A stretch of 62,581 bases of DNA. Source: Oscillospiraceae bacterium (GTDB lineage: Bacteria; Bacillota; Clostridia; Oscillospirales; Oscillospiraceae). Position 1 is the stretch's first letter. The number at the start of each line of letters is the position of its first letter. Positions 1-62,581 of the stretch are shown in pieces. The notes under the pieces were generated by a model. It was not told the origin of the DNA and made no database searches. It worked only from the letters and a program-made list of their open reading frames with translations. The translations under genes and the position numbers were made by a program. Where the stretch lies: assembly GCA_017549125.1 (NCBI GenBank), contig JAFYVL010000067.1, positions 1 through 62,581 on the forward strand, read 5' to 3'.

Positions 1-67
1 TAATGGACTCGAACCATCGACCTCATGCGTGTGAAGCATGCGCTCTAACCAGCTGAGCTAAGCCTCC
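1..67 (-). tRNA. tRNA-Val (anticodon CAC), 3' end cut by the window edge
   Basis: Read on the minus strand, the sequence folds as a tRNA: acceptor strand GGAGGCT, D arm GCTC/GAGC, anticodon stem CATGC/GCATG around the loop TTCACAC, and T arm with loop TTCGAGT. The loop gives anticodon CAC (valine, GUG). The 3' acceptor strand and any CCA lie to the left of position 1. A consensus promoter lies just upstream. Confidence 0.9.
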
Positions 68-81
68 GTGGAACGAAATAG

Positions 82-110
82 ATTATAACAAGAATAAAAA
101 GTTTTGTCAA
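82..110 (-). promoter_or_regulatory. Sigma-A promoter of tRNA-Val
   Basis: On the minus strand, TTGACA (105-110) and TATAAT (82-87) are separated by exactly 17 bp. Both hexamers are perfect consensus. The expected start lies a few bases before the tRNA 5' end at 67. Confidence 0.9.
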
Positions 111-134
111 TAGAAAAAATAATAAACTTTCTAC

Positions 135-163
135 TTGATATTTCAAAAAAGATGTGCTATAAT
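135..163 (+). promoter_or_regulatory. Sigma-A promoter of tRNA-Leu
   Basis: TTGATA (135-140) and TATAAT (158-163) have a 17-bp spacer, with an extended -10 TGC directly before TATAAT. It points at the tRNA starting at 176. Confidence 0.9.
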
Positions 164-175
164 GCTCAAGCACCT

Positions 176-262
176 GCCGGTGTGATGGAATTGGTAGACG
201 TAGTGGACTCAAAATCCACCGATGGCGACATCGTGCCGGTTCGAGTCCGGCCACCGGCACCA
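176..262 (+). tRNA. tRNA-Leu (anticodon CAA), CCA encoded
   Basis: The acceptor strands GCCGGTG (176-182) and CACCGGC (252-258) pair, followed by A and an encoded CCA (260-262). The anticodon loop CTCAAAA (208-214) gives CAA (leucine, UUG). The long variable arm is typical of class II tRNA-Leu, and the T loop is TTCGAGT. Confidence 0.95.
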
Positions 263-270
263 AAAGAGAA

Positions 271-300
271 AAGACGCCTTTGGGCGTCTTTTTTTCTTTT
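271..300 (+). terminator. Rho-independent terminator of tRNA-Leu
   Basis: AAGACGCC (271-278) pairs with GGCGTCTT (283-290), followed by a run of T. Confidence 0.9.
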
Positions 301-475
301 GGTGCAATGAAATTTGCCCTTACGGGCAAGTGAAATTCCGCTAAAGCGGAGTGAAATTGCTGCGCAGTGAAATATTTGCTTCGCAAATGTGGGCAAATTT
401 TATTTCATTTTCTGCCATAGCGGAAAATTTCATAATAACCAAAGGTTATTATTTCGTTAATTAACGAATGCAACG
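301..475. repeat. Mirror-symmetric array of mini-hairpins with GTGAAAT / ATTTCAT spacers
   Basis: A series of short hairpins (for example TTGCCC-ttac-GGGCAA, TCCGC-taaa-GCGGA, ATTTGC-ttc-GCAAAT, AATAACC-aaa-GGTTATT) is separated by a constant heptamer. In the left half the spacer is GTGAAAT or ATGAAAT; in the right half it is the reverse complement ATTTCAT. Left spacers could therefore pair with right spacers to make a branched stem carrying hairpin side arms. The array starts right after the tRNA-Leu terminator. No ORF here is credible. A second array of the same design but another spacer lies at 51077-51265. Confidence 0.75.
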
Positions 476-532
476 CTCTAACATTTGGCGTCGCGTAGTA
501 TATGCCAAAATTAACCCATGGGTAATATTTCA

Positions 533-558
533 GGGAGTGTTGCAGAAGCAACACTCCC
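533..558 (-). terminator. Hairpin downstream of the 567-1025 gene
   Basis: An 11-bp perfect stem, GGGAGTGTTGC / GCAACACTCCC with loop AGAA, lies eight bases beyond the stop codon on the minus strand. The T tract after it is poor, so it may be a weak terminator or a stabilising 3' hairpin. Confidence 0.55.
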
Positions 559-566
559 TTTATCAC

Positions 567-1025
567 TTACCAGGAAACCTTGGTGAAATTAGGCCATGCC
601 AGATCATTGACTTTCCAGCCATCATCGGTTTTGACCATAGTCAGATCTACTGTGCCTTCCAGACGGTCTTCGTATTGAAAGTGCAGGGTAACTGCAGCAT
701 GATCGCCATCTCGATCCAGTTTTTTTAGATCGAATTTTACGCTGTCTAAGTTGGTGGCGATATCCCTTATGTACTCTGTTTGGCTGAGAATCAGAGCCAG
801 CAGACCGAGGACCTTGTTTTCCTTAATAGCCAGTATATTCTCGTAGGTTTCCAGCGCATCACCCATCAGATGGGGGCGCAGACCGTCCAGCCCGGATGCT
901 TTTACATCGTCCCGGATCTGCATAAGCCCATAAGTGGGGGAGTTGATAAAGTATATCTGAAAACAGATCAAACCGATCAGTATCACCGCTAGAATAATAC
1001 TGATAATGATTAAAGCTAATTTCAT
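567..1025 (-). CDS. Small membrane-anchored protein of unknown function
   Basis: The product has 152 residues. Residues 3-27 form one strongly hydrophobic helix (an uncleaved anchor or signal peptide), followed by a soluble domain that should face outward. The C-terminal half alternates charged and aromatic residues (FQYEDRLEGTVDLTMVK, then a DGWKVNDLAW segment), which is the pattern of the NTF2-like or DUF4878-like folds of secreted Firmicutes proteins; this is inference from pattern only. The start at 1025 is preceded by an AGAGGTG ribosome site. It stands alone between the hairpin array and the island junction. I do not recognise a specific family. Confidence 0.7.
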   Translation of the reverse strand: MKLALIIISIILAVILIGLICFQIYFINSPTYGLMQIRDDVKASGLDGLRPHLMGDALETYENILAIKENKVLGLLALILSQTEYIRDIATNLDSVKFDLKKLDRDGDHAAVTLHFQYEDRLEGTVDLTMVKTDDGWKVNDLAWPNFTKVSW

Positions 1026-1161
1026 ATGTTCACACCTCTTGACCGGTCTCTGTGACCAAATACACTATATCAAAAAAATAACTACTTCGCAAGGGGAAAC
1101 TACTGTAGGGGGCAGGATGCTGCGATCCGTTTGCGGCGCTCATCCGCGCCGCATCTGATTC

Positions 1162-1244
1162 TTCAAATCTGGCTAGCAGCGACAAAAAAATCAGCCATCC
1201 CGAATGGGATGACTGATTTTTTGGAGCTGCTAGCCAGATTTGAA
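1162..1244. repeat. Inverted copies of a tRNA-Thr 3' end flanking a terminator
   Basis: The 19-base segment at 1162-1180 is the exact reverse complement of 1226-1244; both are the T-arm and acceptor end of the tRNA-Thr found intact at 18205-18280. The two arms enclose the terminator at 1186-1221. The left arm is an extra tRNA remnant in the opposite orientation, probably left by an earlier integration or recombination. Confidence 0.75.
1186..1221 (-). terminator. Terminator following the left tRNA-Thr 3' end
   Basis: A long stem (AAATCAG-C-CATCCC with GGGATG-A-CTGATTT, loop GAAT) has T runs on both sides, so it can act in either direction. It lies immediately after the tRNA 3' end on the minus strand, where the original tRNA-Thr gene would have terminated before the islands inserted. 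Confidence 0.85.
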
Positions 1245-1311
1245 CTGGCGACCTCATCCTTACCAAGGGTCGAGGGACTTCGTCCCTCGGTGGTCGCTCT
1301 ACTGACTGAGC
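1222..1311. other. att site, left end of island A (47-bp core plus tRNA-like arm)
   Basis: The core 1222-1268 is identical to 11013-11059 and to the 3' part of the intact tRNA-Thr at 18205-18251. To the right, on the island side, come a 19-nt hairpin (1271-1289, stem CGAGGGAC/GTCCCTCG) and then 1295-1311, which matches the tRNA D arm at 18255-18271 in 16 of 17 bases. The island attachment arm therefore mimics a tRNA whose anticodon and D arms are split by a hairpin. It is not a functional tRNA, because no 5' acceptor strand pairs with the 3' end. Confidence 0.85.
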
Positions 1312-1539
1312 CAAAACCCTGTTATATCAATGGGTTTTCGTTTCTGCATGTAGATAAGGCTTCTCCTTTTTATGCGGGTATGTCCTTATCCCTCACTTTG
1401 ATTATATTATAAACCATCAGCAAGCAAAATTCAATCAATTTCTTAGGATTTTCAATGTAAATTCCAATAGAGAAGCATACATATTTCTAACAACTTAATA
1501 GCATCTTTTTGGCGTTCATAGTTAGCACCCGCCACCCGG

Positions 1540-1566
1540 AAAACCCAGACTTTTGTTCTGGGTTTT
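1540..1566. terminator. Bidirectional terminator in the island A left end
   Basis: AAAACCCAGA and TCTGGGTTTT form a 10-bp stem with A and T runs on both sides. The gap 1312-1710 holds this terminator and a promoter/leader; no gene is visible in the AT-rich remainder. Confidence 0.8.
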
Positions 1567-1624
1567 ATTTGTTATACACGCAAAACCAGTACCACTAATA
1601 TGACCGACCGCAAAATATGTGTAG

Positions 1625-1710
1625 TATAATAAAGGCACAAAGGGGGAACAAAAGAGCCTCCTGAAAATAAAATATGGGTTGCGACCTATCCGCTAATGAA
1701 AGGAGTTCTT
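1625..1710 (+). promoter_or_regulatory. Promoter -10 and conserved leader of the YxGL operon
   Basis: TATAAT at 1625-1630 is a good -10; no convincing -35 is seen. The leader contains GGGTTGCGACCTATCCG (1677-1693), nearly identical to the leader of the related gene in island B (11415 onward, GGGTTGCGACCTACCG). The core GGT-TGCG-ACC is a mini-hairpin. Conservation ahead of otherwise diverged genes suggests regulation at the RNA level. Confidence 0.5.
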
Positions 1711-2133
1711 ATGAACGCAAACATTTCTTCCGCCACTATTATTCTGAGCAAGGCCGAGGCAAAGGCCGCCGGCAAGACTACTTCCGCCGAGTTCGCAGAA
1801 CTGAACGAACTGCGTGCTGCCTACCCCACCTTCCGCATTGTTATCCGGGCTTCCAAGAGCAAGGACAGCATGAAGGGTCTAGACACCAACTACATGGAGC
1901 GCTACATTAAGGCGCATGACGATGCAGTAAATACCATTCTGAAAGAGTTTTATGCGCTGCGTGGTCTGGATGAGAACGGCGCAAAGAAGGAACTTGCGCA
2001 GGCCGTGTCTTACGGTGAACTGAAAATGTGGTTCCTGGCTACCTATCCCGAAGTTGAGAAGATGAACGAAACGGTCAATGCCATTTTGGAAAAGGCAAAG
2101 GCCAAGCGCATGGCTGCCAAGCAGGCAGCCTAA
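1711..2133 (+). CDS. Island protein of a YxGL..YMExYI family (copy 1)
   Basis: The product has 140 residues. The start at 1711 is used because AAAGGAG sits 7 bases ahead; an in-frame ATG at 1696 lacks one. Its signature is KGLDTNYMERYI, and a second shared block is KMWFLATYPEVEKM, with a Lys/Ala-rich tail. The next gene (KGLTYEYMEHYI, KRWFLAKYPEIMEF) and the island B gene at 11462 (AGLNAPLMEKYI, KKSWFIDAFPGFD) carry the same two blocks in the same order, so the three form one family. It is cytosolic, with no recognised function. It heads a three-gene operon ending at the 3188-3254 terminator. Confidence 0.75.
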   Translation: MNANISSATIILSKAEAKAAGKTTSAEFAELNELRAAYPTFRIVIRASKSKDSMKGLDTNYMERYIKAHDDAVNTILKEFYALRGLDENGAKKELAQAVSYGELKMWFLATYPEVEKMNETVNAILEKAKAKRMAAKQAA

Positions 2134-2151
2134 TAGAAGGAGGTAAAGACA

Positions 2152-2616
2152 ATGAAGAATGTTATTCGGGTTGATTTCGCTAAGAAGCGAATTGTTATGG
2201 ACAGAGCATTTGCTAAGAATTGCGCTAACCCCGCAAGCGACGAATATACTCAGCTGCAACGGGTGCGTCAGGACTACCCCACCTTCACCGTCAGCACCCG
2301 TACCTGCAAGAGCAACCCCGAAAAGGAATCTTACAAGGGTCTGACCTACGAATACATGGAACACTACATTCTGACCCATGAGAGCAAGGACACCGTTTTG
2401 GAAGTGCTGGACGAATACAACGAACTGCGCTTGCTTGCAGAGTGCCACAGCCGCTCCCGTCGCTATCCCGTTATCAAAAGATGGTTTCTTGCCAAGTACC
2501 CGGAAATCATGGAGTTCGGTATGCTGAAAATAAAGGCAGAGGATAGCGGCAAGCCCGCTGTCCTGTTAGCCCCTATCGCTGATAAAGAAACGAACAAAGC
2601 AAACAGGGTAGCATAG
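2152..2616 (+). CDS. Island protein of the YxGL..YMExYI family (copy 2)
   Basis: The product has 154 residues and lies 18 bp after its paralogue, with a strong AAGGAGG site. The conserved blocks are KGLTYEYMEHYI near residue 63 and KRWFLAKYPEIMEF near residue 106. The N-terminal and middle regions are basic and there is no membrane segment. A tandem duplicate within one operon suggests heteromeric partners or relaxed dosage. Its stop codon is TAG, which shows that TAG terminates normally in at least this island gene. No known domain is recognised. Confidence 0.75.
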   Translation: MKNVIRVDFAKKRIVMDRAFAKNCANPASDEYTQLQRVRQDYPTFTVSTRTCKSNPEKESYKGLTYEYMEHYILTHESKDTVLEVLDEYNELRLLAECHSRSRRYPVIKRWFLAKYPEIMEFGMLKIKAEDSGKPAVLLAPIADKETNKANRVA

Positions 2617-2627
2617 GCGGTACTGTT

Positions 2628-3188
2628 ATGGATGGCAGAATTACTCTTTACCGGGAGTGGCTTCCCTTAGAGAAAAAGCAGTTCCGTATTTTGGCTATGC
2701 TTGCAGACAAGGGAGAGTATACCGGAAATCTATCAAGTCTCTGCGATTACTTTTCATTAACCCGCCAGCAGCACAACCGGAACGCCTTGCGTACTGCGAT
2801 TGAACAGCTTGCCGCCACCGGCTATATCACTTATACAACCGAAGGGCGTACATACCGTATCACGGCAGTTCCAAAAACAACAGCAATCACAATTCCCCGG
2901 GAATGGCTGCAAAGGCTGATAGCCCATGATTATTCCTCCGAAGATGTAGCATGGGAGCAAGTACTAAAGGTACTTCTTTGGGTGTGCGATAACAAAAAGC
3001 CCGTGATTCAAAATCAGATGATTGCAGATGATTTACAAGTGTCTGTTTCAACTATCGGCTATGCTAAAAATGTGCTTCAATATGAGTATGCGGCAATCCG
3101 GCGCAGAAAGGTATCGGAGAAAATAGGTGATGATTTCTTCCGTACAATAGGGCAGGAACTTGCGGCAAGTGCATGGTGGAGCAATTAA
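2628..3188 (+). CDS. Winged-helix DNA-binding protein
   Basis: The product has 186 residues. Residues about 10-75 (QFRILAMLADKGEYTG, then LSSLCDYFSLTRQQHNRNAL and a TGYITYTTEGRTYRI wing) look like a winged helix. A second helix-turn-helix is likely around residues 125-150 (QMIADDLQVSVSTIGYAKN). Two such domains resemble small plasmid or phage replication initiators and RepA_N-type proteins, so a role in element replication or partition is possible but unproven. It is the last gene of the operon, 11 bp after the previous one. Island B has no copy. Confidence 0.65.
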   Translation: MDGRITLYREWLPLEKKQFRILAMLADKGEYTGNLSSLCDYFSLTRQQHNRNALRTAIEQLAATGYITYTTEGRTYRITAVPKTTAITIPREWLQRLIAHDYSSEDVAWEQVLKVLLWVCDNKKPVIQNQMIADDLQVSVSTIGYAKNVLQYEYAAIRRRKVSEKIGDDFFRTIGQELAASAWWSN

Positions 3189-3254
3189 AACAGTTACTTT
3201 TTCCTGAATAATAGAGATTGTATCTATTACTGAGGGAAAAGTAACTGTTTTTTC
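3188..3254 (+). terminator. Long-stem terminator of the YxGL-wHTH operon
   Basis: A 17-nt arm at 3188-3204 pairs with 3234-3250 (about 16 of 17), followed by TTTTTTCTT. The loop is about 29 nt. Confidence 0.8.
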
Positions 3255-3321
3255 TTAATCAAATTCAGTTAATCTACCTTGCCCAAAACTAATATATCTA
3301 TGAAAGAAACATCCGTCGTTG

Positions 3322-3395
3322 CTTGCGTTGGAATGCCGCAACAGCGGCTTCCACGCAAGACAACTCCGGCGAAATAGCCGCAAGCGGCTATTTCG
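3322..3395 (+). repeat. Two strong hairpins in the leader of the amber-ORF operon
   Basis: Hairpin 1 pairs 3322-3339 with 3344-3359 (GCCGC-aaca-GCGGC at its tip). Hairpin 2 pairs CGAAATAGCCGC (3370-3381) with GCGGCTATTTCG (3384-3395). They end 26 bases before the 3422 start. Island B has one even longer stem at the equivalent position (12109-12180), so structure ahead of this operon is a shared feature. Confidence 0.65.
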
Positions 3396-3421
3396 ACCAA
3401 TAGCAAAAGGAGAGAAAGAAT

Positions 3422-3652
3422 ATGACAAATGCAGATGTAATGCGATATATGATACATCACCAAGAGCAGATTAGAAAAGGAATTGCCAACCCGTCAGACG
3501 AAACACGGGCAATATGGAGGGTCGAGGATGCCAAGCAGCAATTCTTATTGAAATACTACGAGCAAGAGGAAGCTGCCGCAAGAGCCAAGGCCGAAGCTGA
3601 GGCTGAGGAAGATTATACTTTCAGCGTTACAAGTGAGGTGAAGTTGAAATGA
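3422..3652 (+). CDS. Small acidic island protein ahead of the amber ORF
   Basis: The product has 76 residues with an AAAGGAG site upstream. The C-terminal half is a charged Ala/Glu/Lys helix (residues about 45-63, AAARAKAEAEAEED) and the tail is TSEVKLK. The island B counterpart (12225-12392) differs in sequence but ends similarly, RSEVVVK. In both islands the stop codon overlaps the start of the next ORF (ATGA), so translation of the pair should be coupled. Function unknown. Confidence 0.65.
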   Translation: MTNADVMRYMIHHQEQIRKGIANPSDETRAIWRVEDAKQQFLLKYYEQEEAAARAKAEAEAEEDYTFSVTSEVKLK

Positions 3653-3786
3653 CCGAACAAGAGCGCAAGAAGAAAAAGAAGAAGTAGCAATCCATCATTT
3701 AGGCAGAACTTAATCGGATTGTAGAAAAGAGCCTAAAGGCTGCAATCGACAAAGCAATGGATGATATTTTCAAGGATTGGAAATGA
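3649..3786 (+). CDS. Lys-rich mini-protein interrupted by two in-frame TAG codons
   Basis: The frame from ATG 3649 reads MTEQERKKKKKK, TAG (3685-3687), QSII, TAG (3700-3702), then AELNRIVEKSLKAAI and on to TGA at 3784-3786, 46 codons in all. Island B has the matching frame at 12389-12520 with one TAG at codon 4. After the TAGs the two copies align without gaps, and many differences are synonymous or conservative (AGC/AGT, CTA/CTG, AAG/AAA, GAT/GAC; I/V, W/F). That implies the downstream part is translated in both. No alternative start exists between the last TAG and the conserved part. TAG would fit as Gln or Glu where the copies can be compared. The mechanism (readthrough or suppression) is inference. 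Confidence 0.6.
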
Positions 3787-3789
3787 GCA

Positions 3790-3830
3790 AACGGCAAGCG
3801 ATTCGATGAGAACCGCTTGCCGTTATTTTT
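3790..3830 (+). terminator. Terminator after the amber ORF (island A)
   Basis: AACGGCAAGCG (3790-3800) pairs with CGCTTGCCGTT (3814-3824), followed by ATTTTTC. Island B has an equivalent at 12523-12566. The next 190 bases up to 4019 contain short G/C palindromes such as CCCCGGGG but no gene. Confidence 0.85.
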
Positions 3831-4019
3831 CGTTATTGCCCGTCTGACGGAGGGAAATACATTCTGCCGCAAACGGCCATACAAACCGTCATTGGAAACA
3901 AAAATCCCTTTTGGAAAGGAAATTGCCCACCCCTTTTCCCCAAAATGGAAAGTAAAAAGAGTTTTCCCGAAACATACCCCCGGGGTGCGGTCGTAAAAAC
4001 ATCAGCCTTTCCAGATAGG

Positions 4020-4475
4020 TTATTTGTTCCAAATCTGACGGTTCAGCATAAATCGCAGAATCAATCCTAAGAACAGAAGATTCAATGCGTATACCATCAT
4101 TCCAGAAACAGACAAAACCTGATTTAATATATCAATGACAGGATTTGGTGTGTCTGGTTGTTGTTCAGGAACTAACAGAATAAGACTACTAATAATTATC
4201 GTTGCTATAGCATAGGCGGAAGCATGCTTGAAATATGCCGTCAGCTGACCCAATTGCGTGTATTCACTCTTTGGTGCTGAGAGCGTTGTTGCCATCTTTT
4301 TGGCTAAATCAGTATTGATTAGCCCGATGATTGCTGCAACATATACCGCTAGAACGATTGAGGACAGCGTTAATCCCTCCGCCGCAATTTTGGAGTAATC
4401 AACCTTCAAGAAGAAAGTTGCCACACCTACAACTACGGCAATTATAATACACAGGAGTTTATCAATTTTCCGCAT
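4020..4475 (-). CDS. Four-helix membrane protein, cargo of island A
   Basis: The product has 151 residues with about four hydrophobic segments (residues 8-24, 36-55, 88-106 and 120-143) and short polar loops. It overlaps the end of the 4462 gene by 14 bp and has its own AGGAGG site, so the two are co-expressed. It is a small integral membrane partner of a soluble protein, behind an XRE regulator. That layout is common among two-gene phage-defence or toxin modules with a membrane effector, but no named family is recognised. Confidence 0.65.
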   Translation of the reverse strand: MRKIDKLLCIIIAVVVGVATFFLKVDYSKIAAEGLTLSSIVLAVYVAAIIGLINTDLAKKMATTLSAPKSEYTQLGQLTAYFKHASAYAIATIIISSLILLVPEQQPDTPNPVIDILNQVLSVSGMMVYALNLLFLGLILRFMLNRQIWNK

Positions 4476-5262
4476 TTGCGCCTCCTAACAGATATACCAA
4501 CCGGGCCTTAACCAGTGTCGGTTCATATCTATAATCATCATCCTTGATAACATCAATGTCTACGGAAGATATCATGGTCGAAAAATTAAATGTATTTTCA
4601 AATCCGCTATCGTCCAGACCAACAATAACAACATCCTCAAATTCGCCACTATCCCGCTTGCTTTTCCATCCGCGCAATGCATTTTTGAATGCCCCAATAG
4701 GAGAAGAACCGTAGTCCAACTTTACTTTGCTGCGTTCCGGGAGGTCAAGGCCGTAGATATTTGCCTGCTGCCTGAACAGGCTATCTTCTGTGGATGTGAA
4801 AAGTGTTCTCCTCTGTGTAAAACTGACAGATTTGAGCTGCGTAACAACATCCAAAAAATCATCTACCGAACGAAGCACATTTTTCGTGCTTGCAGATACT
4901 TGTAGCATATCAGCAATGTAATCCGTAACAGTTGCTTTCTTTTGATAGTCAGAAATGTACAGGATATGCCTCTCCAAATCATAACAAGCAAACAACTGTG
5001 AACGCATTTCCACTTGGTACTTGGGTCTGGGATTTTCCTTGGTTGAGTTATCAGTTGTATCAATTACCATATTGGTATATAGACTTTCGTTGTCGTACTG
5101 AAAGTACAACCAACAAAATCTATCATCAATCAAATCCTGTTCAATTGTGTAAAGGTAGTTACCCTTTCGGTAATATGTGCTACCCACTTCTTTCAGCCTT
5201 TGAAAAACTGATATATTAGGAAAATTGTCGTTAACATACAACAACACGGCACTAAACTTCAT
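4462..5262 (-). CDS. Soluble partner of the membrane protein, unknown cargo of island A
   Basis: The product has 266 residues. The start at 5262 follows AGGAGG; an in-frame upstream extension to 5307 overlaps the XRE gene and lacks a site. No signal peptide or membrane helix. A mixed alpha/beta N-terminal domain (about 1-130) is followed by a helical stretch, then a C-terminal region with VVIVGLDDSGFENTF near residue 215. It sits between the XRE gene (22 bp upstream) and the membrane protein gene. In island B the same slot holds an Abi/HEPN-like protein, so a host-protective role is plausible by position only. Confidence 0.6.
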   Translation of the reverse strand: MKFSAVLLYVNDNFPNISVFQRLKEVGSTYYRKGNYLYTIEQDLIDDRFCWLYFQYDNESLYTNMVIDTTDNSTKENPRPKYQVEMRSQLFACYDLERHILYISDYQKKATVTDYIADMLQVSASTKNVLRSVDDFLDVVTQLKSVSFTQRRTLFTSTEDSLFRQQANIYGLDLPERSKVKLDYGSSPIGAFKNALRGWKSKRDSGEFEDVVIVGLDDSGFENTFNFSTMISSVDIDVIKDDDYRYEPTLVKARLVYLLGGANAEN

Positions 5263-5284
5263 ATGTAACCCTCCTAGCGACCTG

Positions 5285-5497
5285 TCATTCTGTAATTTCC
5301 CGGACATACTCTACAAGGTCTGCAGGCTGACAATCCAGCACATCACAAATCTTATCTAGAGCATCCACGGGCAAATGCTTCACAGCGCCGGTACAGATGG
5401 CGGACACAGTTGGTGGGCGGATTCCTGTCCGCTCGGCAAGTTCCTTTTGAGTCATATTACGCATGGCAAGCATAACCTTGACCTTGAATTTAATCAT
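5285..5497 (-). CDS. XRE-family repressor (Cro/CI type), island A
   Basis: The product has 70 residues, almost entirely one helix-turn-helix domain: MTQKELAERTGIRPPTVSAI (about residues 15-34), then helices ending DALDKICDVLDCQPADLVEYV. It resembles the HTH_26 type. It is transcribed with the 4462/4020 cargo and divergently from the 92-residue gene. Two palindromes TACGAAWWTCGTA lie on either side of the -35 of the divergent promoter, so it probably represses that promoter and perhaps its own. AAGGAG precedes the start. Confidence 0.85.
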   Translation of the reverse strand: MIKFKVKVMLAMRNMTQKELAERTGIRPPTVSAICTGAVKHLPVDALDKICDVLDCQPADLVEYVREITE

Positions 5498-5590
5498 TGG
5501 TTACCACTCCTTTTTTTGATAATTATATCACGCATTTCGTAGTTAATCAATACGAAAACCGAAAAAATATTTTGAATTTCGTAAAATAAT

Positions 5591-5632
5591 TACGAATATC
5601 GTATTGACATATTACGAATTTCGTAGTATAAT
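5591..5632 (+). promoter_or_regulatory. Promoter with two XRE operators (island A)
   Basis: TTGACA (5604-5609), 17 bp, TATAAT (5627-5632): perfect consensus. Palindromes TACGAATATCGTA (5591-5603) and TACGAATTTCGTA (5613-5625) abut the -35 and fill the spacer, with further half-sites at 5540-5590. A repressor bound here would block the promoter completely. Confidence 0.85.
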
Positions 5633-5755
5633 CAACTTGTAAATGAGAGCGGACAAGTTGACGAAGCCCAAACAAACCGCCTTGCGAAATTGGTAGAGTG
5701 GCTAAGGCAGCACGGAAAGACGGCAAATACAAAACAACCAAAGGAGTTAACCACT

Positions 5756-6034
5756 ATGTCTACTATCGAAATCACCTCTAAAATCGAAAGCCTCCGGGAA
5801 CTGGAAGAACTGATTGAGGAAGCCAAGACCGAGGCCGAAGCCCTCCGGGATGAAATCAAGGCTGAAATGCTCAGCCGGAACACCGAGGAAATGAGTGTTG
5901 GTCAGTATATCGTGCGCTGGACTTCCGTTCTGTCCAACCGCTTTGATACCACCGGCTTCAAGAAGATGTACGCCGACCTTTACAAGGAGTACACCAAGCA
6001 GAGCGCAAGCCGCCGCTTCACTATCAGCGCATAA
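5756..6034 (+). CDS. Conserved 92-residue coiled-coil island protein (A)
   Basis: The start at 5756 has AAGGAG upstream. Residues 1-45 are a charged helix (LRELEELIEEAKTEAEALRD). The C-terminal half has a strand-like part followed by SNRFDTTGFKKMY and the tail SRRFTISA. The island B protein (14018-14296) is far more alike (SNRFDTTGFKKLY) than the cargo genes, so this is a core function. It is the first gene behind the XRE-controlled promoter and precedes the small recombinase, which suggests an accessory or control role in recombination or replication. No named family is recognised. Confidence 0.75.
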   Translation: MSTIEITSKIESLRELEELIEEAKTEAEALRDEIKAEMLSRNTEEMSVGQYIVRWTSVLSNRFDTTGFKKMYADLYKEYTKQSASRRFTISA

Positions 6035-6085
6035 GGGAGCAGTACCGTGGGCGCAAGCCGCCCACGGTTTCCCAAAACCCGGACA

Positions 6086-6186
6086 GTTCGTAAAAGAGAT
6101 ATTATACGAACACCAAAACCCTTGAATTGCAACAACTATTGCAAAGTTGTAAAAATTAACGAACAATTTTTGCAAAAAATACGAAC
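6086..6186 (+). promoter_or_regulatory. Conserved TACGAAC sites ahead of the small recombinase (A)
   Basis: An inverted pair GTTCGTA (6086-6092) and TACGAAC (6105-6111) has a 12-bp spacer, followed by two direct ACGAAC copies (6159-6164 and 6181-6186). Island B keeps the inverted pair with the same 12-bp spacer (14346-14371) and two direct copies (14418 and 14441). The arrangement suits recombinase core sites or an autoregulatory operator. Confidence 0.65.
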
Positions 6187-6206
6187 TTTGGCTATTGGAG
6201 GCAGCT

Positions 6207-6770
6207 ATGAACAAGAAAACAAAAGCCCTGACAGAGGGGCAGTACAAGGAGATTATTCAGACAATGAAAGAGGGCTTTTGCGGCTGCCGCCCCAATGAGC
6301 GCATAGCAACCGCCCTTGTATTGGAAGCAAACTTAGGCTTGCGGGTTAGCGATATACTAAAGCTGCGGCTTTGCGATATAGTCCGGGACGGAGACCGCTA
6401 CCGTTTGGAGATTGTGGAGCAGAAAACTGGAAAGCGCAGAATCTTCACCGTGCCGCTCCTGATTCAGCAGTATATTGAGAACTACTGTCTGCGCAACGGC
6501 ATCCGGCGCACGGAGCGCATTTTCCCTATCACGGAACGGGCAATCCAAAAGCAGCTTGCAATCGTCTGTGATTATCTTGACTATACCGATATCAGCACCC
6601 ACAGCTTCCGCAAGTGGTACGCAACGGAGATTTACAAGAATAACGGTTACGATATCGCCCTTGTGCAAAGGCTGTTGCAGCACAGTTCAGCCGCCACCAC
6701 ACAGCGGTATATCGGCATTGAGCCGCAACGGATAGAGCAAGCTATCCAAAACCATGCGCAGCTTCTATGA
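6207..6770 (+). CDS. Small single-domain tyrosine recombinase (island A)
   Basis: The product has 187 residues and contains only the catalytic domain. The complete active site is visible: Arg46 (GLRVSDIL), Lys73, His132 and Arg135 (THSFRKWYA), His159 (LLQHSS) and nucleophile Tyr168 (TTQRYIG). The N-terminal core-binding and arm-binding domains of standard integrases are absent, as in FimB/FimE-like inverting enzymes. The start at 6207 follows TTGGAGG. It follows the conserved TACGAAC sites and ends at a terminator. Island B has a close homologue. It may invert or resolve DNA at those sites, or act in excision; this is inference. Confidence 0.9.
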   Translation: MNKKTKALTEGQYKEIIQTMKEGFCGCRPNERIATALVLEANLGLRVSDILKLRLCDIVRDGDRYRLEIVEQKTGKRRIFTVPLLIQQYIENYCLRNGIRRTERIFPITERAIQKQLAIVCDYLDYTDISTHSFRKWYATEIYKNNGYDIALVQRLLQHSSAATTQRYIGIEPQRIEQAIQNHAQLL

Positions 6771-6810
6771 GGCCGCCGCAAACAACCTATCTCTTTTGGA
6801 GCATAAAGGA

Positions 6811-6840
6811 AGCGGAAGCCAATCACGGCTTCCGCTTTTG
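6811..6840 (+). terminator. Terminator of the small recombinase (A)
   Basis: AGCGGAAGCC pairs with GGCTTCCGCT, followed by TTTGCTT. It also lies at the 3' end of the converging 6842 gene. Confidence 0.8.
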
Positions 6841-6841
6841 C

Positions 6842-7309
6842 TTATTCGTTACACTTGAATTGCTTGTAGAACTCAATGATTACCACAGCGCCAAGAACTG
6901 CTAGCTGAACATAGGCAAGAATGCCCCAAGAAACTGCTACATTTCTCAATTCGCCATTCCACTTGAATGTATCGGTATATTTATCACAGGCAACAAGCAT
7001 TATCACCGTTAGCAAAAGACTTGCTCCCGGCAATACAACCATTGCCTTATTGCTCCATAACCGATGCTCAACAAATAATTGTGCTATGCAATACACAGCC
7101 GTCGCAATGAGTGCGATATAAAAAAGATAATACAGAATAGGGCCGCCGCCAATTCTTTGAACGGTCATCAAGTTGTCAAGGCTCATCTCTGTTTTGCTGA
7201 TATTAGTAAACCTATTATAAGTTATCCACTCAAACATGCCATCAATAAGTGGCAGTATGGCCGCAATAAACAGACCGCAAATTTGTGTTATTGCTAACTT
7301 CTTTCTCAT
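6842..7309 (-). CDS. Four-helix membrane protein, cargo of island A
   Basis: The product has 155 residues. Predicted membrane segments are at about 4-25, 54-78, 86-110 and 126-151, with a short charged C terminus. It is the second gene of a pair with the lipoprotein at 7322-7753, separated by 12 bp, and both are read away from the ncRNA. Its ribosome site is weak, so it may depend on translation of the lipoprotein gene. Function unknown; absent from island B. Confidence 0.65.
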   Translation of the reverse strand: MRKKLAITQICGLFIAAILPLIDGMFEWITYNRFTNISKTEMSLDNLMTVQRIGGGPILYYLFYIALIATAVYCIAQLFVEHRLWSNKAMVVLPGASLLLTVIMLVACDKYTDTFKWNGELRNVAVSWGILAYVQLAVLGAVVIIEFYKQFKCNE

Positions 7310-7321
7310 AACAAACTATCC

Positions 7322-7753
7322 TTAATCAAAATAAGTAATTTCGCCATCAATGATACCGCTATAAGAGTTTGCTCCGTTTTCATCGGCTAAGGTAATAAGA
7401 ACGCATACATTCAACCCTTCAAATACATCACACAGTTTGGGATATACATCGGAGAAAATATCTTGTGTCATACCAACCAACACATATTCCGGGTAGTCGC
7501 TGCTGTCAACAATACTTTTGAAATACCGTGCGTGAACTTTGTAGTATGGGCCGCCTGCAGTTGTTGTATCGTATTCAGCAGAATAACCGCAACCCACAAA
7601 CGCCTCAGAGTTCCATTGTGCTACCAGTTTATCAGCTTCTGCACACGCCTGTTCTACGGTTTTGGGCTTGTCTGCGGGGGCTTCCTGTACAGCACAAGCA
7701 CACAGGGACAGGCACATCACGAGTGCCAAGATTAGGGATAATGCTTTTTTCAT
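7322..7753 (-). CDS. Lipoprotein, cargo of island A
   Basis: The product has 143 residues. The signal peptide MKKALSLILALVMCLSLC leads to a lipobox LCAC with the lipidated Cys at residue 20. The mature part contains YSAEYDTTTAGGPYYKVHAR and a short alpha/beta pattern. It should be anchored on the outer face of the membrane. In island B a different lipoprotein (15092-15523) occupies the same slot, so surface lipoproteins are typical cargo here. Function unknown; a role in surface exclusion or envelope modification is possible. Confidence 0.7.
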   Translation of the reverse strand: MKKALSLILALVMCLSLCACAVQEAPADKPKTVEQACAEADKLVAQWNSEAFVGCGYSAEYDTTTAGGPYYKVHARYFKSIVDSSDYPEYVLVGMTQDIFSDVYPKLCDVFEGLNVCVLITLADENGANSYSGIIDGEITYFD

Positions 7754-7774
7754 AGTGTGTTCCTTCTTTCTGTA

Positions 7775-7965
7775 AAATAAAAAGTGCGGCTACCGAAGTA
7801 ACCGCACAAAAAACGCAAACTCCGATAGTCGCCAAACTAACTGAGATAGCAAGAGCCTTGCTTATACACAGAGGAATTTGCATTTTTATCAAATTCATAG
7901 TGTATAAGACCAAAAGGGTATACTACCCCTATGGCTCTTGGATGAACTATTCAGTTAGTTTGGCA
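7775..7965 (-). ncRNA. Structured ncRNA divergent from WYL (island A), about 190 nt
   Basis: On the minus strand a promoter (7971-7999) is followed by a 13-bp closing stem (GCCAAACUAACUG with CAGUUAGUUUGGC), an internal loop, a 7-bp stem (AAGAGCC/GGCUCUU) and two enclosed hairpins. One is GGGUA-gua-UACCC; the other is a long arm (UUAUACAC/GUGUAUAA over GAAUUUG/CAAAUUC). A conserved linker CGGAGUUUGCGUUUUUU and a terminator (stem GTGCGGTTAC-ttcg-GTAGCCGCAC, 7784-7807, then T run) complete it. Island B has the same architecture with different paired bases (15752-15971). A hydrophobic ORF inside runs through the terminator, so the RNA itself is the likelier product. Confidence 0.8.
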
Positions 7966-7970
7966 TAGAT

Positions 7971-7999
7971 ATGATACCACGCCCGTCAAGAAAATTCAA
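7971..7999 (-). promoter_or_regulatory. Promoter of the island A ncRNA
   Basis: On the minus strand, TTGAAT (7994-7999), 17 bp, TATCAT (7971-7976). The start would fall at the first bases of the closing stem. The island B promoter has the same geometry. Confidence 0.75.
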
Positions 8000-8079
8000 T
8001 AGAAATTGGAAAACTGCGGCTTTCCTCTTTGCTTTTGGTATGATATACTTACAGAAAACCCGCCACGGGAGGGGAAACT

Positions 8080-9249
8080 ATGGCAGAGCCGAAAAAGCTT
8101 GTCCGGAGTTCTGAATGGGACTTAGAGAAGCGAACACCGGAACGAGGCAAGAAGAATAACCAAAAGTTAAAGTCCTATGTTGTGCTGCAATATCTCTTAA
8201 AGAATACGGATGAACAGCATGTAGCCACCGCAAGTGATATTATCGGCTATTTGGAGGATTGCGGTATTGAGGCAGAGCGGCGGTCTATCTACCGGGATAT
8301 TGAGGACATTAACCGCATTAGGCTCATGCTCCAAGAGGAAGTGGATTTGGATGAGGCGGATATGATGTTTGCAGAAGCGGAAGAATCCGGTGATGAGGAA
8401 GAAATCAACGAACTGAAAACAATCCTTTATGATAAACACCGGAAAGGCTTTTATGTCCGGCAGCGCAAATATGACCTGAACGATATTCGTCTGTTGGCTG
8501 AGTGCGTGTATTCTGCAAAATTCATTGCAGAGGGTCAGGCAAGGCGTCTTGTGGATGTAGTCTGTGAGTTCGTGAGTGAGCCGCAAGCCCAAAGAATCCG
8601 ACACAACGCCTTGCTTACAGACCGGGTAAAGACAGACAACCGGGGCGTGCTGAACAACATAGCAGCCATAAACGATGCTATGAGTATGAATATAGACGGG
8701 CAGCCGCACACACCGGAGAAAATCACCTTCAAGTATCTGTCCTATTCCATCGGTGATATGCGCCAACAGATAGAACGGCGCAAGGGCGCAAGCTACACGG
8801 TCAGCCCCTTCCAATTACTTATCAATGACGGCAACTACTATCTATTGGCCTTTGACGAGCAGCGACAAGATATGAGAACATACCGGGTTGACCGCATGAA
8901 GGATATTCGATTCACCGGAGAGGCCAGGGACGGCGCAGAAGCCTTTGAAGCTATCGACCTGAAAACATACACCAAGCGGGTATTCTCTATGTACGGCGGC
9001 GAACAGAAGCTTGTGGAGATGCGATTTATCAATCCGCTGTTGGATGCTGTTGTTGACCGTTTTGGTACAAAGGATGTGCAGTACGCAAAGGTGGACGATA
9101 AGCATTTTGGCGTTACCGCAAAGGTGGAAATCAGCGACCAATTCTTTGGGTGGCTTTTGGGCTTTGGCAAAAAGGCAAAGCTGCTATACCCGGATGATGT
9201 AATAGACCAGCTCCGGGCTTACATGGATAAGATTCGAGAAATGTATTAA
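8080..9249 (+). CDS. WYL-domain transcriptional regulator (island A)
   Basis: The product has 389 residues. The N-terminal winged helix is at about 25-80 (LKSYVVLQYLLKNTDEQHVA, then ERRSIYRDIEDINR). An acidic insert is at about 85-125, absent from the island B protein. The WYL domain is at about 210-270, with the NYYLLAF and TYRVDRM strands, followed by a C-terminal WCX-like region. WYL proteins sense ligands, often nucleic acids or nucleotides, and regulate mobile or defence loci. It is divergent from the ncRNA over a 114-bp region. An extended -10 (TTGGTATGATATACT) shared with island B precedes it, and GGAGGGG precedes the start. Confidence 0.9.
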   Translation: MAEPKKLVRSSEWDLEKRTPERGKKNNQKLKSYVVLQYLLKNTDEQHVATASDIIGYLEDCGIEAERRSIYRDIEDINRIRLMLQEEVDLDEADMMFAEAEESGDEEEINELKTILYDKHRKGFYVRQRKYDLNDIRLLAECVYSAKFIAEGQARRLVDVVCEFVSEPQAQRIRHNALLTDRVKTDNRGVLNNIAAINDAMSMNIDGQPHTPEKITFKYLSYSIGDMRQQIERRKGASYTVSPFQLLINDGNYYLLAFDEQRQDMRTYRVDRMKDIRFTGEARDGAEAFEAIDLKTYTKRVFSMYGGEQKLVEMRFINPLLDAVVDRFGTKDVQYAKVDDKHFGVTAKVEISDQFFGWLLGFGKKAKLLYPDDVIDQLRAYMDKIREMY

Positions 9250-9269
9250 ATAGTTAGGGAGGTTGTTAT

Positions 9270-9917
9270 ATGAAAACTCTTCAAAAGGCTTTTGCAATTG
9301 CTCTAATAGCACTCTCTGTGATATGCACTCGTTGGCCTGATGCTGAATTGATGACGAGCATTGTGTATGCGGTGGTTATCCCGTCTTTTATCCTTTCTGT
9401 GATTTCGTTTGTTACAGAAGTATCTGAGCATTGCGAGAAGGAAGCCGAAAAACTTGCAAAACTTGAGGAAAAAGTATCACACAGCGCCGAGAAGTTTGCT
9501 CAAGAGCGGCTTAAACAGTATGAGAATGGTACTCACGAGCAGCCTTATGATAAGGACAAAATACCCATTGATATTTACAATGCAACAAAGGATAGTGTTG
9601 ATTATTTAGAAAAATCGCTTGTTTCTAAAAATGTGCAGATTTTTTGTGTTAAATGCAAAAATGTCTGCAACAAACTTATCACAGGCGGATATGTGCTGCT
9701 CATTCTGTCCCTAAGTCTTTCCCCCTATATTGCAAAGTGGTTGTCTGTTATTGACTTAAACTGCATTACAATGTGGTCGTTGACCCTTCTCTACATTACC
9801 CTTGATTTGAAATCGGATATTTGTGCATGGGTTTTCAACAAACTTCACGCAGGAAGCAAAAAGAGGCGGGCAAAGAAAAAGAAAAAAGAAAATACTGAGG
9901 AAGCCTCTGTTAAGTAA
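9270..9917 (+). CDS. Membrane protein with cytosolic coiled coil, cargo of island A
   Basis: The product has 215 residues. Two hydrophobic segments lie near the N terminus (7-20 and 27-47), then a charged coiled coil (about 50-95, EKEAEKLAKLEEKVSHSAEK), then two more hydrophobic segments (about 137-155 and 163-180), and a Lys-rich tail (KKRRAKKKKKE). It is 20 bp downstream of the WYL gene with a GGGAGG site, so probably in its operon. Island B has no gene in this slot. Function unknown. Confidence 0.65.
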   Translation: MKTLQKAFAIALIALSVICTRWPDAELMTSIVYAVVIPSFILSVISFVTEVSEHCEKEAEKLAKLEEKVSHSAEKFAQERLKQYENGTHEQPYDKDKIPIDIYNATKDSVDYLEKSLVSKNVQIFCVKCKNVCNKLITGGYVLLILSLSLSPYIAKWLSVIDLNCITMWSLTLLYITLDLKSDICAWVFNKLHAGSKKRRAKKKKKENTEEASVK

Positions 9918-9936
9918 AAATACGATAAAGACAACA

Positions 9937-9976
9937 AACAGGAGTAAGATTCTTTTGCGAATCTTACTCCTGTTTG
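9937..9976. terminator. Bidirectional terminator between cargo and integrase (A)
   Basis: AACAGGAGTAAGATTC pairs with GAATCTTACTCCTGTT around TTTTGC, with A-rich and T-rich flanks. It separates converging genes. Confidence 0.85.
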
Positions 9977-9977
9977 C

Positions 9978-10907
9978 TTATCTTTGTATCCTTGCCTTTG
10001 TCTTTTGGAACTGCGCAAGGGGTGAATGTAGGTCATAGTCCTTTCCCACATCACTATCGAACACCCGGCAATAGTGCTTTGTCATGTTCAAGGTGCTATG
10101 TCCCATCAGCTTTTGGAGGGTGAACGCATTGCCGCCACAATCCAACAGATACTTACGGGCAAAGGTATGCCGGAACTTGTGGATGGATGTACTGTTGACC
10201 CCTCTGCTTTTGTTGTACCGGGTGATTGCGTGGCGCAAGGCATCCTCCGTCAGCATACCGCCGTACACATCACAGAAAAGATAATCTTCCGGTTTGCCGC
10301 CTCTTATCTTCATATATTCCCGGAGGATATTTGCCATAAGGCTGCACAGCGGAATGACCTGAATTTTGCCATTTTTATTGTGGCGGAACACTACTTGCGA
10401 AGCTTCAAAATCCACATCCCGGTTTTGGATATTGCGCACCGTGGCAGCACGACAACCGCAATTCAGGAGGAAGTTTACCACGACCCAACTTCTGAACTCC
10501 CCGAAGTCGCAGCCTTTCTCCGGGCGTTGGAGCAACCGCCGCAATTCCTCATCGGTATAGGTTTCTTTCACCGTTTCCTTTTCTTTGATTGTGGCAATGG
10601 TGAGGGAGGAAAGGTTTTCGTTACCGCACCAGTTATAGAAGGTTTTGAGCATCCGGTTATAGGTGGCAATTGTATTGTGCGCTAGTCCGGCCTTCCGCAT
10701 TGCGACTACCATAGCTTCAATATCTCTTTTGGAAACGGCATCAAACGGCCTTTCTGCATCGAAATAGTTTTTCATATTCTTCATGTTGTAGCGGTAATTG
10801 CGGATTGTAATATCCGCCACGCCTTTTGCTGTCTGAGATGTTATAAACATCTCAAAAACTTCTAAAAAGTTCTTAGATACTTCCATTGGCATTGTTATTT
10901 TTTGCAT
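9978..10907 (-). CDS. Tyrosine integrase of island A
   Basis: The product has 309 residues. The start at 10907 has GAGGTCAAG upstream. The N-terminal SAM-like core-binding domain (about 14-100) is followed by the catalytic domain with Arg153 (CGCRAATVR), His243 and Arg246 (IHKFRHTFA), His270 (LMGHST) and nucleophile Tyr279 (MTKHYC). It ends 106 bp from the att core at 11013, which places it beside the right end as expected for tRNA-site integrases. It should recombine the 47-bp tRNA-Thr core. The island B integrase is a clear homologue with the same catalytic layout. Confidence 0.95.
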   Translation of the reverse strand: MQKITMPMEVSKNFLEVFEMFITSQTAKGVADITIRNYRYNMKNMKNYFDAERPFDAVSKRDIEAMVVAMRKAGLAHNTIATYNRMLKTFYNWCGNENLSSLTIATIKEKETVKETYTDEELRRLLQRPEKGCDFGEFRSWVVVNFLLNCGCRAATVRNIQNRDVDFEASQVVFRHNKNGKIQVIPLCSLMANILREYMKIRGGKPEDYLFCDVYGGMLTEDALRHAITRYNKSRGVNSTSIHKFRHTFARKYLLDCGGNAFTLQKLMGHSTLNMTKHYCRVFDSDVGKDYDLHSPLAQFQKTKARIQR

Positions 10908-10914
10908 AAAACTT

Positions 10915-10956
10915 GACCTCATCCCTACTTAAAATTATCAAGTGAGGGATGAGGTC
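10915..10956. promoter_or_regulatory. Inverted repeat in the integrase leader (A), resembling the att core
   Basis: GACCTCATCCCT (10915-10926) pairs with AGGGATGAGGTC (10945-10956), and ACTT/AAGT extends the stem. The first arm matches the att core segment GACCTCATCCTT in 11 of 12 bases. It lies between the integrase start and the tRNA terminator, so it may bind the integrase and control its gene, or be a Xis/Int arm site. Confidence 0.6.
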
Positions 10957-10980
10957 ATACAAAACCACGATATAAAAAGA

Positions 10981-11012
10981 AAAACCCCGAAACTCAAGGA
11001 GTTTCAGGGTTT
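10981..11012 (-). terminator. Island-borne tRNA terminator (A right end)
   Basis: AAAACCC-C-GAAACTC pairs with GAGTTTC-A-GGGTTTT. It directly follows the att core on the minus strand, so integration restores both the tRNA 3' half and a terminator. Confidence 0.85.
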
Positions 11013-11095
11013 TGGAGCTGCTAGCCAGATTTGAACTGGCGACCTCATCCTTACCAAGGATTGGAGGGGCTACGCCCCTCCCGGGGACGCTCTAC
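11013..11095. other. att site between islands A and B (47-bp core plus tRNA-like arm)
   Basis: The core 11013-11059 is identical to the other two copies. On the island B side it continues with a 19-nt hairpin (11063-11081, stem GGAGGGGC/GCCCCTCC) and then CGCTCTAC (11088-11095), a D-arm piece. The hairpin has the same length and loop size as the one at 1271-1289 but different paired bases. Confidence 0.85.
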
Positions 11096-11327
11096 CGCAA
11101 CACCAAAAACATCAAAGACTCGTGTTTCCTAACGCTCCGCTGTCCGGAGCGTTTCTTTTATGCGTTATCAGAACGCATCTCTCTTGTGTAATCATTATAC
11201 CGCAAACTCAAAGAAAAATCAAGAACTTCAAGCATCTTTCCACGCCCTTTATCATCCCTTTATCAAAAATAAACATCTCTATATCATTGTTCAAAAAATA
11301 ATTTTCAAATATCTAAAAAATTTTTAT

Positions 11328-11365
11328 GGGGTATCCACACTATTGGATACCCCATATGGTATAAT
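11328..11365 (+). promoter_or_regulatory. Extended -10 promoter under a palindromic operator (island B)
   Basis: TATAAT (11360-11365) is preceded by TGG. The palindrome GGGGTATCC (11328-11336) and GGATACCCC (11345-11353) covers the -35 area. It drives the YxGL gene whose leader carries GGGTTGCGACCTACCG. The rest of the gap 11096-11461 shows no gene. Confidence 0.65.
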
Positions 11366-11461
11366 GTTGGCACAACGAGTGAGGGACAGAAAAACCTCAC
11401 AAACACAAAAATAGGGTTGCGACCTACCGCCACGACCCAAACGGGTCAGAAAGGAATCCTT

Positions 11462-11962
11462 ATGTCCTCCAAGAATGTCGCTGCCGCTGGCAGCACCACG
11501 GCCCCCGCCACCGTTTATTTCACTTTTGACCACATTCAAAAGAAGATTGTGGGAAGCGAGTACCACTTCAAAAAGGCCGGCATCCCTGACTCTCCGCAGT
11601 ATAAGGCTCTAATGTCCGCTGTGGAAAGTCAGCCCACCTATGCCCTCTTGTCTGTCGCCTCCAAAAGAAAAGTCGAGAATAAGCGTACATACGCCGGATT
11701 GAACGCACCTTTGATGGAAAAGTATATCGCAATTCAGCCAAACAGCGAAAAGCTTCAGGCCGAATTGGAAAAGATGAATACCGACAAGGCACATTTCTCC
11801 GCCAAAAAAAGTTGGTTCATTGATGCCTTTCCCGGCTTTGATGTCCGGCGTGCGGAAGCTGAAATCCGGGAACATAAGCTATCCACATACAAAGGTATTG
11901 TCCGGAAGGTTATGCCTAAGGCAAAGGCATCACTTGAAATCCCTAAGGCTGTCAATCAGTAA
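11462..11962 (+). CDS. Island protein of the YxGL..YMExYI family (island B)
   Basis: The product has 166 residues. The start at 11462 is preceded by AAAGGA. The blocks AGLNAPLMEKYI (about residue 81) and KKSWFIDAFPGFD (about 116) match those of the two island A proteins in order and spacing. The N terminus is Ala/Ser rich and the C terminus is basic (KVMPKAKASLEI). It is transcribed alone and ends at its own terminator; island A's extra copy and wHTH gene are missing here. No known domain. Confidence 0.75.
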   Translation: MSSKNVAAAGSTTAPATVYFTFDHIQKKIVGSEYHFKKAGIPDSPQYKALMSAVESQPTYALLSVASKRKVENKRTYAGLNAPLMEKYIAIQPNSEKLQAELEKMNTDKAHFSAKKSWFIDAFPGFDVRRAEAEIREHKLSTYKGIVRKVMPKAKASLEIPKAVNQ

Positions 11963-11968
11963 AATACC

Positions 11969-12001
11969 GCCTCTGCTTCACATAAAGCAGAGGCAATTTT
12001 T
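11969..12001 (+). terminator. Terminator of the island B YxGL gene
   Basis: GCCTCTGCTT pairs with AAGCAGAGGC, then AATTTTTA. Confidence 0.85.
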
Positions 12002-12108
12002 ATATGAAATTTTTGGGCAGATGAGCGTAATTGATATAGTGCAATTTTTATATAATATAGGGAAAATACCCGGGGGAGCTGCTGCTTGATTTCCCTACAT
12101 CATACTAA

Positions 12109-12180
12109 GGAGAAGCTTGAACAACATTTCGTAACGCGTGGCTTCGCCACGCTTATACTCAAAGTTGTTCAAGCTTCTCC
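12109..12180. repeat. Long perfect inverted repeat ahead of the amber-ORF operon (B)
   Basis: The 17-base arm 12109-12125 is the exact complement of 12164-12180, and a second hairpin (GCGTGGC-ttc-GCCACGC, 12136-12152) sits inside. It is 45 bases before the 12225 start, like the double hairpin in island A. It could be a leader RNA element or a DNA structure such as a replication or transfer site. Confidence 0.7.
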
Positions 12181-12224
12181 TACACTGCCCCAAACACAAA
12201 AAACAAAGGAGATATAAAACAATT

Positions 12225-12392
12225 ATGGATAAATTGAAATTACTATCCCGGCAAAACGGCACACTTCCTGACCGCTATTGGTATCAGCTCAACAGCAAAT
12301 CACCATTAGAAAACTATATCGAGCAGAAGCAATCAATGTTGGATGCTGATACAGATGAGTTGATAATTAGAAGTGAGGTCGTTGTAAAATGA
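12225..12392 (+). CDS. Small island protein ahead of the amber ORF (B)
   Basis: The product has 55 residues. The start at 12225 has AAAGGAG 10 bases upstream; the longer open frame to 12138 passes through the inverted repeat and is not used. The C terminus RSEVVVK resembles SEVKLK of the island A counterpart, and the stop TGA overlaps the next ATG (ATGA). Function unknown. Confidence 0.65.
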   Translation: MDKLKLLSRQNGTLPDRYWYQLNSKSPLENYIEQKQSMLDADTDELIIRSEVVVK

Positions 12393-12520
12393 GCCAATAG
12401 GACAAAAGAAAGAAAAAGAAGAAATCCAATATTGAAGCACAAATCGTTGCCATCGTCAATCAAAGTCTGAAAAAAGCGGTCAATGAAGCGATAAAAGATT
12501 TATTCAAAGACTTCAAATAA
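12389..12520 (+). CDS. Lys-rich mini-protein interrupted by one in-frame TAG (island B)
   Basis: From ATG 12389 the frame reads MSQ, TAG (12398-12400), DKRKKKKKSNIEAQI, and continues to FKDFK and TAA at 12518-12520. It is the homologue of 3649-3786: from the shared Ser onward the two align without gaps for 31 residues to FKD[WF]K. The TAG positions differ between copies (codon 4 here, codons 13 and 18 there), which argues against a shared frameshift or pseudogene origin. The context CAA-TAG resembles known leaky amber sites. Confidence 0.6.
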
Positions 12521-12522
12521 AG

Positions 12523-12566
12523 AACGGCAGTCTGTTCCAATTTTAGGAGCAGACTGCCGTTTTTGT
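12523..12566 (+). terminator. Terminator after the amber ORF (island B)
   Basis: AACGGCAGTCTG (12523-12534) pairs with CAGACTGCCGTT (12550-12561), then TTTGTC. It is equivalent to 3790-3830 in island A. Confidence 0.85.
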
Positions 12567-12721
12567 CGTTATAGCCGTTTGACGGCTTTTATGTGTATCT
12601 GTTCGACCACAGACACATACCTTCGTCTTTTGGAATAAAACCCACTCAGGGAAAGGGAATCGGCCACGCAATGCGCCTTTTCGATTCTGTGGCTTTTGAT
12701 TCCCGGAATATAGCCCCCAAG

Positions 12722-13621
12722 TTAGGGACACTTTGCCATAACCCCGGTCAGGTAATTTACAAAAGCACAGCATGAAACAAGCATGTACTTTGCTTCCTCA
12801 AAAGTGGCGTCATTACCATCAAGTTCGCCTGCATGCCGGATTCCGGAAGCACCATTTGTGTATGCATATAGCTTCTCAAACGCAGCGGCAAGTTGCGAAT
12901 GGATAGATATTCCTTTCTTTTGGAGAATATTTAGGGCTGCACCTAATGTTGTGGACTTTCCAACGATAATGGAACACATTCGCTCAACAGCACTAATACT
13001 TTCTTTGATAGAGTTTGCGTAGTCAGGTGCTTGTCGATCAGAAAGAAACCCTAGTGCCTTGTTGATATGCTGTTGCACCTCGGTATGCTTACTTGCGACC
13101 GCCTCTTGGATGGATTGAATCTCATTCTCATCAGTAATGAGATGTGCCTCACAGTTGATAAGTCTATACCCTACATATTCCTGCTCAAAAACTAAGTTGT
13201 AGAGACTTTCCGCTGTATAATTCTTGCCTTTATAATATATGTTCTTTTTCTTGAGCGTCATTATTTGTTTGGCAAAATATTCAATTACCGTTAGTATTGC
13301 ATCATAGTTTTCTAATGCAAAGGTATCTTTTACAATTCCTATGACCTTATCGTAATGATAAAAGTGAGACCAGTCAACCACCACACTATAAACATCAGCT
13401 AACAGATTTCTCATAAAGTTTTGTTCTAGCTGATGATTTAAACTACTTACATGTGCAAAGCGCATATCAGGGAAATAGGCTTGAATGATATAATCTGTCA
13501 TATTCATTAATGCTACCCGTGTGCGATTATCAAACTCCGTAGTTTGTATGGTTGTATTCTCTTCCTTTATCTTATTGCGGTCAGAAAATCCGTCACGGAG
13601 TGCAACAGTATATTTTGCCAT
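12722..13621 (-). CDS. Abortive-infection-like protein (AbiJ-type with HEPN-like C terminus)
   Basis: The product has 299 residues. The start at 13621 has an AGAGGT site and lies 2 bp after the XRE stop. The C-terminal third (VERMCSIIVGKSTTLGAAL, AAFEKLYAYTNGASGIRHA, YMLVSCCAFVNYLTG) matches my recollection of the Abi-like C-terminal domain, a HEPN-related all-helical fold with a conserved Arg-His (residues 262-263). The N-terminal region is helical, as in AbiJ N-terminal domains. Such proteins are thought to cleave RNA or arrest growth during phage infection. Position behind an XRE repressor in a cargo slot supports a defence role. Confidence 0.7.
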   Translation of the reverse strand: MAKYTVALRDGFSDRNKIKEENTTIQTTEFDNRTRVALMNMTDYIIQAYFPDMRFAHVSSLNHQLEQNFMRNLLADVYSVVVDWSHFYHYDKVIGIVKDTFALENYDAILTVIEYFAKQIMTLKKKNIYYKGKNYTAESLYNLVFEQEYVGYRLINCEAHLITDENEIQSIQEAVASKHTEVQQHINKALGFLSDRQAPDYANSIKESISAVERMCSIIVGKSTTLGAALNILQKKGISIHSQLAAAFEKLYAYTNGASGIRHAGELDGNDATFEEAKYMLVSCCAFVNYLTGVMAKCP

Positions 13622-13623
13622 AT

Positions 13624-13836
13624 TTAGACCTCTTTCTCGATGTATTCTATCAAATCTCCCGGCTGGCAATCCAGCAGACGGCAAAGGGCTTCGATGTTCT
13701 CCCAGGACACGCCTTTGCCAGAACGCAACTTCTGAATCGTTGATTCACTCAATAGCTTTTCTTGACGGATTTTATAGGATGTGTACCCCTTTTCTTTCAG
13801 GGTAGCAACAACATCAATTTTGAACTGTAATGGCAT
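13624..13836 (-). CDS. XRE-family repressor, island B
   Basis: The product has 70 residues and is a single helix-turn-helix domain (KGYTSYKIRQEKLLSESTIQ, then SGKGVSWENIEALCRLLDCQ). The C terminus, CQPGDLIEYIEKEV, matches that of the island A repressor. The start at 13836 has AAAGGAG; upstream in-frame codons run into the divergent gene. It is co-transcribed with the Abi-like gene. Three palindromes ACACGA-N4-TCGTGT lie in the divergent promoter region, a different operator from island A, so each repressor likely controls only its own island. Confidence 0.85.
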   Translation of the reverse strand: MPLQFKIDVVATLKEKGYTSYKIRQEKLLSESTIQKLRSGKGVSWENIEALCRLLDCQPGDLIEYIEKEV

Positions 13837-13880
13837 AATTATGCTCCTTTCCCATTGTAGCTTTATTATACCACAGACAT

Positions 13881-13970
13881 ACACGAAAACAAGTGTATAA
13901 AATATACAAAATAAAGCACGACTTTTCGTGCATATTACCAATAGACAATACACGAATAATCGTGTATAAT
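13881..13970 (+). promoter_or_regulatory. Promoter and three XRE operators (island B)
   Basis: Palindromes lie at 13881-13896, 13916-13931 and 13950-13965 (consensus RCACGA-N4-TCGTGY), 34-35 bp apart. The last fills the spacer between TAGACA (13942-13947) and TATAAT (13965-13970), which are 17 bp apart and drive the 92-residue gene. Confidence 0.8.
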
Positions 13971-14017
13971 ACAGACAGTTAGAAAACATAACACCAAAAA
14001 TAAAGGAGATAACAATT

Positions 14018-14296
14018 ATGTCTAAGAATGAACTGGTAAGCAAAATCGAAGCCCTGAACGAGTGGGAAGCCATTATGGAGGAAGCTAAGGAACAGGCCGA
14101 GGCCATCCGGGACAGCATCAAGGCTGAAATGCTGGCACAGGACACGGAGGAACTTCAAGCCGGAGCCTATATCATCCGCTGGACTTCTATTCTGTCCAAT
14201 CGCTTTGACACTACTGGATTCAAGAAGCTATACGGTGACCTTTACAAGCAATACACCAAACAGATTGCCAGCCGTCGTTTTACCATTAGTGCCTGA
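14018..14296 (+). CDS. Conserved 92-residue coiled-coil island protein (B)
   Basis: It is the homologue of 5756-6034, sharing the helical N terminus (EWEAIMEEAKEQAEAIRD) and the C-terminal block SNRFDTTGFKKLYGDLY with SRRFTISA at the end. The strong similarity against diverged neighbours suggests a conserved partner or DNA site. AAAGGAG precedes the start. It lies behind the XRE-controlled promoter and ahead of the small recombinase, exactly as in A. Confidence 0.75.
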   Translation: MSKNELVSKIEALNEWEAIMEEAKEQAEAIRDSIKAEMLAQDTEELQAGAYIIRWTSILSNRFDTTGFKKLYGDLYKQYTKQIASRRFTISA

Positions 14297-14345
14297 TGTA
14301 AAAAACCGTGGGCTGAAACGCCCACGGTATTCCAAAAGAGTAAGA

Positions 14346-14447
14346 GTTCGTAAAAGATAAATAATACGAACAGCAAAAACAAGGCATTATGCGGTGTGTG
14401 GCCGTCCGCCTCAATTATACGAACAATCCGCCAGCGAAAATACGAAC
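14346..14447 (+). promoter_or_regulatory. Conserved TACGAAC sites ahead of the small recombinase (B)
   Basis: GTTCGTA (14346-14352) and TACGAAC (14365-14371) have a 12-bp spacer, plus direct copies at 14418-14424 and 14441-14447. The motif is unchanged from island A although the island B repressor uses a different operator, so these are more likely sites for the recombinase or another conserved protein. Confidence 0.65.
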
Positions 14448-14468
14448 TTTCGACTATTGGAGGTTGCT

Positions 14469-15032
14469 ATGAATAAGAAAACAAAAGCCCTGACCGAAGG
14501 GCAGTATAAAGAGATTGTCCAGACTATGAAGCAAGGTTTTTGCGGCTGCCGCCCCAACGAGCGCATAGCAACCGCCCTTGTGTTGGAAGCAAATCTAGGG
14601 TTGCGTATCAGCGACATACTAAAACTGCGACCCTGTGATATTGTCCGGGATGGAGACCGCTACCGTTTGGAGATTGTGGAGCAGAAAACCGGGAAGCGCA
14701 GAATCTTCACCGTGCCTTTGGTAATTCAGCAGTATATCGAAAACTATTGCTTGCGTTCCGGTATCCGGCACACGGACTTGATTTTTCCCATCACAGAACG
14801 AGCCGTTCAGAAACAGCTGGCTATGGTCTGCGATCATTTAGGGTATGATGGTATCAGCACTCACAGCTTCCGCAAATGGTATGCTACTGAGATTTACAAA
14901 GCCAACGGCTTTGATATTGCCCTTGTACAAAGGCTTTTGCAGCACAGTTCCGCCTCTACCACACAGCGGTATATCGGCATCGAACCGCAGAGGATAGAAC
15001 AAGCCATTGCCAATCACGCACAGTTGATATAA
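14469..15032 (+). CDS. Small single-domain tyrosine recombinase (island B)
   Basis: The product has 187 residues and is nearly identical in layout to the island A enzyme: Arg in GLRISDIL, HSFR, LLQHSS and Tyr in TTQRYIG are all present. The start at 14469 follows TTGGAGG. It also lacks N-terminal DNA-binding domains. It is followed by a terminator and a converging lipoprotein gene. Conservation of a second recombinase next to conserved sites in both islands points to a function separate from the terminal integrase. Confidence 0.9.
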   Translation: MNKKTKALTEGQYKEIVQTMKQGFCGCRPNERIATALVLEANLGLRISDILKLRPCDIVRDGDRYRLEIVEQKTGKRRIFTVPLVIQQYIENYCLRSGIRHTDLIFPITERAVQKQLAMVCDHLGYDGISTHSFRKWYATEIYKANGFDIALVQRLLQHSSASTTQRYIGIEPQRIEQAIANHAQLI

Positions 15033-15033
15033 A

Positions 15034-15061
15034 AACAGGGAGCCACGAATGGCTCCCTGTT
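15034..15061 (+). terminator. Terminator of the small recombinase (B)
   Basis: AACAGGGAGCC pairs with GGCTCCCTGTT around ACGAAT. Confidence 0.8.
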
Positions 15062-15091
15062 AGTCGGATTGCGAATCAGCTAAGCTAGTTT

Positions 15092-15523
15092 TTATCCGCA
15101 TTCGGGACATGACACCATCCCGGAGTCACAGTTTGTGCAAATCTCCCGGTAATTTCCGTTACAGGAACATGTTTGAATTATTTCACCATCTTCACAGTGA
15201 CTGCAATCAGGATAATATCGACCATCACCTGAGCAAACTGAACAGCGTTGGTATGTCAAAGTATAAGAATTAAAAGCATAGCCTTTGCTGTCGCAGCTTT
15301 TGCACCACTGTGCCTGCCATGTATCTATGCCTTCGCCGTCACAATATTCACATTCGGAATATATTTTCCCTTCTCTACATTTATAGCAAACTTTTTTCCA
15401 TCCATCAACACATTGAGGACAGGTTATCATTCCTTCCCCATCGCATCTAGAGCAGGTGGTTGTACAAGCGCAGAGTGTTGCGCATATTGCAAATGCCAAC
15501 ATAATAGCAATAGTTTTTTTCAT
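15092..15523 (-). CDS. Lipoprotein with repeated CxxC zinc-ribbon motifs, cargo of island B
   Basis: The product has 143 residues. Signal peptide with lipobox LCAC (Cys20), followed by serial CxxCxGxG-like motifs (CSRCDGEG, CPQC, CYKCREGK, CEYCDGEG, CKSCDSKG, CSVCSGDG, CTNCDSG, CPEC), the pattern of the DnaJ Cys-rich zinc domain. It should be anchored outside the membrane and could bind metal or unfolded protein. A zinc-binding DnaJ-like module on the cell surface is unusual. GGAGG precedes the start. It occupies the lipoprotein slot of the island. Confidence 0.75.
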   Translation of the reverse strand: MKKTIAIMLAFAICATLCACTTTCSRCDGEGMITCPQCVDGWKKVCYKCREGKIYSECEYCDGEGIDTWQAQWCKSCDSKGYAFNSYTLTYQRCSVCSGDGRYYPDCSHCEDGEIIQTCSCNGNYREICTNCDSGMVSCPECG

Positions 15524-15564
15524 TTTATTTCCTCCAAAGTATTAATCTAAGGTCAGGTTTTCTT

Positions 15565-15729
15565 TCATGCAAAAGGGTTTGGATAATCCTTAGGGATGTG
15601 ATATGGACTGCCTTTTTTATCTTGTGTAATTCGCTTGTCCGTGGCAATCATTTTATGGCAAAAATCTTGTACCTTCTTCTGAGATACTCCCCACAGCTTT
15701 GCAGCTTCTTTTGTTCCCATGTCTGCCAT
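15565..15729 (-). CDS. Small helix-turn-helix protein, excisionase-like
   Basis: The product has 54 residues and is found only by reading the sequence. MADMGTKEAAKLWGVSQKKV starts a MerR/excisionase-type helix-turn-helix, followed by QDFCHKMIATDKR and the tail GSPYHIPKDYPNPFA, the usual layout of Xis-like proteins. AGAGGTTG lies upstream. It sits between the ncRNA terminator and the lipoprotein gene and could be the excision factor of island B. No equivalent is seen at this place in island A. Confidence 0.7.
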   Translation of the reverse strand: MADMGTKEAAKLWGVSQKKVQDFCHKMIATDKRITQDKKGSPYHIPKDYPNPFA

Positions 15730-15751
15730 AATTAGCAACCTCTCTTTCTAT

Positions 15752-15971
15752 AAAAATAAAAAAGTGCGCCAACCGAAGCTGACGCACTGAAAAACGCAAC
15801 TCCGATTGTCGCCAAACAAATCTCAAACGCAAAAGGGTAAACCCTACTACTGTCCAAGTGGAATTGCATTTTTAGCAAGTTCATTATGGACAGAAGGCAA
15901 AAAGGGTATACTACCCCCCTGAAAAAAGCAAAAGAGAATACCGATTTTGCGTTATTTAGATTTGTTTGGCA
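15752..15971 (-). ncRNA. Structured ncRNA divergent from WYL (island B), about 220 nt
   Basis: Same layout as 7775-7965: promoter, closing stem (GCCAAACAAAUCU with AGAUUUGUUUGGC), internal loop, second stem (ACGCAAAA/UUUUGCGU), the GGGUA-gua-UACCC hairpin, an inner arm (CUGUCCA/UGGACAG over GAACUUGC/GCAAUUC), conserved linker CGGAGUUGCGUUUUU, and a terminator (GTGCGTCAGC-ttcg-GTTGGCGCAC, 15764-15787). Most stem bases differ from island A but remain paired, which is covariation. The conserved unpaired parts (GGCGAC, AUCGGAGUUGCG, AAAAAUGCAA) are candidates for target or protein contact. Confidence 0.8.
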
Positions 15972-15976
15972 TAAAC

Positions 15977-16005
15977 ATAGTATCACACCTACGGCACGAA
16001 CGCAA
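15977..16005 (-). promoter_or_regulatory. Promoter of the island B ncRNA
   Basis: On the minus strand, TTGCGT (16000-16005), 17 bp, TACTAT (15977-15982), with the start expected at the closing stem. Confidence 0.75.
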
Positions 16006-16083
16006 GATAATTTTCTATTCTGCTCTTTTCTCTTTTCTTTTGGTATGATATACTGACAGAAAACGCTTACCGGAGGGGAAGTT

Positions 16084-17100
16084 ATGGCAGAAGGACAAGG
16101 GCGGTCATCTGGTCAGGGTGTGAAGCTACTTTACATCCGGGACTATTTATATAAGCACGCAACAAAGGAGCATCCCAAGAACGCAAATGATATTTGCGAT
16201 TATCTTCTGACAAAAGAGATTGAATCATCACCCAAGACAATCTATAACGATATTACCAGGCTGAGATACGATTTTGGTGTTCCGGTGGAATACAATGCCA
16301 GCAAATGGGGCTATTACATCACCAAACCGGAGTTTGAACCCCATGAATTGCGTTTAATGGTGGATAGTATTCAGGCCTCCAAATTCATTACCCAGGCAGA
16401 AGCCCGGACAATCAGCCAGAAGATAGTAAAGCTAGCAGATGTTTATACCAAGGAAAGTTTGACCCGGAATGCCTATGTTGCAGACCGTGTGCGAAGCATG
16501 AATGAAAGTGTTGTCCGGGATGCTGACCGCCTCCACCGGGCAATCGCTGAAAACCGCAAGATTGGTTTCCGTTATTTCCACTATACCCCCAGCAAAGAGA
16601 ATCCCAAGCAGTATTCCAAGAAGGGCGATCTATACATTGTCAGCCCCTACGGCCTCCTGTGGGACAACGGCAATTATTATCTATACGCATACATCACCGA
16701 GAAAAACGAATTCCACACCTTCCGCATTGACCGGATGGAGCGTATCACGAATCCGCTTCCAGAAAAGCGTGATGGGGAGGCGGAGTTCAAAAAGGAGCGT
16801 ATTACAAACCAAGCGTTCAAAGTATTTCAGCAGTATCACGGAGAACAGGCCAATGTGCGCATTCGCTTTATCAACCGTTTGGCAGATGCGGTTATCGACC
16901 AGTTTGGTAAGGAAATAATGCTGATTCCAACAGACGAAAAGCATTTTACTGCCACATTGCCGGTGGAACTAAGCCCACCGTTTTATGCCTGGGTGGCTAC
17001 CTTCGGCAGAGGTGCGAAAATTCTGACACCGCAGATCGCCATTGACGGTATGCGAACATTCATTGAAAAGGTAAGCGATATGTATAAAAACGAGGGATGA
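16084..17100 (+). CDS. WYL-domain transcriptional regulator (island B)
   Basis: The product has 338 residues. Winged helix at about 12-75 (SPKTIYNDITRLRYDFG), WYL domain at about 155-220 (NRKIGFRYFHYTP, NYYLYAY, TFRIDRM) and C-terminal WCX-like part. It is shorter than the island A protein because it lacks the acidic insert. The promoter carries the same TTTTGGTATGATATACT block, and GGAGGGG precedes the start. Like its counterpart it is divergent from the ncRNA, so it may control or sense that RNA. Confidence 0.9.
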   Translation: MAEGQGRSSGQGVKLLYIRDYLYKHATKEHPKNANDICDYLLTKEIESSPKTIYNDITRLRYDFGVPVEYNASKWGYYITKPEFEPHELRLMVDSIQASKFITQAEARTISQKIVKLADVYTKESLTRNAYVADRVRSMNESVVRDADRLHRAIAENRKIGFRYFHYTPSKENPKQYSKKGDLYIVSPYGLLWDNGNYYLYAYITEKNEFHTFRIDRMERITNPLPEKRDGEAEFKKERITNQAFKVFQQYHGEQANVRIRFINRLADAVIDQFGKEIMLIPTDEKHFTATLPVELSPPFYAWVATFGRGAKILTPQIAIDGMRTFIEKVSDMYKNEG

Positions 17101-17125
17101 TGTGACTGCATCATCCCTCGTTCTT
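17091..17125. terminator. Terminator overlapping the WYL stop (B)
   Basis: CGAGGGATGATG (17091-17102, including the stop codon) pairs with CATCATCCCTCG (17109-17120). The T tract is moderate. Confidence 0.7.
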
Positions 17126-17163
17126 GCTTTTTGATAAAAGATGTTCAAAGATGTTCCCTCGGC

Positions 17164-18099
17164 CTATCTTCGTGTTATCTTTTCTTTTGGTTGATTCATT
17201 TGAGCCAGCGGAGAAAAACGGTCAAAGTTTTTAGCTATGTCCGAATCATAAATGGCACAATAATGCTTTGTCATTTTCAGGGTGCTATGCCCCAACAGCT
17301 TTTGGAGCATAAACGCATCTCCACCACAGTCAACGAGATATTTCCGGGCAAAGGTGTGGCGGTATAAATGTGTGCTCGTTTTTTCCACGCCTCTCGATCT
17401 ATTATATTTTGCGATAGCAAGCCGTAATGCGTTCATTGTCAGCATTTCCCCAAACTGATTACAGAATAGATATTGTTCCGCCTCACCGCCACGAATGGCA
17501 ATATACTCTCTCAAAATATTCACCATGACACTACACAATGGAATTACTTGAATTTTGCTGTTCTTTGTATGCCGGAGCGTAATTTGCCGGGCATCCAAAT
17601 CCACATCTCGGTTTTGAATGTTGCGAACTGTGGAAGCCCGGCAACCGCTATTGAGCAAGAAATTCACGATTACCCAATTCCGGTATTCCGTAAAATCGCA
17701 ATTCCTTCCCGGCTTTTTCAGAAGCTTCACAAGTTCATTATCCGAGTATGTTTCCTTGACCGTATCTTTGTCCTTCATATTGGGGAGTGTTAGCGTTGTC
17801 ATGTCTTTTTCATTACACCAATTCAGAAATGTCCGTACAATTCGCACATAAGTTGTTATGGAATTATGGGCAAGGCCAGCTTTCCGCATAGCTACAATCA
17901 TTTCATCCAAGTGCTTCCGGGTAAGCTGTTCAAGTGGAATATCCACATCCAAATACTTTGCTATGGTGTGGAGATTATTGTGGTAATTGCGAATTGTAAT
18001 ATCCGCCACATTCTCCGCTGTTTTTGCTGTGATAAAGCTTGCGAATACCTCCGCATAGGTGCTGTTTGTTTCCTTTGTCATCGTAATTTTTCTTGCCAT
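17164..18099 (-). CDS. Tyrosine integrase of island B
   Basis: The product has 311 residues. The start at 18099 (MARKITMTK) is chosen because longer frames run into the tRNA terminator and tRNA. N-terminal core-binding domain, then catalytic Arg (SGCRASTVR), His-x-x-Arg (LYRHTFA preceded by STH), His (LLGHST) and Tyr (MTKHYC). It is homologous to the island A integrase and should target the same tRNA-Thr core, which explains the tandem arrangement. Its stop codon is TAG. It ends beside the right att site. Confidence 0.95.
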   Translation of the reverse strand: MARKITMTKETNSTYAEVFASFITAKTAENVADITIRNYHNNLHTIAKYLDVDIPLEQLTRKHLDEMIVAMRKAGLAHNSITTYVRIVRTFLNWCNEKDMTTLTLPNMKDKDTVKETYSDNELVKLLKKPGRNCDFTEYRNWVIVNFLLNSGCRASTVRNIQNRDVDLDARQITLRHTKNSKIQVIPLCSVMVNILREYIAIRGGEAEQYLFCNQFGEMLTMNALRLAIAKYNRSRGVEKTSTHLYRHTFARKYLVDCGGDAFMLQKLLGHSTLKMTKHYCAIYDSDIAKNFDRFSPLAQMNQPKEKITRR

Positions 18100-18108
18100 A
18101 ATGAGAAC

Positions 18109-18143
18109 GCATCCCTTCCTAAAAAATACACAAGAAGGGATGC
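18109..18143. promoter_or_regulatory. Inverted repeat in the integrase leader (B)
   Basis: GCATCCCTTC (18109-18118) pairs with GAAGGGATGC (18134-18143). Position and core (CATCCCT) match the inverted repeat in the island A integrase leader. Confidence 0.6.
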
Positions 18144-18170
18144 GGTCTGACTTTTTCACAGAAAATAAGA

Positions 18171-18204
18171 AAAACCCTCGGAAACACAAGGTTTCCAAGG
18201 GTTT
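18171..18204 (-). terminator. tRNA-Thr terminator carried by island B
   Basis: AAAACCCT-C-GGAAAC pairs with GTTTCC-A-AGGGTTTT directly after the encoded CCA of the tRNA on the minus strand. Confidence 0.85.
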
Positions 18205-18280
<76 letters not shown>

Positions 18281-18365
18281 ATTTCGCTGACAGCTTTGAC
18301 ATTATATAATAGGGAATGGGAAATGTCAAGCCCTAAAATGAATTTTTTCGATTTCTTTTTTAGGT

Positions 18366-19061
18366 TCAGCTTTCAGCAACCACACCCCAGCTGGGGAGAG
18401 ATTCAAAATGGAGGGTTTTCCCACCGTAGGGGAAGGTTAAAGCGCAGGAATAGAGCATGGGTTCGGTCTCGGCAGCGCGAGAGCCGTACTTATGGTCGCC
18501 CACCAGGGGGAAACCACGGCTGGAAAACTGCACACGGATCTGGTGGCTTCTGCCGGTATGCAGCTTAATGCGCACCAGAGATCGGCTCTCGGCTCCCTCT
18601 GTGAGGGAGCTGTCACCGAAGGTGACTGAGGGAGTGTGGTTGTCCCCTGTCGGCATTTGCCGACATCCCTCTCTGAGAGGGGGACAAGGAGTCAGACGGA
18701 TAAATTCCAAACTGGCGGCCTTTACACCATTGCGGCTGCGCTTGACCACAAATACCTTGTTCTTACGGCTGTCCTTGAACAGCAGATCCTTCCAGGTATC
18801 GGCCTGGGGAGGTGTACCGTGTACCATGGCCACATATTCTTTGATCATCTGTCCCTCTTGAATGACTTTGGACAGGGTAGCGGCAGAAGCTTTGGTACGT
18901 GCATAGACCATGAGACCGCCTACATTTTTATCTAATCGGTGCAGAGGGAAGATCTGACCGCCCACAGCTTCCTGTAATGCCTTGGGCATTTCCTGCTCTG
19001 AATCCAGCCCCACCGGCTTGATACAGACCACAACCTGATTGTCTGAAAAAAGAATCTCCAT
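18366..19061 (-). CDS. RluA-family pseudouridine synthase with in-frame repeat insertion
   Basis: The product has 231 residues. The catalytic motif HRLDKNVGG is at about residues 41-49, and the C-terminal core (KLHTGRSHQIRVQFSSRGFPL, GDHKYGS) is typical of RluA enzymes that convert uridine to pseudouridine in rRNA or tRNA. No S4 domain. Residues about 125-160 (PCPPLREGCRQM, then NHTPSVTFGDSSLTEG) come from a palindromic repeat (18590-18686) inserted in frame between two core strands. The family is normally continuous there. AAAGGAG precedes the start. Whether the enzyme stays active is unknown. Confidence 0.9.
   Translation of the reverse strand: MEILFSDNQVVVCIKPVGLDSEQEMPKALQEAVGGQIFPLHRLDKNVGGLMVYARTKASAATLSKVIQEGQMIKEYVAMVHGTPPQADTWKDLLFKDSRKNKVFVVKRSRNGVKAASLEFIRLTPCPPLREGCRQMPTGDNHTPSVTFGDSSLTEGAESRSLVRIKLHTGRSHQIRVQFSSRGFPLVGDHKYGSRAAETEPMLYSCALTFPYGGKTLHFESLPSWGVVAES
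18590..18686. repeat. Palindromic GGCTCCC-type element inside a coding sequence
   Basis: It begins GGCTCCCTCTGTGAGGGAGC, continues TGTCACCGAAGGTGACTGAGGGAG, and ends CCCTCTCTGAGAGGG. The same family recurs at 24772, 38380, 39226 and 39843. Here its length keeps the reading frame open. Confidence 0.8.
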
Positions 19062-19080
19062 AGCCTACTCCTTTCCAATT

Positions 19081-19164
19081 CCAATTTGAAACGCATGGGC
19101 GTTTCATCCCAATACGCGTTAACCTTGGGAGGTAATCGTTTTTGCCCAAACCCGCCCGGTAACG
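19081..19164. repeat. Dispersed 84-bp repeat, copy 1
   Basis: It is nearly identical to 52879-52961: both run from AATTTGAAACGCATGGGCG through CATCCCAATACGCGTTA to CCCAAACCCGCCCGGTAACG. The gap 19062-19364 holds this repeat and a downstream inverted segment (ACCGGGCGGGTTAGG), with no gene. Confidence 0.8.
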
Positions 19165-19364
19165 CTATATATCAATAACCATAAGGGCTTGAGGCAGAAA
19201 CGATACCGGGCGGGTTAGGGAAATAAAGATGATTGCCCAGAGTTTGTGCGTATTGCCTGGCCGTGCTACGGCCCGATAAATTGGAATTTATTATATCACA
19301 ATGGTGTGAATATTGCAATCGTGGGGGATTGGGTGTATAATAACCACAAATGGAGGAAATGGAA

Positions 19365-21104
19365 ATGAAACAGAAGAACACAGAGAAAAAGCCGTTGGGT
19401 GCTTTTCTCTCCTATTTTAAAAATCATAAAGGATTATTCTTCCTGGACATCTTTTGCGCCTGTCTGATCGCCGGTGTGGATCTGGCATTTCCTTTGATTA
19501 CCCGATCAGCCCTTTACGATATGCTCCCCGGGCGAGAGTACAGAACCTTCTTTGTAATCGTGATCGCTCTGGTGATCTGTTATGTGATCCGCTCACTGCT
19601 GAATTTTGTGGTAGCCTACCTGGGACACATGTTTGGCGCAAAGGTGGAGGCAGATATCCGTGCGGATCTGTTCCGCCACCTGCAAAAGCAGAGCCATGAT
19701 TTTTACGATCATAACCGCACCGGTCAGCTCATGAGCCGTTTGACCTCTGACCTGTTTGAGATCACGGAACTGGCGCACCATGGCCCGGAGGATCTGCTGA
19801 CCTCCACGGTGACCATTGTGGGCGCTTTGGTGGTCATGGGCAGTATCGCCTGGGAACTGGCGGTGGTGGTAGGATTGATGATCCCCATTTTCATGGGGGT
19901 TCTGATGCTGTTGCGCCGGCGCATGGGCAGCGCATCTGCCGCCCGTAAAGCCAAGACCGCCCATATTAACACGGAGATCGAAACCAGCCTGTCCGGTATG
20001 CGTACCGCCAAGGCGTTTGGCAACGAAGCCCAGGAGATCGCTCGGTTTGACCGTGCCAACGGCCAGTTCGTGGATGCCGCTCGTGGCTTTTATAAGACCA
20101 TGGGTCAGTTCCATAGCGTCATGGAGTTTTTGCTTTGCAGCCTGAATGTAGTGGTCATTGGTCTGGGTGGTTATCTGATCATGAAAGACCGCATGGACTA
20201 CCGGGATCTGCTGACCTTCACCCTGTACATTGCCGCATTTATTAGCCCCATGCGGAAGCTGTCCGGCTTCTCTGAGCAGTTTGCCACAGCCTTTGCAGGC
20301 TTAAAGCGGTTTGTGACCATTATGAACACCCAGCCCACCATCCGGGATAAAGAAGATGCGGTGGAGCTGGAACATGTGCAAGGCCGCATCACCGTGGAGG
20401 ATGTAAGCTTTGCCTACGATGGGGATCTGGATGTGCTGGAGAATGTGTCTTTGACGGTGGAAGCCGGTCAGACCATTGCCATTGTAGGCCCTTCCGGTGG
20501 CGGCAAGACCACCTTGTGCCAGCTGATCCCTCGGTTCTATGAGGTCAGCCGTGGCCGCATTACCATTGACGGCAAGGATATCCGGGATGTGACCCAGGAG
20601 AGTTTGCATAAGAATATCGGTATTGTCCAGCAGGATGTGTTCCTGTTTGCAGATACCATTCTGGAAAATATTCGCTATGGCAGACCCGATGCCACCGACC
20701 AGGAGGTTTGGGAAGCTGCCAAGAAGGCGGAGATTTTTGAGGATATCCAGGCCATGCCCAAGGGCTTTGATACCTATGTGGGCGAGCGTGGCGTGCTGCT
20801 CTCCGGTGGCCAGAAGCAGAGAGTGGCCATTGCCCGAATTTTCCTGAAGAATCCGCCCATTCTGATTTTGGACGAAGCCACATCCGCCTTGGACTCTGTG
20901 ACCGAAGCCAAGATCCAGCGTGCCTTTGATGCCCTGGCGCAAGGTCGTACTACCTTGATCATCGCCCACCGTCTGAGTACCATCCGTTCTGCCCAGCGGA
21001 TCATCGCCATTGCCGACGGTGTGATCGCCCAGGAGGGCAGCCATGCCCAACTGATGGAACAGGGCGGTCTGTATGCCCAGCTGTACAACACCCAACACGG
21101 GTGA
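19365..21104 (+). CDS. ABC exporter, fused membrane and ATPase domains
   Basis: About 579 residues. An N-terminal six-helix export domain (about 1-315) is followed by an ATPase domain with Walker A GPSGGGKTT, Q loop VQQDVFLF, signature LSGGQKQR, Walker B ILILDEAT and switch His (IIAHRLST). It resembles MsbA/LmrA-type half transporters, which act as homodimers exporting lipids, drugs or peptides. The start at 19365 is favoured because GGAGG lies 8 bases upstream; ATG 19350 is possible. It is monocistronic with its own terminator. Confidence 0.93.
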   Translation: MKQKNTEKKPLGAFLSYFKNHKGLFFLDIFCACLIAGVDLAFPLITRSALYDMLPGREYRTFFVIVIALVICYVIRSLLNFVVAYLGHMFGAKVEADIRADLFRHLQKQSHDFYDHNRTGQLMSRLTSDLFEITELAHHGPEDLLTSTVTIVGALVVMGSIAWELAVVVGLMIPIFMGVLMLLRRRMGSASAARKAKTAHINTEIETSLSGMRTAKAFGNEAQEIARFDRANGQFVDAARGFYKTMGQFHSVMEFLLCSLNVVVIGLGGYLIMKDRMDYRDLLTFTLYIAAFISPMRKLSGFSEQFATAFAGLKRFVTIMNTQPTIRDKEDAVELEHVQGRITVEDVSFAYDGDLDVLENVSLTVEAGQTIAIVGPSGGGKTTLCQLIPRFYEVSRGRITIDGKDIRDVTQESLHKNIGIVQQDVFLFADTILENIRYGRPDATDQEVWEAAKKAEIFEDIQAMPKGFDTYVGERGVLLSGGQKQRVAIARIFLKNPPILILDEATSALDSVTEAKIQRAFDALAQGRTTLIIAHRLSTIRSAQRIIAIADGVIAQEGSHAQLMEQGGLYAQLYNTQHG

Positions 21105-21190
21105 GAAACAGGCGGTACCTTTTGCCGAAAAACGGCCAAATTTGACCCTGTTTTTTACAAAACTGCAAAAAAAGTGAAAATTGGCAAAGT

Positions 21191-21235
21191 CCCGAAACCC
21201 TTATGTAGCAAGGGTTTCGGGGCTTTTTGTTTTTC
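21191..21235 (+). terminator. Terminator between the ABC exporter and the phage-like operon
   Basis: CCCGAAACCCTT pairs with AAGGGTTTCGGG, then GCTTTTTGTTTTT. Confidence 0.9.
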
Positions 21236-21240
21236 CATTT

Positions 21241-21291
21241 TACAAGGTCATTACAAGGTGGGAAAAAAACAGACTTTTCAGACCTTATAAT
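21241..21291 (+). promoter_or_regulatory. Promoter of the phage-like operon with a tandem activator-type repeat
   Basis: Two TACAAGGT copies (21241-21248 and 21252-21259) are exactly 11 bp apart, one helical turn, ahead of TATAAT (21286-21291). No -35 is present (21263-21268 is all A). That is typical of an activator-dependent promoter. It is the only promoter I can see for the 14-kb operon. Confidence 0.6.
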
Positions 21292-21328
21292 ATAGCTGTG
21301 GCCGGCAAATCGCAAAAAAGGAGCATGT

Positions 21329-21706
21329 ATGAGACAGAAAATCATTGAAGAACTAATGGCCATCGGCTTTGCAAGAGCCACGGATTATTTGTCTGTCCGG
21401 GAGGATAAATTGGAAGTACGCGCCACCGACGAACTGCCTCCGGTGGCAGGCGCGGCCATTGCATCCATTGAGCGTTCCACCACAGGTCTGAAGGTGAAGT
21501 TTTACGATAAGCTGAAGGCTTTGGAACTGTTGGGAAAATGCTGCGGCCTGTTTGAGACCGGACCGGAAGATCCGGAGGACAATGGTCTGCTGGAAGCTAT
21601 TTTGCAGGCTACGAAAGGAGAGTTAAGCGGTGCAATACAGGAAATTCAGTTCACGGCAGATGATGGCCATGACCTGGTGGAATCGACCGGGGCTGAGCCA
21701 TTATGA
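21329..21706 (+). CDS. Terminase small subunit lacking the N-terminal DNA-binding part
   Basis: The product has 125 residues. The stretch GLKVKFYDKLKALELLGKCC (about residues 47-66), preceded by FARATDYLSVRE and AAIASIE, is the hallmark of the C-terminal half of the Terminase_2 (XtmA-type) family. In ordinary phages about 60-70 residues with a helix-turn-helix come first; here the protein begins at the equivalent of their middle, and no upstream ORF supplies the rest. AAAGGAG precedes the start. A TerS without its DNA-recognition part should package DNA with little sequence preference, as known for the Rhodobacter GTA. Confidence 0.75.
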   Translation: MRQKIIEELMAIGFARATDYLSVREDKLEVRATDELPPVAGAAIASIERSTTGLKVKFYDKLKALELLGKCCGLFETGPEDPEDNGLLEAILQATKGELSGAIQEIQFTADDGHDLVESTGAEPL

Positions 21707-22850
21707 TGCCATTATCTGTGATGGTGCGGTTCGATCCGGCAAAACCGTGTCCATGACCGACGGCTTCTTCCTGTGGAGTATGCTGTCTTTCCAAAATGAG
21801 GCCTTTGCCATTTGTGGCAGAAGCATCGGCTCTTTGCAGCGAAACATTGTCCGCAACCTGTCTTCCTGGCTGGGCAAGGCCTTTACTGTCCAGCACAGCC
21901 GCAGCCAGAATATGCTGACCGTGACCGCCGGTGGCCACCGCAACACTTACTATCTGTTTGGCGGCCAGGACGAAAGCTCCTATGCGGCCATCCAGGGTAT
22001 CACTCTGGCAGGTGTGTTTCTGGACGAGGTGGCGCTGATGCCCCGTTCCTTTGTGGAGCAGGCTTGCGCCCGATGCTCCGTCACCGGCTCGAAAATGTGG
22101 TTCAACTGCAACCCGGCTGGCCCGGAGCATTGGTTCTACAAAGAGTGGCTGTTGAAGCGAAAAGAGAAAAATGCCCTGCGTCTGCACTTTACCATGGAGG
22201 ATAACCCGGGTTTAGACCCAAAGATCCGCCAGCGATACCAGCGGATGTACACCGGTGTGTTCTACCGGCGCTATGTGCTGGGTCAGTGGTGTCGGTCTGA
22301 GGGACTTGTCTATGCATTTGATCGGGAGAAACATATTGCAAAGGACATTCCCACCGATGGCCGGTACTACATCAGCGTGGACTATGGCACTATGAATCCC
22401 TTTTCAGCCGGACTTTGGTGCGTCAGCGGCAACAGGGCAGTGCGATTGCGTGAGTTTTACTACAGCGGTCGAGACAGGAACAAAACCATGACGGATGAGG
22501 AATATTATCAGGCTCTTGAGGCATTGGCCGGGGCATATCCTGTGGAACAGGTCATTGTAGATCCGTCAGCGGCATCCTTCATTGCTCTGATTCGTCGACG
22601 GGGACGGTTTGCGGTGCGAAAGGCCCAAAACGATGTGCTGGGCGGTATTCGATTGGTGGCATCTTTGCTGCAGGCAGGTTGCCTGCAGGTGTCGGAGAGC
22701 TGTACAGACAGCATCCGGGAGTTCGAACTCTACAGCTGGGAAGCGGATGGAGAGGATCGCCCGGTGAAGGAAAACGACCATGCCATGGATGATATCCGCT
22801 ATTTTTGCAATACCGTCCTGCGCAGAAGAATTCAAAAGGAGAGAGTATGA
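21630..22850 (+). CDS. Terminase large subunit (PBSX family)
   Basis: The product has 406 residues from a GTG start with AAAGGAG upstream, overlapping the TerS gene. N-terminal ATPase: Walker A DGAVRSGKT near residue 34, FAICGRSIGSLQRN, Walker B-like LAGVFLDEVALM. C-terminal nuclease: ISVDYGTMNP, VIVDPSAASF and a late DDIRY (HAMDDIRYFC). It is full length with all motifs, so the packaging motor appears intact. It should bind TerS and the portal and cut DNA at headful. The stop overlaps the portal start (ATGA). Confidence 0.93.
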   Translation: MQYRKFSSRQMMAMTWWNRPGLSHYDAIICDGAVRSGKTVSMTDGFFLWSMLSFQNEAFAICGRSIGSLQRNIVRNLSSWLGKAFTVQHSRSQNMLTVTAGGHRNTYYLFGGQDESSYAAIQGITLAGVFLDEVALMPRSFVEQACARCSVTGSKMWFNCNPAGPEHWFYKEWLLKRKEKNALRLHFTMEDNPGLDPKIRQRYQRMYTGVFYRRYVLGQWCRSEGLVYAFDREKHIAKDIPTDGRYYISVDYGTMNPFSAGLWCVSGNRAVRLREFYYSGRDRNKTMTDEEYYQALEALAGAYPVEQVIVDPSAASFIALIRRRGRFAVRKAQNDVLGGIRLVASLLQAGCLQVSESCTDSIREFELYSWEADGEDRPVKENDHAMDDIRYFCNTVLRRRIQKERV

Positions 22851-24202
22851 GAAATTGGTTTATGGAGCGATTGTGGCCACGAGCCAAGTCAGTACAAGGA
22901 GACCGAACAATGAATCAGTTTAACTATCAAGAGGCTTTTGGGGCAGAGGACCGGACCACAGATGCCATGCAAAAGGCCATTAGGGAATGGTACGACCTGT
23001 ACTACGGACGAAATTGCCCTCAGGGACATGACCCCGGTCAGCGAGTTGCCTACACCATTGTGAGCAAGCTGGTGAAGACCATGTTTGGTGAGTACCAGAC
23101 CCAAACCCAGGGTGTATTTGCCCATGGGGTGGTGGCGGCTCTCAACGAGAAAAGCCGGGAGGCTATGCACCAGACTCTGGTGGGCGGTGAATGTTATTTA
23201 AAACCCTGGGTAGGGGAGCAGGTGACCTTTGGTGTGATCCCCCGATGCAATGCGCTGATCTTCGGCAGAAACGGCAAGGGCGAGCCTGTGGATATGGGTA
23301 TCTGGGAGCGCAGTAGCCGTGGCAAATATCAGTATACCCTGTTGGAACGGCGGTATTTGGATGAAGCCGGCCATACGGTCATTGAAAATCGGCTGTTCCG
23401 CAGCGCAAATGATCGCAACCTGGGACAGGAAGTGCCCTTGAGCCAGCTACCCGATTACGCAGCTTTGCCCAAACGCTATGTCTATCCGGTTGGGCTGGCA
23501 AATTTGGGCCTGGTACGAATCAAAACACCCGGAATCAACTGCGTGGATGGTTCTTGGGACGGTGTGTCCGTGTATGCGGCGGCGGTGGATCTGATCCGTG
23601 CCATTGATGAAAACGAAGCCCAGCTGATCGAGGAATTCCGTCGTGGCGAGAGCCGGATCATTGCTTCGGCAGATATGCTTCGGGATGGCTTGCAGGATCA
23701 TCTGTTTGTAGGAATGGATGATGACCCCCAGAATGTGGGTATTCACATCTTTTCTCCCCAACTGCGGGAAACGTCCTATCTACATCGCAAGCAGGAATAT
23801 TTGCGGAACGTGGAGTCGGTGATCGGTCTGAAGCGTGGTATGTTGTCCGATGCCAACGAAGCCCAGAAAACCGCCACGGAGATCGCTTCCTCTGCCGGTG
23901 ATTTCAATCTGACCGTTATGGAATACCAGCGGATCTGGGAGAAGGCGCTGGCCGATGGTGTGCAGCTGTGCATCCAGCTGGCAAAGGTACAGGGCATGGA
24001 CACAGAACAGCCTGAGATCCCTGCTGTGGATTGGGGCAACGGTGTGCTCTACGATGAGGACAAGACCTGGGCGGACTACATGAACATGGTCAGCACAGGA
24101 CTGGTCAAACCCGAGATCGCCCTGGCATGGCGATTCGGTATGCAGGCGGAGACGGAAGAAGATCTTGCGGCCATCCGTCAGAAATTTATGCCGGAACTTT
24201 AA
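22847..24202 (+). CDS. Portal protein (SPP1/A118-like)
   Basis: The product has 451 residues, start 22847 with AAAAGGAGAG. Features include NEKSREAMHQTLVGGECYLK, a stem-like helical part and the C-terminal block VESVIGLKRGMLSDANEAQKT, characteristic of phage portals of Gram-positive siphoviruses. It forms the dodecameric ring at the capsid vertex through which DNA enters. Directly downstream of TerL, as in phages. Confidence 0.88.
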   Translation: MRNWFMERLWPRAKSVQGDRTMNQFNYQEAFGAEDRTTDAMQKAIREWYDLYYGRNCPQGHDPGQRVAYTIVSKLVKTMFGEYQTQTQGVFAHGVVAALNEKSREAMHQTLVGGECYLKPWVGEQVTFGVIPRCNALIFGRNGKGEPVDMGIWERSSRGKYQYTLLERRYLDEAGHTVIENRLFRSANDRNLGQEVPLSQLPDYAALPKRYVYPVGLANLGLVRIKTPGINCVDGSWDGVSVYAAAVDLIRAIDENEAQLIEEFRRGESRIIASADMLRDGLQDHLFVGMDDDPQNVGIHIFSPQLRETSYLHRKQEYLRNVESVIGLKRGMLSDANEAQKTATEIASSAGDFNLTVMEYQRIWEKALADGVQLCIQLAKVQGMDTEQPEIPAVDWGNGVLYDEDKTWADYMNMVSTGLVKPEIALAWRFGMQAETEEDLAAIRQKFMPEL

Positions 24203-24309
24203 AAATTCGACCGATCCGAAGTCGTTAAACTACGGGAATACAAAGGATGCGACCCTTAAAGGAAACGCTGATTTAATCATCGCTTCCTAAAGCGTAGTAT
24301 GGAGGAAAT

Positions 24310-24768
24310 ATGAAAAGAGAATTTTTGCAGAGTTTGACTATGGGCGATGCGCCCATGCCCAAGGAAATGGTGGATGCCATCATGGCAGAGCATGGCAAGG
24401 ATATCCAGGCCCATAAGCAGGCCGCCCAGCAATGGGAGGACAAGTACAATCAGACGGTAACAGCCCATCAGCAGGCATTGGCCCAGCTGGCATTCGACGG
24501 CATTGTAAAAGATGCGGTCAATGCCCAGCGCGGCCGCAACCTGACCGCCATTAAGGCATTGCTGGATCTGCCGTCTTTGCAGGAAAGTCCCCAGCCCACC
24601 GAAGCCGTACAGGCGGCGGTGCAGGCGCTGAAACAGGAGCATGGCTACCTGTTTGAAACCCAGCCTGCTATGCCTCCTTATGCCCCCGGTGCGGGCACAG
24701 GTGTGGCACAGGCAGAAGCGTCTCCCAATACCCTGGCAGGGGCATTGCGAGCAAAATTCAAAGGCTGA
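24310..24768 (+). CDS. Phage scaffold protein (Gp20-like)
   Basis: The product has 152 residues. Helical, with a Gln/Ala-rich middle (QAAQQWEDKYNQTVTAHQQA), a conserved GRNLTAIKALLDL segment and a flexible Pro/Gly C terminus (MPPYAPGAGTG). This fits the minor structural GP20 scaffold family, which templates capsid assembly and leaves the head. No maturation protease gene is nearby. GGAGG precedes the start. Confidence 0.8.
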   Translation: MKREFLQSLTMGDAPMPKEMVDAIMAEHGKDIQAHKQAAQQWEDKYNQTVTAHQQALAQLAFDGIVKDAVNAQRGRNLTAIKALLDLPSLQESPQPTEAVQAAVQALKQEHGYLFETQPAMPPYAPGAGTGVAQAEASPNTLAGALRAKFKG

Positions 24769-24771
24769 TAA

Positions 24772-24888
24772 AGCCTCCCTTGTAGGGGAGGTGGCACGGC
24801 CTAAGCCGTGACGGAGGGGTGTGCAGCTGTTTGAAACCGAACACCCCTCAGTCAGCTATCGCTGACAGCTCCCCTGCGAGGGGAGCCG
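24772..24888. repeat. Palindromic GGCTCCCC-type element between scaffold and capsid genes
   Basis: The ends are GCCTCCCTTGTAGGGGAGG and CTCCCCTGCGAGGGGAGC, with GACGGAGGGGTG and CACCCCTCAGTC inside. It is the same family as at 38380 and 39843. An intergenic host repeat inside the structural operon argues against recent phage infection. Confidence 0.8.
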
Positions 24889-24925
24889 TTACAACACGAT
24901 TGTTTTATGAAAGGAAGTTTTAATT

Positions 24926-25873
24926 ATGGCAATTACTTTGGCAGAAGCAAAGGTCGGCATGGCCGACAAGGTAGATCAGCAGATCGTAGATATGTTCCGT
25001 CGCAGTTCCTTGCTGCTGGACAACATGGTGTTTGATAATGTGATCACCCCCGGTACCGGTGGCAGCACCCTGACCTACGGTTACATTCAGATGAAGACCC
25101 CCTCCACCGCTGCGGTGCGTACCATCAATTCCGAGTTTACGCCCGGTGAGGCAAAACGCGAGCAGAAAACCACCAATGCGGTGATCATGGGCGGTTCCTT
25201 CCAGATCGACCGTGTACTGCAGAACACCAGCGGTGCTGTGGATGAGCTGGCTTTCCAGGCAGAGCAGAAGATCAAGGCGACCGCAAACTATTTCCACAAC
25301 ATGGCCATCAACGGTGACAGCCAGAAGGGCGGCTTTGACGGTCTGAAGAAGTTGCTGGGCGGCACTGCCAACCAGGTCACCTCCCAGGTGAGCCTGACCA
25401 CCTCCGCAGAGCTGGATGAGAACTACAACGCATTCCTCGACGAGATGGATGCTTTCCTCAGCACCCTGGACGGCAATGCGTCCTTGCTGCTGATGAACCG
25501 TGCCATGCTGATCAAGCTGCGTTCTATCGCCCGCCGTGCCGGTTACTATGAGCGTACCCGTGACGACTTCGGTCGTGTGGTGGAGACCTATGCCGGCATT
25601 CCCATGGTGGATATGGGCAAGTTCTTCGATGGCGAGAACACCACCGACGTGGTGGCCACCGAGGATGGCAAGACCTGCATCTATGCAGTGAGCCTGGGCT
25701 TGGACGGCTTCCATGGCATTGCGCCCCAGGGCGAGGGTGTCATTCAGTGCTTCATGCCTGACCTGAACACTCCCGGTGCTGTGAAGACCGGTGAAGTGGA
25801 ACTGGTGGCAGGTGTGGCGCTGAAGAATACCTTGAAGGCCGCTGTGCTGCAGGATATCGCCATCGGTGAATAA
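24926..25873 (+). CDS. Major capsid protein
   Basis: The product has 315 residues, immediately after the scaffold gene with AAAGGAAG. It contains LLDNMVFDNVITPGTGG near the start, FQIDRVLQN, a middle helix-rich part, and RDDFGRVVETYAGIPMVDMG typical of HK97/P22-like coat proteins. No cleavable scaffold region is fused. It would form the head. Confidence 0.85.
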   Translation: MAITLAEAKVGMADKVDQQIVDMFRRSSLLLDNMVFDNVITPGTGGSTLTYGYIQMKTPSTAAVRTINSEFTPGEAKREQKTTNAVIMGGSFQIDRVLQNTSGAVDELAFQAEQKIKATANYFHNMAINGDSQKGGFDGLKKLLGGTANQVTSQVSLTTSAELDENYNAFLDEMDAFLSTLDGNASLLLMNRAMLIKLRSIARRAGYYERTRDDFGRVVETYAGIPMVDMGKFFDGENTTDVVATEDGKTCIYAVSLGLDGFHGIAPQGEGVIQCFMPDLNTPGAVKTGEVELVAGVALKNTLKAAVLQDIAIGE

Positions 25874-25874
25874 T

Positions 25875-26186
25875 ATGCCTCACTATGGTGATTACATCCA
25901 GGTATATGGCGGTAATCTGATCCCCCAGGAGGCATTCGACCAAATGGTTGCCAGAGCCCGGGATGCTCTGGCAGCCATGAAACGGCAGTATGTGGTCACA
26001 GGCACCCAGCAGCAGGAAACCATGGCGCTGTGCGCCATGGCGGAGGCGGTGTATGGGGCAAAGGATATTACCTCTGCCACCATGGGCTCGGTGTCCGTTC
26101 ATTATGGGAATCGCCCAACCCGGTCAAAAGCCTTGTACCAGGCAGCCCGTCGATATCTGGATATTTATCGGGGGGTGGGGGCATGA
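25875..26186 (+). CDS. Head-tail connector (Gp6-like)
   Basis: About 103 residues, helical (QEAFDQMVARARDALAAMKR, ALYQAARRYLDIYRG). Size, order and the position after the capsid gene fit the DNA-packaging adaptor family. A GTG nine bases upstream is an alternative start that would overlap the capsid gene; no clear ribosome site is seen, so coupling is likely. Confidence 0.65.
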   Translation: MPHYGDYIQVYGGNLIPQEAFDQMVARARDALAAMKRQYVVTGTQQQETMALCAMAEAVYGAKDITSATMGSVSVHYGNRPTRSKALYQAARRYLDIYRGVGA

Positions 26187-26509
26187 TGGACGATTCTCTG
26201 TGTGACCGAACGGTGACCCGATACCGAAAGGTAGAAGGCCGCATGGAGCGACGGATTCTGGAGCGCTGTTACCTGGAATCCACCACAAGGGTGGATTATG
26301 ACGAAGATGGACGCACCATACAACGTCCCTTTTTGCTGATCCTGCCCGGTCACGGCAAGATCCGTGTGGATGATTTGATCTATGACGGGATCGGCCCGGA
26401 GGTGGCAGATATTCCAGCCAATGACCCCAGGCTGATGCTGGTGCAGTATGTAACCGAATTTCCCGGCCATACAGAAGCGGGCAGAAAATCCTCTGCCTTT
26501 GGTTACTAA
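26183..26509 (+). CDS. Small head-completion type protein
   Basis: The product has 108 residues, overlapping the previous stop (ATGA). It resembles the short beta-rich minor head proteins of siphoviruses (SSTTRVDYDEDG-like strands are not shared with known enzymes; RPFLLILPGHGKIRVDD is its central strand pair). It probably stops the portal channel or joins head to tail, by position. Confidence 0.6.
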   Translation: MMDDSLCDRTVTRYRKVEGRMERRILERCYLESTTRVDYDEDGRTIQRPFLLILPGHGKIRVDDLIYDGIGPEVADIPANDPRLMLVQYVTEFPGHTEAGRKSSAFGY

Positions 26510-26522
26510 GGAGGTTGGGGAT

Positions 26523-26918
26523 ATGCTTCAGCAAGTGAAAGCGTGGTTGGAGGGCCATCTGGGGGCTGTGACCGTGGATTATGTGGACAGCAGCGCCCCG
26601 TCCACAGGCCTATATCCTCGTGGTCTGCGCCGTTTGTGGCAGACCCGGGATATTCTGGGCAATACCACAGAACGATACCGATGCCAATTCACCATCCGTC
26701 GGGTGGTGTCCGGCATGGGGGATCAGACCGATCATGCCCTTTGGCTGATGGATCTGCAAAACTGGGTGCGCCAGAGCCAGGATGCGCCCCTGCTGGGGGA
26801 GGATACCCAGTGGTATGCAGAAAACGGCAAGTGCATCCAAGTGACCCAGGCAGGAACAGGCATTTACACCCTGGAACTGTACGGTGAGTTTACCAAGAAA
26901 ATCAATGGAGGAACATAA
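26523..26918 (+). CDS. Minor capsid / tail-terminator type protein
   Basis: The product has 131 residues, start 26523 with AAGGAGG. It contains YPRGLRRLWQTRDILGNTTE, QFTIRRVV, and a C-terminal TGIYTLELYGEF. The location before the tail tube gene fits a tail-terminator or minor capsid role. Family assignment is by order, not by clear motif. Confidence 0.6.
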   Translation: MLQQVKAWLEGHLGAVTVDYVDSSAPSTGLYPRGLRRLWQTRDILGNTTERYRCQFTIRRVVSGMGDQTDHALWLMDLQNWVRQSQDAPLLGEDTQWYAENGKCIQVTQAGTGIYTLELYGEFTKKINGGT

Positions 26919-27397
26919 TGAAGATCGAAAGAAAATATTTAGCCCATTACATTGACGCAGCACCCATCGGCAGCAGCAATGCAGTCTATGAGCGTTTGGG
27001 TATGGATCTGGAGGAGTTTCGTGCGGAGCTGGCAGCGCAGGTGGACACCAAGAAGAATATTCTGGGTGAGACTTCTGTGGTGATCTCCGGCTACGATAAG
27101 ACCGCCGCAGTAGAACCCTACTATGCCCAGACCGGCAGCGCCCTGTTTGAGCGTCTGCAGGACATCATTGACAACAACCGTGTGTTGGATGATCTGAAGG
27201 TCAATGTGGTGGAGGTGAAGCTGTGGGAGGCGGAGAGCGAAGGCGTGTATCCTGCTGTCCGTGAAGAGGCTTATGTGGAAGTTACCAGCTATGGCGGCGA
27301 TACCACAGGCTATCAGATCCCCTTCACCATCCACTATACCGGCACAAAGGTCAAGGGTACGTTCAACGTAGCCGCCAAGACCTTTACCGCTAACTAA
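26918..27397 (+). CDS. Major tail (tube) protein
   Basis: The product has 159 residues, overlapping the previous gene by one base. Beta-rich, with a YAQTGSALFERLQDIIDN middle and IPFTIHYTGTKVKGTFN at the C terminus, the pattern of siphovirus tube proteins. A stem-loop without a T run (27401-27420) follows, as often seen after abundant tail mRNAs. Confidence 0.75.
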   Translation: MKIERKYLAHYIDAAPIGSSNAVYERLGMDLEEFRAELAAQVDTKKNILGETSVVISGYDKTAAVEPYYAQTGSALFERLQDIIDNNRVLDDLKVNVVEVKLWEAESEGVYPAVREEAYVEVTSYGGDTTGYQIPFTIHYTGTKVKGTFNVAAKTFTAN

Positions 27398-27400
27398 AAA

Positions 27401-27420
27401 GTGGGGGCATTCGCCCCCAC
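27401..27420 (+). promoter_or_regulatory. Stem-loop after the tail tube gene
   Basis: GTGGGGGC-attc-GCCCCCAC is a perfect 8-bp GC stem without a T tract. It may attenuate or stabilise the mRNA so that tube protein exceeds the downstream products. Confidence 0.65.
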
Positions 27421-27441
27421 AACACAGAAAGGATAAAAACC

Positions 27442-27804
27442 ATGGAAACTTTAAAAATTGATTGCGGTTTGCGGGAATATCGGGTCAACGGCAAAGGCAT
27501 TTTGCGTCTGAATCCTACAGATCCCAATGTATATACCCGATTTGAGGAAATGATGGAAACGCTGCCTAATATGGCAGAGCAGGTGGGTAGCGTCAAAGAA
27601 CTGGATCAGCGGCTGAAGGCCGCCTTGAACCAGGTGTTTCCCGGCAACGATTTTGATAAATTGCTGGGTGGTGTGAGCCTGCTGGCCGTGTGCGCCAATG
27701 GACAGAAGGTGCTGGATAATTTGTTGGAGGCTTTGGCAGCGGTGATGGAGCAGGGTATGGAGGAATATGCGCAGTTGCTGGCACAGCAGGTGCATGGCCA
27801 ATGA
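27442..27804 (+). CDS. Tail assembly chaperone, first part (gpG-like)
   Basis: The product has 120 residues, acidic and helical after a short strand (METLKIDCGLREYRVNGKG). Together with the overlapping Gp15-like gene it occupies the tail-chaperone position before the tape measure. AAAGGAT precedes the start. I saw no slippery sequence needed to join the two frames; ATGA coupling is used instead. Confidence 0.7.
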   Translation: METLKIDCGLREYRVNGKGILRLNPTDPNVYTRFEEMMETLPNMAEQVGSVKELDQRLKAALNQVFPGNDFDKLLGGVSLLAVCANGQKVLDNLLEALAAVMEQGMEEYAQLLAQQVHGQ

Positions 27805-28349
27805 ACCTGTGGCAGCTACCGAAACAGGCCACCATCGGCGGTAAAACCTACGGAATTTATGCGGATTTCCGGGATGTGTTGCAGATGGTGGGTTACCTGG
27901 ATGACCCGGCGTTGCCGGTGTGGCTGCGCTGGAAGATCGCCTTGCGGCTGTTTTACGATGGGCCGATCCCTTGTGAACATCAGAAAGAAGCCATGGAGTA
28001 TCTGGAAGAATTTCTGTGCTGTGGACGGCAGGGAGCTCAGAGCGTCAAGCGTTTGGATTGGAAGCTGGACAGCGATCTGATCCTGTCGGATGTGAACAAG
28101 GTGGCATGCTGTGAGATCCGCCAGCTGCCCTTTGTCCATTGGTGGACATTTCTGGCGTGGTTTCATGCCATCGGTCCGGGACAGCTGAGTACCGTGGTCG
28201 GGATTCGGGATAAGCTTGCCCGCGGGATCAAGCTGGAATCCTGGGAACAGGAGTACTACCGACAAAACCGTGACAGAATCCAAATGCGGCAACCGCTTTC
28301 TGCCCAGGAGCGAGAGGAAAAAGAGAAATTAGAAAAACTTTTATCATAA
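27801..28349 (+). CDS. Gp15-like tail assembly protein
   Basis: The product has 182 residues. The block VHWWTFLAWFHAIGPGQLST (about residues 111-130) followed by IRDKLARG and a charged tail is characteristic of the bacteriophage Gp15 family found between tube and tape-measure genes. It overlaps the previous gene by 4 bp. Confidence 0.8.
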   Translation: MNLWQLPKQATIGGKTYGIYADFRDVLQMVGYLDDPALPVWLRWKIALRLFYDGPIPCEHQKEAMEYLEEFLCCGRQGAQSVKRLDWKLDSDLILSDVNKVACCEIRQLPFVHWWTFLAWFHAIGPGQLSTVVGIRDKLARGIKLESWEQEYYRQNRDRIQMRQPLSAQEREEKEKLEKLLS

Positions 28350-28372
28350 TATGGTAGGAATAGGGAGGAATT

Positions 28373-29815
28373 ATGCCGAAATATGAAACCATACAGTTTG
28401 AGATGAAAGTGCAGGGTGAGCAGGAGGAGCAGAATGTTTTTACAGAGGTTTTGCAGGGCATACGGGAGAAATTGCAAAAAACCGGCAGCGTTCTGACACG
28501 CACCCTAAGCGATATGAAAAAGGGTGCAACCGCCACCTTATCCACCGTATCCAAGCTGTTCAAAAGCATGAGTACCGGGCAGGATACCAAAACTGCCAAT
28601 AAGACGCTCCGTCGTACGGTGGCAAGCTTCGACGAATTGAACCGCCTGGTCAAGCAAGCGACCTCCAGCACCGGCAAGAACAGTGCGGCCAAGGATAATG
28701 CGCAGGTGGTGGCATCTGCAGCCCAGGTGCTGGATAAACTCAAGGAACTGGGCGGCAAAGTCAAGGAGCAAATCATTGACCCGTTGAAGCAATTGCCGGA
28801 ACTGGGGCTGGAGCAAGGACTACAGAACCTGGGCAATGGCATTTTGAATCTGATGGGTGTGTTCCGGGATCACAACGGTCTACTCCATACAGTAGGCGGT
28901 GAGTGGGACAATCTGAATCTGAAAACCGGTTTCTGGCGGGATACCATTGAACGAGCCAACCAGTCCACGGGGCTGTTTAATGATATGCTGGTACAGACCG
29001 GATTTCGTGCAGATACCACCGGACAGGTGCTGAATCTGTTGGGGGTGGAGGTCAGTGGAACGGCCAATACCTTCGGTCAGCTGGGTAGTTCTGCCAGTGC
29101 AGGCTGGACGGCAGTAAACCAAGCGTGGTCGGGGGCGGCAAGCTGGTTCGGTTCTGCGGTGACCGGACCGTTGGGAACAGCCTTTGGCAATGTGTTCGGT
29201 ACGATTAAAACTGACTCGAAAAATACATCCACAGAGGTGAAAAATACCTTTTCCGGCTTGGGTACGAATTTTACTACGGAGTTTTCCAATGCCTGGAAGC
29301 GAGTATCCGGCGCATTTACCTCCGGTGGTAGTGTGTACACAGCGGTGGAGGGCGGTGTGCTTACCGGCTTTAAAACCGCTGTAAACTCCTTGATCAGCGG
29401 TGTCAATACGGTGACCGCCGTGCCCTTCAATGGCTTAAATACGGTGCTGGACAAGGTTCAGAACATCAAGATCGGCTCTTTGAAGCCCTTCTCGTTCCTG
29501 TCCTGGCGTGCTTCTGTGCCCAGAATTCCCTTTCTGGCGCAAGGTGCGGTACTGCCTGCCAACAAGCCTTTTTTGGCTATGGTGGGCGATCAGCGGCATG
29601 GAACCAACGTAGAAGCACCTTTGTCTACCATCCAGGAGGCGGTGGTGCTGGCCATGGAGGACTACATGCAGGGCAATTTGGCAGGTCATGCTGCTACGGT
29701 AGAACTGTTGCAGCAGCTATTATCTGCGGTGCAGGGCATCTCCATTGGGGATGAGACCATTGCGGCAGCCTGTCACCGTCACAACAGCAAAATGGCCATT
29801 GTCAATGGCAGATAG
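28373..29815 (+). CDS. Short tape measure protein
   Basis: The product has 480 residues with a GGGAGGAATT site. Charged N-terminal helices, a Ser/Thr/Gly/Ala-rich middle with long low-complexity helices, and a C terminus with FLAQGAVLPANKPFLAMVGD, QRHGTNVEAPLSTI and EAVVLAM, the classic end of tape measure proteins. At 480 residues it is short, predicting a short tail (roughly 70 nm using the usual 0.15 nm per residue). Confidence 0.85.
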   Translation: MPKYETIQFEMKVQGEQEEQNVFTEVLQGIREKLQKTGSVLTRTLSDMKKGATATLSTVSKLFKSMSTGQDTKTANKTLRRTVASFDELNRLVKQATSSTGKNSAAKDNAQVVASAAQVLDKLKELGGKVKEQIIDPLKQLPELGLEQGLQNLGNGILNLMGVFRDHNGLLHTVGGEWDNLNLKTGFWRDTIERANQSTGLFNDMLVQTGFRADTTGQVLNLLGVEVSGTANTFGQLGSSASAGWTAVNQAWSGAASWFGSAVTGPLGTAFGNVFGTIKTDSKNTSTEVKNTFSGLGTNFTTEFSNAWKRVSGAFTSGGSVYTAVEGGVLTGFKTAVNSLISGVNTVTAVPFNGLNTVLDKVQNIKIGSLKPFSFLSWRASVPRIPFLAQGAVLPANKPFLAMVGDQRHGTNVEAPLSTIQEAVVLAMEDYMQGNLAGHAATVELLQQLLSAVQGISIGDETIAAACHRHNSKMAIVNGR

Positions 29816-29829
29816 ATGAGGGAGGAATT

Positions 29830-30204
29830 ATGCGAAAAACTACCACTTTATTTCAGGTAAACGGCAAAGCCATTCTGGTGCCGGATGGGTCTGTGGGTAT
29901 GTCCTATGAGGATGTGGATAGCAGCGATGCCGGTCGTGACGAGAGCGGCTATATGCACCGTGTGATGGTGCGCAATAAGGTAGGTGTCTGGTCATTTACC
30001 TATCATAATCTGACCGAGGCGGAGAAGAATTATATGGAAAATCTGTTTGGTTCTGCTTCTGTCTTTCAGTTCACCCACCCGGATCGTATCGCCTCCGACC
30101 GAATGGTCACCACCCAATGTTACCGCAGTAAATATAACCTGTCCTGGCGCAATAGTAAGACCGGTCTATGGAGCAATTATAGCTTCAATGTGATCGAGTG
30201 TTGA
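29830..30204 (+). CDS. Small tail protein after the tape measure
   Basis: The product has 124 residues, beta-rich, with ESGYMHRVMVRNKVGVWSFT and SKTGLWSNYSFNVIEC. It lies where distal-tail or DUF6711-like proteins occur. GGGAGGAATT precedes the start, and the stop is 6 bp from the next gene. Confidence 0.6.
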   Translation: MRKTTTLFQVNGKAILVPDGSVGMSYEDVDSSDAGRDESGYMHRVMVRNKVGVWSFTYHNLTEAEKNYMENLFGSASVFQFTHPDRIASDRMVTTQCYRSKYNLSWRNSKTGLWSNYSFNVIEC

Positions 30205-30209
30205 GGTGC

Positions 30210-31688
30210 ATGATGCTGAAAACATGTTTGGTATTTGAAGATGGCACCCAGATTTCCTCCGGTGTGCAGGCGAATCCTGCCATACGGAAGATCACATTGA
30301 CCCAAAAGGTCAATGCCGGACAGGAACTGACCCTGGGCAGCGTATGCAGTGCTATGTTGGAGGCGGAACTGATCTGCACCGGCAATGGCGGGATTCCTGC
30401 AGCCGGTTCTCAGGTGACCTTGTATCGCAATGATGTGCAGATGGGTGTGTTTATTTTGGAGAAGCCCACCCGTTCGTCGGTCAATGGGGTGCGGCTGACC
30501 GCCTATGATCGGGTAAGTCTATTGGATCAGGATTTGACAAACTGGTTGACAGATCTGGCAGGCTGGCCCTATAGCCTGTATAAATTTGCCTGGATGGTTT
30601 GCGCGCAATGTGGCCTGGAACTGGAAACAGAGAGCCTGCCCAATGGTGAATATGCCATTGAGCAGTTTTCTGCCCAGGGCATCACCGGTCGTCAGCTGCT
30701 CAGTTGGGTAGGTGAAATTGCAGGTCGCTACTGCATTGCTACTCCGGAAGGCAAAATCGCCTTCTGCTGGTACACGCCCGGAACTATAGAGGGCGGCTTC
30801 GTCTATGAACATACCCTCCATTATGAGGATTACAGCGTTGCGCCCATTGATCGTGTGCAGATTTCCCTAACCGGACAGGATGTGGGTGTGATCTACCCGC
30901 CGGATATACAGGGCAATACCTATCGCATCCAAGGCAATTATTTGCTCACAGGACAAACCGGGCTGGAAACGGTGGCACAGACACTGCTTGCCCAACTGCA
31001 AACTCTGGAATATACCCCTTGTCGAGTGACCGTACCGGCCAGTACCGAGGCGCGGCCTGGACAGATTCTGCAGCTTAGTGATCGCCATGGGGGAACGATC
31101 AATATGCTGGTGATGAGCCGTGTCCAATCCGGAGATAAGGAAACTTTGGAATGTACCGGTTCACCCAATCGCCAGAGTGTCAGTGCTGTGAATCAGCAGA
31201 CCTATGAGGCTTTGTCCGGTAGGGTGCTGGAATTGCAGACCCAGGTCAGTGGTTTGACCATTGAAAACCGGGATGCCCAGCGGAATGCGGCCAATATGCA
31301 GTTGACCGTGGAAGGCATCCGCACCCAAGTGCAGCAGCAGGAGCAAAATATCCAGCGACTCACCGGGCTGGAACAAACCGCTGAGCAGTTGCAGCTGTCG
31401 GTGCAGACCATCCAGGAAGAAGGTGTTTCCCGGGTGGTCACGTCCACAGGCTTTGTATTTGATGAAAATGGTCTGACCGTGGAAAAGGACGGTTCTGACC
31501 TGAAAAATCACATCGATCCGTCGGGTATGCAGGTGATCCGTGGCGGTCAGCAGGTGCTGCTTCGTGCGGACATTGAAGGTGTGTTGGCGGCAGATGTGAC
31601 CGTGGACAATTATTTGAATATGGGCAATTATGCCCGTTTTGAAAACTATCCGGGCGGACGAACCGCCTGTTACTATATAGGAGGCTGA
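30210..31688 (+). CDS. Tail hub / phage tail protein
   Basis: About 492 residues. The N-terminal half (about 1-310) has hub-like beta domains (GQELTLGSVCSAMLEAELIC, TAYDRVSLLDQDL, CRVTVPASTEARPGQILQL). Then comes a long coiled coil (about 320-400, Gln-rich) and a C-terminal domain with VVTSTGFVFDENGLTVEK, typical of siphovirus Tal-like proteins that carry receptor-binding parts. ATG 30210 and 30213 are both possible; GAGGTG lies just upstream. Confidence 0.75.
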   Translation: MMLKTCLVFEDGTQISSGVQANPAIRKITLTQKVNAGQELTLGSVCSAMLEAELICTGNGGIPAAGSQVTLYRNDVQMGVFILEKPTRSSVNGVRLTAYDRVSLLDQDLTNWLTDLAGWPYSLYKFAWMVCAQCGLELETESLPNGEYAIEQFSAQGITGRQLLSWVGEIAGRYCIATPEGKIAFCWYTPGTIEGGFVYEHTLHYEDYSVAPIDRVQISLTGQDVGVIYPPDIQGNTYRIQGNYLLTGQTGLETVAQTLLAQLQTLEYTPCRVTVPASTEARPGQILQLSDRHGGTINMLVMSRVQSGDKETLECTGSPNRQSVSAVNQQTYEALSGRVLELQTQVSGLTIENRDAQRNAANMQLTVEGIRTQVQQQEQNIQRLTGLEQTAEQLQLSVQTIQEEGVSRVVTSTGFVFDENGLTVEKDGSDLKNHIDPSGMQVIRGGQQVLLRADIEGVLAADVTVDNYLNMGNYARFENYPGGRTACYYIGG

Positions 31689-31689
31689 T

Positions 31690-33171
31690 ATGGCAAGAAC
31701 AACCCCTGTACATACAGGTTATACCATTATAAACGGCAGCGGTACGGGCATCAACGGTTACCGCATCCAGGTTTGGGCGGAGTATGCCTTTGGCGAGCCG
31801 GATCTGCAGAATAATACGGTTCCGCTTTCTCTGTATTTTTATACAGCCTTGGATCCTGCCTATACTTCTTCTACCCGAGGTACAGGTCTGGATTCCTCTC
31901 TGAAGGTGGGTGCTACCCAAGTTGACAGTGTGAAAAACGGTGCATACGATTTTAGTTCTGCATCCAATCTGCACCTGCTGGGTAGCTACAACCATGATAT
32001 TTCCTACGGATCGGATGGCACAGGCACGGCTGTCATCAGCGGCAGCTTTACAACGGTATCCTCTTACATTTCCGGTGGTTCCATACAGGCCACGTTGACC
32101 TTGCCGCCCATTGCCAGACAATCCTCTCTGGGAGCGACCGATGCATTGATCGGACAAGTTTCTGTGATTGCTCTGTCGGTTCCCAATCCGGCTTATACCC
32201 ACAGCATCGCCTGTACCTTTGGCAGATTGCAGGGCTATATAGACCAGCAGGGTCAATTTGTGGAGGAGGAGACCATTCTGACAGGGCAAAGCTTTTTCTT
32301 TCAGGTGCCTACGACCTTCTACCGACAGATCCCCCGAGCCCAATCGGGTGTGTGTACCCTGACCTGCCGTACCTATCTGGACGGCGAATTGGTGGGTCAG
32401 CCCCAAGAAACCACCTTTACCGCTTCCGTGCATCCGGAATTATGTAAACCTATTCTGAGTGCGGTGTTGGAAGATACCTCTGAATACACCATTGCCTTGA
32501 CAGGTAATCCCAAACGACTGGTGCGCAATGAATCTCTGGTGAAATGTACAGTGTCTGCCACACCCAGGGCAGAAGCCTATCTGACCGGAATTAAGCTCAA
32601 CGGAGTGACCTTGAATAGTCAGGAGGTCATGTTGGGTGCGCCCGGTTACGGCGATATTGTTCTGGAAGCCACCGATAGCCGAGGGTTTGTGACCCGGTAT
32701 GTGGCCAAACCGGAGGGTTGGGTGGAATACCAGCGAGTTACTAATCTGGCTTCTGTGCGACGGGATGCCCCTACATCCGATTCTGCGACCGTCACCCTTA
32801 CGGGCAACTTTTGGAATGAGAATTTCGGCAATGCGGATAATCAGTTATCCCTGCAATACCGTTTGGGACAGGAGGATTGGCAGGATGCGGCGGTGGAATG
32901 GACCTTGGCAGATGGGCGCTATGAAGGTGCTTTCGTGCTGACGGGTTTGGACTACACCCTGTCTCATGCGGTGCAGATACGCGTCAAGGATGTACTGTCT
33001 CAGGCGGATAAGCTGCTGACCGTTCAGCGAGGTATTCCGGTGTTCGATTGGGGAAAAGAGGATTTTTGTTTCAATGTGCCGGTGTCTGCCCCATGTTTGA
33101 ACAGCCCGGAGATTAGGGAAATGATGACGAGAATAAAGAATTTGGAGGAAATCATCAATGGAAGCAATTAA
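31690..33171 (+). CDS. Siphovirus minor structural protein (DUF859-like)
   Basis: The product has 493 residues, GGAGG upstream. Multiple beta-sandwich repeats with Ig-like pattern, and near the C terminus VFDWGKEDFCFNVPVSAP, the sequence block I associate with DUF859 tail fibre/baseplate proteins. Ends in a short helix. Probably decorates the tail tip and binds cell-surface sugars. Confidence 0.8.
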   Translation: MARTTPVHTGYTIINGSGTGINGYRIQVWAEYAFGEPDLQNNTVPLSLYFYTALDPAYTSSTRGTGLDSSLKVGATQVDSVKNGAYDFSSASNLHLLGSYNHDISYGSDGTGTAVISGSFTTVSSYISGGSIQATLTLPPIARQSSLGATDALIGQVSVIALSVPNPAYTHSIACTFGRLQGYIDQQGQFVEEETILTGQSFFFQVPTTFYRQIPRAQSGVCTLTCRTYLDGELVGQPQETTFTASVHPELCKPILSAVLEDTSEYTIALTGNPKRLVRNESLVKCTVSATPRAEAYLTGIKLNGVTLNSQEVMLGAPGYGDIVLEATDSRGFVTRYVAKPEGWVEYQRVTNLASVRRDAPTSDSATVTLTGNFWNENFGNADNQLSLQYRLGQEDWQDAAVEWTLADGRYEGAFVLTGLDYTLSHAVQIRVKDVLSQADKLLTVQRGIPVFDWGKEDFCFNVPVSAPCLNSPEIREMMTRIKNLEEIINGSN

Positions 33172-34018
33172 AATTTTGGTAACCGGAGCGCATGGAGTGG
33201 TGGAAAATGCCCCGGTCATCACCAGCGGTATGGTGGGCTTACCTGTGGAACTGCATTGGGATGAAAGCTGGGATGGCTTGCATAAAACCTTGATCTATAA
33301 GGCCGGCGATATCATTCGGGATCAGATCCTGGAGGCAGGTGGCGCTGTTGTACCCGGGGAATTACTGCAAATTCCCTATAGAACTCTGCAGATCGGTGTT
33401 TATGGCACAGCCCGGGACGGCAGTGTGGTGATCCCGACGGTGTGGGTGCAGGTAGGGCAGATCCGGGAGGGTGTCAATCCTGTGGCAGATCCCGGGACTG
33501 ACCCTGCACTGCCGATTTGGCAGCAGCTTCTGCATCGTATAGAAGCTATGGAGCAACAGAAACAAAAATTGCTCTGGGAGTTTGCTGTACCCGGACGGGG
33601 CAGTACACCCCATGATCTGAGCTGGATGGATAACTATACGTTCCCCTTTGTGGGGGGATCGGGAGAGGATAGACCTTGGAATGATCGCTGGGTGGAGGAT
33701 GGTCAATTACCTGCGGATACGACCATGCGTGAAAAGGCGAATCGACTCTGCGAATTGATTGCGGATAAGAAACCGGCAACCATAGAAATCGAAATCAATG
33801 GCTTGTTTTTCGCACGGGGACAGGTTGTGATGACTTTTATGGAAAATGAGGGTATGACCTATTGGAAATTGACCATAATCAGCGGTAAAATGGGTATCAT
33901 TTCTACCTATCCTACGGGACTGGATATGGTGGAAATTAGCGAATCGGGCATCTCCTTTGGCAGAGAGGTCGAAGCATTTGCCGGTGCCTTGGGCTGGGGT
34001 GTCCGTATTTACGGTTAA
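33158..34018 (+). CDS. Tail-tip protein of unknown role
   Basis: The product has 286 residues and overlaps the previous gene by 14 bp with GGAGG inside it. The N-terminal 100 residues resemble upper baseplate proteins (GLPVELHWDESWDGLHKTLI, QILEAGGAVVPGELLQIPY); the C-terminal half (IEIEINGLFFARGQVVMTF) is a separate beta domain. Function inferred from position between fibre and lysin. Confidence 0.6.
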   Translation: MEAIKILVTGAHGVVENAPVITSGMVGLPVELHWDESWDGLHKTLIYKAGDIIRDQILEAGGAVVPGELLQIPYRTLQIGVYGTARDGSVVIPTVWVQVGQIREGVNPVADPGTDPALPIWQQLLHRIEAMEQQKQKLLWEFAVPGRGSTPHDLSWMDNYTFPFVGGSGEDRPWNDRWVEDGQLPADTTMREKANRLCELIADKKPATIEIEINGLFFARGQVVMTFMENEGMTYWKLTIISGKMGIISTYPTGLDMVEISESGISFGREVEAFAGALGWGVRIYG

Positions 34019-34028
34019 GGAGGTATGT

Positions 34029-34817
34029 ATGTTGACAGCAAAAGAATTGGCCAATGCCGCACGGGAGGTGGCGCAGAATTATAAGACGCTTTATGTGCTG
34101 GGCTGCATTGGCGCACCTATGACCGTGGGCAATCAGAATCGGGCATTGGATGCCCAAAGCTATAACCGTCAAGCCGCCCGTAAGAAAAAGATTCAGGCCG
34201 CAGATGGCAACACCTTTGGTTTTGACTGCGTGTGCATGATTAAATCCATTCTGTGGGGATGGAAGGGCGATTCCCAGAAATCCTATGGCGGCGCAGTATA
34301 TAAGAGCAACGGTGTGCCCGATGTGAATGCCGATGGCATGATTGCCCTGTGTAAAAATGTCTCCAAGGATTTTTCCACCATTCAAATAGGTGAGGCAGTG
34401 TGGATGAAGGGTCATATCGGTGTGTACATCGGCAACGGTCTTGCGGTGGAGTGTACGCCGAAATGGAAAGACGGTGTGCAGGTGACCGCGGTGCATAATA
34501 TTGGCAAGAAGGCAGGTTATAACGGCCGCAGCTGGGTCAAGCACGGTATGCTACCCTGGGTAACTTACGGCAAAGCAAAATTGATGCCTGCCCAAACCCG
34601 GACACCTGGCATAGCCGGTGCATACCGGGTGGATTCTCAGCTCGGTCTGAAACTGCGGACAGGCCCTGCCACTACCTATCCCATTCTGGAGACTATGGGC
34701 AACAACACCAAGGTTCGTTCCTATGGCTATCATACAGGAGATTGGTACTTTGTGGTCAGCGCCACAGGCCAGGAGGGCTTTTGCCATAAAAGCTACCTCC
34801 GGGAGGTGAGGGAATGA
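34029..34817 (+). CDS. Endolysin: NlpC/P60-type amidase with SH3b domain
   Basis: The product has 262 residues. Catalytic Cys in FGFDCVCMIKS (about residue 63), His in MKGHIGVYIGNG (about 129), then linker and an SH3b domain (about 195-260, LKLRTGPATTYPILETMG, GFCHKSYL) that binds the wall. No signal peptide, so it needs the downstream holin to exit. AAGGAGG precedes the start. Presence of an intact lysin shows that particle release remains selected. Confidence 0.88.
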   Translation: MLTAKELANAAREVAQNYKTLYVLGCIGAPMTVGNQNRALDAQSYNRQAARKKKIQAADGNTFGFDCVCMIKSILWGWKGDSQKSYGGAVYKSNGVPDVNADGMIALCKNVSKDFSTIQIGEAVWMKGHIGVYIGNGLAVECTPKWKDGVQVTAVHNIGKKAGYNGRSWVKHGMLPWVTYGKAKLMPAQTRTPGIAGAYRVDSQLGLKLRTGPATTYPILETMGNNTKVRSYGYHTGDWYFVVSATGQEGFCHKSYLREVRE

Positions 34818-35068
34818 GTGAAGCGATCCTGTCGGCCGCCATTACCGGTGGTCTGTCCCTGGCCGGTGTGATCGTCACTTGCTTGGCCACAGCCCGAAAA
34901 AGCGAAAATGCCCTTCGTTTATCCCAGGCGGTGACGGATACCAAGATCGAGGAACTGACCCGGGAGGTTCGGGAGCATAATAATTTTGCTCGCCGTATGC
35001 CTGTGGTGGAGAACCAGATCGACAATATCCAGGAAACCTTGAAGGAACTGAAAGGCTACCATAAGTGA
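34814..35068 (+). CDS. XhlA-like holin partner
   Basis: The product has 84 residues. One N-terminal membrane helix (ITGGLSLAGVIVTCLATA) and a C-terminal coiled coil with ENQIDNIQETLKELKG. This resembles XhlA/hemolysin-type proteins that act with holins. It overlaps the lysin gene by 4 bp. Confidence 0.65.
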   Translation: MSEAILSAAITGGLSLAGVIVTCLATARKSENALRLSQAVTDTKIEELTREVREHNNFARRMPVVENQIDNIQETLKELKGYHK

Positions 35069-35080
35069 TAAGGAGGAAAC

Positions 35081-35257
35081 ATGATCAAAAATAAACTGGC
35101 CGAGCTTTTAAAGGTGAAATCGCTGGTGACCATGACGGTGATGCTGGTATTTCTGATCCTGTCCCTAAAGGGCAGTATCAGCCCTGACCAGGTGATGCTC
35201 ATCATCTCCATGGTGGTGTCCTTCTACTTTGGTACCCAGCACGAGAAGAACGGCTAA
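35081..35257 (+). CDS. Small holin-like membrane protein
   Basis: The product has 58 residues and is the last gene of the operon, with AAGGAGG upstream. Two hydrophobic stretches (VTMTVMLVFLILSL and VMLIISMVVSFYFG) separated by a short KGSISPD turn form a helical hairpin, as in small phage holins. Ends HEKNG. Confidence 0.75.
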   Translation: MIKNKLAELLKVKSLVTMTVMLVFLILSLKGSISPDQVMLIISMVVSFYFGTQHEKNG

Positions 35258-35262
35258 AACAA

Positions 35263-35294
35263 ATTGCCCCGAACTTTGGTTCGGGGCAATCTTT
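35263..35294. terminator. Bidirectional terminator ending the phage-like operon
   Basis: ATTGCCCCGAAC pairs with GTTCGGGGCAAT around TTTG, with A/T runs on both sides; it also serves the converging 35304 gene. Confidence 0.9.
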
Positions 35295-35303
35295 TATGCT
35301 TCA

Positions 35304-35603
35304 TTAAGCTTCGAAATCCTCTTCGGCAGCTACTTCTTCAGCAGCCACTTCCTCAGTGATGTCCTCAACTACGGTCTCGCAGGAGCACTCACAGGGGCAC
35401 TCGGTCTCGCAATCGAACTGGCACTGGCAATCGTCGCAATCATCTGCGCAACCGCAATCGCAGGTCTCACACTCGCAATCGCAATCCTCACGACCCAGCA
35501 GAGCCTTTGCCTTGGCAACGATCTTGTCACCGTAGGTGGCGATCAGGTAAACTACACCGGCCACAGTAGCAATGGCGGCCAGAATCTTCAATACAGCTTT
35601 CAT
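35304..35603 (-). CDS. Membrane-anchored Cys-rich acidic mini-protein
   Basis: The product has 99 residues, start 35603 with GGAGG. One N-terminal membrane helix (KILAAIATVAGVVYLIATYG), a basic stretch, then a segment with 14 Cys in about 35 residues, mostly as CxC or CxxC with Asp/Glu between (CDCECETCDCGC), then a Glu/Ala tail. The pattern is metallothionein-like, so soft-metal binding at the membrane is plausible. Orientation is uncertain; if exported the Cys would meet oxygen-poor gut fluid. Family not recognised. Confidence 0.7.
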   Translation of the reverse strand: MKAVLKILAAIATVAGVVYLIATYGDKIVAKAKALLGREDCDCECETCDCGCADDCDDCQCQFDCETECPCECSCETVVEDITEEVAAEEVAAEEDFEA

Positions 35604-35692
35604 AATAGAAATCCTCCGTTTCATATATTTCTAAGCCAAGTATAACCAATCCCGGGGAAAAAAGCAATAAAAATTTGTAACAAGATTAAAAA

Positions 35693-36448
35693 TTAAATGT
35701 AACCATACAGGCCACGGACAGAGACTTCGCCGCTGGCAATGGTCTGCCGGGAACCGTCGTCCATATCCACCACCAGCGCTCCCTGGTCGGTCACATCCAG
35801 CGCTGTGCCGGTATCACCGGTATCCATGCGTTTAACCCTTTGACCGATGGTCAGACAATCCTGTTTGTAGGCTTCCGGCATGGTGCGGTAGTCCAAATCC
35901 ATCATGGCTTTGGCAAGGGCGGCGGAAACCGGGGCAGGGGATACGGCTTTGCCGGTCATGGCGCTTAAGGAAGTGGCCATATCCGCTACCGGTTGGGGAA
36001 TGTGCAAACAGTTGATACCCACACCCACAATGGCATATTTGGCAATGCCGTTTTCAAATACTAGTTCCGTGAGAATACCGCCCAGCTTTTTGCCCTCATG
36101 CACCAGATCGTTGATCCATTTGACCCGGGGACGGATGCCGATCACCGCCTCCACAGCGTTGCAGGCCGCCACTGCAGCCCAGCAGGTCAGGTGCATCAGC
36201 TCCGTGGGGTCGCATTCCGGACGGAGGATCACGGAAAAGTACAGATTGCCCTCCGGGGAACAGAATTCTCTGCCCAGCCGACCACGACCCTGGCTTTGGC
36301 TGCCGGCAATGACCAGGCTGCCATGGGGCGCACCTTGTAATGCCAGTTCCTTGGCTTTACGGTTGGTGGAGTCCAGGGCAGGGTAGTAATGCAAGCTGTC
36401 CCGGGAAGGACAGCTTGCGTCAAAATAGGATAAAATCAGTTGTTTCAT
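35693..36448 (-). CDS. birA: Biotin--[acetyl-CoA carboxylase] ligase
   Basis: The product has 251 residues. The ligase core shows STNRKAKELA, the ATP/biotin loop SQGRGRLGREF, and PRVKWINDLVHEGKKLGGIL, with the C-terminal SH3-like part at about 205-250. The N-terminal DNA-binding domain of bifunctional BirA is absent, so it attaches biotin but should not repress. ATG 36448 overlaps the upstream stop; TTG 36457 is an alternative. Operon with the 36450 gene. Confidence 0.92.
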   Translation of the reverse strand: MKQLILSYFDASCPSRDSLHYYPALDSTNRKAKELALQGAPHGSLVIAGSQSQGRGRLGREFCSPEGNLYFSVILRPECDPTELMHLTCWAAVAACNAVEAVIGIRPRVKWINDLVHEGKKLGGILTELVFENGIAKYAIVGVGINCLHIPQPVADMATSLSAMTGKAVSPAPVSAALAKAMMDLDYRTMPEAYKQDCLTIGQRVKRMDTGDTGTALDVTDQGALVVDMDDGSRQTIASGEVSVRGLYGYI

Positions 36449-36449
36449 A

Positions 36450-37832
36450 TCAATCAATATCCGGCTCTATCTGAACAGGGGGTTCGTCGAACTGCTCGGG
36501 ACGGCGCAGCAATCGGGTATAATGCTTCACGAAGGCGGCATAGTAGAAACCGTCCACGATACGCTCGTCGGTGGTGATATTCAGATCTACGAATTTACGC
36601 TCCACAATGGTGCCGTCTTCCAGTACATGATTTTCTTTCCGCTTTGCGCCAAAAGCCACAAATACGGGGATGTTACCAAAATCGTACAGGTGGTGGAAGA
36701 TGGGGGGAATACCCAAAGAACCCATGGAGGTGAAATATACAGAAGCGTGGAAGGGGCTCAGCTCCAGCAGGAAGCGGGGCATACAGCCGAAATAATCCAA
36801 CAGCTTCAGCAGCCAGATGGCGAATTTCAGAACCAGGCCGGGGATCATGGAGAACAGGAAAGTGGCGCTGTCTAACTCGGACTCGTCCGTAGATTTCTTC
36901 ACGGACTCCACTTCTTTGAGAACCTTGTGATACACATCCTCAGCGGTATCTCTGGGGCTCAGATGCACCTTGATCACGGAATCCGGAGCGTCGGTGGACA
37001 TTTCCTTCTTCACGGTCATGCAGAAGATAATATCCTCGCCGTGGGTGTATACCTTCTGACCGGACAGGAAACGGTTTACACCGGGATAGGCGGCAATGGC
37101 ACGGCAGTAGCATGCCAGCAACACATGGGTCAGACCGAAGTTGGTCAGACCAGCCTTACGCTTCTGCCGGATGTAACGCTCCACAGCGGAGATCTCCACA
37201 GGCATGTGGATCAGGTTGCAGGACTCATTGCGATGCACCATGAAATAGGGGGAGATCTGCTCCATGGGGGATTGGCTGCGAATACGGCGGCCATCCACAC
37301 GGTCACCCCAGGTGGGATGATATAATCCGTCGGTGCTGCGCTTCAAAGACAGGATCGCCAGGATCACACCCAGAACCATCAACAGATCCGGCAACGCATA
37401 CATGGGATGGCCGCGGTCTAAATACCAAACAGCTGCACCGGGGAATGCGATGATGGGCAGCAACCAGATGGGGTGGCTCTTGCCGCCGATGATCTGGGTA
37501 TAGCTGATGGCCATGAACAGCATGGTGATGCCGTACAGGGCGGTGATCATGGTATCATAATGTACGAACTGATAGGATTCAAACCGGAAACAGAAATAAA
37601 TCGCCATGAACCACACGGCCTTTGCGGATTTATAGAACCGATCCTTTCCGGAAATGAGGGCGATGAGTGCAAACAGCAGGGCGGCTGTAATAGGCAGAAC
37701 GATTTGACTCCACAATCCGACTCCTTCCATGCCGAACAAAATGCGGGTCACTGCCGAACCGACCAAGCTAAGCATCATCAGCCATGTCAGCGGGTTCTTA
37801 AAGCTGATGGAATAATGTTTTCTCTTCTTCAT
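36450..37832 (-). CDS. Membrane protein fused to an E2-acyltransferase-like domain
   Basis: The product has 460 residues. Residues about 15-165 contain five or six membrane helices. Residues about 190-440 resemble the catalytic domain of 2-oxoacid dehydrogenase E2 (CAT-like fold): FGLTHVLLACYCRAIAAYPG, the PHASVYFTSMGSLGIPPIFH-type block, and TTDERIVDGFYYAAF where E2 enzymes have DHRxxDG. The catalytic His is Glu here, and no lipoyl domain is present. It could be an acyltransferase with altered chemistry or a non-catalytic relative. The fusion to a membrane domain is unusual. Confidence 0.75.
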   Translation of the reverse strand: MKKRKHYSISFKNPLTWLMMLSLVGSAVTRILFGMEGVGLWSQIVLPITAALLFALIALISGKDRFYKSAKAVWFMAIYFCFRFESYQFVHYDTMITALYGITMLFMAISYTQIIGGKSHPIWLLPIIAFPGAAVWYLDRGHPMYALPDLLMVLGVILAILSLKRSTDGLYHPTWGDRVDGRRIRSQSPMEQISPYFMVHRNESCNLIHMPVEISAVERYIRQKRKAGLTNFGLTHVLLACYCRAIAAYPGVNRFLSGQKVYTHGEDIIFCMTVKKEMSTDAPDSVIKVHLSPRDTAEDVYHKVLKEVESVKKSTDESELDSATFLFSMIPGLVLKFAIWLLKLLDYFGCMPRFLLELSPFHASVYFTSMGSLGIPPIFHHLYDFGNIPVFVAFGAKRKENHVLEDGTIVERKFVDLNITTDERIVDGFYYAAFVKHYTRLLRRPEQFDEPPVQIEPDID

Positions 37833-37960
37833 AGCAATGCCATTATAACAAACCCAAAGCCATTTGACAAGAAAATTCTATTATGACACGATTCGGCAGG
37901 ATAGGGGCGTGCTTCTGTCAAATGGGCATGAAAAATACCGCCCTTTTGGCGGCATAAAAA

Positions 37961-38010
37961 GAAATAACCCTTGACTGGTAACTGACCACTTTACCGTCAA
38001 GGGTTATTTC
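37961..38010. terminator. Long inverted repeat, terminator-like
   Basis: GAAATAACCCTTGAC (37961-37975) pairs perfectly with GTCAAGGGTTATTTC (37996-38010). It is upstream of the 36450 gene. The gap 37833-38515 contains this stem, the promoter-terminator pair at 38301-38365 and a repeat from 38380; I see no gene. Confidence 0.65.
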
Positions 38011-38300
38011 ATTTCGCTGTTGGGTTCCATATATGGTTAACCTCGCTTTCTACAGTTTTCGACGCATACGTTCCATGACAAAATTGTGAGTGCTTCCGGA
38101 CAATCATTTTCGTTCATCTAACAGGATAAAAACATTATATAAAACGGAAGATATTTTGGAAGCTGCGTCTCAAAGAGTGTTTCTCTTTGTGTCTATATAA
38201 TAACCCGAAAAAACTGCATTTTCAAGATGGAATATTCCATAAAAAACCCAAGGTCAAATCATGCAAAAAGCAGAAAATTCTGTCTCCAAATGAAAAACAT

Positions 38301-38329
38301 TTGACATTGATTCATGGACGTGCTATAGT
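38301..38329 (+). promoter_or_regulatory. Consensus promoter firing into a nearby terminator
   Basis: TTGACA (38301-38306), 17 bp, TATAGT (38324-38329). The only thing downstream within 35 bases is the terminator at 38339. Confidence 0.75.
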
Positions 38330-38338
38330 GAATCTTGT

Positions 38339-38365
38339 GGGGCGCAACAGCGCCCTGCATTTTTT
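38339..38365 (+). terminator. Terminator directly after the 38301 promoter
   Basis: GGGCGC-aaca-GCGCCC followed by TGCATTTTTTC. With a start near 38336 the transcript would be only about 30 nt. Confidence 0.75.
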
Positions 38366-38379
38366 CTAAATTTCGCACT

Positions 38380-38517
38380 AAGGCTCCCCTTGTAGGGGAG
38401 CTGTCGCGAAGCGACTGAGGGGTGTAAATGCCAACATTTATGCGGATTTTAACAACACCCCTCCGCCCCTTCGGGGCACCTCCCCTACAGGGGAGGCAAA
38501 GCGGAAAATTTGAATTT
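38380..38517. repeat. Palindromic GGCTCCCC-type element, long copy 1
   Basis: It runs from AAGGCTCCCCTTGTAGGGG to GGAAAATTTGAATTT. It is almost identical over its full length to 39843-39979, with internal arms TGAGGGGTG and CACCCCTCCGCC and terminal arms AGGCTCCCC / GGGGAGGC. Confidence 0.85.
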
Positions 38518-39178
38518 ATCGAACGAAATCTCGATACAAACCAATGGCCTTTTGGATGCCTGCATCCTCTGCGGCCTTTAAAATATCCCCCAACATCTCC
38601 GGTGGCCGATACAGGCAGAACCGGATTTCTTTTTGCCTATCCTCTCTGCGATAACGGCAATGACAGCCGTGGTCTGTGAAGGGAAATTCTCCGGATGGCT
38701 CTAAAATACCGGACATGGCGCAGCCTGCCTCCGTAATGGTGAAGGTCTGCATTCCCACTGCCACATCCAGCCAGCACTCCCGATTCTTCGGTACGGCCTG
38801 GGCAATGGGAATGTTTAGCGGTGGGCTGATCAGCACCGGACAATCCCAGCCATCACTATGCTGCTGGGTAACCGCCACCGGACATGGGGCGGTATTTAAA
38901 ATGGCTTCGATGACCGGTCTGGCATCCCACTCTCTTTGAAAATCCAGCAAGATCCCCTCTGGGGAAACGGCATTCAGTTCCCGGGCGATCCGCTGGGGGT
39001 CATGGTGGTCAAAGGGAATCAGATCATCCAGGATCAGCAGGGCAGGGCTGTCCTTTGGCAGATTCACCAGCCCCGGGTGGACGGTGGAAAACCGACAGGA
39101 CATCCATGCTGCCGACCCTTCCCCGGAAAAAACGGCATATTCTGCCCCTGTCATGGCAAGATACCAGCGGCAACCCAT
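38516..39178 (-). CDS. Unknown cytosolic protein
   Basis: About 220 residues; start 39178 (ATG) is favoured over TTG 39184. No membrane segment. The middle resembles a TIM-barrel-like pattern (ALLILDDLIPFDHHDPQ, GILLDFQREWDARPVIEAIL, PCPVAVTQQH), reminiscent of spore or glycosidase-like hypothetical proteins of Clostridia, but I cannot name a family. The C-terminal region is Cys/His-rich (FTDHGCHCRYRRED). The stop codon lies exactly at the end of the neighbouring repeat, which may have set the current C terminus. Confidence 0.65.
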   Translation of the reverse strand: MGCRWYLAMTGAEYAVFSGEGSAAWMSCRFSTVHPGLVNLPKDSPALLILDDLIPFDHHDPQRIARELNAVSPEGILLDFQREWDARPVIEAILNTAPCPVAVTQQHSDGWDCPVLISPPLNIPIAQAVPKNRECWLDVAVGMQTFTITEAGCAMSGILEPSGEFPFTDHGCHCRYRREDRQKEIRFCLYRPPEMLGDILKAAEDAGIQKAIGLYRDFVR

Positions 39179-39225
39179 GGACAAAACCCCCTTTTTGTGT
39201 TAGAATAGAAAAAATGTGCGCCCTT

Positions 39226-39292
39226 GGCTCCCCTCATAGGGGAGCTGGCAAAAATCGGCACTTCGGAACCGATTTTTGACTGAGGGGTTGTC
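39226..39292. repeat. Palindromic GGCTCCCC-type element, short copy
   Basis: GGCTCCCCTCATAGGGGAGC, then the hairpin AAAAATCGG / CCGATTTTT, then GACTGAGGGG. It is placed between divergent genes. Confidence 0.75.
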
Positions 39293-39343
39293 GCCCCGCC
39301 AATGTATCTTTGTAAATCATTCTATGTTGAAAGGAATAGCCTT

Positions 39344-39841
39344 ATGAAATTTTCTTTTCTGCCCCGGGTGATGGTAAAATCCGTGACCCAGCTGACGCCC
39401 GAATCTTTAAAAGAAAAAGGCATCCGCTTGCTGATGCTGGATTTTGATAATACAATTGTACCCTATACCACCAACGATCCCACAGAGGAAATGGCCGCAT
39501 GGCTGACCATGATGGTGCAATCGGATCTGCCCATTTGTGTGGTGTCCAACAGTAAGCGTGATCGGGTAAAGATCTTCTGCGAAAAGTGGGGTATCCCCTG
39601 TATTACCCACTCCAAGAAGCCCTTCAGCAAGGGCATCAGCCAATGTTTGGCAAAGTTTGACCTGCCTGCCAAGTCATGCGCTCTGGCCGGCGACCAGATC
39701 TTTACGGATGTGCTGGGTGCAAACTGTGCCGGTGTCCGTTCCGTGCTGGTAAAGGCCATCCATAACCATAATATTTGGCTCAAACTGCGCCATGTGGCAG
39801 AACTGCCCTTCATCGGCATTGCTAAACTTTTGAGAAGATAA
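39344..39841 (+). CDS. YqeG-family HAD phosphatase
   Basis: The product has 165 residues, AAAGGA upstream. HAD motif I LMLDFDNTIVPY (Asp nucleophile and +2 Asp), motif II VVSNSKRDR, the Lys of motif III in THSKKPFSKG, and motif IV AGDQIFTDVLGA. The size and the FLPR N terminus match the YqeG (TIGR01668) family of phosphatidylglycerophosphatase-like enzymes. Substrate in this organism is not shown by the sequence. Confidence 0.9.
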   Translation: MKFSFLPRVMVKSVTQLTPESLKEKGIRLLMLDFDNTIVPYTTNDPTEEMAAWLTMMVQSDLPICVVSNSKRDRVKIFCEKWGIPCITHSKKPFSKGISQCLAKFDLPAKSCALAGDQIFTDVLGANCAGVRSVLVKAIHNHNIWLKLRHVAELPFIGIAKLLRR

Positions 39842-39842
39842 A

Positions 39843-39979
39843 AAGGCTCCCCTGCAGGGGAGCTGTCGCGAAGCGACTGAGGGGTGTAAATGCCAACATT
39901 TATGCGGATTTTAACAACACCCCTCCGCCCCTTCGGGGCACCTCCCCTACAGGGGAGGCAAAGCGGAAAATTTGAATTT
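39843..39979. repeat. Palindromic GGCTCCCC-type element, long copy 2
   Basis: Near-identical to 38380-38517. It begins right after the yqeG-like stop and ends 16 bases before the next start, so it forms nearly all of the intergenic space. Confidence 0.85.
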
Positions 39980-39994
39980 GAAATGGAGGATTCT

Positions 39995-41056
39995 ATGAAT
40001 AATTTAGATAAATACCTAGCCCTGTTGGAAGATGGGCATGGTTTGCTGTTGACAAGTCAGTATAGCCGTTACTATGCATCCTGCTGCCAAATTTCAGAGG
40101 GTGTTGCGGTGGTCAGCAAAAATGGTTGCCGCTATTTCACCGATAGCCGCTATATCGAGGCGGCACAGAACGGCATTCAAGGCTTTGAAGTAGTGGAAAT
40201 GAGCCGTGCCAATCCCTTTGTGAAGCTGATCAACGAAGCTTGTGCAGAGTTTGGTATCTCCTGTCTGGGTATTGAGGAAGGCTACATGACTGCCGCAGAG
40301 CATATGTCCTATACCGAGAAGCTGGATGCCCAGTTGATCCCCATGGGCGACAAGCTGAACAGCCTGCGTACCTGTAAAGAACCCTGGGAAATGGAACTGA
40401 TGCAGAAAGCCCAGGATATTACCGACCTGGCCTTTTCTCAGGTGCTGCCCCGAATCCAGGTGGGTATGACCGAGAAGGAATTGCAGGCAGAACTGATCTA
40501 TTGCCTGTATAAGAACGGCGCAGACGGCCTGTCTTTTGATCCCATCGTGGTCTCCGGACCTAACACCAGCATGCCCCATGGCGTAGCAGGGGAGCGGAAG
40601 ATCCAGCCCGGTGATTTTATCACCATGGATTTTGGCGCTGTGTACCGGGGCTACTGTGCGGATATGACCCGTACGGTGGCGGTTGGCTTCGTGACCGAGG
40701 AAATGGAAAAGGTATATAACACGGTTTTGCAGGCGCAGACCGCAGCCATTGCCGCTACCCATGCTGGCTTGACCGGTGCAGAGGTGGATACGGTTGCCAG
40801 AGACATCATCACCGAGGCGGGCTATGGCCCTTATTTCGGCCACGGCTACGGCCACGGCATCGGCATGGAGTGCCACGAAATGCCTGGTGTCAGCCCCGGC
40901 GGTCAGACCCCCATTCTGGAAAATACCATCTGCTCTGCAGAGCCCGGTATTTATCTGCCCGGCCAGTTTGGTGTCCGTATCGAGGATGTGGTGATCTTTA
41001 AAGAGGAAGGTTATGTAAACCTTACTCATAGCCCCAAGAATTTGATAATTGTTTAA
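39995..41056 (+). CDS. Xaa-Pro aminopeptidase (M24B family)
   Basis: The product has 353 residues, start 39995 with GGAGG; the longer open frame comes from the repeat. A creatinase-like N-terminal domain is followed by the pita-bread domain with metal ligands in MDFGAVYRGYCADMTRT (two Asp), GHGYGHGIGMECHE (His), SAEPGIYLPG (Glu) and VRIEDVV (Glu). It removes N-terminal residues ahead of proline. It precedes efp, the usual order in Firmicutes. Confidence 0.93.
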   Translation: MNNLDKYLALLEDGHGLLLTSQYSRYYASCCQISEGVAVVSKNGCRYFTDSRYIEAAQNGIQGFEVVEMSRANPFVKLINEACAEFGISCLGIEEGYMTAAEHMSYTEKLDAQLIPMGDKLNSLRTCKEPWEMELMQKAQDITDLAFSQVLPRIQVGMTEKELQAELIYCLYKNGADGLSFDPIVVSGPNTSMPHGVAGERKIQPGDFITMDFGAVYRGYCADMTRTVAVGFVTEEMEKVYNTVLQAQTAAIAATHAGLTGAEVDTVARDIITEAGYGPYFGHGYGHGIGMECHEMPGVSPGGQTPILENTICSAEPGIYLPGQFGVRIEDVVIFKEEGYVNLTHSPKNLIIV

Positions 41057-41172
41057 TTTTCATGGTATGAAAAAAATACTTGCATTATGACAATAGATGC
41101 AGTACAATAATAAGGTCAAAAAATATGTAAAAATTTGCCCTTATATGGGCAATACAACAGGAGGATATCAAT

Positions 41173-41733
41173 ATGATTTCTGCAGGTGAATTCAGAAACG
41201 GCATTACTTTCGACATGGACGGCAAGGTTATGCAGGTCGTGGAGTTCCAGCATGTTAAGCCCGGTAAGGGTGCGGCTTTCGTTCGTGTTAAGATGAGAGA
41301 CGTTATCAACGGCGGCGTGACCGAAACCAGCTTCAACCCCACCGCTAAGTTCCCCACTGCTTTCGTTGAGAGAAAGAAGATGGAGTACTCCTACCAGGAT
41401 GGCGATCTGTACTACTTCATGGACGGCGAGACCTATGAGCTGGAGCCCATCGACGCTTCCGCTCTTGACGACAGCTTCCGCTTCGTCAAGGAGAACGACG
41501 TTTGCACCATCATGAGCTACAAGGGCAAGGTCTTCGGTGTTGAAGTTCCCAACTTTGTAGATCTGGAAGTTACTGCTACCGAGCCTGGCTTCGCTGGCAA
41601 CACTGCTACCAACACCCTGAAGCCCGCTACCGTTGAGACCGGCGCTGAGGTTAAGGTGCCTCTGTTCATCAACGAGGGTGACCGCATTCAGATCGACACC
41701 CGTACCGGCGAGTACCTGGGTCGTGCAAAGTAA
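41173..41733 (+). CDS. efp: Translation elongation factor P
   Basis: The product has 186 residues, the normal length, with AGGAGG upstream. N-terminal KOW-like domain with Lys32 at the tip (HVKPGKGAA), OB domains, and the C-terminal signature GDRIQIDTRTGEYLGR. It rescues ribosomes stalled at polyproline. Confidence 0.97.
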   Translation: MISAGEFRNGITFDMDGKVMQVVEFQHVKPGKGAAFVRVKMRDVINGGVTETSFNPTAKFPTAFVERKKMEYSYQDGDLYYFMDGETYELEPIDASALDDSFRFVKENDVCTIMSYKGKVFGVEVPNFVDLEVTATEPGFAGNTATNTLKPATVETGAEVKVPLFINEGDRIQIDTRTGEYLGRAK

Positions 41734-41743
41734 GGAGCAGTCT

Positions 41744-42214
41744 ATGACTATTTCTGAAAAGGCAGCCTATTTGAAGGGCTTGATGGACGGTCTGGAGCTG
41801 GACACCGAGAAGGCTGAAGGCAAGATGATCTCCGCTCTGGTGGAGCTGGTTGGCGATATGGCTAAGCGCATCACCGACATTGAGGAGACCACCATTGCGA
41901 TCTCCGACGAGTTGGACGAGATCGAAGAAGATCTGGACGCTATCGAGGACTACATCCTGGACGAAGAGGACGAGGATGAGGACGATTTCGAGGACGATCT
42001 GTTCGATGAGGACGACTTTGAGGACGAGGACTTCGAGGAAGGCTTTGACTATGGCGACGAGGACACCACCATTTATGAGGTAGAGTGTGCTTGTGGCGAA
42101 ATCATCAACTTCGACGAGGAGACTCTGGAGAAGGGTTCTATGACTTGCCCCAACTGCGGCGAGCTGCTGGAGTTCTCTCTGGAAGATGACGACGAGGAAG
42201 AATTGGAATTCTAA
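41744..42214 (+). CDS. CD1247-like acidic protein with zinc ribbon
   Basis: The product has 156 residues, start 41744, 10 bp after efp. N-terminal helical region (AYLKGLMDGLELDTEKAEGK, LDEIEEDLDAIEDYI), a run of Asp/Glu/Phe (EDDFEDDLFDEDD), and a C-terminal ribbon with CACGE and CPNCGE. This is the layout of CD1247-type proteins found beside efp in Clostridia. Role unknown. Confidence 0.8.
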   Translation: MTISEKAAYLKGLMDGLELDTEKAEGKMISALVELVGDMAKRITDIEETTIAISDELDEIEEDLDAIEDYILDEEDEDEDDFEDDLFDEDDFEDEDFEEGFDYGDEDTTIYEVECACGEIINFDEETLEKGSMTCPNCGELLEFSLEDDDEEELEF

Positions 42215-42218
42215 TAAA

Positions 42219-42257
42219 TCGGACGCTGTCTCAAATTCATGAGACAGCGCCCTTTTT
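42219..42257 (+). terminator. Terminator of the efp operon
   Basis: CGCTGTCTC pairs with GAGACAGCG, then CCCTTTTTTT. Confidence 0.9.
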
Positions 42258-42325
42258 TTAGTTGCAAAATCCTGCAGAAAAGCGTATGATAGGATTAACC
42301 AAAATTAGAAAGGTTTGCATGCTTT

Positions 42326-44023
42326 ATGATCTATCGACAGGAACATCCCAATCCCCAATTCATGCGTGATAACTGGACGAACCTCAATGGCCTGTGGCAG
42401 TTTGAAATAGACCACGGTAACAGCGGTGAGGCAAGAAAACTCTATGAATCTGAGAAGGCTTTCTCTATGGAGATCCAGGTGCCCTTCTGCCCGGAGAGTA
42501 AGCTGTCCGGCATTGGCTACACCGATTTCATGGGTTCTGTGTGGTATCGCCGCAGCATCGCCGTTACGGAAGCCCAACTGGAGGGTCGGGTGTTGTTGCA
42601 TTTCGGTGCGGTGGATTATGAAGCCACGGTCTATGTCAATGGCAACCGCTGCGGCAGCCATCGAGGCGGCTTCGTGTCCTTTGCTATGGACATTACGGAG
42701 TATTTGACCGCCGGTGAGAACACCCTGGTGGTTCATGCCACGGATGACAGCCGGGATCTGCTGATCCCCTCCGGCAAGCAAAGTGACCGCTATGAATCCT
42801 ACGGCTGCTTCTATACCCGCACTACCGGCATTTGGCAGACCGTTTGGCTGGAATTTGTACCCCAGATCCATATCCGGAGTGTGAAATATGTAACGGATAT
42901 CGAAAAGGGTGTCTTGCATATCACCGCTGTGGTTTCCGGCAGCGGCACGCTCCAAGCCAGCGCATCCTATGAGGGAAAACCCATGGGAAGCGCCCAGATC
43001 CAAGCCCAGGGCGGCACAGTTCAAATCTCTTTGCCTTTGGAAGAGCTCCATCTGTGGGAGGTCGGCAACGGTAGATTGTACGATCTGGAGCTGACCTACG
43101 GAGAGGATCTGGTACATAGCTATTTCGGTATGCGTTCTGTCCGGCTGGATGGCTACCGCTTCCTAATCAACGAAAAGTCCGTGTTCCAGCGGCTGATCCT
43201 GGATCAAGGCTTCTACCCTGATGGCATTTATACCGCACCGGATGATCGGGAGCTGGTGGGAGATATTCAGCGTTCTTTGGATATGGGCTTCAATGGCGCC
43301 AGATTGCATGAAAAAATCTTTGAAAAGCGGTTTTTGTACCATTGTGACCGCATGGGCTATATTGTCTGGGGCGAATATCCTAACTGGGGCTTGGATCATT
43401 CAGATCCCCGGGCGGTGTATCATGTGCTTCCGGAGTGGCTGGAGGAATTGGAACGGGATTATAACCATCCTTCCATTGTGGGTTGGTGTCCCTTCAATGA
43501 AACCTGGGATTGCCAGGGCAGAAAGCAGTACGACCCCATGCTGTCTCTGGTGTATAAAGCCACCAAAGCGGTGGATCCCACCCGTCCCTGTATTGATACC
43601 AGTGGCAATTTCCACGTACTCACAGATATTTTCGATGTCCATAATTACACCCAAGATCCTGCGGTGTTGCAAAAGACTTATGAGAACCTGCCAGAATCCC
43701 TGGAAGACCGCCATGCCTGTCGCCAGAAATACCAAAAGGGTCAGCCCATTTTTGTCAGCGAATACGGTGGTATTGCATGGAGTGATGATCCTGCGGGCTG
43801 GGGCTATGGCAATGCGCCTGCCAGCCGTGAGGAGTTTATGAGCCGCTTCCAGGGCTTGACCGATGTGCTTCTGGATCATCCCTATATGTTTGGCTTCTGC
43901 TACACCCAGCTGACCGATGTGGAGCAGGAACAGAACGGTCTGTACACCTATGACCGTACCCCTAAATTTGATCCGGCAGAGATCCGCAAGATCGTAGCCC
44001 GGAAAGCGGCCATTGAGGATTAA
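42326..44023 (+). CDS. Glycoside hydrolase family 2
   Basis: The product has 565 residues. Sugar-binding jelly-roll (about 1-170, GSVWYRRSIAV, VYVNGNRCGSHRGGF), Ig-like domain (about 175-270) and TIM barrel. Acid/base Glu in WCPFNETWD, nucleophile Glu in FVSEYGG. No signal peptide, so it acts inside the cell on imported oligosaccharides. It is shorter than classic LacZ and closer to beta-glucuronidase or beta-galactosidase-like members; specificity cannot be read. It pairs with the GH43 gene 16 bp downstream. Confidence 0.9.
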   Translation: MIYRQEHPNPQFMRDNWTNLNGLWQFEIDHGNSGEARKLYESEKAFSMEIQVPFCPESKLSGIGYTDFMGSVWYRRSIAVTEAQLEGRVLLHFGAVDYEATVYVNGNRCGSHRGGFVSFAMDITEYLTAGENTLVVHATDDSRDLLIPSGKQSDRYESYGCFYTRTTGIWQTVWLEFVPQIHIRSVKYVTDIEKGVLHITAVVSGSGTLQASASYEGKPMGSAQIQAQGGTVQISLPLEELHLWEVGNGRLYDLELTYGEDLVHSYFGMRSVRLDGYRFLINEKSVFQRLILDQGFYPDGIYTAPDDRELVGDIQRSLDMGFNGARLHEKIFEKRFLYHCDRMGYIVWGEYPNWGLDHSDPRAVYHVLPEWLEELERDYNHPSIVGWCPFNETWDCQGRKQYDPMLSLVYKATKAVDPTRPCIDTSGNFHVLTDIFDVHNYTQDPAVLQKTYENLPESLEDRHACRQKYQKGQPIFVSEYGGIAWSDDPAGWGYGNAPASREEFMSRFQGLTDVLLDHPYMFGFCYTQLTDVEQEQNGLYTYDRTPKFDPAEIRKIVARKAAIED

Positions 44024-44039
44024 CAGGGGAGGGAAGCCT

Positions 44040-44945
44040 ATGGAAAACCAATTTCACAATCCCATTATGCCCGGTGCAGATCCCTTTGTGCTGCTCCATA
44101 AAGGTGTATATTATATGTACTGCACCATGGAAAACGATGAAAAGCTCATGGGGCATAACGATTTTCATACCGCAGTTGGCAAGCAGGATGGCTACATGGT
44201 CTATGTGTCTGAGGACTTGCAGACTTGGGAAAACAAGGGCTTTTGCTTGACCGCTGAGGATGTTCAGGGCGATAAATGGTTCTGGGCTCCGGAGATCATG
44301 TATAAAAACGGCAAGTTCTACATGGTATACTCCTCGGAGGAGCATATTGGCATGGCGGTGGCGGACAGCCCCTTAGGGCCATTCAAGCAGGCGGAAAAAC
44401 GCTGGCTCTACGAAGAAAAGGCCATTGACGGCCATCTGTTCCGGGATGAAGACGGCACGGTGTATTTGTACTATGTGCGTCTGGATGCCGGAAACCGGAT
44501 CTTTGTGGCGAAAATGGCAGAGGATCTGCTGTCCATTGACACGCTCTATGAGCATTGTCTGATCCAGGCGGAAGAACCTTGGGAGACGGTGGATTGTCTG
44601 GTGGCAGAAGGCCCATTTGTGCTGAAGCATAAGGGTTTATATTACCTGACCTATTCCTGCAACCATACCCGATGCCAGGATTATGCGGTGGGTGTTGCCA
44701 TCTCTGACAGTCCCTTAGGGCCTTTTCAGAAATTCCAGGGCAATCCTATTTTGCACCGCAATGAAAAATTCTGTGGCGTGGGACACCATAGCTTCACTAC
44801 CTCTAAGGATGGCAAGACTTTGATCTGCGCCTACCATTGCCATGATAGCCTGGAGAATTTCAAGCCCAGAAGATTCTGTTTGAATACCGCCCGGTTTGTA
44901 CCCGGGGACAATGGCATCGATCGACTGGTGATTGATGGTCCGTAA
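44040..44945 (+). CDS. Glycoside hydrolase family 43
   Basis: The product has 301 residues, GGGAGGG upstream. Five-blade propeller enzyme: catalytic base Asp in PGADPFVLL, helper Asp in AIDGHLFRD, and acid Glu in VAEGPFVLK. No signal peptide. Such enzymes release arabinose, xylose or galactose from side chains; with the adjacent GH2 it probably finishes degradation of an imported hemicellulose or pectin oligosaccharide. Confidence 0.9.
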   Translation: MENQFHNPIMPGADPFVLLHKGVYYMYCTMENDEKLMGHNDFHTAVGKQDGYMVYVSEDLQTWENKGFCLTAEDVQGDKWFWAPEIMYKNGKFYMVYSSEEHIGMAVADSPLGPFKQAEKRWLYEEKAIDGHLFRDEDGTVYLYYVRLDAGNRIFVAKMAEDLLSIDTLYEHCLIQAEEPWETVDCLVAEGPFVLKHKGLYYLTYSCNHTRCQDYAVGVAISDSPLGPFQKFQGNPILHRNEKFCGVGHHSFTTSKDGKTLICAYHCHDSLENFKPRRFCLNTARFVPGDNGIDRLVIDGP

Positions 44946-44956
44946 TGATAGACTAA

Positions 44957-44980
44957 GCCCCGGCTCGTGAGAGCCGGGGC
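44957..44980. terminator. Bidirectional hairpin between GH43 and U32 genes
   Basis: GCCCCGGCTC-gtga-GAGCCGGGGC, a 10-bp GC stem, followed by AAAAC on the plus strand. Confidence 0.75.
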
Positions 44981-44987
44981 AAAACAT

Positions 44988-46205
44988 TTATTTGGCAGAT
45001 AGATCTACGCTTCTTCTTAAAATGGTCAAGGGGGGTACAGGGCAGGGAAGCTGCAGATCGAAGAGCATTTGGGGTGTTCTGGGCTCTTCCAAATCATTGC
45101 CATCCAGATCCCGCATCATGGGAACGGTCAGCTGGAAGGGACGGGTGTCCGGGCCTACGGCCTCGATTACGTCACCGGCCTTGAACTTATTACGCAAGCT
45201 ACACCGGGCCAAGCCGTTCTCGTCGCAACTTTCTACAATGGCGCACACCTGCCACTCCCGAATATACCGGGAATTTTCCGTATACTGACCGGGGAAGCCG
45301 TAATAGAAGCCGGTGGAGTAGATTCGGTGGGACACATGATCCACCTCGTCTCGCCATACAGGGTCTACGGGACGACCGGCGGCAATATCATCAATGGCAT
45401 GGCGGTAAGCGCCGGTGACTACGGCCGCATAATAAGAGGATTTAGCACGGCCTTCGATCTTAATGCAATCCACACCCACATCCTGCAGATCCTGCAGATG
45501 GTCGATCATGCACATATCCCGGGAGTTGAGAATATAAGTACCCTTCTCGTCCTCAAACACCGGGAAGTATTCGCCGGGACGTTTTTCTTCCATCAGCGCA
45601 TACTGATAACGACAGGGCTGAGCGCAAGCACCACGGTTGGAATCACGGCCGGTCATGTAATTGCTCAGCAGGCAACGACCGGAATAGCTGACGCACATAG
45701 CACCATGACCAAAGGTTTCGATCTCCAATTCCTTGGGGGTCTTTTCCCGGATGGTGCGGATCTCTTCCAGAGAACACTCTCTGGCCAGTACCACACGGGT
45801 CGCACCCAGGTCGTACCAGGCCTTGGCGCATTCGTAGTTGGCGATGGATTGCTGGGTGGACACGTGCCGCTGGCACTTGGGGGCATATTTGCCTGCCAGG
45901 GTGAAAGCGCCCAGATCTGCAAGGATCAGCGCATCCACACCGGCATCCTGTAGCTGCTCTAAATAAGCAGGCAGGGAAACTACCTCGTCATTACGGGGCA
46001 TGGTGTTTACGGTCACGTGGACTTTCACACCATGCTTGTGGGCATGTTCTACAGCCCGGGGCAACTCCTCCGGGGTGAAATTACCGGCGAAGGAGCGCAT
46101 TCCAAAATCGGTGCCTGCCAGATATACCGCATCTGCGCCGTAGGCTACGGCCATTTTCAGCCGTTCCATGTCACCGGCAGGACTTAATAATTCGATTTTA
46201 CTCAT
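44988..46205 (-). CDS. U32-family protein, tRNA hydroxylation type
   Basis: The product has 405 residues. The U32 signature is visible: FGHGAMCVSYSGRCLLSNYM followed by a Cys-rich AQPCRY, and an N-terminal ELLSPAGDMERLKMAVAYGA barrel. Cys residues in this region bind an iron-sulfur cluster in characterised relatives. The gene order mltG - U32 matches B. subtilis yrrL - yrrN/yrrO, whose products make 5-hydroxyuridine in tRNA (TrhP). Older annotations call it a collagenase-like protease. It overlaps mltG by 4 bp. Confidence 0.88.
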   Translation of the reverse strand: MSKIELLSPAGDMERLKMAVAYGADAVYLAGTDFGMRSFAGNFTPEELPRAVEHAHKHGVKVHVTVNTMPRNDEVVSLPAYLEQLQDAGVDALILADLGAFTLAGKYAPKCQRHVSTQQSIANYECAKAWYDLGATRVVLARECSLEEIRTIREKTPKELEIETFGHGAMCVSYSGRCLLSNYMTGRDSNRGACAQPCRYQYALMEEKRPGEYFPVFEDEKGTYILNSRDMCMIDHLQDLQDVGVDCIKIEGRAKSSYYAAVVTGAYRHAIDDIAAGRPVDPVWRDEVDHVSHRIYSTGFYYGFPGQYTENSRYIREWQVCAIVESCDENGLARCSLRNKFKAGDVIEAVGPDTRPFQLTVPMMRDLDGNDLEEPRTPQMLFDLQLPCPVPPLTILRRSVDLSAK

Positions 46206-47701
46206 GAGTTATAGCCCAATTCCTTCTTGATCTGCAGGAATTCGTTATAGGTGGTAGCAAATCTGTGTGTTGCTACGCTGGGATCCAATACATAGTAATA
46301 GTAGTTGGTTTCGTTGGGGTCCAACACCGCATACAGTGAGTAGATGCCGGGGTTGGCGATGGGTCCGGGAGGCAGACCCTTCTGTACACCACGGGTGTTA
46401 TAGGGGCTGTTGGTGTTCAGATGTGCCTGGGTCAGTACCTTGATCTCACCGTAGTAGTCGCCGATAGCGTAATGCACGGTGGCGTCCGCATCCAGGTAGG
46501 GATAGGTCTTCTGGTTACTCAAACGGTTGTAGAATACGGAAGCAATATCGAAGCTTTCAGCAGCTTCGCCGGATTCCTTTTCTACAATGGAAGCCAGGGT
46601 CACCAGCTGATGGATGGTCAGAGGATGCTGGGTAATATAATCGCTGCCATAGCCGTTGGAGGCCATCATCTTGGCATAGCGATCCTGCATCTCCTTAAAG
46701 TCCTCCTTCATCAGATCGCTGAAACGATAATCGAAGGTGGCCAGCAGCTTATTGATGACACGACCGGCATCTTCCTTCTGATAGAATTCGTAGGTATCCG
46801 GGAATAGATAGCCTTCCAGACAATACTTGTCACCACGGGTAACACCTTCTAAGAACCAATAGTCTTCCAGTTCGCCTTCAGCAGCGTACTTTTCCAGTTC
46901 CTTGGCCTCGCACACACCCTTTTCCTCCAATAGAGCAAAGACCTGGGCGCAGGTGTAGCCTTCCGGGATCATAACCGTAACGACGGATCGGCCGGAAGCA
47001 TTATAGGAAATGCTGTTGATGATTGCGTTGTAATCGTAATAGCTGTTGAGGGTGTAAGTGCCGGCGGCAATGTCTTGATCCTTGTGGGTCAAAGTGGCGA
47101 ATTGTACAAACAGATCCGGATTGTCGATCATGCCTGCATCTGCCAGCTTTTGGGCAATGGCTTCAATATCCACCTTGATCAAGGTACCATTGGGGGCGCG
47201 CTTAGCTTCTTCCTCAGTGATGGTGATGGTAATGGTCTTGTCCTCTTTGCCGAAGGCCATCAGGTCAGCACAGCTGTCCCATACGATGCGACCCAGAGAA
47301 ACACCGATGATCACCACCAGTGCCAGCCAGATACAGGAAACCAGCAAATGAGGGATGCTGTGGAGCATGCCCCAAAGACCACGGTTTTTGTCGGGAGCAG
47401 GGCGCTTGTCGGGATCTACCGGAACGGTGTCCTCCTCTGCCTCTTCGTCAAAGAAATCCTCTTCCGGAGCAGGTTCGGCCACATCACTGGGGGATTCCCA
47501 ATGCTCCTTTAAAATCGGCTCTTTGGTATCGTCCTCCTGGGAGGGCATCACATCCTCCGGCAGGGAGAAATCCTTAAAAAAGTCATCGACCAACTGGCTT
47601 TCATTGTTGGAGACCGGAGAAGTCTCCGTCAGATCATCCACAGGGATGTCCAGTTTTTTGGTCTGATCCCCATTTATGGGGTTCAAATTTTCTTTATCCA
47701 T
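46202..47701 (-). CDS. mltG: Endolytic murein transglycosylase
   Basis: The product has 499 residues. An acidic cytosolic N-terminal region of about 125 residues, one membrane helix (about 125-148), then the LysM-like and YceG catalytic domains outside. The catalytic Glu lies in TLASIVEKESG, and NTRGVQKGLPPGPIANPG is the family signature. It cuts nascent glycan strands. AGGAGG precedes the start. Confidence 0.93.
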   Translation of the reverse strand: MDKENLNPINGDQTKKLDIPVDDLTETSPVSNNESQLVDDFFKDFSLPEDVMPSQEDDTKEPILKEHWESPSDVAEPAPEEDFFDEEAEEDTVPVDPDKRPAPDKNRGLWGMLHSIPHLLVSCIWLALVVIIGVSLGRIVWDSCADLMAFGKEDKTITITITEEEAKRAPNGTLIKVDIEAIAQKLADAGMIDNPDLFVQFATLTHKDQDIAAGTYTLNSYYDYNAIINSISYNASGRSVVTVMIPEGYTCAQVFALLEEKGVCEAKELEKYAAEGELEDYWFLEGVTRGDKYCLEGYLFPDTYEFYQKEDAGRVINKLLATFDYRFSDLMKEDFKEMQDRYAKMMASNGYGSDYITQHPLTIHQLVTLASIVEKESGEAAESFDIASVFYNRLSNQKTYPYLDADATVHYAIGDYYGEIKVLTQAHLNTNSPYNTRGVQKGLPPGPIANPGIYSLYAVLDPNETNYYYYVLDPSVATHRFATTYNEFLQIKKELGYNS

Positions 47702-47713
47702 AGTAACCTCCTG

Positions 47714-48256
47714 TTAGCGGATCACGATCTGTTGGGCAATGGCATCGGCGGCTTCTGTTCCCTTCAAAGCCTCAATCAAGGCTAAGCCGAAGGGAATGGC
47801 GCAACCGGCGGATGTGCCGGTAATCAGATTGCCGTCCCGCACACAGGCTGCATTAGCCTGTACATTGGCATTGCCCATGCCGGTTTCGCAACCGGGATAG
47901 CAGGTAGCGTTTTTACCATCGGTAATGCCCAAATCTGCCAGAACCGTAGGGCCTGCGCAGATCGCAGCCACAAACTTCCGGTTTTCCCAGGCGAATTTCA
48001 GCGCATCCATAGCGGCCTGACTGGCACGCACAGATTGGACACCGCCCAGACCACCGGGCAGAATAATCATTTCCAGTTGGGTCAGATCCATATCGCCCAG
48101 CTGAATATCGGCTTCCACACCAATGCCGTGTCCACCGTAAACGATCTTGCCGTTGACACCTACGGTGGCGGTGGGGATACCGGCACGACGGAGAAGATCC
48201 AAAGGCGCAATGGCTTCGGTTTCTTCAAAACCCGTACCTAAAAGCATGTATACCAT
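47714..48256 (-). CDS. DJ-1/PfpI family protein
   Basis: The product has 180 residues with nucleophile Cys in VAAICAGPTVL and conserved Glu in GTGFEETEA. C-terminal GTSAGCAIPFGLALIE is typical of the YajL/DJ-1 subgroup (deglycase or chaperone activity debated). It lies 3 bp after tmk, with GGAGGGG as ribosome site. Confidence 0.9.
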   Translation of the reverse strand: MVYMLLGTGFEETEAIAPLDLLRRAGIPTATVGVNGKIVYGGHGIGVEADIQLGDMDLTQLEMIILPGGLGGVQSVRASQAAMDALKFAWENRKFVAAICAGPTVLADLGITDGKNATCYPGCETGMGNANVQANAACVRDGNLITGTSAGCAIPFGLALIEALKGTEAADAIAQQIVIR

Positions 48257-48259
48257 GAT

Positions 48260-48928
48260 TTACCCCTCCATGCACTTTTTGACGTGTGCATAAATTTCTT
48301 GGTGAATATCTTCCATAGAACGCATTGCGCCATCCTTAACGCACTGGATCATGGTCCAGCCGTAGTGGGCAGCGGCGGCACGACCGGTTTCCCGACAGGT
48401 AGCCAGATAGGACATATCCTGCTCGTGGATATCGGCGGTGGTATTGGTGGCCTGCTCACGACCACGGAGCATTTTCTCCGTAAAGTCTGTGGGTACATCC
48501 AGATAGATCACCAGATCGGGGCGGGGAAGACCCAGCTTTTCATACTCAAACTCATAAAGCCAGTCTAGGAACTTGGCACGAGCCTCGCCGGTTTCCTTGG
48601 ATGCCTGATGCACAGCGTTGGAGGTGGTGTAACGATCGGAGACGATCAAGCCGCCTTCCTCGTACCACTGACCCCAATCCTGCTTGTAAGATGCATAGCG
48701 ATCGACCGCATAGAAAGAAGATGCGGCATAAGCATTCACATCAGAGGGCTTGTTGCCAAACTCACCGCCCAGATACATCCGGATCAGCGCAGAACTTTCC
48801 TCTTTATAGCGGGGAAATACCAGCCGTTTAAAAGAAATATTTTCCTGATCCAAATGCTCCGTCATCAGCCGGAACTGGGTGGACTTTCCGGAACCGTCGG
48901 TGCCTTCTATTACAATTAGCTTGCCCAT
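48260..48928 (-). CDS. tmk: Thymidylate kinase
   Basis: The product has 222 residues, start 48928 with GGGAGGC. P-loop IEGTDGSGKST, DRYASYKQDW-type DR motif (VDRY), LIVSDRYTTSN and the lid region MLRGREQATNT. It phosphorylates dTMP to dTDP. The order tmk - DJ-1 - mltG - U32 forms a compact minus-strand operon. Confidence 0.92.
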   Translation of the reverse strand: MGKLIVIEGTDGSGKSTQFRLMTEHLDQENISFKRLVFPRYKEESSALIRMYLGGEFGNKPSDVNAYAASSFYAVDRYASYKQDWGQWYEEGGLIVSDRYTTSNAVHQASKETGEARAKFLDWLYEFEYEKLGLPRPDLVIYLDVPTDFTEKMLRGREQATNTTADIHEQDMSYLATCRETGRAAAAHYGWTMIQCVKDGAMRSMEDIHQEIYAHVKKCMEG

Positions 48929-49059
48929 TTTTTCACAAGCCTCCCAAACACAAATTATCACCATACAATATAACATAAAAAATCCCGTTTGTCCACTAAA
49001 TAAATCAGTTGAGAAATTGCCGTTTCTCTGGTATGATAAACACACGAGGTGAGGATATT

Positions 49060-49872
49060 ATGGATCATATGACATTGTTGCGTGAATTTCTGCAATTTCC
49101 TCTGGACAATGCAGATGGCATTTTTACAAAATTTGCATCTTTGGAGCGTGCTGTGATCGCCCAAGGGCAGAATCCTCTGGAACGGTTTGTCTACATTCCC
49201 GGCACACGGAAGGATCGGGTGCTGCTGGTAGCCCATGCCGATACGGTGTGGGATGCAGCCTATGGCAATCCCCAGGAAACCACGCCGATCCTGGATGGTC
49301 ATATTTTCCGGAGCAGCAACCCGACTTGCGGCATTGGCGCAGATGACCGTGCCGGCTGTGCCATGGTCTGGGCTTTGCGCAATAGCGGACATAGCTTACT
49401 GATCGTCCATGGTGAGGAAAAGGGCAAGCACGGCGCAAGATTTCTGCGGAAGGCCTATGCCAAGCTTTACCGGGAACTGAATCGCCACCAATATATGATG
49501 GAAATGGATTGGGCTGGTTTAGGAGGCTGCTTGTATAACCAGGTGGATAACACCCCGGCTTTCAAGGCATATATTACAGAAACTCTGGGATTTACAGATA
49601 GCCAGGCCAAGGGCGGCTGTGATCTGCAGATCTTGTGCCACAAGGTTTGCGGTGTGAATGTGAGTACCGGCTGGAATCATTGCCACAGACCCACAGAAAC
49701 CCTGGATTGTGACCAGTGGCTGCAAAATTATGAGGCTCTGGAACGCTTTTTGGAAAAGCCCCAACCCCGGTATCCAATCGCCCGGATCAGCAGAATGAAA
49801 AGATTTGCCGGAAAGGTGAAAGGAAAATTGGGAGCTTTGGCACGGAAATTGCATTTGCGCCCTGCAAAATAA
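49060..49872 (+). CDS. Zinc metallopeptidase-like protein (M20/M28 type)
   Basis: The product has 270 residues, start 49060 with GAGGTGAGG. Metal ligands are suggested by LLVAHADTVWD, GADDRAGCAM and LIVHGEEKGKHGAR, the order seen in M28/M20 peptidases, but the protein is short and the lid domain is reduced. The C-terminal 30 residues are basic. Substrate unknown. Confidence 0.75.
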   Translation: MDHMTLLREFLQFPLDNADGIFTKFASLERAVIAQGQNPLERFVYIPGTRKDRVLLVAHADTVWDAAYGNPQETTPILDGHIFRSSNPTCGIGADDRAGCAMVWALRNSGHSLLIVHGEEKGKHGARFLRKAYAKLYRELNRHQYMMEMDWAGLGGCLYNQVDNTPAFKAYITETLGFTDSQAKGGCDLQILCHKVCGVNVSTGWNHCHRPTETLDCDQWLQNYEALERFLEKPQPRYPIARISRMKRFAGKVKGKLGALARKLHLRPAK

Positions 49873-49948
49873 TGAAAAAATACTTTACAGATACAGGATT
49901 TTCGGCTATAATATTTCAGCTAAATATAGGAAAAGAGGGTAAAAGCCC

Positions 49949-51076
49949 ATGAATATCGAATTTGATTCTTACAAGCAAAAATTAAATGAGATCAAGCCTA
50001 CGCTGGATGGTCTGGCAGATTCTCTGAATTTAGAGGGTTTGAAGAGCGAATTGGAGCGTTACCAGGCTATGCAGGAAGCCCCCGGCTTCTGGGATGATCC
50101 TGAGAAGAGTCAGCAGATCGTTATGAAATCCAAAACTGCGGAGAATAAGTTAAACCGCTATGCTGCCATGGTGTCCTCTTGGGAGGATATGATCACCATT
50201 TGTGAAATGGCTGCTGAGGAAGACGATGATTCCATGCTGGATGAGCTGAAGGAAGGCTTCCAGGCGCTGTCTGAGAATATGGAGCGTTGCCGTTTGGAGA
50301 CCTTGCTCACCGGCAATTATGATAAGAATAATGCCCTGGTTTCCTTCCAGGCAGGTGCTGGTGGTACGGAGGCACAGGACTGGTGTCAGATGCTCTACCG
50401 TATGTACACCCGTTGGGCAGAAGCGCATGGCTTCACCTATAAGATCATGGACTACCAGGAAGGCGACGAAGCCGGTCTGAAGTCCGCGGATATTATGATC
50501 GAAGGCGACAATGCCTATGGCTTCCTGAAGGGTGAGAACGGTGTTCACCGTTTGGTGCGTGTTTCTCCCTTTGATGCCAACGCTCGCCGCCAGACATCCT
50601 TTGCGGCTATCGAGGTCATTCCGGACATCCAGGATGACAGCCAGGATGTGGAGATTCGTGCAGAAGACTACGAAATGCAGGTGTTCCGTTCCTCCGGTGC
50701 AGGTGGTCAGCACATCAACAAGACCTCCTCTGCAGTTCGTTTGATCCATAAGGCGACCGGTATCGTGGTTGCTTGCCAGACCGAGCGTAGCCAGTTCCAG
50801 AATAAGGAAAACTGCTTGCGTATGCTCCGTAGTAAGCTGGTGGAGATCAAGGAAAGAGAGCATCTGGACAAGATCTCTGACATCAAGGGCGTGCAGAAGA
50901 AGATCGAGTGGGGCAGCCAGATCCGTAACTATGTGTTCATGCCCTACACCTTGGTCAAGGATACCCGTACCGGCTGCGAGACGTCCAATGTCAATGCGGT
51001 TATGGACGGTGCGCTGGATCCCTTTATCAATGCTTATCTGACCTGCGCTGCCACCGGCAACTGGGTCACAAAATAA
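49949..51076 (+). CDS. prfB: Peptide chain release factor 2, without programmed frameshift
   Basis: The product has 375 residues. GGQ motif (GAGGQHIN) near residue 250 and the RF2 specificity tripeptide SPF at about 206. It reads UGA and UAA. The whole protein is in one frame: there is no early in-frame TGA as in most bacteria, so autoregulation by frameshifting is absent. Confidence 0.95.
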   Translation: MNIEFDSYKQKLNEIKPTLDGLADSLNLEGLKSELERYQAMQEAPGFWDDPEKSQQIVMKSKTAENKLNRYAAMVSSWEDMITICEMAAEEDDDSMLDELKEGFQALSENMERCRLETLLTGNYDKNNALVSFQAGAGGTEAQDWCQMLYRMYTRWAEAHGFTYKIMDYQEGDEAGLKSADIMIEGDNAYGFLKGENGVHRLVRVSPFDANARRQTSFAAIEVIPDIQDDSQDVEIRAEDYEMQVFRSSGAGGQHINKTSSAVRLIHKATGIVVACQTERSQFQNKENCLRMLRSKLVEIKEREHLDKISDIKGVQKKIEWGSQIRNYVFMPYTLVKDTRTGCETSNVNAVMDGALDPFINAYLTCAATGNWVTK

Positions 51077-51265
51077 GGCAATCATAGATTGCCGTCGATA
51101 TAAATCCCTGGCGGGATTTTCGATATGTGTTGCACACTCGATATGTGCTTTGCACTCGATATGCGTTGCGACGCGGGAGAGGATTTATAATATCGAATGG
51201 CGAAGCCGTATATCGAATTTGCCTTCTGGCAAATATATCGAGCTTGCCTTAGCAAGCATATCGAC
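51077..51265. repeat. Mirror-symmetric array of mini-hairpins with TCGATAT / ATATCGA spacers
   Basis: Hairpins such as GTGT-tgc-ACAC, GTGC-ttt-GCAC, TTTGCC-ttct-GGCAAA and GCTTGC-ctta-GCAAGC are separated by TCGATAT in the left half and by ATATCGA in the right half. Same architecture as 301-475 with an unrelated spacer. It lies between prfB and secG; no ORF is credible. Confidence 0.75.
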
Positions 51266-51305
51266 CAATTATTCTATTGTTTTCAAAATAAAATGCTCGA
51301 AACTA

Positions 51306-51334
51306 TTGCATTTTTTAAATCTGTGTGCTACAAT
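51306..51334 (+). promoter_or_regulatory. Promoter of secG
   Basis: TTGCAT (51306-51311), 17 bp, TACAAT (51329-51334), with TGC extended -10. The leader of about 85 nt contains the hairpin CCGC-gaaa-GCGG (51379 region). Confidence 0.75.
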
Positions 51335-51426
51335 AGCCCGGATGTATCGTCTCGAAAGAGGGACAATTTGTAAAACGCTGTCCGCGAAAGCGGTTTTTAT
51401 GCGGAAAACGGAGGGAGGTTAACTCA

Positions 51427-51654
51427 ATGCAAATCGCTCTGATCGTTATGGAGGTAATTACCAGCATCGCTCTGATTCTGGTTGTTCTGTTCCAGTCCGG
51501 CAAGGAAGATGGTCTGTCCGGTGCAATTGCCGGCAATGCAAATTCCTATATGAACAGTGGTAGCAGAAGCACCCTGGACGCCAAGCTGGCTTCCGCAACT
51601 AAGTGGATCGCTCTGGTTTGGATCCTGGTTACTTTGGGTCTGTGCCTGATCTAA
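51427..51654 (+). CDS. secG: Protein translocase subunit SecG
   Basis: The product has 75 residues. Two membrane helices (3-22 and 55-74) flank the conserved FQSGKEDGLSGAI segment and the Gly/Ser loop. It is an accessory part of the SecYEG channel. GGAGG precedes the start. Confidence 0.92.
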   Translation: MQIALIVMEVITSIALILVVLFQSGKEDGLSGAIAGNANSYMNSGSRSTLDAKLASATKWIALVWILVTLGLCLI

Positions 51655-51655
51655 T

Positions 51656-51765
51656 GAAAAAATTACACCGCAGAGGGAATTCCCTCTGCGGTAATTTTTC
51701 ACCTTCCCCTCTGGGGAAGGTGGCAAAAAGCCGGCATTATGCCGGCTTTTTTTGACGGATGAGGT
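51656..51765. terminator. Terminator of secG followed by a palindromic element
   Basis: TTACACCGCAGAGGG pairs with CCCTCTGCGGTAA (51663-51693), then T run. A second stem AAAGCCGGC / GCCGGCTTTTTTT, preceded by the palindrome CCTTCCCCT / GGGGAAGG, faces the converging lrgB gene. Confidence 0.85.
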
Positions 51766-52463
51766 TATTTCGGTAAGAATAAGCAAGCCACCGGGAACAG
51801 CACAGCGGTCATAATACCGGCACAGGCCAGGGACAGACTGCTGACCGCACCGGTCAGGGGATCTAGTTCGTTGGCACGGGAAGTGCCCACCACGTGGGAT
51901 GCTGTGCCAAATGCGACACCCTGAGCAATGGGATGCTTGATCCGGAATACCTTGCACAGGATCGAGCCTACCAGCGCGCCGACGATACCGGTGACGATGA
52001 TCACCGTGGTCGTCAAAGCTTCGATGCCGCCGTTTTCTCTGGACAATACGCTGCCCATGGCGGTGGTGATGCTCTTGGGTAACAGGGAAACGGTCATTTG
52101 CCGATCCATACGGAACAGATAGCACAGACCCAGAAGTACAGCCAGGCTGGTGATGGTGCCGGCCAGTACACCAATTAGGATGGCAGGCAGATTTTTCTTC
52201 AAGGTTTTCAGCTGTTCATACAGGGGCAGTGCCAGACATACCGTAGCCGGAGTCAACAGCCAGCTGAGCCCCTTTGTGCCGGTTTGGTACACATCCACAG
52301 AGAAATCCGTAATTGCCATAAAGCTGACTACCAGGATCACGGACACCAGAATGGGATTGCACAGGGGACTCTTGACTTTCTTCTGCACCCATACACCCAG
52401 CATGAATGTGCCAATGGTCAGTACCAGAGGGAACAAACTCAATTCATACAAATACTCAAGCAT
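51765..52463 (-). CDS. lrgB: LrgB-family membrane protein
   Basis: The product has 232 residues with about six to seven membrane helices and the family blocks LLPKSITTAMG, GVAFGTASHVVGTSRA and MTAVLFPV. It works with LrgA in control of murein hydrolase export or metabolite transport. It overlaps lrgA by 8 bp. Confidence 0.92.
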   Translation of the reverse strand: MLEYLYELSLFPLVLTIGTFMLGVWVQKKVKSPLCNPILVSVILVVSFMAITDFSVDVYQTGTKGLSWLLTPATVCLALPLYEQLKTLKKNLPAILIGVLAGTITSLAVLLGLCYLFRMDRQMTVSLLPKSITTAMGSVLSRENGGIEALTTTVIIVTGIVGALVGSILCKVFRIKHPIAQGVAFGTASHVVGTSRANELDPLTGAVSSLSLACAGIMTAVLFPVACLFLPK

Positions 52464-52815
52464 TCCGGTCGCCCTCCTTCTTCACGAGAAGCTGTGTGAC
52501 GATGCCGCTGACCAGGAAAACCACAAAAGTGGAAACCACCATGACCACACAAATGGGCACTAAATTGGGTGCGATCACACCCCAGTTTTTCAGAATATTC
52601 ACCGCAGGCGCTACGAACAACAAGGGCATGATGCCAATGAGGAAATGGGCGGTATCGCTGATAGCCTGCGCCTTCAGCACACCGGTGCAAAGGGCGATGA
52701 GCAATAAGACGATGCCGTAGATTGCTGCGGGAATGGGCAGGGGAATGAGGGCTTGCAAAGCCTCACCGGCCAATGAAAAGGCCAGAATGATTAAAAGCTG
52801 CTTTAAGTATTTCAC
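52456..52815 (-). CDS. lrgA: LrgA/CidA-family membrane protein
   Basis: The product has 119 residues with four helices and conserved IPLPIPAAIYGIVLL and IGIMPLLFVAPAVNI. It is the holin-like partner of LrgB. Confidence 0.9.
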   Translation of the reverse strand: MKYLKQLLIILAFSLAGEALQALIPLPIPAAIYGIVLLLIALCTGVLKAQAISDTAHFLIGIMPLLFVAPAVNILKNWGVIAPNLVPICVVMVVSTFVVFLVSGIVTQLLVKKEGDRNA

Positions 52816-52878
52816 TTTCTCTACCTCGATTTAGAATATAAACCGATTATACCACAGCTTCCCAGTAAATGCAAATTT

Positions 52879-52961
52879 CAATTTGAAACGCATGGGCGTT
52901 TCATCCCAATACGCGTTACCCCTGGGCGGTAGTCGTTTTTGCCCAAACCCGCCCGGTAACG
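52879..52961. repeat. Dispersed 84-bp repeat, copy 2
   Basis: It matches 19081-19164 closely. It is followed directly by the MITE-like element at 53012. The gap 52816-53171 contains only these repeats. Confidence 0.8.
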
Positions 52962-53011
52962 ATTCTACTCAAAAAATTTCAATTTATCGCACTGTCATTT
53001 CGATGCGCTGT

Positions 53012-53152
53012 AGGGGCGGTTATTAACCGCCCGCCCAATCATTTGCATACAAATGATTGGGATTTCGCAGAAATAAATTGGATTATCACCTTGCGGCGAT
53101 GTGATTTTGTTATGACAAAATCACCGGGCGGATAATATCCGCCCCTACGAAG
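53012..53152. repeat. MITE-like element with GTAGGGGCGG ends
   Basis: The ends are TAGGGGCGGTTATTAACCGCCC and GGGCGGATAATATCCGCCCCTA halves of an inverted repeat (each shown in part). Inside are two hairpins, CCCAATCATTTG / CAAATGATTGGG and GATTTTGT / ACAAAATC. Relatives lie at 54712 and 61313. No transposase is present. Confidence 0.75.
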
Positions 53153-53171
53153 TGGAACGATAAATTGGAAA

Positions 53172-54635
53172 TTACAGAATTAAACAAATGAGCCCATTTG
53201 CACCGTCGTTGACGATCCGAGTCAGCGTACCCCGGAATTTATTCCGCACATCCTCCGGTGTCCGCACCAGCTTGCCGGTGAGGCTTTCCCGAATCATGTC
53301 ATAAACGGATTTGCCGAAAATATTGCTCTGCCAAAGCTGTTCCGGCTCTTGGGCGCATAGATAATTGATCAGTTCCTGGGATTGCTCTTCACTGCCCACC
53401 GTGGGGCTGATCTGGGTGTCAATATCCACCCGGATCATGTGAATGGATGGCGCACCTGCCTTCAGTTTTACCCCAAAAGCACCGCCTTTTTTCAAAATCT
53501 CCGGACTCTCCAAATGCATTTCCTCCGCATCAGGCATCACTACCCCATAGCCGGTAGCACGGGCAGAGGAGAGGGCTTCTGAGATTTTGTCGTATTCCTT
53601 TTTAGCCCCGGAGAGTTCCGTGAGTAGAGATAGCAGCTGGCCCTGGTTTTCAATGGGCATACCGGCTCGGTTACTGAGGATCTCATAGAACAGACTTTCC
53701 GGGAATCCCAGGGCGCAGGATACCGTTCCTGTGGCCAGATCAATATGGCGCACGGAGAAATCCAATACATGCTCCAGTTCCTTCAGCCCGGACAGAATCG
53801 GCTCAGCCTGTGCCAGGGTGGCGATTTTTTGCGCCTTTTCCAAGAGGGCAGTATATAATGCGGCCTTCACCGGGTGATCCGCTTCCAATGCATCCATCCA
53901 CCGGGGCAGATGTACCTGTAACTCCTGCATGGGGAATGCGTACAGAATGCCGCCTAATAATTGCTTGATCTGATTCTCGTCCAGACTTTGACAATCCGCA
54001 ATGGTGGCGTCCAAACCAAATTCCTTCCCGATGGCATCCTTTACATCCTTGGCGGCCTGCCCATTGGGGTCACGGCTGTTGATGATCACCAGGAAGGGCT
54101 TGCCGGTTTGCTGCATATCCGAAATGGCTCTGCGCTCCGCATCCACATAATCCGCCCGGTCAATATCCGTGACCGTGCCATCGGTGGTTACCACCAGTCC
54201 CATGGAGCAATGCTCCTGCATGACCTTTTTTGTGCCCAATTCTGCAGCTTCCGTCATGGGGATCTCGTAATCATACCAGGGGGTGGTCACCATCCGTGGC
54301 TGCCCTTCTTCCTCTGCGCCAACTGCGCCCTCTACCATATACCCCACGGAATCGATCATTCGTACCCGTAGCTTGGCTGTGCCATCCGGTGAGATTTCTA
54401 CCGCTTCCTCCGGCACAAATTTCGGCTCTGAGGTCATAATGGTTTTGCCCGAGCCGCTTTGGGGCAGCTCGTCCCGGGCTCGCTCCTTGCGATAGATATC
54501 CCCAATGTTGGGGATCACCAACTGCTCCATGATTCGTTTGATAAGGGTAGACTTTCCTGTGCGAACAGGGCCTACCACACCCATATAAATATTGCCGCCT
54601 GTCCGCTGGGCAATATCTTGATAAATAGTTTCCAT
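53172..54635 (-). CDS. spoIVA: Stage IV sporulation protein A
   Basis: The product has 487 residues, the normal length. Walker A GPVRTGKST at residues 22-30, then QSGSGKTIMTSEPKFVPEEA and the C-terminal assembly region (FRGTLTRIVNDGANGLICLIL). This ATPase polymerises on the forespore as the base of the spore coat. Its presence shows that the organism belongs to a spore-forming lineage. Confidence 0.97.
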   Translation of the reverse strand: METIYQDIAQRTGGNIYMGVVGPVRTGKSTLIKRIMEQLVIPNIGDIYRKERARDELPQSGSGKTIMTSEPKFVPEEAVEISPDGTAKLRVRMIDSVGYMVEGAVGAEEEGQPRMVTTPWYDYEIPMTEAAELGTKKVMQEHCSMGLVVTTDGTVTDIDRADYVDAERRAISDMQQTGKPFLVIINSRDPNGQAAKDVKDAIGKEFGLDATIADCQSLDENQIKQLLGGILYAFPMQELQVHLPRWMDALEADHPVKAALYTALLEKAQKIATLAQAEPILSGLKELEHVLDFSVRHIDLATGTVSCALGFPESLFYEILSNRAGMPIENQGQLLSLLTELSGAKKEYDKISEALSSARATGYGVVMPDAEEMHLESPEILKKGGAFGVKLKAGAPSIHMIRVDIDTQISPTVGSEEQSQELINYLCAQEPEQLWQSNIFGKSVYDMIRESLTGKLVRTPEDVRNKFRGTLTRIVNDGANGLICLIL

Positions 54636-54711
54636 AGCCAGCCTCCTTTATCATGCTACCCAATCCTATGTCGCCCTGTGGACAAATAGAACAGGCATCA
54701 TGCTTTCGTTG

Positions 54712-54786
54712 TAGGGGCCGATGCCCACATCGGCCCACTGACAGGGGATATGTAGAAAGGGTCGATGTGGGCATCGACCCCTACAG
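54712..54786. repeat. MITE-like element, GTAGGGG family, short form
   Basis: The arm at 54712-54738 (begins TGTAGGGGCCGATGCC) pairs with 54760-54786 (ends GGGCATCGACCCCTACA) with about 2 mismatches in 27, around a short loop. Confidence 0.75.
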
Positions 54787-54865
54787 GGCATGGCAATCCG
54801 TTCCCAGTGCCGGTTAATGAATTATAAAATACAGAAAAGATGATACAATTCGCAATCTTTTCGCC

Positions 54866-54893
54866 ATGGACAAATTGTAAAATTGTGCTATAA
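54866..54893 (+). promoter_or_regulatory. Promoter of the giant secreted protein gene
   Basis: TGGACA (54866-54871), 16 bp, TATAAT (54888-54893), with a leader of about 75 nt. Confidence 0.7.
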
Positions 54894-54972
54894 TGGTGAT
54901 GATGAACAAAAATGCATGGAGGCGATCTGCCTTTGTGCATATTTTATTCAAAAAAACTAGGAGGAAAACGCA

Positions 54973-57900
54973 ATGAAGAAATCTCTCTTGACCCTTCTTC
55001 TGGTTGTGGCATTGGTTGCAAGCGTGTTTGCGATCCAGGCATTTGCAACAGAAGAAACTGCCAAGACACCCTTTGCACCCTATACAGATGCAGATGGCCT
55101 TCGGCAGTACTGTGCTTGCGGCAATAAGTTTGTCGCAGACGAAAACGGCACCATCGCCTATGTGAACGGCGAGGATGGCTGTAAAAACCACAAGGACGAA
55201 AACGGTGTGATCGTTGACGGCTGTGACGGCACATTGATCACATGGAGTCCTGTGAATGCAACATTCATTAAGGGCTCAGAGCAGCTGCCCTACACAGTTG
55301 CTGAGGATGGCACGGTTAGTGGTATGGCGTACTACCTGACGCAAAATACCAAATCCAACACCCAGCAATTCGGTACGGATGCAGGTAAGTATTATCTGGA
55401 TCTGAACGGCTTTGCCTTTACCCGTAACGATGCCCGTGTGATCACTCCCCAGGAGAATGTTCACCTGTACATTACGGATACCAGCGCAGAAAAGGATGGC
55501 TATATTGCTTGTGTAGATACCAATGACACGGACATGACAGGCCAGGGTTGTACCATCTGGTTCCGTTACGGAAACTCCTCCGTTACTTTGTTTGCCGGTA
55601 CCATTGATGGCAGCCAGGAAAATCCCACCTCTTCTGTTGGTGGTGCTGCTATTTATGCCGGTGACAGCCTCACCGGTAACAAGGTCTCTCAGTTTGGCGG
55701 CACCATTATTTCCGGTAATGGTCCTGCCGGTCGCGGCGGCTTTATGATGGGCAACGGTGTCTATAACCTGTACGACGGTAATGTGATCGGCGGCGAAGGT
55801 AAGAACGGCGGCGCATTGTATGTTGGTACCAATGCAACATTTAATATGTACAGCGGTAGCGTTACCGGTGGTAAATCTTCCGGCAACGGCGGCTGTATTC
55901 ACTCTAACGGTACCATTTACATCTATGGCGGCAGCATTTCCGGCGGTACTGCTAACAGTGGCTATGGTGATCTGCTGAACCTGCAAAATGGTACTTGCAC
56001 CATCACCGGCGGCACCATTGGCAAGAGTACCCATGACGGCATCTATATCTCCAAGGATTCTCCTGCGGTGTTGACCATTGGCGGCAAAGCTCAGATCGAG
56101 GATCTGAAGATCAATGGTTCCAATACCTTCATTACTGCTGAGGACTTTACCGGTTCTGTGGGTCTGACCATTGTGAACAAGGGTTATGTGGTGACTACGG
56201 TCAAGGATACCCAGCAGGCTGCATGCTTTAGCACCAACCAGGAAGGCTTCAGCACCAAGACCACCGGTTCTCTGGGTATCTTGGTCAACGATGATCCTGT
56301 CCATGCAAACCATTGCGTCTGCGGCGGTCACGCCCAGGGCAAGGGTGAGCATACCTGTGCGGATGCCACATGGCAGGCATGGGGCTATCTGGATGCAGAA
56401 AAGACCTCCTTCCCCAAGACCAGCGGTAACTACTATCTGGTGTCTGACATTTCCTTCTCTAGCCTCCAGAATATACCAGATACAGAGCAGGTACACATTT
56501 GCTTAAATGGTCATACCATTAAAATGAGCAAAATTGCCCGTATCAATGTTCGTAATGAAGTATCTGTTACCGATTGCGGTAACGGCGGACAGATCCTGTC
56601 CTCTGTGGCACTGACTAGCAGTGCAACATACAGAACTATGTTCTATGTTTATAATGGCGCTACCTTGAATCTGTATAACGGTATCTTTGATGCTAGAGAG
56701 TCCAAGGTATCTGACGGTGCTATTGCCCATATTGGTAATGATGCCAAGGCATACACCAATATTTATAACGGTACTTATTACGGCGCAACTCTGACCATGG
56801 AGAACTCCACCCTGACCCAGAGCCGTGGCGGTGCGTTCAACATCACCGCAACCTCTGAGTTGAATATGTATGGTGGACAGATCATCGGCGGCGAAGCCAC
56901 CGCTGCTACCGCCGGCACACCCATTGGCGGTTGTGTGGCCATTTACTCCGGTTATCTGAATATGTATGGCGGCTCGATTACAGAGGGCAAGGCCAACAGC
57001 GTGTATTTGCGCAACTATGGCGGCTCTCATCTGAATTTGTATGGTAATGCCGTTATCGATGATCTGTATGTGGATGGCGAAAAGAAATTTACCATCAGCG
57101 ATGACTTTGCAGGCTCTGTGGGCTTGACGGTTGCCACCAAGAACCATGAAGTGGTTATCTTGAAGAATGCCCAGCAGGCTGCCTGCTTCTATTCCAACGA
57201 GGAAGGCTTCAGCACCAAGGCTACTGGCTCTTTGGGTGTTCTGGTCAATGATGATCCTGTTCACGCAACCCATTGCATTTGCGGCGGTCACGGTGCAGAT
57301 AAGGGCGAGCATACCTGTGCAGATGCCACATGGCAGGCATGGGGCTATTTGGAGGCAGAAAAGACCTCCTTGCCCAAGGACAGCGGTAACTACTATCTGG
57401 TAGCGGATGTGACTCTGGCTGCACAGGTGGAAGTACCTGCTACTGCGGATGTCAGCATCTGTCTGAATGGACACGATATTACCGGCACGGGCACCAATCG
57501 TGTTTGGGCTGTGAGAAATCATTTGGCCGTTACCGATTGTTCTGAAAATCCCGGTACTGTCAGCGCAACCTATTCCGGCAACTATGGCGGTATCTTCTTT
57601 GTTTATCAGAATGCTATCGTAGATATTTATGGTGGTAACTGGGATGCTTCCCAGGGTAACGCTACCCAGGGCGGTATTGCCATTATCGGTAACTCTGCTG
57701 CAGCGACCATGAATATTTACGGTGGTACATTCCATGGAACGAATCTGAATAAAGAAATGGAAGACAGAGAAGCCCGTGGCGGCGTATTCTATATGATCGC
57801 CAGCAGTAATCTGAACATTTATGGCGGCGAGATCCACGGCGGCAACGCAGTATGCGGCGGTGTGATCTATGTCAACGCAGGTACTGTCAGAATGTACGGT

Positions 57901-60900
57901 GGTCAGCTGATTGGCGGCACGGCAACCAAGGGCGGTTCTGTGTATATCAACACCGGTGGTTTTGGTCTGTATGACGGTGAGGTTACCGGCGGCCAGGCAC
58001 AATACGGCGGTAACTTCTATATTCCCGCAGGCAAAGTGCTTGCTACCCATGGTGGTCGGATCACAAATGGTATTGCCCACCATGATACCGATGTATCCCA
58101 GGGTGGTAACATCTATTCCGAAGCAGATATTACCCTGGAAAACTGTGTGATCTTCGGTGGTAAGGCGACCTCCGGTACTGTGGATGCTGAGGGTAAGTTT
58201 GTTGCCGGCGGCGTATCCAGCGGCGGTAATATCATGTCCTTGGGAGATCTGACCATGATTGGTTGTACCATTTCTGATGGTGAGGCTACCCACGGCGGTA
58301 ATATGCGTCTGGAGAAGTCGACTGTTACTTTGACCAATTGTACCATTTCCGGTGGTAAGGCAACCTTGAAGTGCGACGGCACTACCAACGGCAATGGCGG
58401 TAATGTATATTCTACCGGCACTGCCACTACCACCATCAATGGTTGTACCATCATTGGCGGTGAGGCACAACGTGGCGGTTCCATCGGCGCATGGGGCCCG
58501 GTGACCATCATTGATACCAGTGTGACCGGCGGTCATGCCAATGTCAACGGTGGTAACATCATGACCTACAACAATGGCTATATCACCCTGCAGGGCAACA
58601 CCGTGATCTCCGGTGGTACTTCGATCGGCAACGGTGGTAATATTGCCACAACCTCTTCTGCATCCAAGACCAATACCATCGAAGATGGTGTGCAGGTCAT
58701 CGGCGGCGCTGCAGACGGCTTGGGCGATTGCATCTTCTCAGATGGCGGCGTGCTGAAGCTGAAGGGCGCACCTGTGATCACAGGCATCTTCGCCAACAAT
58801 GGCGGCAGCGCATACGGCATGGATGTGTCCGAGCTGAATGTGACCACACCCATTCATTTGGGTGTCAATAAGTTGGGTGTTATTGCAACCTCTGCATCCG
58901 ATAACAGCGACATGTTTACCATGGTAAAGGCCAATATGGCTCTGTACTTCGACAGCGAAAATGGTCAGCTGATTGCTGGTTATCGTGAAATGGAAAATGT
59001 CTATGTGGACGCAACCAACGGTAACGATGATAACAGCGGCGCCCAGGATGCGCCTGTAAAGACCTTTGCGCAGGCTATGAACCTGGTAAAGAATAACGGC
59101 ACCATCCATCTGGTTGGTACTGTGGAAGTGGGCACTTGGGACGCTCATGGCAAGACCTTCGTCATCACCGGTGGCGAGCTGGTCATGCCCATCACTCGTG
59201 TGACACTCAATGACAATGTGACCTTCCGCGATCTGACCATGACTATCCAGCTGTGCGAAACCAGCACATCTTCCAACTACGGCAGCTATTTCTTCTATTG
59301 TAATGGCTATACCACTGTCATCGAAGAAACCGTCACCGTGCGTTACTACTTCGAGGGCCAGTATATGGATGATCCCTACCACGAGGTCACCTACACGAAG
59401 GCCGACGGAACCCCCGTCACCGCAACTGCTACCTCCACCATCTATGGTGGTGCTAACGTTGATGGCTTGACCAATACCGATCTGACCATTCTGGCCGGTC
59501 ACTGGGGCAATGTCTATGGCGGCAGCAACGGTAAGCGCATCGATGGTGATGTTCACCTGACCGTTGGCGGCAAGATCAACGAAGGCGTTGACTATGTAAG
59601 CCATACTCACTCCAGTTGGCATATTATTTGCGGCGGTTCTCGCGGCGGTGATATTTCCGGCACTATCTATATGAATGTGACCGGCGGTATGCATCATACC
59701 TCCACCCATGGCGGCAACAACGGTGGTACAGTTGGTAACATCGTTATGCGTGTCACCGGTGGTCGTGGCATGGCTTTGTACGGCGGCGGCAGAAGCAACG
59801 GTACAACCGTTACCGGTGAGATCAACTTCTATCTGGAAGGCGGCGAATGGGAGCAGGTATTTGGCGGCAACCTGAGCAGCAGCTTGGTAGGTAACGTCAA
59901 TATCTATGTAACCGGCGGTAAGATCACCCGTCGTCTGTACGGCGGCTGCTACAGCAACTGTGACGAATCCTCCGGCAACTGGACAGCAGATAACTTTGTG
60001 ACCGGCGATGTGAACCTGTACATCGGCAGCGGCGCAACCATTTCCTGCGATCTGAAAGATCCCGATGCAGGTTGGGAAAGCCTCCTTACCGGCGGCAAGT
60101 ACGCTGACCGTGGTATCTACGGCCACAGCCGTCGTGGAAATCCCAATGCCAGCGATGCAGAAAATGCCCGGATCATCTTCCTGGATCAGGCAGCCTATAC
60201 CAAGCATAAGGGCAAACTGAAGGCACAGGATACCATCATGCAGAGCATTATGCGTGGTGTGACCGCAGCAGACTATATCTGCTACCTGGGCACCAATGCC
60301 AGCGGCAATGTGATCACTGTAGGCGCTACCGAGGTAGAGGACAATGTCAATAACGCATTGGATCTGCCTGCAGCTACCGCAACCATTACTGTGGCTGAGG
60401 CATCCTATCCCTACGAGGGCGCAGCTCTGACACCTGCAACCGTAACCTATAGCGAAAACTGGACTTACGGTGACCTGGCAATTACTTATGCCAACAATGA
60501 CAAGGCCGGTACTGCTACCGCATCCATCACTTATGAGGGTGCAACTGCAAGCGTCAGCTTTGTGATCGAGGAAATCTGCAAGCATGAGACTACTACCACT
60601 ACTTATGCACAGATCGAAGGTACTGAGACCCATACCATCACCGTTACCTGTGAGTGCGGTGAGGTTATGAGCCAGACCACCGAGGCTTGCGCAGATACCG
60701 ACAAGAACTACCTGTGTGATGTTTGTGGCGGCGCAGTTCCTTGCAAGCATGAGAATACCACCACTACCTATGCACAGATCGAGGGTACTGAGACCCACAC
60801 CATCACCGTTACCTGTGAGTGCGGTGAGCAGATGAGCCAGACCACCGAAGCTTGCGTCGATAGCGACAAGGACCTCGTTTGTGATCTTTGCGCCGGTCGG

Positions 60901-61308
60901 TTGACACCCTCCGTTGTGCTGACACACATTTCTCTGGATCCCAGCAAGGATGCTCTGGGCTACAAGGCCGCTGCTTCCAACTTGCCCGAGGGCGCACATG
61001 TGGAAATCAGCCTGTGGGTCAATGAGAACAAGGTTGTCACCAAGGTTGCCAACACACTGCGTCTGGTCAATATTTTGGCTAACAACGGCGGCGAGATTAC
61101 CATCTATGCCAAGGCAACCATCGTGGATGCCGATGGCAATGTGATCGCTGAGTCCGCTGTGGCACAGACCACCATGCGGGAAACTCTGGAAACTGTCAAC
61201 GAAAACTTTGACGGTTATACCCAGTCTCAGCAGGCAGCTGTGAAGGCTCTGGTTGAGAAGTTTATCACCAAGCTGGAAGGCTGGAATCTGGACAAAATTA
61301 AAAACTAA
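54973..61308 (+). CDS. Giant secreted Gly-rich beta-helix-like protein
   Basis: The product has 2111 residues. Signal peptide (about 1-26, ends AFA). Residues about 60-1340 are dense in Gly/Thr/Asn/Ile with repeated YGG, GGT and GGN turns, as in right-handed beta-helices. A module with VNDDPVHANHCVCGGH and KGEHTCADATWQAWGY occurs at about 430 and again at about 750. YVDATNGNDDNSG (about 1345) begins a second helical part. Two 54-residue repeats (CKHETTTTTYAQIEGTETHT) start at about 1869 and 1923. There is no LPXTG, SLH or other anchor at the C terminus. Probably a surface or released adhesin or glycan-binding protein. Confidence 0.85.
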   Translation: MKKSLLTLLLVVALVASVFAIQAFATEETAKTPFAPYTDADGLRQYCACGNKFVADENGTIAYVNGEDGCKNHKDENGVIVDGCDGTLITWSPVNATFIKGSEQLPYTVAEDGTVSGMAYYLTQNTKSNTQQFGTDAGKYYLDLNGFAFTRNDARVITPQENVHLYITDTSAEKDGYIACVDTNDTDMTGQGCTIWFRYGNSSVTLFAGTIDGSQENPTSSVGGAAIYAGDSLTGNKVSQFGGTIISGNGPAGRGGFMMGNGVYNLYDGNVIGGEGKNGGALYVGTNATFNMYSGSVTGGKSSGNGGCIHSNGTIYIYGGSISGGTANSGYGDLLNLQNGTCTITGGTIGKSTHDGIYISKDSPAVLTIGGKAQIEDLKINGSNTFITAEDFTGSVGLTIVNKGYVVTTVKDTQQAACFSTNQEGFSTKTTGSLGILVNDDPVHANHCVCGGHAQGKGEHTCADATWQAWGYLDAEKTSFPKTSGNYYLVSDISFSSLQNIPDTEQVHICLNGHTIKMSKIARINVRNEVSVTDCGNGGQILSSVALTSSATYRTMFYVYNGATLNLYNGIFDARESKVSDGAIAHIGNDAKAYTNIYNGTYYGATLTMENSTLTQSRGGAFNITATSELNMYGGQIIGGEATAATAGTPIGGCVAIYSGYLNMYGGSITEGKANSVYLRNYGGSHLNLYGNAVIDDLYVDGEKKFTISDDFAGSVGLTVATKNHEVVILKNAQQAACFYSNEEGFSTKATGSLGVLVNDDPVHATHCICGGHGADKGEHTCADATWQAWGYLEAEKTSLPKDSGNYYLVADVTLAAQVEVPATADVSICLNGHDITGTGTNRVWAVRNHLAVTDCSENPGTVSATYSGNYGGIFFVYQNAIVDIYGGNWDASQGNATQGGIAIIGNSAAATMNIYGGTFHGTNLNKEMEDREARGGVFYMIASSNLNIYGGEIHGGNAVCGGVIYVNAGTVRMYGGQLIGGTATKGGSVYINTGGFGLYDGEVTGGQAQYGGNFYIPAGKVLATHGGRITNGIAHHDTDVSQGGNIYSEADITLENCVIFGGKATSGTVDAEGKFVAGGVSSGGNIMSLGDLTMIGCTISDGEATHGGNMRLEKSTVTLTNCTISGGKATLKCDGTTNGNGGNVYSTGTATTTINGCTIIGGEAQRGGSIGAWGPVTIIDTSVTGGHANVNGGNIMTYNNGYITLQGNTVISGGTSIGNGGNIATTSSASKTNTIEDGVQVIGGAADGLGDCIFSDGGVLKLKGAPVITGIFANNGGSAYGMDVSELNVTTPIHLGVNKLGVIATSASDNSDMFTMVKANMALYFDSENGQLIAGYREMENVYVDATNGNDDNSGAQDAPVKTFAQAMNLVKNNGTIHLVGTVEVGTWDAHGKTFVITGGELVMPITRVTLNDNVTFRDLTMTIQLCETSTSSNYGSYFFYCNGYTTVIEETVTVRYYFEGQYMDDPYHEVTYTKADGTPVTATATSTIYGGANVDGLTNTDLTILAGHWGNVYGGSNGKRIDGDVHLTVGGKINEGVDYVSHTHSSWHIICGGSRGGDISGTIYMNVTGGMHHTSTHGGNNGGTVGNIVMRVTGGRGMALYGGGRSNGTTVTGEINFYLEGGEWEQVFGGNLSSSLVGNVNIYVTGGKITRRLYGGCYSNCDESSGNWTADNFVTGDVNLYIGSGATISCDLKDPDAGWESLLTGGKYADRGIYGHSRRGNPNASDAENARIIFLDQAAYTKHKGKLKAQDTIMQSIMRGVTAADYICYLGTNASGNVITVGATEVEDNVNNALDLPAATATITVAEASYPYEGAALTPATVTYSENWTYGDLAITYANNDKAGTATASITYEGATASVSFVIEEICKHETTTTTYAQIEGTETHTITVTCECGEVMSQTTEACADTDKNYLCDVCGGAVPCKHENTTTTYAQIEGTETHTITVTCECGEQMSQTTEACVDSDKDLVCDLCAGRLTPSVVLTHISLDPSKDALGYKAAASNLPEGAHVEISLWVNENKVVTKVANTLRLVNILANNGGEITIYAKATIVDADGNVIAESAVAQTTMRETLETVNENFDGYTQSQQAAVKALVEKFITKLEGWNLDKIKN

Positions 61309-61312
61309 AAAG

Positions 61313-61338
61313 TAGGGGCGGTTATTAACCGCCCGCTA
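61313..61338. repeat. Short GTAGGGGCGG element
   Basis: GTAGGGGCGGTTATTAACC followed by GCCCGCTAC; a minimal member of the family at 53012. Confidence 0.65.
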
Positions 61339-61345
61339 CAACAAC

Positions 61346-61380
61346 AAAGCGTGTTGTGCGAAATCGCACAACACGCTTTT
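61346..61380. terminator. Bidirectional terminator between the giant gene and thrS
   Basis: AAAGCGTGTTGTGCG pairs with CGCACAACACGCTTT around AAAT. Confidence 0.9.
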
Positions 61381-61388
61381 AGTATCTA

Positions 61389-62581
61389 TTAGACTTCTCT
61401 GGACTTGGTAGCGATCTGCATGAGACACTTGGCGATGAACTCGTCGGGGGTCATTGCGCCCAGATCCTCACCGGTACGGGTACGGACGGAAACAGTGCCA
61501 TTTTCCATGTCACGGTCGCCAACCACCAGCATGTAGGGGATCTTCTGCAGCTGTGCTTCACGGATCTTGTAGCCCAGTTTTTCGCTGCGGCAATCGGACT
61601 CGGCATGAATATTCACAGCCTCCAGCTTTTCTACCAGATCCTTTGCATACTCGTGGGTACGGTCGGTGATGGGCAGAACCTTAACCTGGGTGGGCATCAT
61701 CCACAGAGGCAGTGCACCGGCATAACGCTCGATCAGGTAAGCCAGGGTGCGCTCGTAGCAGCCCAGGCTGGTACGGTGGATAATATAAGGAGTCTTCTTC
61801 TGACCGTCAGCATCGGTGTACTCCATGCCAAACTTCTGAGCCAGCAGCATGTCGATCTGGATGGTAACAATGGTATCTTCCTTGCCGAATACGTTCTTGT
61901 ACTGGATATCCAGCTTAGGACCGTAGAAGGCTGCCTCGTCGATACCAACCTCATACTCCACACCCAGACGATCCAGAATGTCCTTCATGACAGCCTGTGC
62001 GTTCTCCCACTGCTCGGCAGTACCTTCGTACTTAATGCCGGCACGGGCAGGATCCCACTGGCTGAAACGGAAGGTGCAGTTTTCCAGCATGCCCACAGTT
62101 TCCAGAACATACTTAGCCAGCTCCAGACAGCCCTTGAATTCCTCTTCCAGCTGATCGGGACGCAGAACCAGGTGACCCTCGGAAATGGTGAACTGACGGA
62201 CACGGATCAAGCCGTGCATTTCGCCGGATTCCTCGTTACGGAACAGGGTAGAGGTCTCACCCAAACGCATGGGCAGATCACGGTAGGAACGAGCGCGGTT
62301 CAGATAAACCTGATACTGGAAGGGGCAGGTCATGGGACGCAGAGCGAAGCATTCCTTGCTCTCGTCGTCGGGATCGCCCAGCACGAACATACCGTCACGG
62401 TAGTGATCCCAGTGTCCGGAGATCTTGTACAGGTCGCTCTTAGCCATCAAGGGGGTCTTGGTCAGCAGATAGCCACGCTTCTGCTCCTCGTCCTCGATCC
62501 AACGCTGCAGCGTCTGGATCACTCGTGCGCCCTTGGGCAGCAGAATGGGCAGACCCTGACCGATCTCTTCTACGGTGGTGA
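61389..62581 (-). CDS. thrS: Threonyl-tRNA synthetase, C-terminal part (runs off the window)
   Basis: The frame stays open to the right window edge; the visible part starts TTVEEIGQGLPILLPKGARV. Class II motifs are seen: motif 2 region FRNEESGEMHGLIRVRQFT, zinc-binding residues in ALRPMTCPFQYQVY and the later His, motif 3 TPYIIHRTSLGCYERTLAYL, and the anticodon-binding domain (VKVLPITDRTHEYAKDL). The N-terminal TGS and editing domains lie beyond the window. Confidence 0.95.
   Translation of the reverse strand, partial: TTVEEIGQGLPILLPKGARVIQTLQRWIEDEEQKRGYLLTKTPLMAKSDLYKISGHWDHYRDGMFVLGDPDDESKECFALRPMTCPFQYQVYLNRARSYRDLPMRLGETSTLFRNEESGEMHGLIRVRQFTISEGHLVLRPDQLEEEFKGCLELAKYVLETVGMLENCTFRFSQWDPARAGIKYEGTAEQWENAQAVMKDILDRLGVEYEVGIDEAAFYGPKLDIQYKNVFGKEDTIVTIQIDMLLAQKFGMEYTDADGQKKTPYIIHRTSLGCYERTLAYLIERYAGALPLWMMPTQVKVLPITDRTHEYAKDLVEKLEAVNIHAESDCRSEKLGYKIREAQLQKIPYMLVVGDRDMENGTVSVRTRTGEDLGAMTPDEFIAKCLMQIATKSREV

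Follow-up and report, generated by a model that had tools for sequence, protein, structure and literature searches.

Predicted leader RNAs directly before surface-protein and other accessory genes of gut Clostridia carry competing pairings that seem designed for switching transcription

Attenuator leaders with antiterminators are regulated by proteins, tRNA or ribosomes. The RNA described here resembles such leaders in that its terminator and antiterminator are mutually exclusive, and differs in that neither a T-box nor another known leader is recognised on it and a micro-ORF reading is weak. Another comparison is offered by the strand-exchange riboswitches that act on transcription, namely the fluoride (PMC11077080), ZTP (PMC10085676) and purine yxjA (PMC9756952) switches. 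As far as the available parts of these reports describe them, our RNA shares with them the leader position, competing strands, an intrinsic terminator before the gene and a long-range or pseudoknot-like helix. Unlike them, it has no Rfam match, no single downstream pathway and no known ligand, and its linker is common to an upstream strand and the terminator. In the available sections of their reports, the HK022 put RNA (PMC9378689) and the LoaP leaders (PMC12691694) are structured leaders that affect terminators by acting on polymerase. Our RNA is likewise a structured leader predicted to affect a terminator, but it has a base-paired antiterminator, and it is set apart from LoaP leaders by their description rather than by hairpin sequence. 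Candidate structured RNAs from genome screens (PMC11109978, PMC8632094) are the same kind of object, the comparison being with the main texts, where the terms Faecalibacterium, Ruminococc, Oscill and lipoprotein are absent. Titles and abstract openings in the literature likewise gave no description of this leader, and the two RNAs reported here are members of a large, apparently undescribed family.

The window, i.e., the whole stretch of DNA analyzed, comprises 62,581 nt from an Oscillospiraceae bacterium (GCA_017549125.1, contig JAFYVL010000067.1, positions 1 to 62,581, forward strand). It holds two copies of the RNA with the following features.

~7774..7965, minus: leader RNA copy 1 (c1), type A; 5' end near 7964/7965; fold z -8.7
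7994..7999, minus: -35 box TTGAAT, copy 1 (read from sequence; family promoter consensus)
7971..7976, minus: -10 box TATCAT, copy 1, with TGG just before (read from sequence; family promoter consensus)
7951..7964, minus: closing stem P1, 5' strand, copy 1 (fold; covariation across homologues)
7831..7844, minus: closing stem P1, 3' strand, copy 1 (fold; covariation across homologues)
7933..7940, minus: second stem, 5' strand, copy 1 (fold)
7850..7857, minus: second stem, 3' strand, copy 1 (fold)
7916..7929, minus: extra hairpin GGGGUAGUAUACCC of type A copies, copy 1 (fold)
7890..7896, minus: strand M (GAAUUUG), local partner of L, copy 1 (fold; weak in copy 1)
7873..7887, minus: strand L (AAAAAUGCAAAUUCC), partner of M or K, copy 1 (15-bp complementarity to K)
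7809..7823, minus: linker strand K (GGAGUUUGCGUUUUU), copy 1 (complementarity to L)
7819..7832, minus: linker antiterminator strand, copy 1 (13 pairs with 7786-7799, -18.4 kcal/mol)
7784..7807, minus: intrinsic terminator hairpin, copy 1 (fold; stem covaries in the family)
7322..7753, minus: lipoprotein-like gene directly behind copy 1 (start 17 nt past model end)
8080..9249, plus: WYL/WCX-domain protein, divergent from copy 1 (PF13280, PF25583)
15753..15971, minus: leader RNA copy 2 (c2), type A; fold z -8.69
16000..16005, minus: -35 box TTGCGT, copy 2 (read from sequence)
15977..15982, minus: -10 box TACTAT, copy 2 (read from sequence)
15958..15971, minus: closing stem P1, 5' strand, copy 2 (fold)
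15810..15823, minus: closing stem P1, 3' strand, copy 2 (fold)
15945..15953, minus: second stem, 5' strand, copy 2 (fold)
15826..15834, minus: second stem, 3' strand, copy 2 (fold)
15904..15917, minus: GGGGUAGUAUACCC stretch of type A, copy 2 (fold)
15860..15873, minus: strand L, copy 2 (14-bp complementarity to K)
15790..15803, minus: linker strand K, copy 2 (complementarity to L)
15799..15812, minus: linker antiterminator strand, copy 2 (13 pairs with 15766-15779, -18.1 kcal/mol)
15764..15787, minus: intrinsic terminator hairpin, copy 2 (sequence; terminator covariation in the family)
15565..15729, minus: small helix-turn-helix protein gene directly behind copy 2 (start 21 nt past model end; HTH_59 match at E 6e-5, under the Pfam cut-off)
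16084..17100, plus: WYL/WCX-domain protein, divergent from copy 2 (PF13280, PF25583)

The initial annotation had placed a structured minus-strand element at each of these sites, and both fold far better than shuffled sequences. Copy 1 reaches a minimum free energy (MFE) of -76 kcal/mol against a shuffle mean of -41.5 (z -8.70) and copy 2 one of -82.3 against -48.9 kcal/mol (z -8.69), with 0/200 shuffles as good in either case. Their scores to covariance model R1, 179 bits for copy 1 and 208 bits for copy 2, come from a model in whose construction each copy was used together with four others. The promoter with 17-bp spacing reported at each copy is readable in the sequence, and 17 is the best spacing in 121/171 copies under the family promoter consensus. 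The described pairing holds for the closing stems, the second stems and the inner arms, as the helices of the two folds show. An intrinsic terminator is present at both copies as well, but the MFE fold of copy 2 puts a linker-terminator hairpin in its place. The GGGGUAGUAUACCC stretch of copy 2 forms a hairpin in the centroid fold, while the MFE fold pairs part of it otherwise.

Compensatory change in several helices had been read from the two copies, from which alone it is only suggestive; an alignment of homologues supports it. Nested stems show 94.2% standard pairs, as opposed to 78.4% in shuffled data, and changes on both sides affect 31 of 37 nested-stem pairs, in a 93-row alignment that was fitted to the tested structure and includes two reverse-strand matches and four cut-off rows. 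Segments taken to be unpaired are indeed conserved, but they show mutual complementarity, in copy 1 between L (7873-7887) and K (7809-7823) and in copy 2 between L (15860-15873) and K (15790-15803), and in both window copies the linker is complementary to the terminator in addition to L. Both elements are supported as real covarying RNA outside known families, and this half of the original interpretation stands; its other half, a system with a WYL regulator as general function, is not supported.

No known family had been recognised in the two elements, and Rfam 15 gave no match over the copies at gathering score. Up to E 10, all matches of both copies lie far under each family's threshold, and among 20 homologue loci searched to E 1 the above-threshold matches are tRNA and SAM only, none of them on the RNA; a T-box or other known leader was not recognised in either set. 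Covariance models found the RNA in 55/300 genomes within its bacterial family and in 103/295 across the order, while among 299 genomes sampled from the phylum the window's own was the sole carrier. Roughly one in three of the order genomes sampled thus carries the RNA, yet no Rfam model matches it. Genomes may hold several copies with a common core, some in tandem, and some copies occur on islands or within contigs that are viral or labelled as phage. Two viral-contig loci (L025, L027) are the leader RNA; six of eight viral pattern matches, examined by eye, are not, and two further pattern scans of viral contigs gave no match. Plasmids yielded one chance-level match in one search and none in the next. 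The named loci listed, 80 out of 104 stretches, all bear the label MAG or uncultured, a possible reason for the family having been missed. GGGUAGUAUACCC was rejected as a general motif, since, searched as a 19-mer with at most one mismatch, it was confined to its own genome among 250 and occurred in no viral contig.

A feature common to most copies, and absent from the initial annotation, is a gene directly behind the terminator. An ORF starts at most 30 nt after the RNA in 147/211 copies (64/211 miss this limit), compared to 115/1500 random positions and to 3/206 copies on the upstream side, indicating that the RNA is a 5' leader. Many downstream genes encode surface proteins and AMP-ligases, but the set is mixed and has no common pathway, which, like the copies beyond the 30-nt limit, counts against the attenuator reading. 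RNA similarity hardly tracks downstream homology (0.716 versus 0.697), a comparison that is not informative. Judged by sequence, the family in gut Clostridia directly precedes accessory genes, among them those for surface proteins. A putative micro-ORF opens from RUG in the linker in 121/171 copies; its translation is conceivable but not supported, as RUG mostly lies 2 nt after GGAG (115 of these copies) and ORF lengths are scattered (median 22 codons).

The linker matches its own terminator better than those of other copies. Own pairs average -16.5 kcal/mol against a mean of -14.7 for permuted terminators, the best of 5000 permutations reaching -15.2, so that none attains the own value; after thinning to 85 copies the values are -15.9 and -13.0 kcal/mol, again with 0/5000. 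As controls, the linker read backwards gives -11.8 and the terminator alone -16.3 kcal/mol. Among 151 copies with usual terminator loops the gain is small (-16.6 versus -15.7 for swaps). The linker match can follow odd terminators, as seen for L043 (own -17.1 versus swaps -8.0), L225 (-19.7 versus -11.0) and the second copy of L098 (-12.9 versus -4.9); 11 of 26 odd terminators, among those listed, do no better than their own swap mean. Between the window copies, the U-A pair 7827:7791 of copy 1 is answered by A-U 15807:15771 in copy 2, whose MFE fold shows a near-identical form of the pairing. Column tests for covariation of the terminator with upstream strands gave no strong pair. Two of them counted the terminator arms from the base, anchored the linker on its U-run and covered neither loop nor P2; a further column test does not show the covariation either, perhaps owing to CGGAG and CUUCG hardly varying.

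Strand L has two alternative partners, M in its hairpin and K in the linker. With anchors set without regard to pairing, the first K:L position holds standard pairs in 129/129 copies against a shuffle maximum of 117. Covariation of L1:K-2 lies above all 1389 background pairs and that of L0:K-1 above all but one, the exception lying inside P1. On a covariance-model alignment without this helix modelled, K:L is 98.8% paired, with 36 cells changed on both sides versus 5.2; in the same alignment two of five K:L measures fail to beat shuffles, and double changes occur in only two of nine pairs. K:L pairs with both-side change number two (reached by 103/500 shuffles) and further pair types eight (454/500). 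Across 161 copies, M:L and K:L covary with the same L letters (L0:M0 86.6, L0:K-1 67.5). A 4-bp inner hairpin is missing in that register in 29 of the 192 copies that pass the U-run and loop anchors. In type A, to which the window copies belong, M:L averages -4.3 and K:L -17.5 kcal/mol; the OFF state should dominate there because M:L is weak relative to K:L. A triple helix of the linker U5 with the inner hairpin was rejected on reasoning from its unfavourable strand polarity.

Antiterminator and K:L share two to seven linker letters in 190/190 copies checked and are therefore exclusive; in copy 1 the antiterminator strand overlaps K and also takes in the final two letters of P1. Four traits of an attenuator leader are present: leader position, conserved terminator stem, own-terminator complementarity and an exclusive upstream helix. 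The RNA is probably a 5' leader that acts in cis, a terminator/antiterminator attenuator organised as a relay, and possibly an orphan riboswitch. Direct products of the computation are the family and its stems, M:L, K:L, the complementarity of linker and terminator, the overlap of these pairings and the leader position; from them we infer transcription, folding order, the ON/OFF assignment and the signal. A sigma-70 type promoter would make a leader closing through P1 and P2, and the polymerase would have to pass the terminator to reach the gene. With the inner hairpin M:L closed, the linker would be free to pair with the upper half of the terminator, resulting in antitermination and an ON state. 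If L is instead invaded by the linker, whose GAG extends to the CUC past M:L, this would use up the antiterminator letters, the terminator would form and the gene would be OFF. The signal could be a ligand, protein or RNA stabilising one arm. Read from sequence, these competing pairings look built to switch downstream transcription on and off. We give even chances to the wider reading of an undescribed class of signal-gated RNA switches, spread across one order with several copies in each genome, whose relay of mutually exclusive helices (M:L, K:L, linker-terminator, terminator) gates surface and other accessory genes, be it as orphan riboswitch or as attenuator read by protein or RNA. Such a switch would report its signal to genes for secreted LRR, SLH, lipoprotein and zinc-ribbon proteins and AMP-ligases in gut bacteria. 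With the competing strands mapped to single letters, switch and signal are directly testable in vitro.

A partnership with the divergent WYL protein, which would control the RNA or be controlled by it, appears very unlikely. Among the 88 copies from this bacterial family that have 500 nt or more upstream, a divergent WYL match starts 92-125 nt upstream on the other strand in seven: both window copies, L225, L269, L271, L276 and L259. These pairs have similar spacing and RNAs of both types, but come from one bacterial family; the L259 match covers 119 aa only, and the L269 and L271 RNAs are nearly identical and hence not independent. Outside the family, none of 118 copies has such a neighbour (0/47 order-level, 0/69 named-contig, 0/2 viral-contig). 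WYL homologues occur in 72/120 family genomes, and the 29 of them listed as loci besides the window's show no RNA match better than E 0.4, so the constant adjacency that had been proposed as a check is not seen. One inverted repeat in front of WYL2 favours the pair, but a seven-way alignment of the WYL-RNA intergenic regions shares little beyond promoter letters and so speaks against a conserved operator. In viral contigs no WYL2 relatives were confirmed. One island type may have gained the WYL gene as a local addition.

The attenuator reading has also to be weighed against three others. The terminated transcript could itself be the product, a trans-acting small RNA working through its exposed linker or L while the gene behind lives on leakage. 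Its own promoter and terminator and the several copies per genome with a common core, some tandem, would fit; the ORF start within 30 nt in 147/211 copies and the kept complementarity of the linker to its own terminator, unneeded by a free small RNA, make this rather unlikely. Equally, a structured RNA right after the promoter, followed by a terminator and unrelated genes, recalls a put-like leader after which polymerase ignores terminators, but the base-paired antiterminator accounts for the linker letters without polymerase modification, and we regard such a leader as highly improbable. Multiple, partly tandem copies, in some cases on islands or in contigs that are viral or labelled as phage, could finally hint at a mobile or selfish repeat with inverted ends that only resemble a stem. 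That reading is disfavoured and scarcely credible, as stem letters differ with pairing kept, the place before a start codon is regular and several exclusive helices are retained.

Two structured RNAs in the window, copy 1 (7774-7965, minus strand) and copy 2 (15753-15971, minus strand), each divergent from a WYL gene (WYL1 and WYL2), are borne out where the initial annotation had placed them, with a fold energy of z about -8.7 for each relative to dinucleotide shuffles. The promoter with 17-bp spacing and the terminator that it had described at each copy are likewise present, as a -35/-10 pair and as a terminal hairpin followed by a U-run. Across homologues, the promoter profile reads TTG, then TGnTAnAAT, with a best spacing of 17 in 121 of the 171 anchorable copies (of 220 unique). 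The Rfam search proposed at the outset returned no match at gathering score on either RNA; the best sub-threshold matches (E up to 10) were osmY and L20_leader on copy 1, both scoring 22 bits where the thresholds stand at 46.9 and 58.7. For 20 homologue loci searched at E up to 1, the only matches above threshold were tRNA and SAM, both away from the RNA, and a few weak matches fell on or near it.

Further copies were retrieved by blastn, with matches in 7 of 200 same-family genomes (own genome counted) and on one phage-labelled scaffold. They form two types: A, which includes both window copies and is marked by an additional GGGUAGUAUACCC-like hairpin, and B, which is without that hairpin. 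The covariance-model search suggested by the initial annotation, run with five-sequence models of type A (R1) and type B (R2), did find homologues, in at least 55 of 300 genomes of the bacterial family (R1, E up to 0.001) and at least 103 of 295 of the order (R2, E up to 1e-4), the own genome counted in each. In the phylum sample (n = 299), R2 matched the window's own genome only, which is not proof of absence; all three tallies are lower bounds owing to stricter filters and at most 8 to 9 scored candidates per genome. Copy number by R2 ranged from 1 to 16 matches per genome (E up to 0.001) among 19 genomes chosen for having matches. The own genome holds three copies, the third at C80:19630-19803; one more match, weak at E 0.055, is the reverse strand of the third. 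An exact-pattern scan of a named genome collection yielded 104 stretches; all 80 listed are titled MAG or uncultured, their source being mostly Oscillospiraceae, Ruminococcus or Clostridia, and many come from ruminants. The leader RNA family is real and order-wide. It is apparently new to description, given no match in Rfam 15 and no account of it in the literature listings or under the terms searched in genome-screen papers.

Compensatory change in the closing stem (P1), second stem and terminator, initially read from the two window copies, holds in 93 rows aligned by covariance model, where 94.2% of the modelled stem pairs are standard vs 78.4% in shuffles; this alignment was fitted to the same stems being scored and includes two reverse-strand matches and four cut-off rows. 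Change on both sides occurs at 10 of 10 pairs in the main helix of the second stem, 9 of 10 in the terminator and 10 of 15 in the closing stem. When the P1 strands of one copy are matched with each other, the longest perfect helix has a mean length of 13.6 bp, vs 9.3 bp for strands from different copies.

Beyond these stems, strand L of the inner hairpin (AAAAAYGCANNCUCC) is complementary to strand K of the linker between P1 and the terminator (GGAGNN(N)UGCGUUUUU), over 15 bp in copy 1 and 14 bp in copy 2. In a column test whose anchors in the loop and the linker were set independently of pairing (129 of 142 copies), covariation at L1:K-2 exceeded all 1389 background pairs and that at L0:K-1 all but one. 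Weaker positions were L4:K-5, L6:K-7, L3:K-4 and L2:K-3, with 6, 21, 51 and 115 background pairs above them. The 142-copy set is slightly preselected, three of 145 having been removed beforehand (one with poor K:L and short P1, two with short P1), and the A-U part of the helix is nearly invariant and uninformative as a covariation test. On an alignment not modelling K:L, 98.8% of its cells are paired, with 36 double-change cells vs 5.2 in shuffles; two of the five measures taken there were no better than shuffles.

Strand L also pairs locally with strand M, and it covaries with both partners: in 161 of 220 copies, position L0 covaries with M0 (86.6) and K-1 (67.5), and L5 with M5 (73.5), M0 and M5 lying outside the helix used for setting the register. 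The 59 copies left out comprise 21 in which the loop anchor is not unique, 29 with an inner hairpin below 4 bp, 7 without a U-run and 2 without a terminator. Mean predicted energies of M:L and K:L are -12.3 and -15.0 kcal/mol for type B, and -4.3 and -17.5 kcal/mol for type A (11 of 142 copies).

The linker has a second possible partner. In the MFE fold of copy 2, the terminator is not self-closed, and the linker is paired with it instead. Over 211 of 220 copies, the 16 letters of the linker before its U-run pair with their own terminator at a mean of -16.5 kcal/mol vs -14.7 with those of other copies, and the own mean is reached by 0 of 5000 permutations. Thinning to 85 copies, which reduces relatedness without removing it, gives -15.9 vs -13.0 kcal/mol, again with 0 of 5000 permutations under a null that is not tree-based. 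The terminator alone averages -16.3 kcal/mol; control linkers on it reach -9.4 (letter-shuffled, 210 copies) and -11.8 kcal/mol (reversed). In 60 copies with odd terminator loops, the own fit is -16.3 and that of the same linkers with usual terminators -14.5 kcal/mol; among the 26 such copies listed, the own terminator is a better match than the mean of the swaps in 15 and not in 11, with homologue loci L043, L048 and L225 and the second L098 copy as clear examples of the better own fit. Where copy 1 has a U-A pair (7827:7791), the counterpart in copy 2 is A-U (15807:15771).

The linker-terminator pairing, a predicted antiterminator, and K:L overlap by 2 to 7 linker letters in 190 of 190 copies scorable for both, so that the linker can go to strand L or to the terminator, but not to both. 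Summed mean energies for type B, ignoring loop costs, are near balance, at about -31 kcal/mol for K:L plus terminator vs about -29 for M:L plus antiterminator. As modelled, the leader family has two conserved, mutually exclusive predicted states, both of which would act on the terminator via one shared linker. Its best reading is predicted regulated attenuation, which we consider quite probable.

Open reading frames (at least 45 aa, with a Shine-Dalgarno-like site) were called by a simple procedure in copies with 200 nt downstream (n = 211), and 200 of 211 have one within 400 nt downstream of the RNA. The start lies within 30 nt in 147 and within 60 nt in 168 of 211, vs 115 and 194 of 1500 random positions in the same loci and 3 and 10 of 206 on the divergent side. 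Domain matches, from 143 of 168 listed downstream proteins scanned after cutting at 420 aa, include LRR_5 (14), AMP-binding (9), LRR_8 (9), double zinc ribbon (7) and SLH (4). For starts within 100 nt (n = 180), a crude rule classed 39 N-termini as lipoprotein-like, 54 as otherwise hydrophobic and 69 as 'other'. A protein family of about 52 aa (MPDYK..) recurs behind the leader (L066, L045, L044, L035, L231, L248 and others), with 15 members in one homology cluster; a Pfam scan of one member gave no match. The leader stands in tandem at L119, L143, L138, L157, L098, L061 and L064, where the matches lie 42 to 175 nt apart, and by eye the inter-leader stretch of L061 resembles a decayed MPDYK gene.

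A 19-mer of copy 1 (window 7910-7928, minus strand) also stands at G000:C62:6571-6598 in the own genome (about 1501-1528 of locus L003), in a 5' UTR near a Shine-Dalgarno site; the gene behind it is presumably dTDP-4-dehydrorhamnose-reductase-like. The R2 search found no family RNA at this site, and among 250 genomes the 19-mer (up to 1 mismatch) occurs in the own genome only.

Both window copies are located among integrase genes. Other features of the window are:

305-378: Gut-1 RNA (RF01706), 66.9 bits, near tRNA-Leu
5756-6031 and 14018-14293: 92-aa protein paralogues, 71% identical to each other
12722-13684: AbiJ_NTD4-domain protein
16033-16063: inverted repeat (14-nt arms, 79%) preceding WYL2, with similar letters before WYL1
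17170-18093: further integrase-like match
18205-18280: tRNA-Thr

The inverted repeat before WYL2 is a possible autoregulatory site, and the AbiJ_NTD4 gene possibly has a role in phage defence. The 92-aa protein also occurs at three further WYL-RNA loci (L225, L271, L276) and at L254, where the RNA and a nearby integrase-like match are present and no WYL match was found upstream. By covariance model, the RNA is present on two IMG/VR contigs (L025, L027) and on three unverified 'Bacteriophage sp.' human-stool scaffolds (L009, L311, L312); scaffolds of this kind may be of prophage or bacterial origin. On L009, the leader lies upstream of an EcoRI-type adenine methyltransferase gene (575-1720), the sole EcoRI_methylase match of the downstream domain scan, assigned to this scaffold by sequence.
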